NCBI GenBank assembly: GCA_016793775.1
Contig: JAEULK010000003.1
Location: forward strand, 1 to 41,597
Length of the DNA: 41,597 nucleotides
Direction of reading: 5' to 3'
Source of the DNA: Sphingopyxis sp.
Lineage (GTDB): Bacteria > Pseudomonadota > Alphaproteobacteria > Sphingomonadales > Sphingomonadaceae
Every line of letters begins with the position of its first letter. Position 1 is the first letter of the stretch. Positions 1 through 41,597 of this stretch are shown one piece after another. The position numbers and the translations under genes are program-made. Below the pieces are notes generated by a model. It was not told where the DNA came from. It saw only the letters and a list, made by a program, of their open reading frames with translations, and did not search any database.

Positions 1-1
1 C

Positions 2-235
2 GACGAATCGTTCGAGAACGGTTTGCTCGAATATCCGCACTATACCCGACCTGTGACATGGGAAGGGCGCACGATCCCCGAAGTGCTGCGATCGGGGGAT
101 CATGCGAAGATCGCCGCCTGGCGGAAACAACAGGCGGAGGATCAGACACGGTTACGCAGGCCGGACCTTTGGGAGCGTCATATCGATGCTCGGGCCCGAC
201 CTGCCTCTGGCGCGCGGCGAAAAGAAAAGGACTAG
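2..235 (+). CDS. trmD: tRNA (guanine(37)-N1)-methyltransferase, C-terminal end (partial)
   Basis: The reading frame is open from the left edge and ends at TAG 233-235, so only the last 77 or so residues are present. The fragment has the TrmD C-terminal signature: [10 protein letters not shown], then [15 protein letters not shown], then the RPDLW segment. TrmD methylates N1 of G37 in tRNAs from S-adenosylmethionine and so prevents +1 frameshifting. It lies 5 bases upstream of rplS, which matches the conserved rpsP-rimM-trmD-rplS order. The ATG at 23 is internal and is not the gene start. Identification is by family motifs; the catalytic knot domain lies outside the window. Confidence 0.92.
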
Positions 236-240
236 AGGAC

Positions 241-618
241 ATGAACCTCATCCAGACGATCGAAGCCGAAGAAATCGCCAAAGCGGCGAAGACCATTCCG
301 ACCTTCCGCCCCGGCGACACGCTGAAAGTCGGCGTGAAGGTCGTCGAAGGCGAACGCACCCGCGTGCAGAATTTCGAAGGCGTGTGCATCGCGCGCTCGA
401 ACAAGGGCATGGGCTCGAACTTCACCGTGCGCAAAATGTCGTTCGGCGAAGGCGTCGAGCGCGTCTTCCCGCTCTATTCGCCCAACATCGACAGCATTAC
501 CGTCATCCGCAAGGGTGCCGTGCGTCGTGCGAAGCTTTATTATCTTCGTGGCCGCACCGGTAAATCGGCGCGTATTGCGGAGCGCCGCGATTACCGGTCG
601 GAAGCCGGCGAAGGCTAA
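241..618 (+). CDS. rplS: 50S ribosomal protein L19
   Basis: This 125-residue protein has the L19 layout: N-terminal helix ([12 protein letters not shown]), the [16 protein letters not shown] strand region, [16 protein letters not shown], and the C-terminal [18 protein letters not shown] segment. L19 sits at the 30S-50S interface. The ATG at 241 follows trmD by 5 bases and has a GGACTAGAGGAC purine stretch just upstream, so translation is probably coupled to trmD. A strong intrinsic terminator follows at 656-696, making rplS the last gene of the operon. Length and sequence are typical for alphaproteobacteria. Confidence 0.97.
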
Positions 619-655
619 GGAGAGCTTCTCTCACCCAAAGCCGAAACAGCTTTCC

Positions 656-696
656 AAAACGACCGGTTCCGCCAAGGCGCGAAACCGGTCGTTTTT
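656..696 (+). terminator. Rho-independent terminator after rplS
   Basis: AAAACGACCGGTT at 656-668 pairs with AACCGGTCGTTTT at 683-695, a perfect 13-bp stem with a 14-base loop. It ends in a T run at 692-696 and lies 38 bases after the rplS stop. It also separates rplS from the next gene, whose ATG is at 717. Confidence 0.88.
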
Positions 697-716
697 CATT
701 GGGGCAACGCCAATCC

Positions 717-1334
717 ATGCATCCGTCCGCGTCCTTTCAGCCATCACGGCGCGCCGTCCTCGGCGCGGGTCTGTGCCTTGGCGCGCTGGGGCTGGCGGGC
801 CGCGCTGCGGCGGCGACCACCGCCGAGCGGCTGGTGGCGGCGGCGCGGCGGCAGGTCGGCGTCACGCTCGCCTATGATCCCGCTTACACCGTCCTCGCCT
901 TCCCGAACGGCGACGTCGCGCGGGCGAAGGGGGTTTGCACCGACGTCCTCATCCGCGCCTATCGCGACGCTTTCGGCATCGACCTGCAGGCCCTTGTAAA
1001 CGCCGACATGAAGGCGGACTTTGGGGCGTACCCTAGGAACTGGGGCCTCCGCCGGCCCGACCGCAACATCGACCATCGCCGCGTGCCCAACCTCGCGACC
1101 TATTGGACGCGCCAGCGCGCGCGGCTGCCCGTCTCGAGCGACCCCGCCGACTGGCGGCCTGGCGATATCTTCACGTCGATGACCGGCGGGCGCTTTCCGC
1201 ACACCGGCATCGTCTCCGACCGAACTACGGCAGCGGAACGCCCGCTCATCATCCACAATATCGGCCGCGGCGCGCGCGAGGAAGACGCGCTCTTCGACCA
1301 CCCGCTGACCGGCCATTTCCGCTGGAAAGTCTGA
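717..1334 (+). CDS. DUF1287 family exported protein
   Basis: The 205-residue product has an N-terminal twin-arginine-like signal (SRRAVLGAGLCLGALGLAG, then AAA), so it is probably exported. The body matches the DUF1287 family (YijF-like): GVCTDVLIRAYRDAFGIDLQ, then DMKADFGAYP, then PDRNIDHRRVPNL, then DWRPGDIFTSMTGG and the conserved HTGIVSD. The conserved Cys in GVCTD and His in PHTGIV suggest an NlpC/P60-like cysteine hydrolase fold, but this is inference and no substrate is known to me. I chose ATG 717 over the in-frame TTG at 699 because the TTG lies against the rplS terminator. It is probably a single-gene unit; asd follows after 34 bases. Confidence 0.85.
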   Translation: MHPSASFQPSRRAVLGAGLCLGALGLAGRAAAATTAERLVAAARRQVGVTLAYDPAYTVLAFPNGDVARAKGVCTDVLIRAYRDAFGIDLQALVNADMKADFGAYPRNWGLRRPDRNIDHRRVPNLATYWTRQRARLPVSSDPADWRPGDIFTSMTGGRFPHTGIVSDRTTAAERPLIIHNIGRGAREEDALFDHPLTGHFRWKV

Positions 1335-1368
1335 GTTTCAACCAAATTCTACGCTGAGGAGTGTTTTC

Positions 1369-2394
1369 ATGGGTTATCGTATCGTTGTCGCCGGCGCGAC
1401 GGGCAATGTCGGGCGCGAAGTGCTCGCCATCCTCGCCGAACGCGAATTCCCCTATGACGAGATCGCGGCGGTCGCCTCGTCGCGCAGCCAGGGCGACGAG
1501 GTCGAGATCGGCGACACCGGCAAGACGGTGAAGTGCCAGAATATCGAGAATTTCGACTGGACCGGCTGGGACATGGCGATCTTCGCGATCGGCAGCGAGG
1601 CAACTGCGATCCACGCGCCCAAGGCCGCGGCCGCGGGCTGCGTCGTCATCGACAACTCTTCGCTCTACCGCATGGACCCCGACGTGCCGCTGATCGTGCC
1701 CGAGGTGAACCCTGACGCGATCGACGGCTATACCAAGCGCAACATCATCGCCAACCCCAATTGCTCGACCGCGCAGATGGTCGTCGCGCTGAAGCCGCTG
1801 CACGACGCCGCCACTATCAAACGCGTTATCGTCTCGACCTATCAGTCGGTGTCGGGCGCGGGCAAGTCGGGCATGGACGAGCTGTGGAACCAGACGCGCC
1901 AGATCTTCGTCGGCGACGAAAAGGACATCCAGAAATTCACCAAGCAGATCGCCTTCAACGTCATCCCGCACATCGACAAATTCCTCGACGACGGCCAGAC
2001 CAAGGAGGAATGGAAGATGGTCGTCGAGACCAAGAAGATCCTCGATCCCAAGATCAAGGTCACCGCGACCTGCGTCCGCGTCCCCGTCTTCGTCGGCCAT
2101 AGCGAGGCGATCAACATCGAGATGGAAAATGAGCTGCCCGCCGAGGAAGCCCAGCGCATCCTGCGCGAGGCGCCCGGCGTCGTGCTCCACGACAAGCGCG
2201 AGGACGGCGGTTACATCACGCCCGTCGAATGCGTCGGCGACTTCGCGACCTTCGTGAGCCGCGTCCGCGACGACCCGACCGTCGACAACGGCCTCAACCT
2301 CTGGTGCGTCAGCGACAATCTCCGCAAGGGCGCCGCGCTGAACGCGGTGCAGATCGCCGAACTGCTCGGCCGCCGGCATCTGAAGAAGGGGTAA
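1369..2394 (+). CDS. asd: Aspartate-semialdehyde dehydrogenase
   Basis: The 341-residue enzyme reduces aspartyl-4-phosphate with NADPH to aspartate semialdehyde, the branch point to lysine/diaminopimelate, threonine and methionine. The N-terminal Rossmann motif GATGNVGREVL is at residues 9-19, the nucleophile Cys132 is in NPNCST, the GAGKSG loop follows near residue 164, and the catalytic His is in the later VFVGHSE segment. The ATG has a GAGGAG site 9 bases upstream. The gene is full length for the bacterial type. A terminator-like hairpin lies about 100 bases downstream (2495-2527), after a palindromic repeat. Confidence 0.97.
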   Translation: MGYRIVVAGATGNVGREVLAILAEREFPYDEIAAVASSRSQGDEVEIGDTGKTVKCQNIENFDWTGWDMAIFAIGSEATAIHAPKAAAAGCVVIDNSSLYRMDPDVPLIVPEVNPDAIDGYTKRNIIANPNCSTAQMVVALKPLHDAATIKRVIVSTYQSVSGAGKSGMDELWNQTRQIFVGDEKDIQKFTKQIAFNVIPHIDKFLDDGQTKEEWKMVVETKKILDPKIKVTATCVRVPVFVGHSEAINIEMENELPAEEAQRILREAPGVVLHDKREDGGYITPVECVGDFATFVSRVRDDPTVDNGLNLWCVSDNLRKGAALNAVQIAELLGRRHLKKG

Positions 2395-2408
2395 CGCCAC
2401 CTCCCAAG

Positions 2409-2490
2409 TCCGTTCGTGTCGAGCGAAGTCGAGACACCCATCGTGGGTATGCTCCTTCGGGGCATCTCGACTTCGCTCGATGCGAACGGA
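2409..2490. repeat. Palindromic intergenic repeat, family A copy 1
   Basis: Arms 2409-2434 and 2465-2490 are inverted copies matching at 24 of 26 positions, with a 30-base spacer. The core GTCGAGCGAAGTCGAGA recurs at 4907-4986. It lies just after asd and resembles the REP-like palindromes scattered in sphingomonad genomes. Confidence 0.85.
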
Positions 2491-2494
2491 TATG

Positions 2495-2527
2495 AGGGGG
2501 CTATGACGAGTTAGGCCCCCTATCTTT
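2495..2527 (+). terminator. Terminator-like hairpin after asd, overlapping the 5' end of the next gene
   Basis: AGGGGGC at 2495-2501 pairs with GCCCCCT at 2515-2521, followed by ATCTTTT. The 13-base loop holds an ATG (2503) and an in-frame TAG (2512). It is a plausible asd terminator, but it also occupies the place where the dimethylargininase-like gene should start. Confidence 0.5.
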
Positions 2528-3285
2528 TCACCCACGCGATCGTCCGCACCCCGGCGCCTTCGGCGGTCAAGGGCATCCGCGCCGACGGCGGCCCCGATCC
2601 GGATTGCGCCGGCCTTGCGGCCGAGCATGACGCCTATGTCGCCGCGCTCCGCATCCTCGGCCTCGCCCTCACCATCCTCCCGCCGCTGGGCGCCTTTCCC
2701 GATGCGCTGTTCGTCGAGGATGTCGCGCTGACCTTCCCCGAGGGCGCGATCCTGCTCCGCCCCGGTGCCCCAGCGCGAGCGGGCGAGGTCGCGTACATGC
2801 GCGAAGCGCTCGCCGCGCACCACGCGACCGTCCTCGAACTCACCGCCGGCCATGTCGACGGCGGCGACGTGCTGCGCCTCGCCGGCCGCGTCGTGATCGG
2901 CCTCTCGGCGCGCACCGACCGCGTCGGCGCCGAACAACTCGCGGTCCTGCTCGCCGACCTCGGCCACAAAGCCGAAATCGCCGACACCCCGCCCGGCGTG
3001 CTTCATTTCAAGACCGGCTGCTCGCTGATCGACGCACAGACGATCTTCGCGGTCCCCGCGCTCGCCGACTGCCCAGAGTTCGCCGGGCTCGACGTCGTCG
3101 TCACGCCCCCGGGCGAAGATGAAGCCGCCAACCTCCTGCGCATCAACGACAATATTCTCGTCGGCGACCGCTGGCCCGCAACCCACGCGCTGCTGGAGCA
3201 ACGCGGCCTCGCGATCCGCCCGCTCCCGACGACCCAGATCGCGCGCATCGACGCCGGGCTCAGCTGCATGTCGCTGCGCTGGTGA
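2515..3285 (+). CDS. Dimethylargininase-like amidinohydrolase with lost or blocked start (possible pseudogene)
   Basis: The frame is open for 256 codons and closely fits N(G),N(G)-dimethylarginine dimethylaminohydrolase, which converts methylated arginines to citrulline and methylamines. Visible features are YLFTHAIVRTP at the N-terminus, HVDGGDVL, the catalytic-His segment LHFKTGCS (His codon 3004-3006), and the C-terminal catalytic Cys in GLSCMSLRW (Cys codon 3265-3267). Length matches the family. However, the only upstream ATG (2503) reads ATG-ACG-AGT-TAG, so a stop intervenes before the conserved N-terminus, and no ATG, GTG or TTG occurs in frame until ATG 2797, inside the fold. Either the gene is a recent pseudogene, or it uses an unusual start or readthrough, or the TAG is a sequence error. 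The catalytic body shows no other damage. Confidence 0.7.
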   Translation, partial: APYLFTHAIVRTPAPSAVKGIRADGGPDPDCAGLAAEHDAYVAALRILGLALTILPPLGAFPDALFVEDVALTFPEGAILLRPGAPARAGEVAYMREALAAHHATVLELTAGHVDGGDVLRLAGRVVIGLSARTDRVGAEQLAVLLADLGHKAEIADTPPGVLHFKTGCSLIDAQTIFAVPALADCPEFAGLDVVVTPPGEDEAANLLRINDNILVGDRWPATHALLEQRGLAIRPLPTTQIARIDAGLSCMSLRW

Positions 3286-3364
3286 TCGCCCGCGCGCAAA
3301 AGGATATGGCGCTCGCCACCCTCGGTGCGATACTGTTGCTCCCCGTCCTTCGCAGGAGCTGAGC

Positions 3365-3970
3365 ATGCGCAACCTTACCACCCTCGTCTTGGTCGGCCTG
3401 CTTGCGGCGTGCAAACCCGCTGCCGACACCGCGCCCGCCGACAAGGCGCCCGCCGCCCCGCCGGTCCCCGAGGCAAAGGCCGACGGCCCCGCCGCCGCGA
3501 CCACCGCGATCGGGCTCGACGGCGAGGGGCTGCGCTTCGTCGACAAGGCCAGCGGCAAGACCAGCCTGCTCGCTTTCGGCGTCCCGCGCGCCCAGGCCGA
3601 GGAGGCGCTCGCCCGCGTCGCCGGCACCCTCGACGACCGCAGCACCAACGAGGAATGCGGCGCCGGCCCGATGGCGTTCACCCGCTACGACGCGATGACG
3701 CTCAATTTCCAGGACGGCAAATTCGCCGGCTGGTTCCTCGGCAACGAACCCGGCGCCGACCAATATTCGACGATGAGCGGCATCGCCATCGGCACCACGC
3801 GCGCCAAGGCGGCGGAGTCGGTGACGCTGGCGATGGTCGAGGACAGCACGCTGGGCGAGGAATTCAGCCTCGGGTCGGGCGAGAATGTTGTCGGCGGCAT
3901 GTTCGCCGCGCCGGGCGACAGTGCCAAGATCGACGCGCTGTTCGCCGGGGTGAATTGTTTCTTCCGGTAG
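3365..3970 (+). CDS. Putative lipoprotein of unknown function
   Basis: I do not recognise the family. The 201-residue product starts with a short lipoprotein signal ending in the lipobox LLAAC (Cys near residue 17). A 30-residue Ala/Pro-rich linker follows, then a globular part from about residue 50 (AIGLDGEGLRFVD). Two Cys remain in the mature part, in NEECGAG and the C-terminal NCFFR, which could form a disulphide. ATG 3365 has an AGGAG site 8 bases upstream. The frame is open further upstream but that part overlaps the preceding gene. It is probably anchored in a membrane facing the periplasm. Confidence 0.75.
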   Translation: MRNLTTLVLVGLLAACKPAADTAPADKAPAAPPVPEAKADGPAAATTAIGLDGEGLRFVDKASGKTSLLAFGVPRAQAEEALARVAGTLDDRSTNEECGAGPMAFTRYDAMTLNFQDGKFAGWFLGNEPGADQYSTMSGIAIGTTRAKAAESVTLAMVEDSTLGEEFSLGSGENVVGGMFAAPGDSAKIDALFAGVNCFFR

Positions 3971-4002
3971 GGACGAAAGGCGACGCTCGCATAACCCACA
4001 TC

Positions 4003-4092
4003 CGTCACCCCGGGCTTGACCCGGGGCCCGCCTTATCCTTGACCGGCCTTTGAAAGAAGGAAGGCGGGTCCCGGGTCAAGCCCGGGATGACG
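4003..4092. repeat. Palindromic intergenic repeat, family B
   Basis: Arms 4003-4034 and 4061-4092 are inverted copies matching at 30 of 32 positions with a 26-base spacer. Each outer end contains the block CCGGGCTTGACCCGGG, itself nearly palindromic. It sits between two convergent genes (ends 3970 and 4126), where it could also act as a bidirectional terminator. Confidence 0.85.
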
Positions 4093-4125
4093 TTCACACA
4101 GGTCCGCACCCCCAAAACCCCACCC

Positions 4126-4797
4126 CTAATATTCCACGATAATCCGCACCTTGTCGGCCCGCACCCCGACCGCCCGCGCGATATCCTTGCGGCTGCGGTC
4201 GATCGTTTCCCGCACCTTGTCGGGTCCGGCTTCGCCCAGCAGTTCGGCGGCCGGCACGCCCAATAGCTTCGCCAGCGTCGCCATCCGGCTGCGCTTGGGC
4301 CGGACCCGGTCCTTTTCCCAGCCCAGCACCGACGCCGGGCCGACGTTCATGCGCCTGGCGACGTCGGCGCGCTCGAGCCCGGCCCGGGTGCGCAGCCGCA
4401 ACAGCCGGTCGCCGAAACTCTCCTCGACCGCCGCTGCGGCGTCTTTTTCGTCTTCAGCGGGTGGCGCGGTCTCGGTGGCGCTCTTCAGCTCGACCGCGCT
4501 CAGCGTCGCGCGCGATACCGGACCCTCGAACTGGCATCCGAAATGCCGCCCGCTCGCCCAGATGACGATCGCGGTGATGTCGCCGGCGTGCGGCAGCTCG
4601 ATCTCGATCCGGTCGCCGGCCGCCAGCTTGATATCGCTTTCGAACAAAAGCCCGGTGCCCGAGATATTATGGATCTGGACGTCGATGCCCTTGCCATCGT
4701 GCCGCGCCCCCCGGGCCAGCAGGCTGAGCTTGCGGCGCCCGCCATGACGCCGGTCGGCGCCGGGCGCCGATGGAAGAAAATATCCGGAAATGGCCAT
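4126..4797 (-). CDS. PilZ domain protein fused to an XRE-type helix-turn-helix
   Basis: The 223-residue protein has two recognisable parts. Residues about 15-105 look like a PilZ domain: an RR-x3-RR cluster at 16-22, then NISGTG at 44-49 (the [DN]-x-S-x-x-G element), and HFGCQFE near 85-91. These are the c-di-GMP-contacting motifs of the family. After an acidic/Ala linker (110-125), residues 127-188 form an XRE/Cro-like HTH (FGDRLLRLRTRAGL, ADVARRM, VLGWEKDRVRPKR, LAKLLGV). The C-terminal 35 residues are helical and charged. The combination suggests a c-di-GMP-responsive DNA-binding protein, which is inference. The gene is monocistronic, and its upstream region carries a CtrA-like box and two GANTC sites. 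Confidence 0.85.
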   Translation of the reverse strand: MAISGYFLPSAPGADRRHGGRRKLSLLARGARHDGKGIDVQIHNISGTGLLFESDIKLAAGDRIEIELPHAGDITAIVIWASGRHFGCQFEGPVSRATLSAVELKSATETAPPAEDEKDAAAAVEESFGDRLLRLRTRAGLERADVARRMNVGPASVLGWEKDRVRPKRSRMATLAKLLGVPAAELLGEAGPDKVRETIDRSRKDIARAVGVRADKVRIIVEY

Positions 4798-4801
4798 GGC
4801 C

Positions 4802-4835
4802 GATTCTTGGAGTCGGCCGGTTAATGATTGGTTAG
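4802..4835 (-). promoter_or_regulatory. CtrA-like box and two GANTC sites upstream of the PilZ-HTH gene
   Basis: TTAA (4821-4824), seven bases, then TTAG (4832-4835) is one mismatch from the CtrA consensus TTAA-N7-TTAA and lies 24-38 bases before the ATG. Between it and the start are GATTC (4802-4806) and GAGTC (4810-4814), both matching the CcrM methylation site GANTC. Function is inferred from alphaproteobacterial cell-cycle promoters. Confidence 0.5.
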
Positions 4836-4906
4836 CGGGGCGGGAAAGATGGGGGATCGGCCATTGGCGGGTATCGTGCGTTAGCGGGCGAGCTGCCCTT
4901 TAACTC

Positions 4907-4986
4907 CCGTTCGTGTCGAGCGAAGTCGAGACACCCGGAAGGCCGGCGCTCCCCAAACATGTCTCGACTACGCTCGACACAAACGG
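4907..4986. repeat. Palindromic intergenic repeat, family A copy 2
   Basis: Arms 4907-4933 and 4960-4986 are inverted copies matching at 25 of 27 positions. The left arm shares CGTTCGTGTCGAGCGAAGTC with the copy at 2409. The stretch 4836-5031 holds no gene that I can support; this repeat is its main content. Confidence 0.85.
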
Positions 4987-5031
4987 AAAGAGGGATGGTC
5001 TTGAATCCACCCCAAAACCGCCATACGCCCC

Positions 5032-5427
5032 CTAAACCAGCCGCCGCCCCGTCACCGCGACCGTCGCGCAGGCGGGCGTGCCGTCCTTGCCCGTCCCGTT
5101 CACCGCCAGCGCGATGCGCCGACCGCCCTTCGCCGCGGTGTCGAGCAACGCCTGTCCGATGTCATGGATGTCGATTTTCATCCGCCGGTTCCACGGCGAC
5201 GCAGGATCGCCCGCCAGCGTGCCGATGCGGATATAGACGAAGCGCCGCTGCGGACCCTCGCGCCGCACCTGATCGCCATAGAATTTCGGCCCCGGCCCGA
5301 CGCGGATCGTGAAATCGAACGACAGCGGCTCGCCCGCGACCGACGCCTTGGGGTCGATCGGCCCGCCGTCCTTGTCCTGCAGGCTGTGGCGGACGCCCGC
5401 GACCGGCTGGTCGATGACGATCCGCAT
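5032..5427 (-). CDS. DUF5990 family protein
   Basis: The protein (131 residues from this start) matches the small family I know as DUF5990: MRIVIDQPVAGVRHSLQ at the N-terminus, then FDFTIRVGPGPKFYGDQV, RRFVYIRIGTLAGDPASPWNRRMKIDI, and the C-terminal NGTGKDGTPACATV. No catalytic role is known to me and there is no signal peptide. An in-frame ATG 30 bases upstream (5457) exists, but it lies against a long repeat and has no ribosome-binding site. Homologues start at MRIVI, so I chose 5427. The gene is isolated between repeats. Confidence 0.75.
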   Translation of the reverse strand: MRIVIDQPVAGVRHSLQDKDGGPIDPKASVAGEPLSFDFTIRVGPGPKFYGDQVRREGPQRRFVYIRIGTLAGDPASPWNRRMKIDIHDIGQALLDTAAKGGRRIALAVNGTGKDGTPACATVAVTGRRLV

Positions 5428-5462
5428 CGCGATCTCGTGCTGCTCCGCGCGTGCCATGGCGC

Positions 5463-5606
5463 AGCTTGTATCGAGATTCAGTTCAGGGCGAGTCGAAAAT
5501 GGTGATTTTTCGTGACCCGGAGCGCAGCGTACTTCGGTACGTGAGCACCGGAAGCGCGGGAAATTGCCATTTGCAGGCCGTCCTGGGCTGAATCTCGATG
5601 CAAGCT
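5463..5606. repeat. Long imperfect palindrome (144 bp), family C
   Basis: AGCTTGTATCGAGATTCAG (5463-5481) is mirrored at 5588-5606 with one mismatch. Inside, AGTTCAGGGCG / GGCCGTCCTGGGCT and AAAATGGTGATTTTTCG / GGGAAATTGCCATTTGC also pair loosely around the centre GCGTACTTCGGTACGTGAGC. The right arm overlaps the stop codon of the efflux permease (5605-5607). It could form one long stem. Confidence 0.8.
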
Positions 5607-7194
5607 AATGCCCCATATCCGCCACCGACGCCTTGGCCGCCCCGGGCTTCGGCGGGCGCAGCAACAGCACCAGCGGGATCGACGCCAACGTCACCCACAT
5701 CATCAGCCAGAAATCGTCGATATAGGCGACCATCGCCGCCTGCCGGTTGATCTCGGCATTGACCATCGCCATCGCGGTGTCGCCCGCGATGCCGAAACGG
5801 TCGGCGGTCGACGGGTCGAGCAGGCTCGTCGAGCTGTTGGTGACATGGCCGACCAGATCCTCATGGCTCGTCTGGATGTTCGCGCCGAGCAGGGTGGTGA
5901 CGGTCGAGATACCGATCGACGCGCCGATGCTGCGCAGCAGGTTGAGCACGCTCGACCCGTCGGTGCGGAACTGCGGCGCGATCGTCGCGAAGGCCATGGT
6001 GTTCAGCGGGATGAAGATCAGCCCCATGCCCAGCCCCTGCACGACGCCGCTGATAATCACCGGCTGCATCCCCATTTCCAGCGACCAATGGCTCATCTGC
6101 CACAGCGACAACGCCGCGATCAGCAGGCCCGATCCCACCATCCAGCGCGCGTCGATCTTGCCCAGCATCCGCCCCGCGAACCACATGCTGGCTAGGATGC
6201 CGACCCCGCGCACCGCCAGCACCACGCCGGTGTCGATCACCGGCCAGCCGAACAGATTTTGCAGCATCGGCGGCAGCAGCGCCATCGACGCGAACATCAC
6301 CACCCCGATCACGACCATGAACCCCATCGCGGTGACGATATTGCGGTCGGCCAGCATCGCGCGGTTGAACAGCGGCGCGCGCGCGGTGACCATATGGACG
6401 ATGAACATCCACAGGCACGCGACGGCGACCCCGCATTCGATCCAGATCTCGATGCTGTCGAACCAGTCCTGGTGCGCGCCGCGGTCGAGCATCAGCTGCA
6501 GCGAGGCGAGCCCCAGCGCCAGCATCGAGAAACCGAACAGGTCGAACTTGCGGTCGTGCGTCCGCGTCGCGGGCAGCAGCGCCCACATCATGGCCAGCGT
6601 CAACAGCCCGACCGGCAGGTTGACGTAAAAGACCCAGCGCCAGTTGGCGCTCTCGGTCAGCCAGCCGCCAAGCACCGGGCCCAGGATCGGCCCGACCATG
6701 ATCCCCATGCCCCAGATCGACATCGCGCGCGCCTGTTTCTCGGGCGGGTTGATGTCGAGCATCACCGATTGCGACAGCGGCGCGATGAAGGCGGCGCTGA
6801 TCCCTTGCAGGAATCGGAAGACGACCATCTGCTCCAGCGACTGCGCCGCGCCGCACGCCATCGAGGTGACGATGAACCCCGCAATCGCGGCGAGGAACAA
6901 TTCGCGCCGCCCGATACGGTCGGCAAGCCAGCCGGTGATCGGCATCGCGATGGCGCTCGCCAGGATATAGCTGGTCAGCACCCAGGTCACCGTCTCGCTC
7001 GTCGCGCCCAGCGCCGACTGCATATGCGGGATCGCGACATTGGCGATGGTGGTGTCGAGGATCTGCATGATCGACGCGCCCATCACCGCGACCATCAGCA
7101 ACCCGCGATAGCGCACGCGCTCGTGCAGCGGCCGGTCGTCGTCGACGGGCAGCGCGGTCGCGGCGGAACGGCGAGGGAGCGAGCGCGAGGCCAT
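5605..7194 (-). CDS. emrB: DHA2-family drug:H+ antiporter, EmrB-like permease
   Basis: The 529-residue integral inner-membrane protein has the 14-helix DHA2 layout. Key motifs are DTTIANVAIPHMQ in helix 1 (motif D1), WVLTSYILASAIAMPITGWLADRIGRR in helices 2-3 (motif A), GPILGPVLGGWLTE in helix 5 (motif C) and a second-half repeat ending LVLLLRPPKP. It would export amphipathic drugs through a tripartite pump with the HlyD-type partner encoded upstream and an outer-membrane channel not present here. It is the third gene of a marR-emrA-emrB unit, but the 149-base gap to emrA contains a palindromic repeat. The permease is complete. The substrate is unknown. Confidence 0.92.
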   Translation of the reverse strand: MASRSLPRRSAATALPVDDDRPLHERVRYRGLLMVAVMGASIMQILDTTIANVAIPHMQSALGATSETVTWVLTSYILASAIAMPITGWLADRIGRRELFLAAIAGFIVTSMACGAAQSLEQMVVFRFLQGISAAFIAPLSQSVMLDINPPEKQARAMSIWGMGIMVGPILGPVLGGWLTESANWRWVFYVNLPVGLLTLAMMWALLPATRTHDRKFDLFGFSMLALGLASLQLMLDRGAHQDWFDSIEIWIECGVAVACLWMFIVHMVTARAPLFNRAMLADRNIVTAMGFMVVIGVVMFASMALLPPMLQNLFGWPVIDTGVVLAVRGVGILASMWFAGRMLGKIDARWMVGSGLLIAALSLWQMSHWSLEMGMQPVIISGVVQGLGMGLIFIPLNTMAFATIAPQFRTDGSSVLNLLRSIGASIGISTVTTLLGANIQTSHEDLVGHVTNSSTSLLDPSTADRFGIAGDTAMAMVNAEINRQAAMVAYIDDFWLMMWVTLASIPLVLLLRPPKPGAAKASVADMGH

Positions 7195-7219
7195 CAGCTG
7201 GCGCTCGACATAGGCGCAA

Positions 7220-7317
7220 CGTCATTGCGAGGAGCCGCAGGCGACGCGGCAATCTCCAGCCATCGGTCCTGCGAAAGGCCGATGGCTGGAGATTGCTTCG
7301 CTTCGCTCGCAAGGACG
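7220..7317. repeat. Palindromic repeat, family D, between emrA and emrB
   Basis: The inner arms 7249-7266 and 7279-7296 are a perfect 18-bp inverted repeat with a 12-base loop. The outer ends CGTCATTGCGAG (7220-7231) and CTCGCAAGGACG (7306-7317) pair at 11 of 12. The element lies inside an operon rather than at its end. Confidence 0.85.
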
Positions 7318-7343
7318 AGACTCTGAACCATGGCGCGCACGCC

Positions 7344-8474
7344 CTACTTCCCCGCCACCGCCCCGCTGCCGGTAAACACCCGCACATCGGCCGACAGCCC
7401 GGCGATCATGTCGCGCGACGGCTTTTCGTCGAAGGCGATCTTCACCGGCACGCGCTGCGTCACCTTGACCCAGTTGCCGGTGGCATTCTGCGCCGGCAGC
7501 ACCGAAAATTCGCTGCCCGTGCCCGCGCCGATCGACAGCACATGGCCGCGGATATTCAGCCCCGGATAGGCGTCGAAGCTGATCTCGGCGCGCTGGCCCA
7601 GCCGCATATTGGCGAGGTCGGTTTCCTTGAAATTGGCCTCGACCCACGGGTGTACCGTGTCGACGATGGTTACCGCGGGCAGGCCCTGCACCATCATCTG
7701 GCCGATCTGCAACCGGTCGGCCTGCGCGACGCGGCCGGCATAGGGCGCGCGCACCTCGGTGCGGCCCAGGTTCACCTGCGCCTGCGCGCGCTGGACGCGC
7801 GCCGCCTCGACCTGCGGGTTGATCCCGCTCGCGGGGCCCGCGGCCAGCTTGGTGCGCGCCTCGACTGCCGCCGCCTCGGCCTGGCGCACGCGCTCGCGCG
7901 CCTGGCTCACCGCGTGGCGCGCCGCGTCATAGGCGGCCTTGGTGGTGAAGCCCTTTTCCATCAGCGCCGCCTGGCGCCCGAAAGTGACCTCGGCGAATTT
8001 CACATCCTCGCGCGCCGCGGCGATGTCGACCGTGCTGGTGTTGGCGCTCGCCGACAGATTGCCGACCTCGACCTCGGCCGCGTCGATCGCCGCCGTTGCC
8101 TGCGCGACGTTTAGCCGGTACGGTTCGCCGTCGATGCGGAACAGCAATTGCCCCGCGACCACGTCCTGCCCGTCGCGGACGGCAACTTCGGTGATGCGGC
8201 CGCCCACTTCGGCGGCGACCGACACCTTGTCCATCTGGACATAGGCATTGTCGGTCGACACCGACCCGCCGCTCGTCAGCCACCAGACCGCGCCGCCCGC
8301 GGCCATCAGCGCGGGCAGGCCGAACATCAGCAGCCGGGTGCGCCAGCTCGGCTTCGCGGCGGCGTCGGCCGCCGGGGCGGCTTGCGGCGCGGGCACGGGG
8401 TCGGCCTTGGGCGCCGCCTTGGGGGGCTTGGCCTCTTCGGCCTTGGGTTCGGTGGTGGTGGAGAGCTGGGCCAT
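7344..8474 (-). CDS. emrA: HlyD-family efflux adaptor, EmrA-like
   Basis: The 376-residue periplasmic adaptor has a 40-residue Ala/Pro-rich cytoplasmic tail, one membrane anchor at about 45-65 (LLMFGLPALMAAGGAVWWL), then the biotinyl-lipoyl half motif VSAEVGGRITEVAVRDGQDVVAG, an alpha-helical hairpin (about 120-215), the second lipoyl half (TEVRAPYAGRVAQADRLQIGQMV-like), and a beta-barrel ending VRVFTGSG. It links the EmrB-type permease to an outer-membrane channel. I chose ATG 8474 because it overlaps the marR stop (TGATG); the upstream ATG at 8501 lies inside marR. Translation is probably coupled to marR. Confidence 0.92.
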   Translation of the reverse strand: MAQLSTTTEPKAEEAKPPKAAPKADPVPAPQAAPAADAAAKPSWRTRLLMFGLPALMAAGGAVWWLTSGGSVSTDNAYVQMDKVSVAAEVGGRITEVAVRDGQDVVAGQLLFRIDGEPYRLNVAQATAAIDAAEVEVGNLSASANTSTVDIAAAREDVKFAEVTFGRQAALMEKGFTTKAAYDAARHAVSQARERVRQAEAAAVEARTKLAAGPASGINPQVEAARVQRAQAQVNLGRTEVRAPYAGRVAQADRLQIGQMMVQGLPAVTIVDTVHPWVEANFKETDLANMRLGQRAEISFDAYPGLNIRGHVLSIGAGTGSEFSVLPAQNATGNWVKVTQRVPVKIAFDEKPSRDMIAGLSADVRVFTGSGAVAGK

Positions 8475-8920
8475 CAGATCGTCTCTTTTTCTTTTTGGCA
8501 TTCGCGGCGGGACAGATTGGCGCGGACGCGTTCGACGAGAGCCGCGAGCATTTCGCGCTCGGCTTCGCTCATGCCTTCGGTGGCTTCGGCGACGACCGCC
8601 TTGGCGGTCTGACGCAGATGGTCGAGCAGGGGTTCGGCCTGCGGCGTCAGATACAGCTGCCAGGCGCGGCGGTCGGTCGGGTCGGCGCGGCGCTCGACGA
8701 GGGCGCTTTCCTCCAGCCGGTCGATCATGCGCGACAGGGTGATCGGCTCGACCTCGATAAGTTCCGCCAGCGGTCCCTGGCGGATGCCGGGGTAGCGGAA
8801 CAAATAGGTCAGCACCCGCGACTGCAGCGCGGTGATGCCGCTGTCCCGCGTGCGCGCGTTGAAATCGCGGCGAAACATCCGCGCGGTGTCGTTCAGCAGG
8901 AATCCGATCGTCTCGCTCAT
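8474..8920 (-). CDS. MarR-family transcriptional regulator of the efflux operon
   Basis: The 148-residue winged-helix protein has a MarR core: LQSRVLTYLFRYPGIRQGPLAELIEVEPITLSRMIDRLEESALVERRADPTDRRAWQLYLT, which covers the recognition helix and the wing with the DRRAW motif. ATG 8920 begins MSETIGFLL; a longer in-frame start at 8956 lies within the putative promoter. It is the first gene of marR-emrA-emrB and shares a 107-base divergent region with the isomerase gene at 9028. A palindrome at 8935-8946 within that region is its likely operator, so autorepression of the efflux operon relieved by a ligand is expected. The ligand is unknown. Confidence 0.9.
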   Translation of the reverse strand: MSETIGFLLNDTARMFRRDFNARTRDSGITALQSRVLTYLFRYPGIRQGPLAELIEVEPITLSRMIDRLEESALVERRADPTDRRAWQLYLTPQAEPLLDHLRQTAKAVVAEATEGMSEAEREMLAALVERVRANLSRRECQKEKETI

Positions 8921-8931
8921 GGCATGCGATA

Positions 8932-8949
8932 TAATAGCAATTGCTACTA
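8932..8949 (-). promoter_or_regulatory. Candidate MarR operator within the efflux operon promoter
   Basis: TAGCAATTGCTA (8935-8946) is a perfect 12-bp palindrome, extendable to 18 bp with one mismatched pair. Read on the minus strand it lies between TTGTTT (-35-like) and TTATAT (-10-like) 16 bases apart, an ideal place for repression. Confidence 0.55.
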
Positions 8950-9027
8950 AAAACAAGCCACGCTCCGCGGCACTTTCGCCAACTTCCGCAACATCGACAA
9001 ATTCCGCGCCCGCGCTAATATCCCCCG

Positions 9028-9675
9028 ATGACCCTCACCGCCGATCTCTTCTGGTCCTTCCGCTCGCCCTACAGCTACCTCTGCATCGCCCGCTACCGCG
9101 CGCTCGCGGCGAGCCATCAGGTCGAGATCAACCTGCGCCCCGTCTATCCGCTCGCGATCCGCCAGCCCGACTTTTTCGAGCGCAACCACCCCAACTGGCT
9201 GAGCTACACGATGCGCGACATGATCCGCGTCGCGCAATTCCATGGCATTCCCTTCGGCCCGCCGCGTCCCGATCCGATCGTCCAGGACATCATGACGCGC
9301 GAGATCGCGTCCGAGCAGCCTTATATCTACCGCCTCACCCGGCTCGGCCAGGCCGCCTCGCGCCGCGGCCGCAGCCTTGCCTTCGCGCATGAGGCGGCGC
9401 AGTTGATCTGGGGCGGGGCCGTCGACTGGCATCTCGGCGACCATCTCGCGGGCGCCGCACGCCGTGCCGGGCTCGACCTCGCCGACCTCGACGCCGAGGC
9501 GGTGCGCGATGCCGGGGCGCTCGACACCGAAATCGCCGCTAACCAGGTCGCGCTGGAAATCGCCGGCCATTGGGGCGTGCCAACCCTCGTCTTCGACGGC
9601 GAGCCTTTCTTCGGGCAGGACCGCATCGACATGGCACGCTGGCGGATGGAGCAGAAGGGCCTGCAACCGCGATGA
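9028..9675 (+). CDS. DsbA-like 2-hydroxychromene-2-carboxylate isomerase family protein
   Basis: The 215-residue protein belongs to the kappa-GST/HCCA isomerase branch of the DsbA fold. It starts LFWSFRSPYSYLCIARY, where Ser13 replaces the CXXC of true DsbA, and continues with the helical insertion (NHPNWLSYTMRDMIRVAQFHGIPFG) and the C-terminal WGVPTLVFDGEPFFGQDRID with the cis-Pro. Family members isomerise a glutathione-linked intermediate in naphthalene degradation, but no such pathway is present, so the substrate is unknown. It is cytoplasmic. Its stop overlaps the start of the GFA-like gene by 4 bases, which implies coupling. Confidence 0.88.
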   Translation: MTLTADLFWSFRSPYSYLCIARYRALAASHQVEINLRPVYPLAIRQPDFFERNHPNWLSYTMRDMIRVAQFHGIPFGPPRPDPIVQDIMTREIASEQPYIYRLTRLGQAASRRGRSLAFAHEAAQLIWGGAVDWHLGDHLAGAARRAGLDLADLDAEAVRDAGALDTEIAANQVALEIAGHWGVPTLVFDGEPFFGQDRIDMARWRMEQKGLQPR

Positions 9676-10109
9676 GCGAAGCCCTCACCGGCGGCTGCCA
9701 GTGCGGCGCGGTCCGCTTTGCCAGCAGCCACCTGAACCGCGATGCTTATTGGTGCCACTGCCGCATGTGCCAGCGCGCGCTCGGCAATGTCGCCGCCGCC
9801 TTCTGGAACGTGCCCAAGGACAGTATGACCTGGCAGGGCGAGCGCATGACCCACATGTCCTCGCCCTTCGGCCGCCGCGGCTTCTGCGGCGCCTGCGGCA
9901 CGCCGCTGACCTTCGACTATCCCGATAGCCCGAACATCGACCTCGCGGTGGGCGCACTCGACGACCCCGGCGCGGTGCGGCTCGCCAGCCATTTCGGGAT
10001 CGAAAGCCGCGTTCCCGGCTGGACCGCGGGTGAGGGGCTGCCTGAAATGTGCAGCGAGGAGCATGTGCCGCTCCAGCAGCGCTGGGCGAAGCTGCGCGAC
10101 GCCGAATGA
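9672..10109 (+). CDS. GFA-family zinc-binding protein
   Basis: The 145-residue protein carries the zinc-ligand pattern of the GFA (glutathione-dependent formaldehyde-activating enzyme-like) family: C9-x-C11 in GGCQCGAVRF, then C28, C30 and C33 in WCHCRMC, and C72 and C75 in FCGACGTPL. The latter part (FGIESRVPGWTAGEGLPE) is also typical. Most members have no proven activity; a thiol-adduct substrate is possible given the neighbouring glutathione-type isomerase. ATG 9672 overlaps the upstream TGA (ATGA), and its own stop overlaps the next gene in the same way, so the three genes form one translationally coupled unit. Confidence 0.87.
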   Translation: MSEALTGGCQCGAVRFASSHLNRDAYWCHCRMCQRALGNVAAAFWNVPKDSMTWQGERMTHMSSPFGRRGFCGACGTPLTFDYPDSPNIDLAVGALDDPGAVRLASHFGIESRVPGWTAGEGLPEMCSEEHVPLQQRWAKLRDAE

Positions 10110-10858
10110 TCATCGATCCGCAATTTTTCGAGGCCCGCGACGGCGTGCGGCTGGCGTGGCGCGAGACCGGCGAAGGTCGCCCGGTCGTGCTGCTGCACGG
10201 CCTTTTTTCGAGCGCCGAGGTCAATTGGATCAAATTCGGCACTGCGGCGCGCATCGCCGCCGCGGGCTTTCGCGTCATCATGCCCGACCTGCGCGTCCAT
10301 GGCTCGAGCGACGCCCCACATGACGATTATCTCTATCCGCCCGATGTGTTGGTCGACGACCTTCTCGACCTGATCGCGCATCTCGGCCTCGACGACTTCG
10401 ATCTCGGCGGTTTTTCGCTGGGCGCGCGGACGAGCGTGCGTGCGGTGGTCGCGGGAATGACACCGCGCCGGTTGATCCTCGGCGGGATGGGACTGTCGGG
10501 GCTCGCGGGATGGCAAAGGCGCGGGCAATTCTTCAAACGCGTGGTCGCCGATTTCGAGACCGCGAAGCGCGGCGACGACACCTGGCTGTCGATCCAGTTC
10601 ATGAAGACGATGAAGGTCGACCGCATCGCGGCAGGGCATCTGCTCGACAGCTTCACCGACACCGCACCCGACGCGCTCGCGGCGCTGACGATGCCGGTGC
10701 TGCTCGTCTGCGGCGAGCAGGATCATGACAATGGTTCGGCGCCCGAACTCGCGGCGGCGCTGCCCGATGCGCGGCTCGTCACCATCCCCGGCACGCATAT
10801 GACGAGCGTCACCCAGCCCGAAATGGGCGAGGCAATGGCGGCCTTCCTCGCGGCTTGA
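10106..10858 (+). CDS. Alpha/beta hydrolase
   Basis: The 250-residue cytoplasmic hydrolase has the oxyanion-hole segment VVLLHGLFSS (27-36), DLRVHGSSDAP, the nucleophile elbow GGFSLGA with Ser104, a cap region (about 130-190), the acid segment VLLVCGEQDHD near 200, and the catalytic His231 in IPGTHMTSV. It is related to esterases or haloperoxidase-like hydrolases; the substrate cannot be deduced. ATG 10106 overlaps the GFA gene stop (ATGA). It is the last gene of the isomerase-GFA-hydrolase unit, which may handle a small thioester- or thiol-linked compound, but that is inference. Confidence 0.88.
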   Translation: MIIDPQFFEARDGVRLAWRETGEGRPVVLLHGLFSSAEVNWIKFGTAARIAAAGFRVIMPDLRVHGSSDAPHDDYLYPPDVLVDDLLDLIAHLGLDDFDLGGFSLGARTSVRAVVAGMTPRRLILGGMGLSGLAGWQRRGQFFKRVVADFETAKRGDDTWLSIQFMKTMKVDRIAAGHLLDSFTDTAPDALAALTMPVLLVCGEQDHDNGSAPELAAALPDARLVTIPGTHMTSVTQPEMGEAMAAFLAA

Positions 10859-10935
10859 CCGCTTCGGCGGGCGGGTTCAAAACGGGTGTCATAGCGCCGC
10901 AGAGCGCCACCACCAGATCAGAGGATCGCACCCCC

Positions 10936-12780
10936 ATGAAAGCCATGATTTCCACCTTGTCGCTTGCCGTGTCGCTTGCGCTCGCCGGCCCCGCGCTCGC
11001 AGCCGACAAGGCGAAGGACGCGCCCGCACAGAGCGCCAAACCCACCGCCGCCGACGCCGATGCCTTCATCGCCGCGGCCGAAAAGGACCTGTTCGACTAT
11101 ACGGTCGAAGGCAGCCAGGTGAACTGGGTCAACGCCACCTATATCACCGAGGACACCGACGCGATGGCGGCGCGGATCAACGCCGTCGGGACCGAGAAGG
11201 CGGTCAAATATGCGCTCGAAGCCGCGAAATATGCGAATGCTGCCGGGCTGAGCGCCGACACCAAGCGCAAGCTCGACATCCTGCGCAATGGCCTCGTCCT
11301 GCCCGCGCCGACCAAGCCCGGCGCCGCGACCGAGCTCAACCAGATCGCGACCGACCTGCAGTCGCAGTACGGCAAGGGCCGCGGGACGCTGGACGGCAAG
11401 GAAATCTCGAACTCGGATATCGAGGCCGAGATGGGTAATCTGAAGCACACACCCGCCGAGTTCGCCGAGATGTGGACCAGCTGGCACGACCAGGTCGGCG
11501 CGCCGATGAAGGACGATTATGCGCGGCTCGTCGCGATCGCCAACGAAGGATCGAAAGAGCTGGGGTTCGCCGATACCGGCGCAATGTGGCGCTCGGGATA
11601 TGACATGCCGCCCGCCGAGTTCGCCAAGACCACCGAGCGGCTGTGGCAGGAAGTGAAGCCGCTCTATATGGCGCTGCACACCTATGTCCGTTCGAAACTC
11701 AACGAGAAATATGGCGATGCGGTGCAGCCCAAGACCGGGCCGATCCGCGCCGACCTGCTCGGCAATATGTGGGCGCAGGAATGGGGCAATATCTATCCGC
11801 TCGTCGCGCCGCCGGGTTCGGGCGACCTCGGCTATGACGTCGGCGACCTGCTCGCGGCGCAGGGCAAGACCCCGCTGGACATGGTCAAGGCGGGCGAGAA
11901 TTTCTATTCCTCGCTGGGTATGGCGCCGCTGCCCGACACTTTCTGGAAGCGCAGCCAGTTCACGAAGCCCGCCGACCGCGAAGTCATCTGCCACGCCTCG
12001 GCCTGGGACATCGACAACAAGGACGATCTGCGCATCAAGATGTGCATCAAGGTGAATGCCGACGACTTCGTCACCATCCACCACGAGCTCGGCCATAATT
12101 ATTACCAGCGCGCCTATAACAAGCAGCCGTTCCTGTACCTCAACGGCGCCAACGACGGTTTCCACGAGGCGATCGGCGATTTCGTCGCGCTGTCGATCAC
12201 GCCGCAATATCTGGTCGACATCGGCCTGCTCGACAAGGCGAAGGTGCCGAGCGCCGACAAGGACACCGGCCTGCTGCTGCGCCAGGCGATGGACAAGGTC
12301 GCTTTCCTGCCGTTCGGCCTGCTCGTCGATCGCTGGCGCTGGGGCGTGTTCGACGGCACGATCAAGCCCGCCGATTACAACAAGTCCTGGACCCAGCTGC
12401 GCACCCAATATCAGGGCATCGTGCCGCCGGGTGAGCGGCCGGCCAACGCCTTCGATCCCGGCGCGAAATTCCATATTCCGGGTAACACGCCCTACACGCG
12501 CTATTTCCTCGCGCGGATCCTGCAGTTCCAGTTCTACAAGGCCGCTTGCGACCAGGCGGGGTGGAAGGGGCCGCTCCACCGCTGCTCCTTCTATGGCAAC
12601 AAGGGGGTCGGCGCGAAGCTGAACGCGATGCTCGAAATGGGCGCATCGAAACCCTGGCCCGACGCGCTCGAAGCCTTCACCGGCGAACGCGAGATTTCGG
12701 GCAAGGCGATGGTCGAATATTTCGCGCCGCTCAAAGCCTGGCTCGACGAACAGAACAAGGGCAAGCCCGAAGGGTGGTGA
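10936..12780 (+). CDS. M2-family peptidyl-dipeptidase (ACE-like), exported
   Basis: The 614-residue protein has a Sec signal (MKAMISTLSLAVSLALAGPALA) and a long helical M2 body. The zinc site is H383-E-L-G-H387 in TIHHELGHNYYQ, with the third ligand Glu411 in GFHEAIGDF, the spacing of angiotensin-converting-enzyme homologues. It should release dipeptides from peptide C-termini in the periplasm. The later LPFGLLVDRWRWGVFDG and TPYTRYFLARILQFQFYKA segments are also family landmarks. ATG 10936 follows AGAGGA. The gene is 77 bases after the hydrolase and ends in a strong terminator at 12806, so it is probably its own unit. Confidence 0.95.
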   Translation: MKAMISTLSLAVSLALAGPALAADKAKDAPAQSAKPTAADADAFIAAAEKDLFDYTVEGSQVNWVNATYITEDTDAMAARINAVGTEKAVKYALEAAKYANAAGLSADTKRKLDILRNGLVLPAPTKPGAATELNQIATDLQSQYGKGRGTLDGKEISNSDIEAEMGNLKHTPAEFAEMWTSWHDQVGAPMKDDYARLVAIANEGSKELGFADTGAMWRSGYDMPPAEFAKTTERLWQEVKPLYMALHTYVRSKLNEKYGDAVQPKTGPIRADLLGNMWAQEWGNIYPLVAPPGSGDLGYDVGDLLAAQGKTPLDMVKAGENFYSSLGMAPLPDTFWKRSQFTKPADREVICHASAWDIDNKDDLRIKMCIKVNADDFVTIHHELGHNYYQRAYNKQPFLYLNGANDGFHEAIGDFVALSITPQYLVDIGLLDKAKVPSADKDTGLLLRQAMDKVAFLPFGLLVDRWRWGVFDGTIKPADYNKSWTQLRTQYQGIVPPGERPANAFDPGAKFHIPGNTPYTRYFLARILQFQFYKAACDQAGWKGPLHRCSFYGNKGVGAKLNAMLEMGASKPWPDALEAFTGEREISGKAMVEYFAPLKAWLDEQNKGKPEGW

Positions 12781-12805
12781 GGGACTCTGCCCGCTAAAAG
12801 AATAT

Positions 12806-12834
12806 GGCCGGGGAGGCGACTCCCCGGCCTTTTT
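12806..12834 (+). terminator. Rho-independent terminator after the M2 peptidase
   Basis: GGCCGGGGA (12806-12814) pairs with TCCCCGGCC (12821-12829), 6-base loop, followed by five T (12830-12834). It lies 26 bases after the stop, between convergent genes. Confidence 0.88.
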
Positions 12835-13160
12835 CATTGGGCTTCGACACTCTGCTTGAAGCGCGCCAGCAGCGCGGTTGCTGCGGCCGCGTGGGGGCCG
12901 ATCCAGCGGTCGTGGATGTCCTGGATCGGCATCGCGTTGAGATGATTCCACCGCTCGCGGCCGCGGCGCTCGGCGATCACGAGGTCCGCATCCTCGAGGA
13001 CTTTGAGGTGTTGCATGACGGTGCAGCGGTCGATGTTGGCGAAGTTGCCGCACAGCGTGCCCGTCGTGAGCGGCTGATCTTTCAGATCGTCGAGCATCTG
13101 GCGGCGCACCGATGAGGCCAGTGCTTTGAAAATGCGGTCATATTCTTCGTGGATTGACAT
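12834..13160 (-). CDS. ArsR-family transcriptional regulator
   Basis: The 108-residue winged-helix repressor reads MSIHEEYDRIFKALASSVRRQMLDDLKDQPLTTGTLC, then the recognition helix RCTVMQHLKVLEDADLVIAERRGRERW. This is the subtype usually paired with SRPBCC/AHSA1 proteins rather than the metal-sensing one; no CXC metal motif is seen, only an isolated Cys pair. ATG 13160 was chosen over the in-frame start at 13208, which runs into the divergent gene. An inverted repeat covers its start codon and the 5' region of the divergent SRPBCC gene, suggesting that it controls both. Confidence 0.87.
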   Translation of the reverse strand: MSIHEEYDRIFKALASSVRRQMLDDLKDQPLTTGTLCGNFANIDRCTVMQHLKVLEDADLVIAERRGRERWNHLNAMPIQDIHDRWIGPHAAAATALLARFKQSVEAQ

Positions 13161-13178
13161 GTTATGAATATATAACAT
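13159..13178. promoter_or_regulatory. Inverted repeat at the ArsR/SRPBCC divergent start
   Basis: ATGTTAT (13159-13165), six bases, ATAACAT (13172-13178): perfect 7-bp arms in an A+T-rich island. The left arm overlaps the arsR-type start codon (13158-13160). Spacing and symmetry fit a dimeric ArsR operator; the role is inferred. Confidence 0.55.
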
Positions 13179-13206
13179 AATGGCACAAACGCAAGCGGAG
13201 AGTGTC

Positions 13207-13689
13207 ATGGAGCTGAAGTTTCGAGTCGCGGCGCGGATCGCGAAGCCGGTGCATGCGGTGTTCGAGGCGGTCGCCGACCCCGCAAAACTGTCGCATTATT
13301 TCACCACCGGCGGCGCCGAGGGCCGACTCGAGACCGGGGCGACGGTGACATGGGACTTCCACGACTTTCCGGGCGCTTTTCCCGTCTATGTGATCGAGGT
13401 CGTGCCCGACGAGAAGATCGTCCTCGAATGGCAGGCGAGCGAGGGTGAGGCGCACAATGTCGAAGGCAGTGAACCCAAGGATGCGGACTATCGCACCCGC
13501 GTGACGATGAGCTTCGAGGGCCTCGACGACGGGCGCACCCTGGTCGAGATCGCGGAGGAAGGCTGGCGCGAAAATCAGGGGGCGCTCAGCGCCTCCTACG
13601 GCAATTGCCAGGGCTGGGCGCAGATGCTGTGCGCGCTCAAGGTCTGGATCGAGCATGGCATCAATTTGCGCGACGGCCTGTATAAATAG
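13207..13689 (+). CDS. SRPBCC (AHSA1-like) domain protein
   Basis: The product (160 residues from this start) is a single SRPBCC helix-grip domain: FRVAARIAKPVHAVFEAVADPAKLSHYFTTGGAEGRL, then TVTWDFHDFPGAFPVYVIEV, VLEWQA, TRVTMSFEGLDDGRTLVEIAEEGW and a C-terminal helix with WAQMLCALKVWIEHG. Such proteins bind small hydrophobic ligands; the ligand here is unknown. ATG 13207 has GGAG six bases upstream, better than the in-frame ATG at 13180, although the latter could serve as a leaderless start. It is divergent from the ArsR gene, a common pairing in actinobacteria and alphaproteobacteria, and is followed by a strong hairpin at 13691. Confidence 0.87.
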   Translation: MELKFRVAARIAKPVHAVFEAVADPAKLSHYFTTGGAEGRLETGATVTWDFHDFPGAFPVYVIEVVPDEKIVLEWQASEGEAHNVEGSEPKDADYRTRVTMSFEGLDDGRTLVEIAEEGWRENQGALSASYGNCQGWAQMLCALKVWIEHGINLRDGLYK

Positions 13690-13690
13690 A

Positions 13691-13720
13691 TCGGCCCGCG
13701 GCGTCACCGCCGCGGGCCGA
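13691..13720. terminator. Strong GC hairpin between convergent SRPBCC and trxA genes
   Basis: Left arm 13691-13703 and right arm 13708-13720 form a perfect 13-bp stem with a 4-base loop, one base after the SRPBCC stop. There is no T run on either side, so intrinsic termination is uncertain; it may block exonucleases or aid Rho. Confidence 0.5.
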
Positions 13721-13799
13721 AACGTCCGCCGGTTACGCCGGGCGGGGGAGGGGGCCGCCGACGCAACCGTGCGCAGATATTAGCGCCGACCGGTGCGGC

Positions 13800-14120
13800 C
13801 TAGAGCGCGTTTTCGAGCCAGCCCTTGAGCGCACTCTTCGGCGCGGCGCCGACCTTGGTCTCGGCGATCTCGCCGTTCTTGAACAGGATCATCGTCGGGA
13901 TGCCGCGCACGCCATATTTGCCCGGCGCGTCGGGATTCTCGTCGATGTTGATCTTGGCGATCACCACCTTGCCGGCGAGCTCGTCCGAAATTTCTTCGAG
14001 CGAGGGGCCGATCATCTTGCACGGACCGCACCATTCGGCCCAGAAATCGACCAATACTGGTGTGTCGCTGTCGAGGACGTCGGCCTGGAAGCTGGCGTCG
14101 GTAATCGCTTTGGTGCCCAT
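13800..14120 (-). CDS. trxA: Thioredoxin
   Basis: This 106-residue cytoplasmic thioredoxin has the redox site WCGPCK (Cys31 and Cys34) in [18 protein letters not shown], the conserved cis-Pro segment [13 protein letters not shown], and no signal peptide. It supplies reducing power to ribonucleotide reductase, PAPS reductase and peroxiredoxins. GGAGACC lies just upstream of ATG 14120. It sits 63 bases after addA on the same strand, the usual alphaproteobacterial order addB-addA-trxA, so it may be read from the upstream operon or from its own promoter. Confidence 0.96.
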
Positions 14121-14183
14121 GGAAGGTCTCCTGAAATTCTGCTTGGTCCCAAGCTAGGCAGTCGGCGCGTCCGGCTCAAGTCC

Positions 14184-17100
14184 TCAACCCGGCAAATTCG
14201 CCTTGGTTGCCAGCAAGCCCGGCTTGTGCGGCGCGAGCTCGGCATCGGCCAGCGCGACCCATTTCGGCCCCGCAGTGTAGAGCAACGCCGCTTCGATCCG
14301 CCGTGCCGGGAAGATCACCGCGAGCGCGTCGCGATAGGCCGCCATCTGCCGCAGATAGGCGGGTGCCACCTCGCCCGCCGACGCCGGCACATGCCGCCCG
14401 GTCTTGTAATCGACCACCGTCACGGCATCGCCCGTCACCAGCAGCCGGTCGACGATCCCCACGATCACCGCGCCATGGACCACCGCCGACAGCGGCACTT
14501 CGGCGAGCGATCCCGGTCCGAAGATCGCGGCATGCGCCGGATCCTCGATCACCGTCAGCACTTCGTCGACCAGCGCGCCATGCGTCGCCGCATCGAGGTC
14601 GGGCGCCTGCACGCCCAGCCAGTGCATCGCCGCCGCGCGCCGCCGCGCCGGGGCGACCGGCGGCAGACGCTCGAACAGCGCATGGAGCAATAGCCCGCGC
14701 GACACCGCATCGGCGCGCGCCGTGCCCTGCGGCGGCACCGCGACATCGTCGTCGCCCAGCGCCGACGGCGCCAGCGGTCGCGGCGGCCGCGCCTCCTCGG
14801 GCGCGGGCCGCTGTGCCCAGTCGGGAACGACGAACGGCGCCGCGACCGGCGCCTTGGCTTTCACCGGCCGCGCCCATTTCTTCGCATGCACCGCATGGAC
14901 GCGCTTTTGTCCCCAGCGCGGCCCTGCATCCTGCCAGCCGAGCCCCATATCCGCCATCACCGCATCGACCGCGCTATGCCAATTGTCGGCGGGCAGCTCG
15001 TCCGATTTTCGCGTACCGGTGACGACCAGCAATTCCTCGGCGCGCGTCATCGCGACGTACAGCAGCCGCCAATGTTCCTGCAATTCGGCGCGGGCCTTCG
15101 CGTCATGCGCATCGGCGACCTTGCCGTGACGCTCCTCCTTGCCGAGCGCGAAGGCGGGCAATTTGTCCCAATTGCCGAGCGACAGGTCGAAACTCAATCT
15201 CTTCGACGCCGGATCGTCGGTCGCATCGGCGAGGATGACGATCGGCGCCTGCAAGCCCTTCGACCCGTGCACCGTCATCACGCGCACGACGTCGCTGCGC
15301 GCCTCGGTCTGGCGCTTGATGTCGGCGGTGCTCGCGTCGATCCGCGTCAGGAAACCGAGCAGGGACGGCACCTCGAACTGCTCGAAGGCCAGGGCCTGCG
15401 CGAGCAGTTCGTCGATCGGGTCGCGCGCCTCGCGCCCCAGCCGCGCATAGAGCCTCCGCCGCCCGTCGATCGGCCCCGACAAAATGCGATCGAGGAAGCG
15501 GAAAGGCGTGGTGAAATCGGCCATGCCGAGCAGGCCCCGCAGCGCCGCCATCGTTTCCGCCGGCACCTCCGCCTCGCGATCGCGAAGCGCCCCCCACAGC
15601 GACGACGTCCGCGCATGGGCAAAGCCGAACAGCGCCTCCTGCGACCAGCCGAACAGGGGCGAGACGAGCAAGGCGGACAGGTTGAGGTCGTCGAGCGGCT
15701 GTACCGCAAAGCGCATCGCCGCGAGCAGGTCCTGCACCGCGAGCGGCTGGGTCAGCGCGAAGCGATCGACACCCGCCACCGGCACATGGCGCGACTGGAG
15801 CCGCGCGACGATCCGCGCCGCCAGATCGCGGCGCCGCCGCACGAGGATCAGCACATCGCCCGGCGCGACGCTGCGCCCGTCCTTGCCATTGGCGATCCAG
15901 TCCTGCACCTCGTCGGCGATCGCCCGCGACAGCCGCAGGCTCGCGGGGTCGCTCGCCGCGGCGAGGCCGTCGGCGGGCGGGGCGCCTTCGCCGTCCTCGC
16001 TCTCGGCCTCGACCGCATCCTCTTCCTCGGCCCCATCGAGCGCCTTGCCCACCGGCAGCGGCTGCCACAGCTCGACGCGCCCCGGATGCGTGCTCTTGAA
16101 AGGCAGCGGTTGTTTTTCACCGCTGTCGAGCCCCATCAACTCGGTTGCGCCTGCCGCGATCCATTGGTCCACCACGTCGAGCACGGCGGGGCTCGACCGG
16201 TAATTGGTGACCAGATCGACGCCCTTGAAGGGCCGCCCGCCCTCCGCCGCGCGCTCGCCGAAGCGCAGCCGCGCCGCCTCAAACGCCGCGGGCTCGGTGC
16301 CCTGGAAGCCGAAGATCGCCTGTTTGCGGTCGCCGACGGTGAACATCGTGCGGACGCGCTCGTCCTTCGCGCCCTGGCCGACAAAAAACTCCTCGGCCAG
16401 CGACAGGACGATCGCCCATTGGCGCGCATTGGTGTCCTGCGCCTCATCGACCAATATATGGTCGGTGCGCTGGTCGAGCTTGAAGCGCACCCAGTCGCCG
16501 AAATCGCCGCGCCCGAGCAGGTGCAGCGCGATGCCGATCAGGTCGTCGAAATCGGCGAGCCCCGCCGCGCGCTTGGCGAGCGCATAGGCCTCGGCAAAGC
16601 GGCTGCCCAAATCCCAGGCGGCGGCAAGATCGTCGGCGACCGCCATCGCCGCCGCGTTCGCGACCAGCGCATCGACCGCCCCGACGATCCGCGTCGCGGC
16701 GCCCAGGCAATCGTGCATCTTGCCCGTTTCCTTGACGAAGTCGGCGCGCAGCTCGCCGGTCCCCGTGACGAAGCAAGTGCGCAGCGCCGCGAGCATCGCC
16801 CCGCGCCCGGCGGGATCGGCGCGCAGCCAGTCGCCCATCAGTGCGGCGCGCGTTTCGCCAGTCTTGGTGCCCCAAGCCCGCCCGCTCGCCGCGACTGCGG
16901 CACTATCGGCGTCGGCGACCAGCCCGCGCTCGAGCGCCGCGACCTGGAACGCCGCCGGATCGCCCTGCGGCAGTCCCAGCGCGTCGCGCACATCGCCCGC
17001 CTTGGGCGCGATGCGCGGCTGGTCGGCACCGCCGAAGCGCCCCGCGCAGCGGACGAGGAAGGCGATCGCCGCATCCTGCCCCATCCGCCGCGACAGCATC

Positions 17101-17639
17101 GCCGCAACGCCGCGCATCGCCTCGCCATCGGCGTCCTTCTGCCCGAGCAATTTGCCCAGCACCTCGCGCTGGAGCGCGCTCGCCTCGCTGTCCTCCAGGG
17201 GGCGGAAGCCCGGCAATATCTTCGCTTCCAATGGAAAGCTCGCGAGCAGGGTCTGGCAGAAGCTGTGGATCGTCTGGACGCGGATCGCGCCGCCCGGGCT
17301 GTCGATCACGGTGGCGAACAGCGAGCGCGCGCGGTCGAGAATATCCGGGGTTTCCCAGTTGGCGCCCAGCGCGCGCAGGTCGAGCCGCAGGTCGCCGTCG
17401 TCCATCCGCACCCACAGGGCGAGCCGCTCGTGGATGCGGTGCGCCATTTCGGCGGCCCCCGCCTTGGTGAAGGTGATGCACAGGATCGCCTCGGGCGACA
17501 CGCCGCCGAGCATCAGCCGCAGCACGCGCGCCGACAGCACCTGGGTCTTGCCCGTGCCCGCCGAGGCGCCGAGCCAGACATGATCGTCGGGGTTCGCGGC
17601 GGCGCTCTGGCCGGGATCGAGATCGAACAGCCGCGTCAT
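14184..17639 (-). CDS. addA: AddA, helicase-nuclease subunit for double-strand-break repair
   Basis: The 1151-residue protein is a UvrD/Rep-type helicase with a C-terminal RecB-like nuclease. Walker A is GASAGTGKT at 24-32, motif II is DEAQDTN near residue 420, motif III is GDRKQAIFGFQG, motif V/VI-type segments include VMTVHGSKGLQAPIVILAD and LYVAMTRAEELLVV, and the nuclease motif is VVDYKTGRH near the C-terminus. With AddB it resects DNA ends and loads RecA. ATG 17639 overlaps the addB stop (ATGA), so translation is coupled and stoichiometric. The in-frame ATG at 17687 lies inside addB and is unlikely. Confidence 0.95.
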   Translation of the reverse strand: MTRLFDLDPGQSAAANPDDHVWLGASAGTGKTQVLSARVLRLMLGGVSPEAILCITFTKAGAAEMAHRIHERLALWVRMDDGDLRLDLRALGANWETPDILDRARSLFATVIDSPGGAIRVQTIHSFCQTLLASFPLEAKILPGFRPLEDSEASALQREVLGKLLGQKDADGEAMRGVAAMLSRRMGQDAAIAFLVRCAGRFGGADQPRIAPKAGDVRDALGLPQGDPAAFQVAALERGLVADADSAAVAASGRAWGTKTGETRAALMGDWLRADPAGRGAMLAALRTCFVTGTGELRADFVKETGKMHDCLGAATRIVGAVDALVANAAAMAVADDLAAAWDLGSRFAEAYALAKRAAGLADFDDLIGIALHLLGRGDFGDWVRFKLDQRTDHILVDEAQDTNARQWAIVLSLAEEFFVGQGAKDERVRTMFTVGDRKQAIFGFQGTEPAAFEAARLRFGERAAEGGRPFKGVDLVTNYRSSPAVLDVVDQWIAAGATELMGLDSGEKQPLPFKSTHPGRVELWQPLPVGKALDGAEEEDAVEAESEDGEGAPPADGLAAASDPASLRLSRAIADEVQDWIANGKDGRSVAPGDVLILVRRRRDLAARIVARLQSRHVPVAGVDRFALTQPLAVQDLLAAMRFAVQPLDDLNLSALLVSPLFGWSQEALFGFAHARTSSLWGALRDREAEVPAETMAALRGLLGMADFTTPFRFLDRILSGPIDGRRRLYARLGREARDPIDELLAQALAFEQFEVPSLLGFLTRIDASTADIKRQTEARSDVVRVMTVHGSKGLQAPIVILADATDDPASKRLSFDLSLGNWDKLPAFALGKEERHGKVADAHDAKARAELQEHWRLLYVAMTRAEELLVVTGTRKSDELPADNWHSAVDAVMADMGLGWQDAGPRWGQKRVHAVHAKKWARPVKAKAPVAAPFVVPDWAQRPAPEEARPPRPLAPSALGDDDVAVPPQGTARADAVSRGLLLHALFERLPPVAPARRRAAAMHWLGVQAPDLDAATHGALVDEVLTVIEDPAHAAIFGPGSLAEVPLSAVVHGAVIVGIVDRLLVTGDAVTVVDYKTGRHVPASAGEVAPAYLRQMAAYRDALAVIFPARRIEAALLYTAGPKWVALADAELAPHKPGLLATKANLPG

Positions 17640-20600
17640 GCCGGACCGCCGTCGTCGGGGGTGGTGCCGTCGCCGCGCCCGAACCATTCGTCGCGGCGCA
17701 TCAGCTGGTCGAAATCATCATAGCGCCGGCCCGCATCGCCCGGCACGAACGGCGCCTGCCCGAGCAGGAAGCGCTCGGCGAGATCGGCGAGCGCCTCCGC
17801 CGCGCGCTCGACCGCTTCCGCCGCCGTCTTCAGCGCGCGCCGCCCGCCGTGCGTCGGCGATATCTTGCCCTCCTCGCCCTTGGCGCGGTCGCGTTTCAGG
17901 CTCCAATATTCGAGCGCGCCCACCGGCGCCGCATCGAGCCCGTCGGCCTGCCCCGCCTCGGCGATCAACCCGAGCAGGCCGAGCTGGTTGTCGAGCCCCG
18001 CCGCCGCCGCGGTACCAGACGGCGCCGCGCCGCTCTTGTAATCGACGATCGCGAGGCTGCCGTCGGCGAGCTGGTCGATGCGGTCGGCCTTGCCGTGCAG
18101 CCGGATGCCGCCCGTTACCATCGCGCCCTCGACCTCGCTCGCGACCGGCCAGCGGGTCTCGCGCTCGGCCCACACCCGCTCGGCGGCCCAGCGCAGCGAC
18201 GGCACGATGCGCGGCAGCCAGAAGGCGCGCGCCAGCGCGTCGAGCGCCGGGTCGGCGGCGAGCGCCGTCAGTTCGCTCTCCAGCGCCGCCTCGGTCATCC
18301 CGGCGCGGTGCCAATCCTCGAGCAGCTTGTGCACGCGCGTGCCGAACCATTTGGCGTCGGGCCCCTGGCTCAGCGGGTCGAGCGCGCTCAGCCGCAGGAT
18401 CTTCGCCGCGTAAAAGGCGAAGGGATCGCGCGCGAGCTGATCGACCCCGGTAACGCTGATCTTATCGGGCCGCGCCTCGGGCGGCGGCGCGACCGCGGGG
18501 CGCGGCGCGGGGTGCGGATCGCCCGGCGGGACGTCGAGCAGCGCGGCCAGTCCGGTCACGGGTTGCCCGCCGATTTGCGCGGCGGGCAATTCGCCCGCCA
18601 GCGCGCTCAGCCGCAGCCAGAAGCGCGACGCGACCGCGGGGTCGCCGCCGCTGCGCCGCGCGCGGGTCACCACCACCTTGCGCGCCGCGAGCGCGCCGGC
18701 GAAATCATGCGCCGCCATGCCCTGCTGCCGCTCGGGCGCGGCGAGGCCGAGCAGGCGGCGGATGCCCGGCGCGAGCCAGGGGTCGGGGGTCAGCGCCTGC
18801 GGCCAGCGCCCTTCGTCGAGCCCGCCGAGGATCATCACATCGGCGCGCTGCAACCGTGCCTCGAGCAGCCCCCAGATGAACAGCCGCGGATGCCCGCCAT
18901 AGGGCGGCCGGACGCTCTCGCCACCGAGCAGGTCGGCGAGCATCGCGGGAAAATCGGTCGGCGCGACGAGGGCGGGGCCGGCACCCTTGGCCAGCGCCCA
19001 GCGATCGAACAGGTCGGCGAGCTGCCGCCCCGCAGGCCCTGCCCACACCGCATCGCCGGTCAGCCAGCCGAGCGCCGCCTGCAAGGCTGCGAGCAAAGTC
19101 GTCGGCGGCACCGCCGTTCCCGCGCTCAGCGGGGCAAGATGCTTGCCCAGCCCGGCGACCAGCTCGCTCCACCAGCCGTGCAGCGCCGCCGCGGCGCCAT
19201 GGCCGCGCGCCTTGCCGTCGGCGGCGAGCAGCGCGAGGCGCACCGATACCCCGTCCCAGCCCGGGGTCAGGCCCGGCTGGCGCAGCAGCAGGTCGAGCCG
19301 CCTTACCTGGTCGAGCCAGGGCAGCCGCGCCTCGCCCTCCCGCACCAGCGGGTGGCCGAGTACCGTCAGCAGTCGCACGGGATCGAAGCGCGCGGCAAGT
19401 TCGGCGAGCCCGAGCAGCAAGGTGCCCGGCGGCAATTTCGCCAGCGGCCGCCCGGCGCTGTCGTCGACCATGATGTCCCAGCGCGCCAGTGCGCTCGCGA
19501 CGCGCTCGGCCAGCGCGCGGTCGGGGGTAACCAGCGCCGCAGTGCGCCCCGGCGTCTCGACCGCCGCGCGCATCATCAGCGCGATGCCCTGCGCCTCCTG
19601 CCCGTCGTCGGCGAACACCGCACCCGACAGGCCGGCGATCCCGGCGCCAAGGTCGGCCTTATCCTGCCAGCGCGCGGTGTAGGCGGCGGGGGCGAAGAGC
19701 AGCGAGACGAAATCGGCGCGCGCGTCGGGGCCGTCGAAATCCGACACGCCCTCCCAGGTCCGCACCTCGCCGCGCGCGACGCCCATGCGCCCGAGCAGCA
19801 GCTTCAGATGATATTGCGGATGCGTCTCCAGCGGCCGCGCCGGGTTTTCGGGGTTGGAGGCGACCGGCCCGAGCGCCTCCCATTCTTCCTCCGCCATGCC
19901 GAGGTCGAGCCCCGGCAACACGACCATGCCGCGCTCCATGGCGGCGGCGGTGCGCAGCAGCCGCGCGATCGCGGGCGCGGCGGTGGTGATCCCCGCCGCG
20001 ACGACGAAGCGCGCCGGCGGCGCGACGCGCCAGCCCTGGCTCACCCGGTCGAGCAGGCGGTTGCGCCGTTCGGCACGGTCGATCATCGCCGCGCGTGCCA
20101 GTTCGGCGGGCCAATGTTCGACGAGCAGGCGCAGCCGCTCCCACGACGCCTGCCAATGCTGCGCGAGGTCGCCGAGGAGCGCCTTGATCTCGGCGAGCCG
20201 CGCGGGCGCGACCTCCTCATAATGGAGCTGGTCGATCACCCGCCCCAGCCCTTCGGCGAGCTGGAACGCCGCGGCGCCGGTGATCGCCTCCTCGCCCGCG
20301 GGCTGGTGTGTCTCGATCAGCGCCGCGAGCATCAGCCGCCGCCGCAACGGGTCGATCGCGGGGGGGAGGGCGGCGCTCTCGTCGATCGGGTCGAGCGCCA
20401 GTGCGACCTCCTCGTCGAGGTCGGCGTCGCCGATCACCACGAGCCGCGGCATCAGCAGGCCTTGCCCGCCCGCGCGCACGAACGCCGCCTGCACCGCGCT
20501 GCGCGCCCGGTTGCTCGGCAGCAGGATCAGTCCCTCGGCCAGCCCCAGCGCGCCATCGGCGAAACGGTCGATCAGCCCCGCGGCGAGCGCGTCGGCAAAG

Positions 20601-20647
20601 GCCCGCTGGACCGGGATCGAAAAGATAGTCGGCTTGGCGTCAGCCAT
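17636..20647 (-). CDS. addB: AddB, nuclease subunit of the AddAB complex
   Basis: The 1003-residue protein matches alphaproteobacterial AddB: N-terminal FSIPVQRAFADALAAGLIDRF, LILLPSNRARSAVQAAF, a long degenerate-helicase middle with DVMILGGLDEGRWPQALTPDPWLAP, and a C-terminal RecB-family nuclease domain (LHGKADRIDQLADGSLAIVDYKSG near 860-885). No functional Walker A is apparent, as expected for AddB in this group. It forms the second nuclease and Chi-scanning arm of AddAB. Its start overlaps the murU end by 8 bases and its stop overlaps addA by 4. Confidence 0.94.
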   Translation of the reverse strand: MADAKPTIFSIPVQRAFADALAAGLIDRFADGALGLAEGLILLPSNRARSAVQAAFVRAGGQGLLMPRLVVIGDADLDEEVALALDPIDESAALPPAIDPLRRRLMLAALIETHQPAGEEAITGAAAFQLAEGLGRVIDQLHYEEVAPARLAEIKALLGDLAQHWQASWERLRLLVEHWPAELARAAMIDRAERRNRLLDRVSQGWRVAPPARFVVAAGITTAAPAIARLLRTAAAMERGMVVLPGLDLGMAEEEWEALGPVASNPENPARPLETHPQYHLKLLLGRMGVARGEVRTWEGVSDFDGPDARADFVSLLFAPAAYTARWQDKADLGAGIAGLSGAVFADDGQEAQGIALMMRAAVETPGRTAALVTPDRALAERVASALARWDIMVDDSAGRPLAKLPPGTLLLGLAELAARFDPVRLLTVLGHPLVREGEARLPWLDQVRRLDLLLRQPGLTPGWDGVSVRLALLAADGKARGHGAAAALHGWWSELVAGLGKHLAPLSAGTAVPPTTLLAALQAALGWLTGDAVWAGPAGRQLADLFDRWALAKGAGPALVAPTDFPAMLADLLGGESVRPPYGGHPRLFIWGLLEARLQRADVMILGGLDEGRWPQALTPDPWLAPGIRRLLGLAAPERQQGMAAHDFAGALAARKVVVTRARRSGGDPAVASRFWLRLSALAGELPAAQIGGQPVTGLAALLDVPPGDPHPAPRPAVAPPPEARPDKISVTGVDQLARDPFAFYAAKILRLSALDPLSQGPDAKWFGTRVHKLLEDWHRAGMTEAALESELTALAADPALDALARAFWLPRIVPSLRWAAERVWAERETRWPVASEVEGAMVTGGIRLHGKADRIDQLADGSLAIVDYKSGAAPSGTAAAAGLDNQLGLLGLIAEAGQADGLDAAPVGALEYWSLKRDRAKGEEGKISPTHGGRRALKTAAEAVERAAEALADLAERFLLGQAPFVPGDAGRRYDDFDQLMRRDEWFGRGDGTTPDDGGPA

Positions 20648-21359
20648 CCGTCAGCGCGGCTTCGGTCGGCCCGATGCTCGCCGGAGTGCCGACGTCGAAC
20701 CATTGCCCCATGTGCGACAGCCCATAGAGCCGCCCCGCGGCGATCGCGCGGTCCCAGAAGATATTGGTCGAAAACGGCCCCTCGGGCGCATCGACGAGTA
20801 AGCGCCGCGACACCAGCTGGACGCCGGTATAGACGAAGGGGGCGATGCGGCCGGGCTTTCGGCGCGACAATTGTCCGGTGGGGTCCATGTGGAAATCGCC
20901 GCGGCCGCCGTGCCCGGTCGCGCTCGCCTGGCGGATCACCAGCAGCAGCGCGTCCATGCGCTCGCCGTCCCAGTGGCGCGCGAGCTGCTCGATGCTGTCC
21001 TGCGGCCCGTCGGTCCAGATATTGTCGCTGTTGACGATCAGGATCGGGTCGCCGGTCAGCTGCGGCAGCGCCTTCATCATCCCGCCGCCGGTTTCGAGCA
21101 GCCGGTCGCGCTCGTCCGAAATCGCGATGGTGAAGGGGCGCTTCTGTGCCGCGAGATGCGCTTCGAGCGCGTCGGCGAGATAATGGACGTTGACCACGAC
21201 ATGGCCGATCCCCGCCGCCTCGATGCGGTCGAGGCTATGGTCGATCAGCGGCTTGCCCGCGACGCGCACCAGCGGCTTGGGCCGGGTGGCGGTCAGCGGA
21301 CGCATGCGCTTGCCCAGCCCGGCCGCCATCACCATCGCGCTTTCGATCTTCGCGCTCAC
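20640..21359 (-). CDS. murU: Nucleotidyltransferase, probable MurNAc-1-phosphate uridylyltransferase (MurU)
   Basis: The 239-residue enzyme has the sugar-nucleotidyltransferase signature AAGLGKRMRPLT (12-23), RPKPLVRVAGKPLIDH, LLETGGGMMKAL and VNSDNIW. It resembles MurU, which turns MurNAc-1-phosphate and UTP into UDP-MurNAc in peptidoglycan recycling, and lies directly after an AmgK-like kinase gene, the pair that makes this bypass. Mannose-1-phosphate guanylyltransferase is the common generic name and remains an alternative. The start is GTG 21359, overlapping the kinase stop as GTGA; the much longer open frame upstream runs through the kinase gene and is not coding. Confidence 0.85.
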   Translation of the reverse strand: MSAKIESAMVMAAGLGKRMRPLTATRPKPLVRVAGKPLIDHSLDRIEAAGIGHVVVNVHYLADALEAHLAAQKRPFTIAISDERDRLLETGGGMMKALPQLTGDPILIVNSDNIWTDGPQDSIEQLARHWDGERMDALLLVIRQASATGHGGRGDFHMDPTGQLSRRKPGRIAPFVYTGVQLVSRRLLVDAPEGPFSTNIFWDRAIAAGRLYGLSHMGQWFDVGTPASIGPTEAALTDG

Positions 21360-22327
21360 AGCCACGCCTCCGCCCTTTTGTCGGCGGGGATATTGGCATC
21401 GAACCATTGCCGGGCGGGGACAAGCGCCGGATGCGCGAGATCGCGTTCGAGCAGCCCCCACATGCGCGGCTGGAAGCGGCGATATCCGTCCTTGCCGTCG
21501 CGTTTCCACAGCCGCACGAAGACGCCGAGGATGCGCGTGTTGCGCTGCGCGGCGAGCGCCCAATAGGCGTGTTCGATATCAAGCCCCGTCGCCTCTTGGT
21601 AGCGCGCGAGCATCGCCGCCTCGACCGCGGGACTCACGTCGCGCCGCGCATCCTCGAGCACCGAGGCGAGGTCATAGGCGGGGTGGCCGACGAGCGCGTC
21701 CTGGAAATCGAGCAGGCCATAATGTTCGACCCCGGCCTTGTCGCCAACCAGCATGATATTCTCGGCATGGAAATCGCGCAGCACGGTGACGCGCGGCAGG
21801 CCGTCCAGCTCGACCGGGCGCAAGGCCGCTTCCCAGGCGGCGCGGAACGCATCGCGGTCGGCCTCGATGCCCATCGCCGGGCAATACCAGTCGGCGAACA
21901 GCATCACCTCGTCGAGCCATTGGTCGAACCCGTGCACCGGCAGCCCGGCCATCGGCGGCCGCGCATGGAGGTGGACGAGCAGGTCGGTGACCCCGGCATA
22001 ATGCGCCATCTCGTCGGGCAGCGCGGCATCGACCGTCTCACGCAGCCGCACATCGCCGAAATCCTCGATAAGCAGCAGCCCGCGCTCCAGGTCGCGCGCG
22101 AAGATCGTCGGGGCATTCAGCCCCTGGTCGCACAGATATTCGGCGATAGCGATGAAGGGACGCGGGTCCTCGTGCGGCGGCGGCGCGTCCATCAGCACCG
22201 CGCGGCGGTCGCCGTCGACGATGCGGAAATAGCGCCGGAACGACGCGTCACCCGCGAGCGGCAATATCTGGGCATCGCCCCAGCCATGCGCGGCGAGGAA
22301 GGCGGGCGCATGCGCGGGCGGAATCAT
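21356..22327 (-). CDS. amgK: Sugar anomeric kinase AmgK-like (aminoglycoside phosphotransferase fold)
   Basis: The 323-residue protein has a kinase-like fold of the APH family: GDASFRRYFRI (nucleotide loop, 26-36), LLLIEDFGD, the catalytic loop VLRDFHAENIM with Asp185 and Asn190, and the metal motif LLDFQD (205-210). With the adjacent MurU-like enzyme it fits AmgK, which phosphorylates MurNAc and GlcNAc at C1 and bypasses de novo UDP-MurNAc synthesis, giving fosfomycin tolerance in species that have it. ATG 22327 overlaps the tsaE stop (ATGA); ATG 22339 is an alternative. Choline or aminoglycoside kinase is unlikely from context. Confidence 0.85.
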   Translation of the reverse strand: MIPPAHAPAFLAAHGWGDAQILPLAGDASFRRYFRIVDGDRRAVLMDAPPPHEDPRPFIAIAEYLCDQGLNAPTIFARDLERGLLLIEDFGDVRLRETVDAALPDEMAHYAGVTDLLVHLHARPPMAGLPVHGFDQWLDEVMLFADWYCPAMGIEADRDAFRAAWEAALRPVELDGLPRVTVLRDFHAENIMLVGDKAGVEHYGLLDFQDALVGHPAYDLASVLEDARRDVSPAVEAAMLARYQEATGLDIEHAYWALAAQRNTRILGVFVRLWKRDGKDGYRRFQPRMWGLLERDLAHPALVPARQWFDANIPADKRAEAWL

Positions 22328-22776
22328 CGGAGCGGCCATCGGCTCCCCCAAGACGTCGGCACCGCGGCTGTCAAGGCGCGCGCGTCGCCGCTTCCCGAAA
22401 TCGTCAGCGACAGCACCTCCGCCCACCCCTGCGACCCCAGCCGCTCGGGCCATTCGATCAACAGCGCGCCGTCGTACGCATAGTCGTCGAGACCAAGCTC
22501 GATCAGCTCATCCTCGTCCTCGATCCGGTACAGATCGACATGCGCGATGGCGAGGTCGACCTCGGGCGGCGCATAGGGCTGGACGATCGCAAAGGTGGGA
22601 CTCGGCGCCTCGCCGACCAGCCCGCGCGCCTTCAGCATCGCGCGCGCCAGCGTCGTCTTTCCGGCGCCGAGATCGCCCGACAACAGCACGACATCGCCCG
22701 CGATCAGCGCGGCACCGATGGCGCTCCCGATCCGCTCGGCCTCGGCGAGGGTATAGTCGAAACGATAGTCTGTCAT
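22324..22776 (-). CDS. tsaE: tRNA threonylcarbamoyladenosine biosynthesis ATPase TsaE
   Basis: The 150-residue P-loop ATPase has Walker A GDLGAGKTT at 34-42, the switch SPTFAIVQPY, HVDLYRI with the Walker B-like Asp, and LIEWPERLG. TsaE acts with TsaB and TsaD in the t6A37 modification of ANN-decoding tRNAs. Start and stop overlap divL and amgK by 4 bases each (ATGA), so it sits in the middle of a chain of coupled cistrons. Confidence 0.95.
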   Translation of the reverse strand: MTDYRFDYTLAEAERIGSAIGAALIAGDVVLLSGDLGAGKTTLARAMLKARGLVGEAPSPTFAIVQPYAPPEVDLAIAHVDLYRIEDEDELIELGLDDYAYDGALLIEWPERLGSQGWAEVLSLTISGSGDARALTAAVPTSWGSRWPLR

Positions 22777-25133
22777 GCGCGCGGCAGGCTGACGCGGACC
22801 AGCGTGCCCTGCGCCTTTTCGCTCAACACCTCCATCGTCCCGCCATGCGCGGCGACGAGCTGGCGCGCGAGCGCGAGGCCGATGCCGCCGCTCTGCGTTC
22901 CCGCCTGCGTTCCGCTGGTCACCGCCGCGACCGCGTCGGGCATGCCGGGGCCGTTGTCCGACACGATGATGTCGATGCCCTTCGCGTCGCCATCGGCATG
23001 GAGCAGGACGCGCCCGCCCTTCTTGCGGCTCGGCGCGGTGTAACGCACCGCATTGTCGAGCAGCCCGGCGACGAGCCGCGACAGGCGCTCGGCATCGCCG
23101 TCGATATGGCCCAGCCCGGACGCGATATTGCCCACCAGTTCGACACCCTCGGCCGCGGCAAAGACTTTCGCTTCGCCCAGCGCGCCGTTCAGCAACGCCG
23201 CGACATCGACGGGTACGCGCTCGACCGCGAGGGTTCCCGCCTCGCCCTGCGCCAGGTCGAGCACATTGTCGATCTGCCGCCCCAGGACCGCGACCGAATC
23301 CATGATCGCATCGATATAGGCCGCCTGCTGATCGCCGAGCTTGCCCGCATAGCCCGCGCGCAGCATCTCGCCGAAGCCGCCGATCGAGGTGAGCGGCGTG
23401 CGCAGTTCGTAGCTCATCCGCGACAGGAAGGCGGTCTTGACCTTGTCGGCGGCTTCGAGCGCTTCATTGCGCTCGCGCAGGGTGCTTTCCATCTTCCGGT
23501 TGTCGCTGACGTCGAGCATGATCAACAGCGCATTGCCGTCGGGCAGGGGGATCGCGGCAAAATCGAAATAGCGCCCGTCGCGGAAACGGATTTCGCCCGC
23601 GCGCTGGGTGCGTTCCAATGTCGCGGCGCGGATGACTTCCTGCACGATGCTGATCTGGTTCGGTTTGGCGAGCCGGTCGGCGAGGCCGCCCATCAGCGCA
23701 TCGACACGCGGATGCGCCGCCAGCGTCGGCTCGTCGACCCCCCACAGGCGGCGGAAACGCTGGTTCCACAAATGCAGCCGCCCGTCGGGCGCGAACACCG
23801 CGATCGCCTCGAACAGATTGTCGAAGGTCGCGGTCCGCACGCGCAGCAGCGTGTCGCGCGCGCCCGCAAGCTGGACCTGTTCGGTGCGATCCTCGGCGAT
23901 CAGCAGCATGCCGCCGTCGGGGGTCGGCTGGCCGACGACGCGCAAATGGGTGCCGTCGCGCAGCAGCCAATCCTCCTCGCTTGCCTGCGGCAGCGCGAAC
24001 CAATCGACATGCGCCTGGCGCCATTCGGGGAAATCGCGCACCTCGGGCGTCCGCCCGGCATCGCGCCAGGCGTCGAGCAGCCGCGCGAAGTCGGGCGCCT
24101 CGGCGATACTATCGGCGTCGATATCGAACATCCGGCGAAACGGCTGATTGGCGAAGACGAGCCCGTGGTCGGGGCCGAATTGCGCCACCGCCGCGGACAG
24201 CCGGTCGAGCAGTTCGCGCTGCGTCTCGGCGAAGCGGCGGTGGGCGCCGCGCTCGCTTTCCAGTTCCTGCACGTCGATCGCATAGCCCGCGACGCCGATC
24301 GGCTGGCCGCCGCGTGGGGTCAGCGGCACGTCGACGACGCGCATGATCCGCCGCTCGCCCGCGATGGTGACGGGCACGGTGCGCAATTGCGCCGATCCCG
24401 CGGCGCGCGCCGCCTGCGCCGCCTCGCCGGCGCTGACCCCGGCCACGGGTTCGAGCAGTTCGATGGCCTGTTCGATGACGACATCGGCGCTCTTGGCCTC
24501 GACCGCATGGACATAGGCCTGGTTGACCAGCGCCAGGTCGAGCCGCAGATCGCGGAACCACATCGGGAAGGGGGCGACCTCGATCAGCCCCGACAGCGCC
24601 TCAAACGCCGCCATCGCCTCGTCGCGCTCGGCCTTGAGCGCGATCTGCGACGACAGGCTCTCGGTCGCGTCGTCGAGCCACAGCAATACGCTGCCCGACC
24701 CGCCGATCGCGGTGGGTGCGGGGCCGCCATGGACGAGGATGGTGCGCGCGCCGCCCTGCGGCCGCAGGGTCATGACAAAGGGTTTGGCACCGCGCTGCGC
24801 GCCGAGGATCGCCTGGCGCAGCGCCTCGTGATCGGCGCTCTCCAGTCCCGCGCCCAGCGCGCATAATTCGTCGAAATTGCGTGGGCCCTTGTCCAGTCCC
24901 AGCCAGCGCCCCAGCCGCTCGCTCGCCTCGATGCGCCAGTCGCCGCGCACGACGACGGGCAGATAGGGCGAGGCTTCGACCAGGCTCGCGAGCCGTTCGG
25001 TCTGCGCCGCGGCAAAGGCCGAACGGCGCTGCATCGCGAGGCCGCGCCCTGCCGCCCAGATGCCGAGCATCAGCCACAGCGCCGCAAAGCCCCCGAGCGC
25101 GAAGGTCAGGGTCGGGGACAGCGCGCCGCTCAT
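22773..25133 (-). CDS. divL: DivL-like PAS sensor pseudo-histidine kinase with Tyr at the phosphoacceptor site
   Basis: The 786-residue protein has one N-terminal membrane helix (LTFALGGFAALWLMLGIWAAG, about 8-28), several PAS-like domains (about 45-160, 180-300, 310-420 and 430-550), a coiled linker, a HisKA-like dimerisation domain and a HATPase domain. The H-box reads FLSRMSYELRTPLT: Tyr575 stands where sensor kinases have His. The N-box (DNAVRY), G1 (DNGPGMP) and G2 (GGIGLALA) are kept. This Tyr swap and layout are the hallmark of DivL, which in Caulobacter reads DivK phosphorylation and controls the CckA-CtrA pathway at the new pole. The start is 272 bases from ahcY and the stop overlaps tsaE by 4 bases. 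Automated annotation may call it a PAS sensor histidine kinase. Confidence 0.9.
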   Translation of the reverse strand: MSGALSPTLTFALGGFAALWLMLGIWAAGRGLAMQRRSAFAAAQTERLASLVEASPYLPVVVRGDWRIEASERLGRWLGLDKGPRNFDELCALGAGLESADHEALRQAILGAQRGAKPFVMTLRPQGGARTILVHGGPAPTAIGGSGSVLLWLDDATESLSSQIALKAERDEAMAAFEALSGLIEVAPFPMWFRDLRLDLALVNQAYVHAVEAKSADVVIEQAIELLEPVAGVSAGEAAQAARAAGSAQLRTVPVTIAGERRIMRVVDVPLTPRGGQPIGVAGYAIDVQELESERGAHRRFAETQRELLDRLSAAVAQFGPDHGLVFANQPFRRMFDIDADSIAEAPDFARLLDAWRDAGRTPEVRDFPEWRQAHVDWFALPQASEEDWLLRDGTHLRVVGQPTPDGGMLLIAEDRTEQVQLAGARDTLLRVRTATFDNLFEAIAVFAPDGRLHLWNQRFRRLWGVDEPTLAAHPRVDALMGGLADRLAKPNQISIVQEVIRAATLERTQRAGEIRFRDGRYFDFAAIPLPDGNALLIMLDVSDNRKMESTLRERNEALEAADKVKTAFLSRMSYELRTPLTSIGGFGEMLRAGYAGKLGDQQAAYIDAIMDSVAVLGRQIDNVLDLAQGEAGTLAVERVPVDVAALLNGALGEAKVFAAAEGVELVGNIASGLGHIDGDAERLSRLVAGLLDNAVRYTAPSRKKGGRVLLHADGDAKGIDIIVSDNGPGMPDAVAAVTSGTQAGTQSGGIGLALARQLVAAHGGTMEVLSEKAQGTLVRVSLPRA

Positions 25134-25307
25134 CCTCCGTCACGCTCCCGCTGCTTGCCCGCCGACGCCCGTGTCATAGCCGTCAGCCGTAAAGACGATG
25201 GAGTCATGTTTCAATCGCATGTCACAGCGAAACGGCGCGTCCCACCTTCCGATGGGCGCGCCGTCCACAGTTTTCTGAAATTTCCGCGATGCGGAAATGC
25301 CGCGGCA

Positions 25308-25378
25308 CCGGCCCGCTCCCCCACCCGGCCTCCCACCCGATAATAGCCTAGGGGCGGCCGGGTGGGGGAGCGGGCCGG
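25308..25378. repeat. Perfect 23-bp inverted repeat between ahcY and divL
   Basis: Arms 25308-25330 and 25356-25378 are perfect inverted copies with a 25-base loop, 27 bases after the ahcY stop. A second hairpin, ATTTCCGC-GAT-GCGGAAAT, lies at 25280-25298. Neither has a T run. They may limit ahcY transcription into divL or belong to a repeat family. Confidence 0.8.
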
Positions 25379-25405
25379 CGCCGCCTTCGCCGTCAGGCGA
25401 AGAAA

Positions 25406-26836
25406 TCAATAACGATAATGGTCGGGCTTGAACGGGCCGTCGACCGGCACGCCGATATAATCGGCCTGCTTCTTGGTCAGCTTCGACAGATGCACGCCCA
25501 GCTTTTCGAGGTGCAGCGCCGCGACCTTTTCATCGAGATGCTTGGGCAGGACATAGACGTCGTTGCCGTATTGCTCGCTGCGCGTCCACAGTTCGATCTG
25601 CGCCAGCGTCTGGTTGGTGAAGCTCGCCGACATCACGAACGACGGGTGGCCCGTCGCATTGCCGAGGTTCACGAGGCGACCCTTCGACAGGATGATGATC
25701 TGCTTGCCAGGCCCATCTCCTTGGGGGGGGAATTCGACCAGGTCGACCTGCGGCTTCACTTCGGTCCATTTGTAGTTGGCGAGCGCCGCGATCTGGATCT
25801 CGCTGTCGAAGTGGCCGATGTTGCAGACGATCGCCATATTCTTCATGCCCGCCATATGCTCGGCGGTGATCACGTCGGCGTTGCCCGTCGCGGTGACGAA
25901 GATGTCCGACCGCTGGACGGCTTCGTCCATCGTCACGACCTCGAACCCTTCCATCGCCGCCTGCAGCGCGCAGATCGGGTCGATTTCGGTGACGAGCACG
26001 CGCGCGCCGCCGTTGCGGAGCGACTGGGCGCTGCCCTTGCCGACGTCGCCGAAGCCGGCGACGGTCGCGACCTTGCCGGCCAGCATCACGTCAGTGCCGC
26101 GGCGGATCGCATCGACGAGCGATTCCTTACAGCCATAGAGGTTGTCGAACTTCGACTTGGTGACGCTGTCGTTGACGTTGATCGCGGGGAAGGGCAGTTC
26201 GCCCTTTTTGGCGATGTGGTACAGGCGGTGGACGCCGGTGGTCGTTTCTTCCGACACGCCCTTGATCGCCTTGACCGTCTTGGTCAAGTAACCGGGGTTC
26301 GCAGCAACAAACGCCTTCAGCGCGCGCTGCATCTCGATCTCTTCCTCGTTCTCGGGCGCGGGCATTTCCTGCCCGGCTTCGAGCTTCGCGCCCCACAGCG
26401 CGAACATCGTGGCGTCGCCGCCATCGTCGAGGATCAGGTTGCAGGTCGTGCCGTCTTCGACACCCCAGTCGAAGATGCGGCCGACATAGTCCCAATAATC
26501 GGCGAGGCTCTCGCCCTTGATCGCGAACACCGGCACGCCCGAGGCGGCGATCGCGGCGGCGGCATGGTCCTGCGTCGAGAAGATGTTGCACGTCGCCCAC
26601 CGCACCTCGGCGCCGAGCGCGGTCAGCGTCTCGATCAGCACCGCGGTCTGGATCGTCATGTGCAGCGAACCCGTGATGCGCGCGCCCTTCAGCGGCTGCG
26701 CGGCGCCATATTCGGCGCGCAGCGCCATCAGGCCCGGCATTTCGGTTTCGGCGATGTTGATTTCTTTGCGCCCGAAATCGGCGAGCGCGATGTCGGCAAC
26801 GACATAATCACGGGTGTCGGCGGCGAGAGTGGCCAC
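25406..26836 (-). CDS. ahcY: Adenosylhomocysteinase (S-adenosylhomocysteine hydrolase)
   Basis: The 476-residue cytoplasmic NAD-dependent enzyme splits S-adenosylhomocysteine into adenosine and homocysteine, closing the methyl cycle. Landmarks are [31 protein letters not shown], the [13 protein letters not shown]-binding loop, [10 protein letters not shown], and the C-terminal KPDHYRY. The start is GTG 26836 with GGAG about 9 bases upstream. An oddity is E368[10 protein letters not shown]378: most relatives have only about one residue between EFP and GKQ, so about five residues are inserted next to a C8 run (25723-25730). A candidate operator overlaps its promoter at 26938-26957. Confidence 0.96.
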
Positions 26837-26937
26837 GGCTATTTTCTCCAGTTGGCGAGAGCGACCGCAGGCGAGCGGCCCCGAAAGCTATGAGTAATTA
26901 TGTTGCGCGCCGTAGCTCAGAGCGCCATCGGAATCAA

Positions 26938-26957
26938 ATATAAACTTTTCTTTATAT
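26938..26957 (-). promoter_or_regulatory. Inverted repeat in the ahcY promoter region
   Basis: ATATAAA (26938-26944), six bases, TTTATAT (26951-26957): perfect 7-bp arms about 100 bases before the ahcY start. On the minus strand it lies between TTGCGA and TATTTG, a plausible -35/-10 pair with 16-base spacing. ahcY is controlled by ArsR-type SAH sensors in some proteobacteria; whether this is such a site is unknown. The rest of 26837-27216 contains no gene or riboswitch I can support. Confidence 0.45.
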
Positions 26958-27216
26958 CGCAAGTCCGGCGCATCCCGGCGGGCGGCTCGTCGAGGATGGC
27001 GTCGTCCGAACGGGCCGCGGCGCGGATGCGAAGCGCGCAGGGATTCGCGTCGCAGAAATGCGAATCGACGGCCGCAAAATTGCATGGCGGCGAAAATAAA
27101 TTTTCAGCGGGCGCAATTGTGACAATCCGCGCGTCGCCAATGTGACACCGAGTCGCCGAGGCCAAGATTCTGAAAATCATGACTTATAATGCGCCTTGCG
27201 AACAGCTTAATTGCTG

Positions 27217-27238
27217 TTTGTGACAAGAGTGTTACAAA
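27217..27238. promoter_or_regulatory. Inverted repeat upstream of the TPR-like gene
   Basis: TTTGTGACA (27217-27225), four bases, TGTTACAAA (27230-27238): 8 of 9 positions pair. It sits 12 bases before TTGACT (27250-27255), a -35-like hexamer. An operator function is inferred; a related half-site ATTGTGACAAT occurs at 27116-27126. Confidence 0.4.
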
Positions 27239-27307
27239 CGGCTCGAAATATTGACTTTTCATCCATGCAGGCAGAAAATCCTCCCAAGTTACGGGGAGAT
27301 ACCAAAG

Positions 27308-27706
27308 ATGAAAAAAATATTGCTGCCGCTCGTCGCCCTCGCTTTCGCGACCCCTGTCGGCGCCCAATCGATCATCGTCGTCACCGGTCCGCAGGTCGAG
27401 TCGGACACGCTGCCGGTCGCCTATGCCGAGCTCAAGGCCGGCGACAATCGCGGCGCGGTGGCCAAGCTGACCGACGAAACCCATGTCGATGCCCGCGACC
27501 CGTCGCGGCTGATCAACCTCGGCACCGCTTACGCGCGTCTGGGCCGCACCGCCGATGCCGCCGCGGCCTATGATGCCGCGATCGGCAGTCCGATCCGTTA
27601 CGATCTCGAATTGTCGGATGGCCGCTATGTCGATTCGCGCTGGGCCGCGCGCACCGCGCTCGCCAACCTGAACGAAGGTCGCCCGCTGCTCGCGCTGGCG
27701 CGCTGA
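27308..27706 (+). CDS. Exported TPR-like protein of unknown function
   Basis: The 132-residue product has a Sec signal (MKKILLPLVALAFATPVGA, cleavage before QSIIV). The mature part contains two TPR-like helical pairs: LPVAYAELKAGDNRGAVAKLTDE and DPSRLINLGTAYARLGRTADAAAAYDAAI, the second matching the TPR consensus well. The C-terminus (WAARTALANLNEGRPLLALA) adds another helix. It is probably a small periplasmic scaffold; I know no specific function. ATG 27308 has GGGGAGAT 8 bases upstream. The 470-base divergent region to ahcY carries candidate operators for both genes, and the gene ends just before a composite palindrome. Confidence 0.8.
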   Translation: MKKILLPLVALAFATPVGAQSIIVVTGPQVESDTLPVAYAELKAGDNRGAVAKLTDETHVDARDPSRLINLGTAYARLGRTADAAAAYDAAIGSPIRYDLELSDGRYVDSRWAARTALANLNEGRPLLALAR

Positions 27707-27714
27707 TAAATATT

Positions 27715-27855
27715 CGTCGTCCCCGCGAAGGCGGGGACCGCAGGCAGCCTTGCGCCACGCCGATAGCGGCCAGTTAAGGGTTGGACATGCCCCCCGGCAT
27801 GTCCAAGGGTTGTCCGGGGGGCAACCCGACCCTCCACTCCTTCGCGGGGGCGACG
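27715..27855. repeat. Composite palindromic repeat, family E copy 1
   Basis: Outer arms 27715-27731 and 27839-27855 pair at 16 of 17. Inside lie a perfect hairpin (TTGGACATGCC 27781-27791 with GGCATGTCCAA 27796-27806) and a second one (GGGTTG 27807-27812 with CAACCC 27822-27827). The words GCGGGG and CGATAGCGGCC are shared with the element at 38315, so this copy looks like that family with extra material inserted. Confidence 0.8.
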
Positions 27856-27873
27856 TGTTTTTGGCCGCGTATT

Positions 27874-28440
27874 TTACGCCTCGCCGCCCTCGGTCGTCAG
27901 CAGCCGCGCATCGATCCCGGCTTCGGCAAAGGCCGCCTGCCAGCGCTTTTCGGGCGGCGTGTCGAACAGCAAAGCATCGCTGCCCCGGGTCACATGCCAG
28001 CCGTGGCGGACCATTTCTTCCTCGAGCTGGCCGCCGGCCCAACCGGCATAGCCCAGCGCGACGAGCCAGCGCGACGGCCCGCGGCCTTCGCCGATCGCGC
28101 GCAGGATGTCGTGCGAACTCGATATCGTCCAGCGCCCCGCGACCTCGACCGCGTCCTGGCCGCCCCAGTCGCTGCTGTGGAGCACGAAGCCGCGCGACTG
28201 TTCGACCGGCCCGCCGAGGAACACCGGCATGTCGAGCGGGTCGTCGTCATGCGCGATCTCGAGCTGGTCGAGCACCGCACCCACGGTCATGCCCTTGATC
28301 GGGTCGGCAATGCCGATCCCCATCGCGCCGCCTTCGTCATGGCTGATCATCGCGATCACCGAATGTTCGAAGCGGGGATCGCCGATCCCGGGCAGCGCGA
28401 GCAGCAACTGGCCGGTGAACCAGGAGGGGGCCGTTTCCAT
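27874..28440 (-). CDS. YqgE/AlgH family protein
   Basis: The 188-residue protein matches the YqgE/AlgH (DUF179) family from its first residues: SWFTGQLLLALPGIGDPRFEHSVIAMISHDEGGAMGIGI, then VFLGGPVEQSRGFVLHS, and the C-terminal GYAGWAGGQLEEEM segment followed by WHV. The cellular role of the family is not settled. ATG 28440 was chosen because family members start with this short lead before WFTGQLL; the longer open frame upstream to 28647 runs into the divergent peroxiredoxin region. The 127-base divergent region probably holds promoters for both genes. Confidence 0.9.
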   Translation of the reverse strand: METAPSWFTGQLLLALPGIGDPRFEHSVIAMISHDEGGAMGIGIADPIKGMTVGAVLDQLEIAHDDDPLDMPVFLGGPVEQSRGFVLHSSDWGGQDAVEVAGRWTISSSHDILRAIGEGRGPSRWLVALGYAGWAGGQLEEEMVRHGWHVTRGSDALLFDTPPEKRWQAAFAEAGIDARLLTTEGGEA

Positions 28441-28567
28441 CGCGCCACCATGCCCGCGCACGCCGGTCCGGTCCAGCACCCCGGTGAAATTATCCGCCGC
28501 GCTTGACTCCGCTCGGCCCCGCCCCAATGTCTGCGCTCCCATTTCCCCCGCTTGAGAGGACGAGAAA

Positions 28568-29050
28568 ATGACGATCCAGACCGGAGACAAGCTGCCTGAA
28601 ACGACGCTGGTCAAGGTGACCGAAAACGGTCCCGAACAGGTCAGCACCGCCGATTATTTCAAGGGCCGCAAGGTTGCGCTCTTCTCGGTCCCCGGCGCCT
28701 TCACCCCGACCTGCTCGGCCAAGCATCTGCCGGGCTTCGTCGACAAGGCCGAGGAACTGAAGGCCAAGGGGATCGACGAGATCGTCTGCACCGCGGTCAA
28801 TGACGCCTTCGTCATGGGCGCGTGGGGCAAGAATGGCGACGCCGGCGGCGCGGTGACGATGCTGGCCGACGGCAATGGCGATTTCGCCGAGGCGGTGGGC
28901 CTGACCATGGACGGCAAGGCATTCGGCATGGGCAAGCGCGGCCAGCGTTTCTCGATGATCGTCAACGACGGCGTCGTCGAACAGCTCAACGTCGAAGCGC
29001 CGGGCGAATTCCGGGTGTCGAGCGCCGACCATATGCTCGAGCAGCTGTAA
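28568..29050 (+). CDS. Peroxiredoxin (Prx5-like, glutaredoxin/thioredoxin-dependent)
   Basis: The 160-residue protein has the Prx5 active site VPGAFTPTCS with peroxidatic Cys49, followed by KHLPGFVDKAEELKAKGIDEIVCTAVNDAFVMGAWGK, a classic match. The second Cys is in IVCTAVND; a separate C-terminal resolving Cys is not seen, so it is probably 1-Cys and recycled by glutathione/glutaredoxin or thioredoxin. It reduces H2O2 and organic peroxides in the cytoplasm. GAGAGGACGAGAAA precedes ATG 28568. It ends in a terminator-like hairpin at 29057. Confidence 0.94.
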   Translation: MTIQTGDKLPETTLVKVTENGPEQVSTADYFKGRKVALFSVPGAFTPTCSAKHLPGFVDKAEELKAKGIDEIVCTAVNDAFVMGAWGKNGDAGGAVTMLADGNGDFAEAVGLTMDGKAFGMGKRGQRFSMIVNDGVVEQLNVEAPGEFRVSSADHMLEQL

Positions 29051-29056
29051 GGCGTG

Positions 29057-29090
29057 GAGGGCGGGCCGATCGCGGTCCGCCCTCTTCCCT
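29057..29090 (+). terminator. Probable terminator after the peroxiredoxin gene
   Basis: GAGGGCGG (29057-29064) pairs with CCGCCCTC (29077-29084), 12-base loop, followed by a pyrimidine-rich TTCCCTTTT tract 6 bases after the stop codon. Confidence 0.6.
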
Positions 29091-29120
29091 TTTGTCACAA
29101 TTTCGTGCAACAGCGACGCG

Positions 29121-30620
29121 ATGACATTATCCTCATCGCAAAATCAGAACATCGCCGATCCCGCCGCCGCCGTTGACCCTTTGGTCGAAGGGATCATCAC
29201 CGAGCTTCAGGACAAGTTCCGCACCTCGGTCACCAATCTCAAATCCGCCATCGCCGCCTATGTCCATGACGGCACGCTGCCGCCCGCCGACGCTGCGGCG
29301 ACCGGGCTGTTCGACTATCCGGCGCTGCGCCTCGTCACCACCGGCGAGCCGCGCGAGGGGCAGGCGAGTCACAATCTCGCCTTCGGCCGCTTCGAGCGCG
29401 CGGGCGAGTTCGTCACCACCGTCACCCGCCCCGACCTGTTCGCCGATTATCTGCGCGACCAGCTGAGCCTGCTCGTCCGTCATTATGACGTCGAGCTGTC
29501 GGTGACGCGCACCGGGCAGCAGATCCCCTTTCCCTATGTGCTCGACGCCAGCGACGGGTCGGACATGGGCCGCGTCACCCCGCTCGAACTCGCGCGCCAT
29601 TTTCCGACCACCGAGCTCGCCGACATCGGCGACGAACTCGCCGACGGGCTGTTCGGCAGCGATCCGGCGAAACCGCAGGCGCTCGCCCTGTTCGATGCGC
29701 TGCGCACCGATTTCAGCCTCGCGCGCCTGCGCCATTACACCGGCACCGCGCCCGAGCATTTCCAGCGCTACATATTGTTCACCAACTACCACCGCTATGT
29801 CGACGAGTTCGTGTCCTGGGCGGGCGCACAGGTCGGGCAGGGGCGCTATACCGCGCTCGCGGGGGCGGCGGGTCTCTATGTCGACCAGCCGGGGGTCAAC
29901 GCCAGCGCGCTCGTCGCCGACAGCGCATGGCGCCGGCACCAGATGCCCGCCTATCATCTGATCGCGCCCGACGGCGGCGGCATCACGCTCGTCAACATCG
30001 GCGTCGGCCCGTCGAACGCCAAGACGATCTGCGACCATCTGGCGGTGCTGCGACCCGAGGCCTGGCTGATGATCGGTCATTGCGGCGGGCTGCGCCCCAG
30101 CCAGCGTATCGGCGACTATGTGCTCGCCCACGCGTATCTGCGCGACGACCATATCCTCGACGCGGTGCTGCCGCCCGAAATCCCCATCCCGCCGATCGCC
30201 GAAGTGCAGGTCGCGCTCGCGACCGCGGCGGAATCGGTGTCGGGGACCAGCGGCGCCGACCTCAAGAAGCGCATGCGTACCGGCACCGTCGTCACCACCG
30301 ACGACCGCAATTGGGAGCTGCGCTACACCGACAGCGCGCTGCGCTTCTCGCAATCGCGCGCGATCGGCATCGACATGGAAAGCGCGACCATCGCGGCGCA
30401 GGGGTATCGTTTCCGCGTGCCCTATGGCACGTTGCTCTGCGTCAGCGACAAGCCGCTCCACGGCGAACTCAAGCTGCCGGGTCAGGCCAATCGCTTCTAT
30501 GAGGAAGCGATCGCCGCGCATCTCCAGATCGGTATCCGCGCCTGCGAGACGATGCGCGACGAGGGCGCCAAGCTCCACAGCCGCAAATTGCGCGCGTTCA
30601 ACGAGCCGCCGTTCAGATGA
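29121..30620 (+). CDS. amn: AMP nucleosidase
   Basis: The 499-residue enzyme hydrolyses AMP to adenine and ribose-5-phosphate. Its N-terminal AMP-nucleosidase domain (about 20-190) includes YPALRLVTTGEP, FGRFERAGEFVTTVTRPDLF, and IPFPYVLD. The C-terminal phosphorylase-like domain (about 280-480) has GGGITLVNIGVGPSNAKTICDHLAVLRPEAWLMIGHCGGLR and AIGIDMESATIAAQGYRFRVPYGTLLCVSDKPLHGELK, containing the nucleoside-phosphorylase catalytic core. ATG 29121 has no strong ribosome-binding site. It ends with FNEPPFR, and a 15-base copy of its last coding segment is repeated 32 bases downstream. Confidence 0.94.
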   Translation: MTLSSSQNQNIADPAAAVDPLVEGIITELQDKFRTSVTNLKSAIAAYVHDGTLPPADAAATGLFDYPALRLVTTGEPREGQASHNLAFGRFERAGEFVTTVTRPDLFADYLRDQLSLLVRHYDVELSVTRTGQQIPFPYVLDASDGSDMGRVTPLELARHFPTTELADIGDELADGLFGSDPAKPQALALFDALRTDFSLARLRHYTGTAPEHFQRYILFTNYHRYVDEFVSWAGAQVGQGRYTALAGAAGLYVDQPGVNASALVADSAWRRHQMPAYHLIAPDGGGITLVNIGVGPSNAKTICDHLAVLRPEAWLMIGHCGGLRPSQRIGDYVLAHAYLRDDHILDAVLPPEIPIPPIAEVQVALATAAESVSGTSGADLKKRMRTGTVVTTDDRNWELRYTDSALRFSQSRAIGIDMESATIAAQGYRFRVPYGTLLCVSDKPLHGELKLPGQANRFYEEAIAAHLQIGIRACETMRDEGAKLHSRKLRAFNEPPFR

Positions 30621-30646
30621 ACGGCGGGGGCAACGAGCCGCCGTTC
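30600..30646 (+). repeat. Short direct duplication at the amn-SDR junction
   Basis: AACGAGCCGCCGTTC occurs at 30600-30614 (end of amn) and again at 30632-30646, 32 bases apart. The first copy leads to AGATGA (amn stop), the second to CGGTGA, which supplies the GTG start of the next gene. Confidence 0.75.
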
Positions 30647-30648
30647 CG

Positions 30649-31410
30649 GTGAGCCGTTCGCGCTCCGTCGCCGGCCGGGCCGCGATCGTCACGGGCGCCG
30701 CGAGCGGCATGGGCCGCGCCACCGCGCTGCTCCTCGCCAGCGAGGGCGCGAAAGTCGCGGTCACCGACCTCGACCTCGCGGCCTGCGAGGCCGTGGCGGC
30801 CGAGGCGGGGGCAGGCGCCAGGGCCTTCGCGCTCGACGTTGCCGATGGCGAGGCGATCAAATCCGTGGTCGGGGACATAGCCGCGCATTTCGGCGGTATC
30901 GACATTCTCATCAACAATGCCGGGGTCTCCAGTTTCGCGCCGCTCGACGCGGGGGACGAATATGAGGCGATCTGGCACCGCGCGGTCGCCGTCATGCTGA
31001 CCGCGCACCAGCGCATGGTCCGCGCCGCCTTGCCCTGGCTGCGGCAAAGCGACGCCGCGCGCATCGTCAATATCGCCTCGACCGAGGGGCTGGGCGCCAC
31101 GCCTGGCGACACGCCCTATGTGGCGGCAAAGTCGGGCGTCGTCGGGCTGACGCGCGGCCTCGCGGTCGATCTCGGCAAGGAAGGCATCACGGTCAATTGC
31201 ATCTGCCCCGGCCCGATCCACACCGGCATGACCGACACGGTGCCCGAGGCCGACAAGCTGGTCTTCGCCAGGCGCCGCACCGCGCTCCGCCGCTATGGCG
31301 ATCCCGAGGAGGTCGCGCATATGACGCTCAGCCTCGTGCTGCCGGCGGCGAGCTATATCACCGGCGCGGTGATCCCGGTCGATGGCGGGCTGACGGCACG
31401 CAACGCCTGA
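30649..31410 (+). CDS. Short-chain dehydrogenase/reductase
   Basis: The 253-residue classical SDR has the cofactor motif TGAASGMG (15-22), NNAG (89-92), the catalytic Ser144 in NIASTEG, Tyr157-x3-Lys161 in YVAAKSG, the PG motif ICPGPIHTGM, and the C-terminal ITGAVIPVDGG. Asp40 after the second strand (VAVTDLDL) favours NAD+. The substrate is unknown. The start is GTG 30649, 28 bases after amn and directly after a duplicated sequence; no clear ribosome-binding site is visible, and the next Met lies inside the cofactor motif. It is probably co-transcribed with amn. Confidence 0.88.
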   Translation: MSRSRSVAGRAAIVTGAASGMGRATALLLASEGAKVAVTDLDLAACEAVAAEAGAGARAFALDVADGEAIKSVVGDIAAHFGGIDILINNAGVSSFAPLDAGDEYEAIWHRAVAVMLTAHQRMVRAALPWLRQSDAARIVNIASTEGLGATPGDTPYVAAKSGVVGLTRGLAVDLGKEGITVNCICPGPIHTGMTDTVPEADKLVFARRRTALRRYGDPEEVAHMTLSLVLPAASYITGAVIPVDGGLTARNA

Positions 31411-31422
31411 CCACGAGAAAGG

Positions 31423-31448
31423 CCGCGCAAAACCGTGGCTTTGCGCGG
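31423..31448 (+). terminator. Hairpin after the SDR gene
   Basis: CCGCGCAAA (31423-31431) pairs with TTTGCGCGG (31440-31448), 8-base loop, 12 bases after the stop. No T run follows, so its role as a terminator is uncertain. The remaining 180 bases to the OmpA-like gene hold nothing I can identify. Confidence 0.45.
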
Positions 31449-31627
31449 TATCGACATCATCAACCATAGGAATCCGCGAGCGCTGCGCGAGTTGCTCGGC
31501 TCGCCGCATGATCGGCTCGCGTCACCCCGCTCCCGAACCGCACCGGTGAACTTTTGGCGTCTCGCGACGGTTGACGCGACGATCAGGGGCGCCGGTCAGG
31601 CGGCCCGTCCAATCGAAGGAGCGATAT

Positions 31628-32497
31628 ATGAAGGTCATTTCCCGCAGTCCGAAATTCTTGCTGGCGGCCGCCATGCTGGCCAGCACCGCCTCGATCGGCG
31701 TCGCCGCGCAGGACAGCTATCCCGATCCGGCGATCACCGTCAACGGCGAGCTGCCGTCCCCCGACCAGATGACCAAGGGTCCCAAGGTCGAAGGCCTGAT
31801 CTCGGCGCGCACCGACGGCCGGATGCAGGTCACCACCGCCGACGGCAGCAACCAGACCATCGCCATCGCCGACTATACCAAGATCAAGGGCAGCGGCGGC
31901 TTCCTCGGCCTCAGCAGCAACAAGCTCGCGGCCGACAAGCTGCTCAACGGCCTGCCGGTGACGGTCGATACCTATCAGTGGGACGGCGGGCTGGTCGCGA
32001 ACCAGATCGCGCTCAAGACCAAGGATCTGAAGACCGCGTCGATGATCCGCACCGGCACGGCGCAGGGCTTCGCCGAGCAGACCGCGGCGACCGAGGCGCT
32101 GCGCGGCCGCGTCGGCGACATCGACCAATATAATGTCAAGGCGACGACCAACGTCAATTTCGACACCGGCAAGGCCGTGCTGACCGAACAGGCGAAATCC
32201 GATCTCTGCACCGCGGCGAACCAGGCCAACAGCACGGAGAACGCCCTGATCCTCGTTGTCGGCTACACCGATTCGACCGGCAGCGAAGAGCTGAACCAGG
32301 AGCTCAGCGAAAAGCGCGCCAGCCGCGTGGTCAATTATCTGCAGCAGGCGTGCGGCTGGAAACCCTATCGCATGCTGACCCCGACGGGCATGGCCGAAGC
32401 CGATCCGGCGGCGGACAACAGCACGCCCGAGGGCAAGGCGCAGAATCGCCGCGTCGCGGTGAACATCCTCGTCAGCAAGGCTGTCGACGGAATCTAA
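31628..32497 (+). CDS. OmpA-family cell-envelope protein
   Basis: The 289-residue protein has a Sec signal (LLAAAMLASTASIGVAA, mature start near QDSYPDP). Residues about 50-140 form an unassigned beta-rich domain repeating the pattern VEGLISARTDGRMQVTTADGSNQTIAIADYTKIKG. The C-terminal 110 residues are an OmpA/MotB peptidoglycan-binding domain: NVNFDTGKAVLTEQAKSDL, VVGYTDSTGSEELNQELSEKRA, and AQNRRVAVNILVS, with the diaminopimelate-contacting Asp and Arg positions. It has no lipobox and no obvious beta-barrel, so it is likely periplasmic or loosely outer-membrane linked. AAGGAG lies 7 bases upstream of ATG 31628. Confidence 0.88.
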   Translation: MKVISRSPKFLLAAAMLASTASIGVAAQDSYPDPAITVNGELPSPDQMTKGPKVEGLISARTDGRMQVTTADGSNQTIAIADYTKIKGSGGFLGLSSNKLAADKLLNGLPVTVDTYQWDGGLVANQIALKTKDLKTASMIRTGTAQGFAEQTAATEALRGRVGDIDQYNVKATTNVNFDTGKAVLTEQAKSDLCTAANQANSTENALILVVGYTDSTGSEELNQELSEKRASRVVNYLQQACGWKPYRMLTPTGMAEADPAADNSTPEGKAQNRRVAVNILVSKAVDGI

Positions 32498-32537
32498 GAG
32501 GTGCGGGGTGGGTTCCGGCCCACCCCGTTGTAAAAGT

Positions 32538-32673
32538 CCTCCCCGCTTGCGGGGAGGTGGCAGCCCGCAGGGCTGAGGGAGGGGGACCGCGTCCTTGCGC
32601 AACGCTGCTTGAGGCCGACGGCTCCCGCCACCACCGCCTATGGCGGCGGCATTCCTCCCCGCAAGCGGGGAGG
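32538..32673. repeat. Paired hairpin repeat, family F
   Basis: Two near-identical 20-base hairpins flank the element: CCTCCCCGC-TT-GCGGGGAGG at 32538-32557 and CCTCCCCGC-AA-GCGGGGAGG at 32654-32673. Between them is GC-rich sequence with the hairpin-like CAGCCCGCAGGGCTG. It fills the 184-base gap between two convergent genes. Confidence 0.8.
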
Positions 32674-32681
32674 ATTACTCC

Positions 32682-33488
32682 TCAAACCGCTTCGCTCACC
32701 CGATAGCGCTCGGCCACAGCGCGCCGCGACAGGCCCGGGCCCATCGCAAGCCGCGCATCCTGGTACGCCGCCCACTGGCCCTCGTCGGCGAGCGGCGGGA
32801 TCGTGACTTCTTCGCCGCGGTCGAGGCCGAGCAGCGCCGCATCGACGAGGTCGGCGGCTTCCATCACCATCTCCGCCGGGAAAGCCGTGATATCCTTGCC
32901 CGAGCGTTCCCAGATTTCGGTGCGCGTCGCGCCGGGCAGCACCGCCTGCACCAACACGCCTTGATCGCGAACGCTGTTGGCGAGCGCGATGCTGAGGTTG
33001 AGCAGGAAGGCTTTCGAGCCGCTATACACGCCCTCGAATTGCTCGGGGGCGAGCGCGAGCACCGAGGCGATGTTGACGATCTTGCCCTTGCCGCGCGCGC
33101 CAAAGGCCTTGCCCGCCGCTATGCCAAGCCGCGCCGCGGCGGTGATGTTGAGCGCGATGATCGTCTGGATCTCCGACGCGCTATTCTCGAGCGTGCCGCC
33201 GTTCAGCGACATGCCGGCGTTGTTGACGAACAGGGTGATCGCGGCATCGTCGAGCAGGCGCTGCTCGATGCGCGTCACATCGTCGCTTTTGGCCAGGTCG
33301 GCGGCGATCACATCGACCGCGACGCCATGGTCGGCGCGCAGTTTCGCCGCCCGTTCGGCAAGCTGCGCGCCGTTGCGCGCGACGAGGATCAAATCATGGC
33401 CGCGGCGCGCGAGCCGGTCGGCATAAACGGCGCCAAGGCCGGTCGAGGCGCCCGTGATGAGGGCGGTTCCCTGGATGTTGTCGGTCAT
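32682..33488 (-). CDS. Short-chain dehydrogenase/reductase (DltE/YqjQ-like)
   Basis: The 268-residue SDR has TGASTGLG (12-19), NNAG (89-92), Ser142 in NIASVLAL, Tyr155-x3-Lys159 in YSGSKAF, and the long C-terminal extension of the DltE-type group (LADEGQWAAYQDAR). Arg38 after the second strand (LILVARNG) favours NADP(H). AAGGAGACAGGCT precedes ATG 33488. It is divergently transcribed from an HxlR-type regulator gene 61 bases away, the usual arrangement when an HxlR protein controls an oxidoreductase. The substrate is unknown. Confidence 0.9.
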   Translation of the reverse strand: MTDNIQGTALITGASTGLGAVYADRLARRGHDLILVARNGAQLAERAAKLRADHGVAVDVIAADLAKSDDVTRIEQRLLDDAAITLFVNNAGMSLNGGTLENSASEIQTIIALNITAAARLGIAAGKAFGARGKGKIVNIASVLALAPEQFEGVYSGSKAFLLNLSIALANSVRDQGVLVQAVLPGATRTEIWERSGKDITAFPAEMVMEAADLVDAALLGLDRGEEVTIPPLADEGQWAAYQDARLAMGPGLSRRAVAERYRVSEAV

Positions 33489-33530
33489 AGCCTGTCTCCT
33501 TTTGCCGGGCCCGAACGGGTCACTTGCAAA

Positions 33531-33554
33531 ATGATAGTAACTGCATCATATGCA
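33531..33554. promoter_or_regulatory. Candidate HxlR operator between the divergent SDR and regulator
   Basis: ATGAT (33531-33535) and ATCAT (33545-33549) are inverted with a 9-base spacer, and TGCAT (33542-33546) and ATGCA (33550-33554) form a second overlapping inverted repeat. The latter includes the regulator's ATG at 33550. Overlap with the promoter region is expected; binding is inferred. Confidence 0.4.
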
Positions 33555-33996
33555 TTCAATGACCGACGATGAAAAAAATCTCGGGACCTGCCCGATCGAC
33601 CGCGGGCTCACGCTGATCGGCGACCGCTGGAGCATGTTGGTGCTGCGCGACGTGCAGCGCGGTTTAACCCGTTACGACCAGATCCGCACCAGCCTGGGCA
33701 TCGCGCCGAACATATTGGCGCGCCGGCTGGCCGCGCTCACCGAAACGGGGCTGCTCGAAAAGCGCCGCTATAGCCAGCGGCCGCCGCGCGACGACTATCT
33801 GCTCACCGAAAAGGGCCGCGATTTCCTGCCCATCCTCGCCGCCATCGGCGCCTGGGGCGGCAAGCATGTTGGGGGCGGTGCGCTGACGCGCCAGATCGAT
33901 GTCGAAACGGGCGAGGCGGTGCGCCCCGTGGTGATCGACGCCAACACCGGCGCCCCGATCGGGTCGCGCGCGCTGCGGCTCGAATATCCCGACTGA
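33550..33996 (+). CDS. HxlR-family transcriptional regulator
   Basis: The 148-residue winged helix begins CPIDRGLTLIGDRWSMLVLRDVQRGLTRYDQIRTSLGIAPNILARRLAALTETGLLEKRRYSQRPPRDDYLLTEKGRDFLPIL, the full HxlR core with the N-terminal Cys (in GTCPID) that acts as a redox or aldehyde sensor in some members. The C-terminal 40 residues (IDVETGEAVRPVVIDANTG) are a common extension. ATG 33550 may give a leaderless message; ATG 33559 is an alternative. It faces the SDR gene and probably regulates it. Confidence 0.9.
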   Translation: MHSMTDDEKNLGTCPIDRGLTLIGDRWSMLVLRDVQRGLTRYDQIRTSLGIAPNILARRLAALTETGLLEKRRYSQRPPRDDYLLTEKGRDFLPILAAIGAWGGKHVGGGALTRQIDVETGEAVRPVVIDANTGAPIGSRALRLEYPD

Positions 33997-34016
33997 CCGA
34001 TCGGCCAGCGTCGGCG

Positions 34017-35243
34017 TCAGCTGCGGTAATCGGCGTTGATGCTGATGTAACCGTGGGTGAGGTCGCAGGTCCACACGGTCGCGCGGCCGGTGCCGAGGCC
34101 GAGATCGGCGCCGATGCGGATCTCCAGCCCCTTCAGATGCGCCGCGACCGGCGCCTCGTCATAGCCATCGACGGGCAGGCCCTGCTTGGCGACCCAATGG
34201 TCGCCGAAGCGGATCGCGAGGCGGTCGCGGTCGGCGGGTTCGCCGGCCTTGCCCACCGCCATGACAACGCGGCCCCAATTCGCATCCTCGCCCGCGATCG
34301 CGGTCTTGACCAAGGGCGAATTGGCGATGGCGAGCGCGACGCGCTTGGCGCTGTGGTCGTCGGCGGCGCCGGTGACCTGGATTTCGATGAATTTCGAGGC
34401 GCCCTCGCCATCGCGTACGACCTGATGCGCGAGGTCGAGCGCAACCTGCCGGATCGCGGCGTAAAGTGCGTCGGCACCGGCGTCGTCCCAGGATTCGAGG
34501 GGTGCGTTGCCCGCCTGTCCGGTGGCGAAGAGCAGCACCGTGTCGCTGGTCGAAGTGTCGCTGTCGACGGTGATGCTGTTGAAGCTGCCGCCTGTCGCCT
34601 CGCCCAGCATGTCCTGCAGCAGCGCCGGCGCGACCGCGGCGTCGGTGAAGAGATAGCCGAGCATCGTCGCCATGTCGGGGGCGATCATGCCCGATCCCTT
34701 GACGATGCCCGCGACCTGCACGGTGCGGTCGCCGACGACGGCGCTGGCCGTCGACCCCTTGGCGAAAGTGTCGGTGGTGCAGATGGTTTCGGCGGCGGCT
34801 TCCCACGAACAGGGCGCGGCGGTGAGCGCGGCGGCGACCCCGGCGTGCGCCTTGTCCTTGGGTAGCGGCACGCCGATGACGCCCGTCGAACTGACGAAGA
34901 CGTCGCTCGGTGCGCAGCCGAGATGGCTCGCGACCTGGCCCATGATCTGCTCGACCGCTTCGCGCCCGCGATAGCCGGTGAAGGCGTTGCTGTTGCCCGC
35001 ATTGACGATCAGCGCGCGCGCGGCGCCGTCCTTTATTTGCTCGCGGCCGAGTTCGACTTCGGGCGAGCAGCAGATGTTGCGCGTGAATACGCCCGCGACC
35101 GCCGTGCCGGGGGCGAGCTCGGCGTAGGTCAGGTCGCAGCGGTCCCAATTCTTGTACTGCGCGCGCGCGACGCGGAGCGTGACACCGGCAATGGCGGGGA
35201 GCGCGGGGAAGGCGGCGGGGGCGAGCGGGGAGCGGGTGGTCAT
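34017..35243 (-). CDS. argJ: Bifunctional ornithine acetyltransferase / N-acetylglutamate synthase
   Basis: The 408-residue enzyme transfers acetyl from N-acetylornithine to glutamate in the cyclic arginine pathway and may also use acetyl-CoA. It has RNICCSPEV, NAGNSNAFTG (81-90), SSTGVIGVPLP, TTDTFAKG and the autoproteolysis site KGSGMIAPDMATMLGY, where Thr193 becomes the N-terminal nucleophile of the beta chain. The C-terminal DLTHGYISINADYRS is typical. ATG 35243 begins MTTRSPLAP. Gene and length are normal. A repeat cluster lies upstream between argJ and the aldehyde dehydrogenase, which is on the same strand. Confidence 0.96.
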   Translation of the reverse strand: MTTRSPLAPAAFPALPAIAGVTLRVARAQYKNWDRCDLTYAELAPGTAVAGVFTRNICCSPEVELGREQIKDGAARALIVNAGNSNAFTGYRGREAVEQIMGQVASHLGCAPSDVFVSSTGVIGVPLPKDKAHAGVAAALTAAPCSWEAAAETICTTDTFAKGSTASAVVGDRTVQVAGIVKGSGMIAPDMATMLGYLFTDAAVAPALLQDMLGEATGGSFNSITVDSDTSTSDTVLLFATGQAGNAPLESWDDAGADALYAAIRQVALDLAHQVVRDGEGASKFIEIQVTGAADDHSAKRVALAIANSPLVKTAIAGEDANWGRVVMAVGKAGEPADRDRLAIRFGDHWVAKQGLPVDGYDEAPVAAHLKGLEIRIGADLGLGTGRATVWTCDLTHGYISINADYRS

Positions 35244-35282
35244 GATGGGGGTGCGTTTAGCTTTGCTGAGGGCAAAGAAAAA

Positions 35283-35439
35283 CCCCTCCCTGACGGGGAG
35301 GGGTAGCGAGACTTGCCGGCTTGCCGGCTAGTCGCAGCTAGGGGTGGGTATGCTGGATCGCGCAGACGCTCGCTTTGCTCGCCCCCACCCGCGTTCAGAG
35401 GCACGTGACTCTGAACGCCCCCTCCCTTGCAGGGAGGGG
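35283..35439. repeat. Composite hairpin repeat, family G
   Basis: The 204-base gap between the aldehyde dehydrogenase and argJ holds three inverted repeats: CCCCTCCC-TGAC-GGGGAGGGG at 35283-35303 (imperfect), GCGTTCAGAG (35391-35400) with CTCTGAACGC (35409-35418), and CCCCTCCCT-TGC-AGGGAGGGG at 35419-35439. The outer two are nearly identical, as in family F. Confidence 0.8.
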
Positions 35440-35447
35440 AGACCAGT

Positions 35448-36884
35448 TTACGCCGGAATACCGCTGATCGCCTTGATTTCCATGAAGTCCTTGAGGCCGA
35501 ACAAGCCGCCTTCACGGCCGTTGCCCGACGCCTTGTAGCCGCCGAAGGGCGCGCCCGGGGCCGGACCCCAATTGTTCACCGCGACCATGCCGGCGCGCAG
35601 TTTCGGCGCGACGTCGGCCGCCTTGGCGGGGTCGCCCGAGATCACCGCCGACAGGCCATATTCGGTGTCGTTGGCGACGGCGATCGCCTCGTCGAGCGTG
35701 TCATAGGTCATGACCGTCGCGACCGGGCCGAACACTTCCTCATTGGCGATGCGCATGTTCGGGGTGACGCCCGAGAAGACGGTCGGCTTGATATAATAGC
35801 CGCGGTTGACGTTGGCGGGCAGGCCGGTGCCGCCGGTCTCCAGCGTGGCGCCCTCGTCGATCGCCGACTGGATCAGGCCCTGGATCTTGTCGAACTGCGC
35901 CTTGTTGACGACGGGGCCGATATGGCCGCCCTCGGCCAGCGGGTCGCCGACCTGCGTGCCGTCGAACATCGCCTTGATGACGCCGATCGCCTCGGCCTCG
36001 CGCTCTTTCTGGACGAGGATGCGGGTCGGCGCGATGCAGCTCTGGCCGGTGTTGATCAGCACGCCCTGCACCGTCGGGGGCAGCACGGCGGCGAGATCGG
36101 CGTCGGGCAGGACCAGGTTCGGCGACTTGCCGCCGAGTTCCTGATGGACGCGCTTGACCGTCGGCGCCGCCGCGACGGCAACCAGGATACCGGCGCGGGT
36201 CGAGCCGGTGAAGCTGACCATTTCGATGCCGGGATGCGACGAGATCGCGTTGCCGACGGTCGGGCCGTCACCCTGCACCAGGTTGAACACGCCCGGCGGC
36301 ACGCCCGCGGCGTCGAGGATTTCGGCGAAGATCGTCGCGTTGCCGGGGCATTCCTCCGACGGTTTCAGCACCATGCAATTGCCGCCGGCGAGCGCGGGGG
36401 CGACCTTGAGCGCGATCTGGTTGAGCGGCCAGTTCCACGGGGTGATCATGCCGACGACGCCCATCGGTTCGTAAACGACGGTGTTGGGGCCGTGCTGTTC
36501 CTTGAACTGGAAGTCCTTGAGCGCGGCAATGGTGCCGAGGAAACCGCCGAGCCCGGCGGGCGCCTGTGCGGCGGCGGCGAAGCTGACCGGCGCGCCCATT
36601 TCGGCGGCCATCGACTTGGCGAGGTCGGGGATGCGCTTCTTATATTCGGCGACGATGTTGTCGAGCAGTTCGAGGCGTTCCTCACGCGTCGTCTGCGAGA
36701 AGGTCTTGAACGCGTCCTTCGCGGCTTCGACCGCGGCGTCGACGTCGGCGGCGGTGCCGAGCACGATGGTCGTCGTCGCTTCCTCGGTCGAGGGGCTGAT
36801 GACCCGATGTTCCTTGCCCCCGATGCTATCGACCCACTGGCCGCCGATGTAATTTTGTTTCAGGTGCGTCTCGAAGCTGCTCAT
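35448..36884 (-). CDS. Aldehyde dehydrogenase family protein
   Basis: The 478-residue NAD(P)-dependent enzyme has PWNWP (149-153), the cofactor segment KPSEECP, FTGST (225-229), the general base Glu249 in HQELGGKSPN, the nucleophile Cys283 in NTGQSCIAPTR, and EEVFGPV near residue 388. It is complete. It is a broad-type ALDH and the aldehyde cannot be deduced from sequence. A 10-bp palindrome at 36910-36919 lies just upstream of the ATG. No regulator gene is adjacent. Confidence 0.93.
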   Translation of the reverse strand: MSSFETHLKQNYIGGQWVDSIGGKEHRVISPSTEEATTTIVLGTAADVDAAVEAAKDAFKTFSQTTREERLELLDNIVAEYKKRIPDLAKSMAAEMGAPVSFAAAAQAPAGLGGFLGTIAALKDFQFKEQHGPNTVVYEPMGVVGMITPWNWPLNQIALKVAPALAGGNCMVLKPSEECPGNATIFAEILDAAGVPPGVFNLVQGDGPTVGNAISSHPGIEMVSFTGSTRAGILVAVAAAPTVKRVHQELGGKSPNLVLPDADLAAVLPPTVQGVLINTGQSCIAPTRILVQKEREAEAIGVIKAMFDGTQVGDPLAEGGHIGPVVNKAQFDKIQGLIQSAIDEGATLETGGTGLPANVNRGYYIKPTVFSGVTPNMRIANEEVFGPVATVMTYDTLDEAIAVANDTEYGLSAVISGDPAKAADVAPKLRAGMVAVNNWGPAPGAPFGGYKASGNGREGGLFGLKDFMEIKAISGIPA

Positions 36885-36909
36885 TTTCTCTCTCCCATCG
36901 GCGGTTTCG

Positions 36910-36919
36910 GATACGTATC
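36910..36919. promoter_or_regulatory. Palindrome upstream of the aldehyde dehydrogenase gene
   Basis: GATACGTATC is a perfect 10-bp palindrome 26 bases before the ATG, in the 97-base gap to the M20 peptidase gene. It may be an operator for an unlinked regulator. Confidence 0.35.
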
Positions 36920-36981
36920 GGATTGCTACCTAATGACGGCGGCGAATGAATCAAGCGCGCGACGTGCGTTTTGACGCGCCG

Positions 36982-38292
36982 CTAGCGCTTTTCAGCAGAC
37001 AGGCGTGACATCAGGATGGCGGCGCGGATCGCCTGACGCTCGATGCTCGGCAGGTCGACCGCTTCGCCGGGGGCGTGGTCGCCGGTCGAATAGGGGCCGA
37101 GGCCCGCGAGTCCGTCGACATCGGCGGCGACGAAGCTGATGTCGCCGGCGCCGCGCTTCAGCGGATCGAGCGGCGCCATTTCGGCGAGGCCGAGGTCGCG
37201 GTTCACCCCGTTGAGCTTGGCCAGCAGCGCGCGATTGCCGTCGGTCGGCGCCATCGGCGGATAGCCGCCGGGGTCGAAGCTTAGCGTCGCGCCGGTCAGC
37301 GGGGCGTGGTCCGCCACGATTGCGGCCATCTTCGCCTTCACCCGCGCCGCCTGGTCGGCCGAGAGCGTGCGCAGGTCGCCGCGCGCGATCGCGATGGGAG
37401 CGATGATGTTGGTCTTGCCGCTGGCGGTGGCGCGGATGCCGCCCACGTCGAGCTCGGCCTGTTGCCCGCCCGCGATCAGCCCGACGTTGAAGGTGAGGTT
37501 GGGTTCGGGCAGTTCGGTGCGGAAGCGCGCGATGATACGCGTGAGTTCATAGATGGCGCCGTCGCCCGCTGCGGCGCTGAAGATGCCCGAGCTGTGCGCC
37601 GACTTGCCGGTCGCGGTGACGGTCCAGCTTTCGGACGAGCGCCGCGCGACCGAGCCCATGTCGGCGCCGCCATCGCGCACCAGCCCTTCGAAATCGAGCG
37701 CGACGTCGCTGCGTTTGCCCGCTTCGATCAGGTCGGCGCGCGCCTTTTCGATCGGGTCGCCGGCGTCTTCCTCGTCGCCGGTCATGTGGATTTCGATATT
37801 GGCGTCCTTCAGCGTACCAGCCGCCTTCATCGCGCGCAGCGCCGCGACGACGACGACCATGCCGCCCTTGTCATCGCCCGCGCCGGGGCCTTCGCCCTTA
37901 TCGCCCTTGCGGGTGAAGGCCTGGAACGGCGAATCGGGTTCGAACACGGTGTCGAGATGCGCGATGAGCAGCAGGCGCTTGGTGTCCGCCTTGCCCTTGC
38001 GCACCGCGATCAGATGGCCGGCGCGCTTGGTCTCCGGCGTCGGTTTCCAGGTGACGGTGAAGCCCAAAGGTTCGAGTTCGGCCCGCATCATCACCGCGAC
38101 CTTCTCGACGCCTTCGAGATTGAGCGAGCCGCTGTTCTGGTTGACCAGTTTTTCGAGCAGCGCGATCGAGCGTTCCTGTTCCGCGCTCACCGTCTTCGCC
38201 ATCGCCGCCTCGGCTTTCGACAATTTCGCCTGCGCCGCCGGGGCGAGCATCAACGAAGCGGCAAGGAGGGCGGCAAGCGGCAGCGATTTCAT
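36982..38292 (-). CDS. Exported M20-family metallopeptidase (glutamate carboxypeptidase-like)
   Basis: The 436-residue protein has a Sec signal (LAALLAASLMLAPAAQA). The di-zinc site is H112-x-D114 in LLIAHLDTVFEP, Asp141 in GAGDDKGG, and the pair Glu174-Glu175 in TGDEEDAGDP, followed by Asp199-type ligand DFEGLVRDGG. The His near the C-terminus is in STGDHAPGE. A lid/dimerisation domain occupies about 210-330 (SAHSSGIFSAAAGDGAIYEL). It should remove C-terminal glutamate or similar residues in the periplasm; exact specificity is unknown. The ATG at 38292 is followed upstream by a perfect palindromic repeat at 38315. Confidence 0.92.
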   Translation of the reverse strand: MKSLPLAALLAASLMLAPAAQAKLSKAEAAMAKTVSAEQERSIALLEKLVNQNSGSLNLEGVEKVAVMMRAELEPLGFTVTWKPTPETKRAGHLIAVRKGKADTKRLLLIAHLDTVFEPDSPFQAFTRKGDKGEGPGAGDDKGGMVVVVAALRAMKAAGTLKDANIEIHMTGDEEDAGDPIEKARADLIEAGKRSDVALDFEGLVRDGGADMGSVARRSSESWTVTATGKSAHSSGIFSAAAGDGAIYELTRIIARFRTELPEPNLTFNVGLIAGGQQAELDVGGIRATASGKTNIIAPIAIARGDLRTLSADQAARVKAKMAAIVADHAPLTGATLSFDPGGYPPMAPTDGNRALLAKLNGVNRDLGLAEMAPLDPLKRGAGDISFVAADVDGLAGLGPYSTGDHAPGEAVDLPSIERQAIRAAILMSRLSAEKR

Positions 38293-38314
38293 GAAGGCTC
38301 CTAACAGGCTTGTC

Positions 38315-38390
38315 GTCGCCCCCGCGCAGGCGGGGGCCGCTGGCCGGAAAGCGCAGGGCCGATAGCGGCCCCCGCCTGCGCGGGGGCGAC
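38315..38390. repeat. Perfect 27-bp inverted repeat, family E copy 2
   Basis: Arms 38315-38341 and 38364-38390 are perfect inverted copies with a 22-base loop. Each arm contains its own hairpin (GCCCCCGCGCAGGCGGGGGC), so alternative folds are possible. It shares CGATAGCGGCC with the element at 27715. It lies between two genes on the minus strand, 23 bases upstream of the M20 gene. Confidence 0.88.
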
Positions 38391-38431
38391 GGCCTTGATT
38401 GTGCCGCGCTTGTCGCCCGGGCGCAACCTCG

Positions 38432-39040
38432 TCAGCCGGGATAGGGCGACGCCTTCAGCAATCGCGCCAGATGCGCGGCGTTGGCGGTCACCATCTTCGC
38501 GGTCTCGGTCACCTTGCGCGGGCGGTGCGGCAGGTCCCGGAAATCGACATCCCCCATCGCCTCGCCGACCCAATAGCAGGCGGCGACCGCGGGAATCGTC
38601 CAGCCGGTGTCGTTCAGCGACTGGAACAGTTGCGACGAGGCCCAATGCGCGCCGTCCTCGTTCCCGACGATCGCGGCGACGGCGACTTTGGAAGAACTCG
38701 GCATGCGTCCCGCCTCGTCGGTTTCGGAGAGGAAGGCATCCATGCGTTCGAGCACGAGCTTGGCGACGCTGCTGATCTGACCCATCCAGATCGGCGTGCC
38801 GAAGATGAGGATGTCGGCGGCGAGGATTGCCTCGCGGATCGCGGGCCAGTCGTCGTCGGGGCCTTCGTTCGACGACACGCCCCATTTGACGTTGCGCGCG
38901 GCGATGCGGATGGGCTTGCCGACCTTCACATCATGCTCGGCGAAATGCTCGGCGAGCACCGCGATCATCGCGTCGGTCGAACTGGACCGGCCCTTGGCCG
39001 ACAGCGAGCAGTTGATGGCGGTTGCGATGAGGGCGGCCAA
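38432..39040 (-). CDS. Flavodoxin/NADPH-dependent FMN reductase-like protein
   Basis: The product (202 residues from this start) has the flavodoxin-like fold: IATAINCSLSAKGRSSSTDAMIAVLAEHF (phosphate loop region 5-33), then ADILIFGTPIWMGQISSVAKLVLERMDAF, the FMN-binding GTPIW segment of NADPH-dependent FMN reductases, KVAVAAIVGNEDGAHWASSQLFQSLNDTGW and a C-terminal helix. It could use FMN for quinone or disulphide reduction. The start is TTG 39040, with AAGGAG six to seven bases upstream; the nearby ATG at 39045 is out of frame and the long frame upstream to 39229 runs through the next gene. TTG use is inferred. Confidence 0.82.
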   Translation of the reverse strand: MAALIATAINCSLSAKGRSSSTDAMIAVLAEHFAEHDVKVGKPIRIAARNVKWGVSSNEGPDDDWPAIREAILAADILIFGTPIWMGQISSVAKLVLERMDAFLSETDEAGRMPSSSKVAVAAIVGNEDGAHWASSQLFQSLNDTGWTIPAVAACYWVGEAMGDVDFRDLPHRPRKVTETAKMVTANAAHLARLLKASPYPG

Positions 39041-39104
39041 GACATTCTCCTTGCGGCACCCCCGCAAAGAACAATGGCCGGTCGCGTCGTCGGTTCCCCG
39101 CCCG

Positions 39105-39620
39105 TCAGGCGGCGTCCTTGACCTCTTCGAAATCGTCGAGCTTTTCGAGCGCTTCATAGGCGATCGCGTGGAGCTTCGCGGTATTGACCGCGAGGCCTTC
39201 GGTGTCGTGGCCCTTGAGCTCGTCGACATGGAAGACGACGCGCGTCTTGCCCGGCGCCAGTTCCTCGAGCGTGAATTTCAGGCCGGTGGTCACCGCGCCG
39301 TCGTCGATGCTGTAGAGGATATGCATCTCGCGCGGGATTTCCATCGCGACGGCATATTTGATCTTGTGGGCGTCGGGGCGCTGTTTGGGGACGACCGACG
39401 ACCATTCGGGATCGCCGCGTTCGACCACCAACTCGTAAAGCCGCGTCGAGCCGCCGTTGGTGACAAGCGGCAGTCCTGTGCTGCTGCCGTCGCCGAACAT
39501 CTTGGCGAAGACTTCTTCGCGCGGCGCCGCCACGACGCGCGTCTGGTTGACGAGTTCGAGCGCCTTGCCGCACCCCGCGAGCAGCAGCAGTGCCGCGATC
39601 ATCGTGAATTTGCGCATCAT
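39105..39620 (-). CDS. Putative lipoprotein with SRPBCC-like features
   Basis: The 171-residue product has a lipoprotein signal (MMRKFTMIAALLLLAGC, lipobox LAGC). The mature part LELVNQTRVVAAPREEVFAKMFGDG resembles the N-terminal helix-loop of helix-grip (SRPBCC) proteins, and the rest alternates strands (TTGLKFTLEELAPGKTRVVFHVDEL) with a long C-terminal helix. I do not recognise a named family, so the SRPBCC suggestion is weak. ATG-ATG at 39620/39617 is preceded by GGGGGCACGG. It lies 64 bases upstream of the flavodoxin-like gene on the same strand and may be co-transcribed. Confidence 0.78.
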   Translation of the reverse strand: MMRKFTMIAALLLLAGCGKALELVNQTRVVAAPREEVFAKMFGDGSSTGLPLVTNGGSTRLYELVVERGDPEWSSVVPKQRPDAHKIKYAVAMEIPREMHILYSIDDGAVTTGLKFTLEELAPGKTRVVFHVDELKGHDTEGLAVNTAKLHAIAYEALEKLDDFEEVKDAA

Positions 39621-39783
39621 GGACCGTGCCCCCGTTCGCCCGGCCCCGATGTAGCAGCGCCGGGTTAGGAAAGCGTAAGCGATACCTGTCAAGAGCTCTG
39701 GGCATTATCCCCTTGGCATACGGACATTGACGCAATGGAGGCAATTGGCGTAGCCATTCCCTAATGGGAGGGGTGAACCAAGT

Positions 39784-40677
39784 ATGCGATCTGCGCCGAT
39801 AAGCCTGTATTTGGCGATCCCACCAAATGAGGCCCCAGATTTGGCCGTCGTTGCTCGCGCCACTTTGGCGTGGAACGACCTTATCAAAGAAATAGCGTCG
39901 GTCGTTGACCCCTCGTTGGAGATACGTATCGAATTTATGAGCGGCACAATGGGAAGCCGCTCAATCAATAGCGTCATTCGAGCGGCGGCAAAGGTCGCGA
40001 TAAAGCACCCTTGGACGACAGGTTCGCTCGGAGCGATTGCCGGTGTATTTCTTCTGTCTCCGATCCAGCACGCCGCAGACGATGTGACTGACCATCTCGC
40101 GGAGGCATGGTTCGGCCATCAAGACGACGCGCTTTCCGACAATGACGTCCAGAGGGTTGCGGAAAAGGTTGCGGCGCTTCAGCGGAACAAGGTCCCTGTG
40201 GGCTTGAAGCAGGAGATATTCAGCGAGGCGTCGAGAGACGACAAAATTACGGGGCTGGGCGCAACTCCGATAATCGGACGCCCGCCACCGGCGCTGATAA
40301 TCCCACGGGCAAGTTTTCCAGCCTATCGGGGCGACGACTTGGTGGTTCAAGAAGAGACTGTGGAGCGGCGCACCACATGGAAATATGATTATCCGGTTGC
40401 AATCGTCCGCTCATATTCGAAGGCCGAAGAACGGCGCTGGAGATTTGAGCACGGCGCCACTGAATTCAGTGCCACGATGCGCGACCCGGATTTTCTCGCC
40501 GCGATCAAATCCGGGCACACTGGCGTGGAGATTGGTGAAGGCGTCGAGCTTCGCGTCGATCTGCGGATCAAGGAAGAGAAGATCGGCGGCGTCTGGCACG
40601 AGAAAGAACTGGACGTGATGAAGGTGCTGTGGCCGAACATCGACAGGCAGCCGTCAATCAAGTTCCCGCCAAACTAG
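39784..40677 (+). CDS. Unknown membrane-associated protein, accessory region
   Basis: I do not recognise this 297-residue protein. An N-terminal domain (about 1-65: ISLYLAIPPNEAPDLAVVARATLAW, IRIEFMSGTMGSRSINS) precedes one hydrophobic segment (TTGSLGAIAGVFLLSPI, about 78-94). A linker follows, then a soluble C-terminal domain (from about 165) with strands such as WKYDYPVAIVRSYSKAEERRWRFEHGATEF and VELRVDLRIKEEKIGG. Base use (more A/T, ATA and TTG codons) differs from the flanking genes, suggesting transfer. ATG 39784 has GGGAGGGG about 10 bases upstream. It overlaps the convergent small gene at its 3' end by 24 bases. Confidence 0.75.
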   Translation: MRSAPISLYLAIPPNEAPDLAVVARATLAWNDLIKEIASVVDPSLEIRIEFMSGTMGSRSINSVIRAAAKVAIKHPWTTGSLGAIAGVFLLSPIQHAADDVTDHLAEAWFGHQDDALSDNDVQRVAEKVAALQRNKVPVGLKQEIFSEASRDDKITGLGATPIIGRPPPALIIPRASFPAYRGDDLVVQEETVERRTTWKYDYPVAIVRSYSKAEERRWRFEHGATEFSATMRDPDFLAAIKSGHTGVEIGEGVELRVDLRIKEEKIGGVWHEKELDVMKVLWPNIDRQPSIKFPPN

Positions 40678-40863
40678 CCACACGAAGCGCGTCAGAAGCG
40701 CGGCGAACCCAATGCCGGCGGACACTGCCATTACCTTCGCATCGTAAGCAGCAAGCACCGCGAGCGCGGTAACGGTCAAAACAGCCGAAGCCGCCATGAT
40801 CCCGAAGCTTGTTTTTCGATTCTCTGGCACGACCCGATCAGGTGGCACAGCAAGGGCCTTCAT
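40654..40863 (-). CDS. Small two-helix membrane protein, unknown
   Basis: The 69-residue protein has a charged N-terminus (PPDRVVPENRKTS), then two predicted membrane helices (FGIMAASAVLTVTALAVLAAY and AVSAGIGFAALLTRFVWLVW) separated by a DAKVM turn. I do not recognise a family. Its 3' end overlaps the convergent unknown gene by 24 bases. The ATG at 40863 has only a weak upstream GGA. It may act together with its convergent neighbour, which is also membrane-linked, but that is inference. Confidence 0.6.
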   Translation of the reverse strand: MKALAVPPDRVVPENRKTSFGIMAASAVLTVTALAVLAAYDAKVMAVSAGIGFAALLTRFVWLVWRELD

Positions 40864-40954
40864 GCTATGGTCCGTATCCGATCAGCTTACCACAATGGGA
40901 GCTGAAACACAAATCCGAGTCATTTCAAATACTTGATTAATAACGGAGAATTTC

Positions 40955-41137
40955 TTGCCCGCTGACGACAAAATAAGCTTGGCGAAAGCGTTGAAGAATA
41001 GCGATCTGGATCGCTTCATTTCCGAGCGCGAGGGCATGATTGGCGACGAAGCAGCGTTCAACCGCGCCGTTCAGGCAATGGCCCAAACGTCGAAAGAAGC
41101 TCGTCCAGCATCACCGAAGGGCGGCTCCGACGATTGA
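40955..41137 (+). CDS. Small soluble protein, unknown (TTG start)
   Basis: The 60-residue product starts at TTG 40955, with CGGAG seven bases upstream and no better start nearby. It is helical and charged (KALKNSDLDRFISEREGMIGDEAAFNRAVQAMAQTSKEA) with a disordered tail (RPASPKGGSDD). The tail region overlaps on the opposite strand the last 80 bases of the truncated transposase gene. The first 35 residues look like a real protein rather than a shadow, but the family is unknown to me. Confidence 0.55.
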   Translation: MPADDKISLAKALKNSDLDRFISEREGMIGDEAAFNRAVQAMAQTSKEARPASPKGGSDD

Positions 41138-41456
41138 AGCGGTATTCCGCTTCCTTGGCATATTTCCACAGGTGCTTCCCGCTCACGTGAATGTGGGTGC
41201 CGTTGATCGACCGCTTTAGCTGCGACCAGAAGCCCTCGATTGTCTGGACATGGCAGTCGCCGCGCACCCATTCGTCGCGGTTGTGGTTCACCGCTTCGTG
41301 CTGATAACCCATCGCGGGAAGATTGCGGTAGGTGTGGTTCTGGTCGGTGTGCACAGCGGTGCCGGGCAGGACGTTCTCAGCGATCACCGGCAACAGGTTT
41401 TGCTTGCGGACGTTCGGCACGACCTTCGTCACGACGTCGCCGTCGCGCTCTACCAT
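41058..41456 (-). pseudogene. IS1595-family transposase, C-terminal fragment
   Basis: The frame gives 132 residues matching the C-terminal part of IS1595 (ISXO2-like) DDE transposases: TAVHTDQNHTYRNL (catalytic Asp), GYQHEAVNHNRDEWVRGDCHVQTIEGFWSQLKRSINGTHIHVS (catalytic Glu in TIEGFWSQLKR). The zinc-binding N-terminal half and the first catalytic Asp are missing: coding sequence stops being recognisable at about 41457, where an IS21-type end begins. The ATG at 41456 is therefore probably not a real start. This is a broken gene. Confidence 0.8.
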
Positions 41457-41458
41457 GC

Positions 41459-41597
41459 TGTCAAACGGCGTTCAAAAGGGACCCCCGATCGGCGTCGAAG
41501 AGGGACCCCCTTTTCGGATAATATGATGCTGGTTTGTTGAAGATGGCCTTGCGCTGCGTGCGGCGGAGGGCGGGCGTAGCCCGACCGGAGGCGCGCG
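41459..41597 (+). mobile_element. Left end of an IS21-family insertion sequence (partial)
   Basis: The sequence begins TGTCAAACGGCGTTC and contains two 20-base direct repeats, 41467-41486 and 41491-41510, sharing 17 of 20 bases and each ending AGGGACCCCC. Terminal TG and repeated AAAAGGGACCCCC-type blocks are the usual ends of IS21/IS408-like elements, which bind the IstA transposase. No istA start is certain inside the window; the element continues past the right edge. It abuts the point where the IS1595 transposase frame is cut. Confidence 0.65.

Follow-up and report, generated by a model that had tools for sequence, protein, structure and literature searches.

Tyrosine in place of the phosphoacceptor histidine and a deleted ATP lid in a DivL-type protein encoded by Sphingopyxis

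Introduction

A role as a tyrosine kinase was an early proposal for DivL, and the PDB title of the Caulobacter crescentus DivL structure 4q20 still reads 'tyrosine kinase'. In the available sections of PMC4211667, C. crescentus DivL is described as binding DivK~P and, weakly, ATP, and as having no autokinase or other kinase activity and no phosphatase activity; tyrosine at the position of the phosphoacceptor histidine is given there as general for DivL. Citations here and below refer to the parts of each paper that were available. Caulobacter DivL drives CckA, and in Hyphomonas neptunium DivL is essential and DivK is dispensable (PMC7200025). In the Sphingomonadales, the DivJ-PleC-DivK system is reported to be degenerate or lost (PMC2877005), and Sphingomonas melonis can do without ctrA (PMC8116508). 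The divL gene is also known from an operon: in Brucella abortus, ahcY, divL, tsaE, addB, addA and trx are co-transcribed with ten more genes, and this operon has been proposed to be ancestral in the class Alphaproteobacteria (PMC9491525).

Here we compare with these systems a divL gene of Sphingopyxis sp. It lies in what we call the window, the whole stretch of 41,597 nucleotides that was analysed, which is contig C4 of a genome that is 96% complete and in 106 contigs.

Results

The features of the locus are collected in Table 1. The start codons were picked by us for amgK (22327; the first start of the open frame lies further upstream) and for murU (GTG at 21359), and addA was taken to start at 17639.

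Table 1. Position and identification of divL, of two sites within it and of the neighbouring genes in the window
Feature	Position	Strand	Description	Basis and relation to neighbour
divL	22773..25133	-	786 aa, ATG start	ORF; Pfam domains; PDB best match DivL 4q20; tree; AlphaFold model
Tyr575 codon	23409..23411	-	TAC, read 23411-23409; phosphoacceptor position, C. crescentus Tyr550	alignment to 4q20
ATP-lid remnant	22887..22943	-	residues 731-749, F-box missing	between G1 (DNGPGMP) and G2 (GGIGLAL)
ahcY	25406..26836	-		TIGR00936 above cut-off; upstream of divL, 272 nt gap
tsaE	22324..22776	-		PF02367 E=5.3e-33; TIGR00150 92.2 bits, cut-off 60.1; 4-nt overlap with divL
amgK	21356..22327	-	putative anomeric MurNAc/GlcNAc kinase	NF045698 best match, 233 bits, under cut-off 500; 4-nt overlap with tsaE
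murU	20640..21359	-		NF045697 best match, 247.5 bits, under cut-off 370; 4-nt overlap with amgK
addB	17636..20647	-		TIGR02786 779.5 bits, cut-off 486.5; 8-nt overlap with murU
addA	14184..17639	-		TIGR02784 1012.5 bits, cut-off 860.75; 4-nt overlap with addB
trxA	13800..14120	-		NF006898 and TIGR01068 above cut-off; 63 nt downstream of addA

Four domains of the DivL protein are above their Pfam cut-offs, namely PAS_7 (residues 309-421), PAS_4 (437-546), HisKA/DHp (566-633) and HATPase/CA (679-785), and an extra PAS match at 180-288 is under its cut-off. The PAS domains lie N-terminal to the HisKA-HATPase part, which is the order expected for DivL. The AlphaFold model (mean pLDDT 84.4, pTM 0.34) has an N-terminal helix at residues 7-54, whose membrane character was assigned by eye only, and its pLDDT drops below 50 at residues 742-749 of the lid remnant. 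The best 25 of 68 NCBIfam matches are all under their own cut-offs, so a generic label probably stops at 'histidine kinase', as the sequence-only reading had expected; for this protein, such an automatic label can be corrected.

Among solved structures, the best match is C. crescentus DivL (4q20, E=1e-30), with the next PDB match at 7.9e-22, and the DHp-CA cores of the two proteins are 36% identical in a fold alignment. Residues Y575, R578, D622 and A628 match Y550, R553, D595 and A601 of 4q20, which is the result of the alignment with DivL that had been proposed as a check. Sphingomonas mali is, among the matches listed, one of the nearest named relatives (50%), and these relatives point to the Sphingomonadales as the order of the window. 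A fold comparison was rejected as proof of DivL identity, being non-discriminating: 4q20 ranked 23rd among many kinases against our model, with a target TM-score of 0.65, similar to that of HK853 chains.

A first tree had 179 rows, including kinases of other subfamilies from the window genome, and showed at least one very long branch (8.6). It was rebuilt by a quick search at 168 rows, with the phosphoacceptor column removed, the kinases of the window genome dropped save for two (loci L037 and L043 in our numbering) and L206 dropped as having too few letters. Both trees were made without the odd-numbered loci of L227-L283, and the core alignment without L157 (too short) and without L161, L176-L179 and ownL044 (no core match). 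The DivL side of the tree comprises 117 rows (93 class loci, 22 named loci, the window protein and 4q20), none of which comes from the ordinary-kinase sets; at the phosphoacceptor position, 97 have Tyr, 4 have His and 16 have another residue. The kinase side comprises 51 rows, all with His (28 named kinases, 20 further kinases, 2 from the window genome and 1 class locus, L172). The window protein groups with L080, L081, L204 and L205 at a support of 99 and is not found among the His kinases, a placement that would have spoken against the sequence-only reading; the split between the two sides has an SH-aLRT of 64, which is weak. The assignment to the DivL type is tempered by this value and upheld by the best PDB match and by the side of the tree shared with C. 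crescentus DivL; on these comparisons, the window protein is a DivL orthologue. An ancestral origin of the His in some DivL-side rows was considered and not adopted, support for the branches near L139/L144, L091 and L175 being too low for a conclusion; L139 and L144 are syntenic orthologues that carry His.

The H-box reads MSYELRTPL, as noted earlier from the letters alone, and both the open reading frame and the alignment place Tyr575 opposite Y550 of 4q20; the protein thus lacks the phosphoacceptor His of a catalytically competent HisKA kinase. Tyr occupies position 575 in all 25 genus relatives examined (24 of the 25 other genus genomes, G261 having given no locus, and one sequence from the order search) and in all 28 other order relatives examined (the loci besides the window and L284; 56 genomes matched, and 26 lower-scoring ones were left out). 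Both TAC and TAT are used among the 23 listed genus sequences, window included. Because Tyr is so conserved in the two sets, Tyr575 is not a sequencing slip, and with the tree placement this conservation led us to discard both a slip and an ordinary kinase as explanations.

In the survey of the class, 185 of the 190 genomes searched gave a match, and 100 loci were fetched, the best from each of 98 genomes (E values from 1.5e-212 to 8.6e-39) and a second in two. Of these loci, 74 carry Tyr at residue 575, 5 carry His, 16 carry some other residue and 5 do not align there, and the most divergent loci may be misaligned. The best 80 of 575 confirmed loci from a scan of named organisms, the search patterns of which favour Tyr or His, divide into 57 His kinases and 23 DivL-type sequences (L204-L226), of which 22 have Tyr and one has Met; His is also present in each of another 20 kinases.

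Not every residue of the putative docking face is informative. R578 is present in all 51 ordinary-kinase rows and F587, which aligns with Y562 of 4q20, in 43 of them, and the F587 type is seen in 101 of the 117 DivL-side rows; R578 and F587 are equally common in ordinary kinases and so are not markers of a DivK site. At position 628, Ala is found in 95 of 117 rows on the DivL side and is rarer on the kinase side (13 of 51).

The ATP-binding boxes had been described as intact. This stands for the N, G1 and G2 boxes, whose residues N694, D726-x-G728-x-G730 and G750-x-G752 are kept, and fails for the F-box, which is missing together with the ATP lid from the alignment between G1 and G2, whereas C. 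crescentus DivL keeps it (IFDRF in 4q20). The set of N, G1, F and G2 boxes of a competent HisKA kinase is thus incomplete. All 51 kinase-side rows and 99 of the 117 DivL-side rows have the second F-box Phe. It is lost in all 25 genus relatives examined, one of which (L333) also has His in the N-box and no G2 glycines. Among 12 other members examined of the family to which the window belongs, 5 have an N-box His, 5 show a changed F-box and the remaining 2 keep the two boxes intact; in the other families of the order, both boxes are intact in all 16 sequences examined, one of which (L307) ends before G2. In 3 of the 5 changed F-boxes, Tyr replaces Phe, possibly a mild change. To judge from these alignments, catalytic parts of the ATP site are further lost, in a lineage-specific way, in the genus of the window DivL. 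The loss of the lid suggests that in this lineage the CA domain would work with little or no bound ATP.

The ATP site was also scored by six features (Glu or Asp at 576, N, D, G1, F and G2). All six are present in 39 of the 51 kinase-side rows, the 12 misses being at the first F-box position only. On the DivL side they are present in 48 of the 97 rows with Tyr, 3 of the 4 with His and 3 of the 16 with another residue. The window protein has Glu576 next to Tyr575; Glu is found here in 79 of the 117 DivL-side rows and Gln in 28, and Gln makes up a large share of the six-feature misses.

Selective constraint was compared in 23 genus sequences each of DivL and of two control kinases, CckA and a kinase on contig C96. 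The DivL set was made without L332-L334, two of which are partial and the third no more than 54% identical, and the control sets without L360-L361 and L385-L386. Median dN/dS among the DivL regions compared peaks in the CA domain (0.240; DHp, 0.110). With Pfam borders, the CA medians are 0.168 for DivL versus 0.054 for CckA and 0.083 for the kinase on C96, and the DHp medians are 0.117, 0.000 and 0.078, respectively, so the DHp of DivL, too, is under slightly weaker constraint than that of the controls. With two controls, which are few, this suggests that the CA domain of DivL is relaxed yet retained, and because it is kept under constraint it may still have a job.

The window genome encodes CtrA (NF045991, 415.3 bits; cut-off, 350) and CpdR (NF046022, 191.9 bits; cut-off, 180). 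A candidate CckA (PDB best match 5idj, then 5idm, named CckA) and a candidate ChpT (PDB ChpT, 6.4e-22) are both under the curated NCBIfam cut-offs, and a candidate DivK at positions 9890-10249 of contig C98 (PDB DivK, 5.5e-38 versus 3.7e-20 for the next match) matches no NCBIfam DivK model and has counterparts in all 26 genus genomes. CckA, ChpT and CtrA are thus encoded together with DivK, with CckA, ChpT and DivK identified by best match only. No DivJ was found above the cut-off of the DivJ-family model in the window genome; the top match is DivL itself, at 103.8 bits versus a cut-off of 1000. The lack of a DivJ match above the cut-off agrees with the degeneration of DivJ-PleC-DivK in the Sphingomonadales described in the available part of PMC2877005. 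Of 14 HisKA matches in the genome, one (L037) has an SHELRTPL box, and the box pattern was unmatched in 7.

The overlapping chain from divL through tsaE and amgK to murU, pointed out earlier, is real and runs further, into addB and addA. The window has the gene order and strand of the ahcY-divL-tsaE-murU-addB-addA-trx operon. Neighbours were counted at DivL-side loci of the class with at least 3 kb downstream (n=85) or at least 1.8 kb upstream (n=82), in fetched stretches of up to about 6 kb. Within these, a same-strand tsaE lies downstream of divL at 50 of 85 loci, directly adjacent in 17, and was not found at the other 35; tsaE, amgK, murU and addB are all present at 32 of 85. At one of the 50 loci, L111, a single open frame encodes both DivL and TsaE, a divL-tsaE fusion. 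A same-strand ahcY lies upstream at 49 of 82 loci. Two named loci of Caulobacteraceae type have tsaE on the opposite strand (L219) or no tsaE (L223). A consensus promoter scan of positions 20500-25700 gave no site. The gap from ahcY to divL contains an inverted repeat. Its core is a repeat dispersed in the genome, and as a divL terminator it was rejected, with nothing divL-specific concluded.

Discussion

We favour, with a probability of roughly 80%, the reading that the window protein, as a DivL orthologue, acts as a non-catalytic sensor of DivK that sets the activity of CckA. A membrane-anchored DivL dimer would transfer no phosphate, and its DHp/CA core would bind a response regulator in its phosphorylated form, DivK~P, by means of a docking face in which the equivalents of Tyr550, Arg553 and Ala601 are kept. 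Binding would be relayed to CckA, which would shift between kinase and phosphatase, and the state of CckA would determine the level of CtrA~P via ChpT. The earlier prediction that phosphate is not transferred through His would hold, given Tyr575, the best PDB match and the side of the tree. C. crescentus DivL resembles the window protein in its Tyr for His and in R553 and A601, and its partner genes have counterparts or candidates in the window genome. Homology makes it most likely that the window protein uses its own kinase fold to sense a partner and that it signals to CckA. DivK~P as the input is the step of least certainty, and it may differ from the Caulobacter way because the DivJ-PleC-DivK system of the Sphingomonadales is reported as degenerate or lost (PMC2877005).

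A histidine kinase of the ordinary kind, in which His had recently changed to Tyr or had been misread in sequencing, would fit the match of the DHp/CA core to general kinase families and the likeness of the model to many kinase cores, but with Tyr in every genus and order relative examined, written with two different codons, with the protein grouping with DivL apart from the 51 His rows and with the ATP lid missing as well, this explanation is barely conceivable. A DivL that works as a tyrosine kinase, with Tyr575 phosphorylated and the phosphate handed on, would fit the conservation of Tyr575 in the genus and order sets and the Glu or Gln that usually stands beside it; it is very improbable in view of the deleted F-box and lid and of the absence of autokinase activity that the available text of PMC4211667 reports for C. 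crescentus DivL. More weight can be given to a DivL that in the family of the window is deaf to DivK~P and either locks CckA into a single state or responds to a different signal via its PAS domains. The lack of a DivJ match above the cut-off, the reported degeneration of DivJ-PleC-DivK in the order (PMC2877005), the relaxed CA domain and the H. neptunium case all speak for it, but a DivK-like protein is retained throughout the genus and Y575, R578 and A628 are kept as well, and we consider it unlikely.

It is possible, and we propose it tentatively at somewhat less than even odds, that DivL in the family of the window is a nucleotide-independent pseudokinase. After an old His-to-Tyr change, its ATP site would have been broken in several ways in different branches, by deletion of the lid, alteration of the F-box or a change of the N-box Asn to His. 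Since a DivK is retained and no DivJ is recognised, DivL would then read DivK phosphorylated by another kinase, or unphosphorylated DivK. Loss of the catalytic part is also seen in DivL orthologues without a kinase domain, which the available part of PMC2877005 reports only where DivK is absent, whereas the window genome keeps both a lid-less CA domain and a DivK candidate.

By itself, the window protein is one more DivL, and its value is comparative. To the extent that the available sections go, the Tyr position (PMC4211667), the pseudokinase role and the operon (PMC9491525) are already in print. A literature search, which cannot prove a thing unpublished, found no description of lineage-specific ATP-site decay in DivL, and this decay is a modest extension of what is known. 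One family with several breakages of the ATP site in a cell-cycle pseudokinase offers a natural test of whether DivL needs ATP binding.

The operon arrangement around divL is real and is neither unusual nor new. In the window, divL heads the tsaE-amgK-murU-addAB chain, whereas Caulobacter divL (CCNA_03598) lies away from amgK and murU. The latter two are CCNA_03649 and CCNA_03650 (PMC13046382). The 16-gene bvrR/bvrS operon of B. abortus, as described in the available part of PMC9491525, shares with the window ahcY, divL, tsaE, a sugar-nucleotide transferase gene, addB, addA and trx-1 in this order; it differs in that bvrRS-hprK-ptsM-ptsO come ahead of ahcY, that unnamed genes separate ahcY from divL and addA from trx-1, and that the listing shows no kinase gene behind tsaE, where the window has amgK before murU. 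Co-expression of tsaE, amgK, murU and addAB with divL would have been inherited from an old alphaproteobacterial operon, and cell-cycle control may in this way be tied to wall recycling and repair through expression, as the sequence-only reading had put it. The divL-tsaE-amgK-murU-addAB stretch is common in our sample of the class, and the whole 16-gene operon is called practically absent in free-living bacteria in the available text of PMC9491525; the two statements compare different stretches.

Discussion

Two DivL orthologues, from two genomes within one genus, have histidine and not tyrosine as the phosphoacceptor residue. At both loci (L139 and L144), ahcY lies on the upstream side of divL and tsaE-amgK-murU-addB on the downstream side, and the encoded proteins have all six scored catalytic features (Glu/Asp 576, N, D, G1, F, and G2). 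Judging from their sequence, these orthologues might be active kinases, through either reversion or retention.

At locus L111, a single frame matches DivL at residues 140 to 802 (33%) and, after this part, TsaE at residues 837 to 939 (48%), with serine in the phosphoacceptor place. This is an apparent DivL-TsaE fusion; alternatively, the joining of the frame may be an assembly error. Six relatives (L082, L095, L099, L105, L110, and L122) have a gap of about 1.2 to 1.8 kb between divL and tsaE, and the longest open reading frame within it is on the opposite strand. In four of them (L082, L095, L105, and L110), the start of this frame resembles, by eye, a flavin-dependent oxidoreductase.

Features and their coordinates
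Feature	Location	Strand	Remark
divL orthologue with His	L139:5971-8064		syntenic neighbourhood
divL orthologue with His	L144:5710-7827		syntenic neighbourhood
DivL-TsaE open frame, 990 aa	L111:5440-8409	-	matches to DivL and TsaE
Inverted repeat, 33-nt arms	window 25302-25384		between ahcY and divL
DivK-like response regulator	L064 / G000:C98:9890-10249		
Second CckA-like hybrid kinase	L182:5394-7355		HDFNN box

The 23-nt core of the inverted repeat occurs 23 times in the genome at ≤3 mismatches, compared to 0 occurrences of its reversed control at the same threshold. The repeat is a dispersed REP-like palindrome. It seems to break the assembly; six copies of the core start ≤31 nt from the first base of a contig.

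In the genome that the window comes from, no protein was recognised as DivJ; the DivK-like response regulator is retained in all 26 genus genomes. The second CckA-like kinase gene is immediately downstream of a gene that resembles, by eye, serine palmitoyltransferase.
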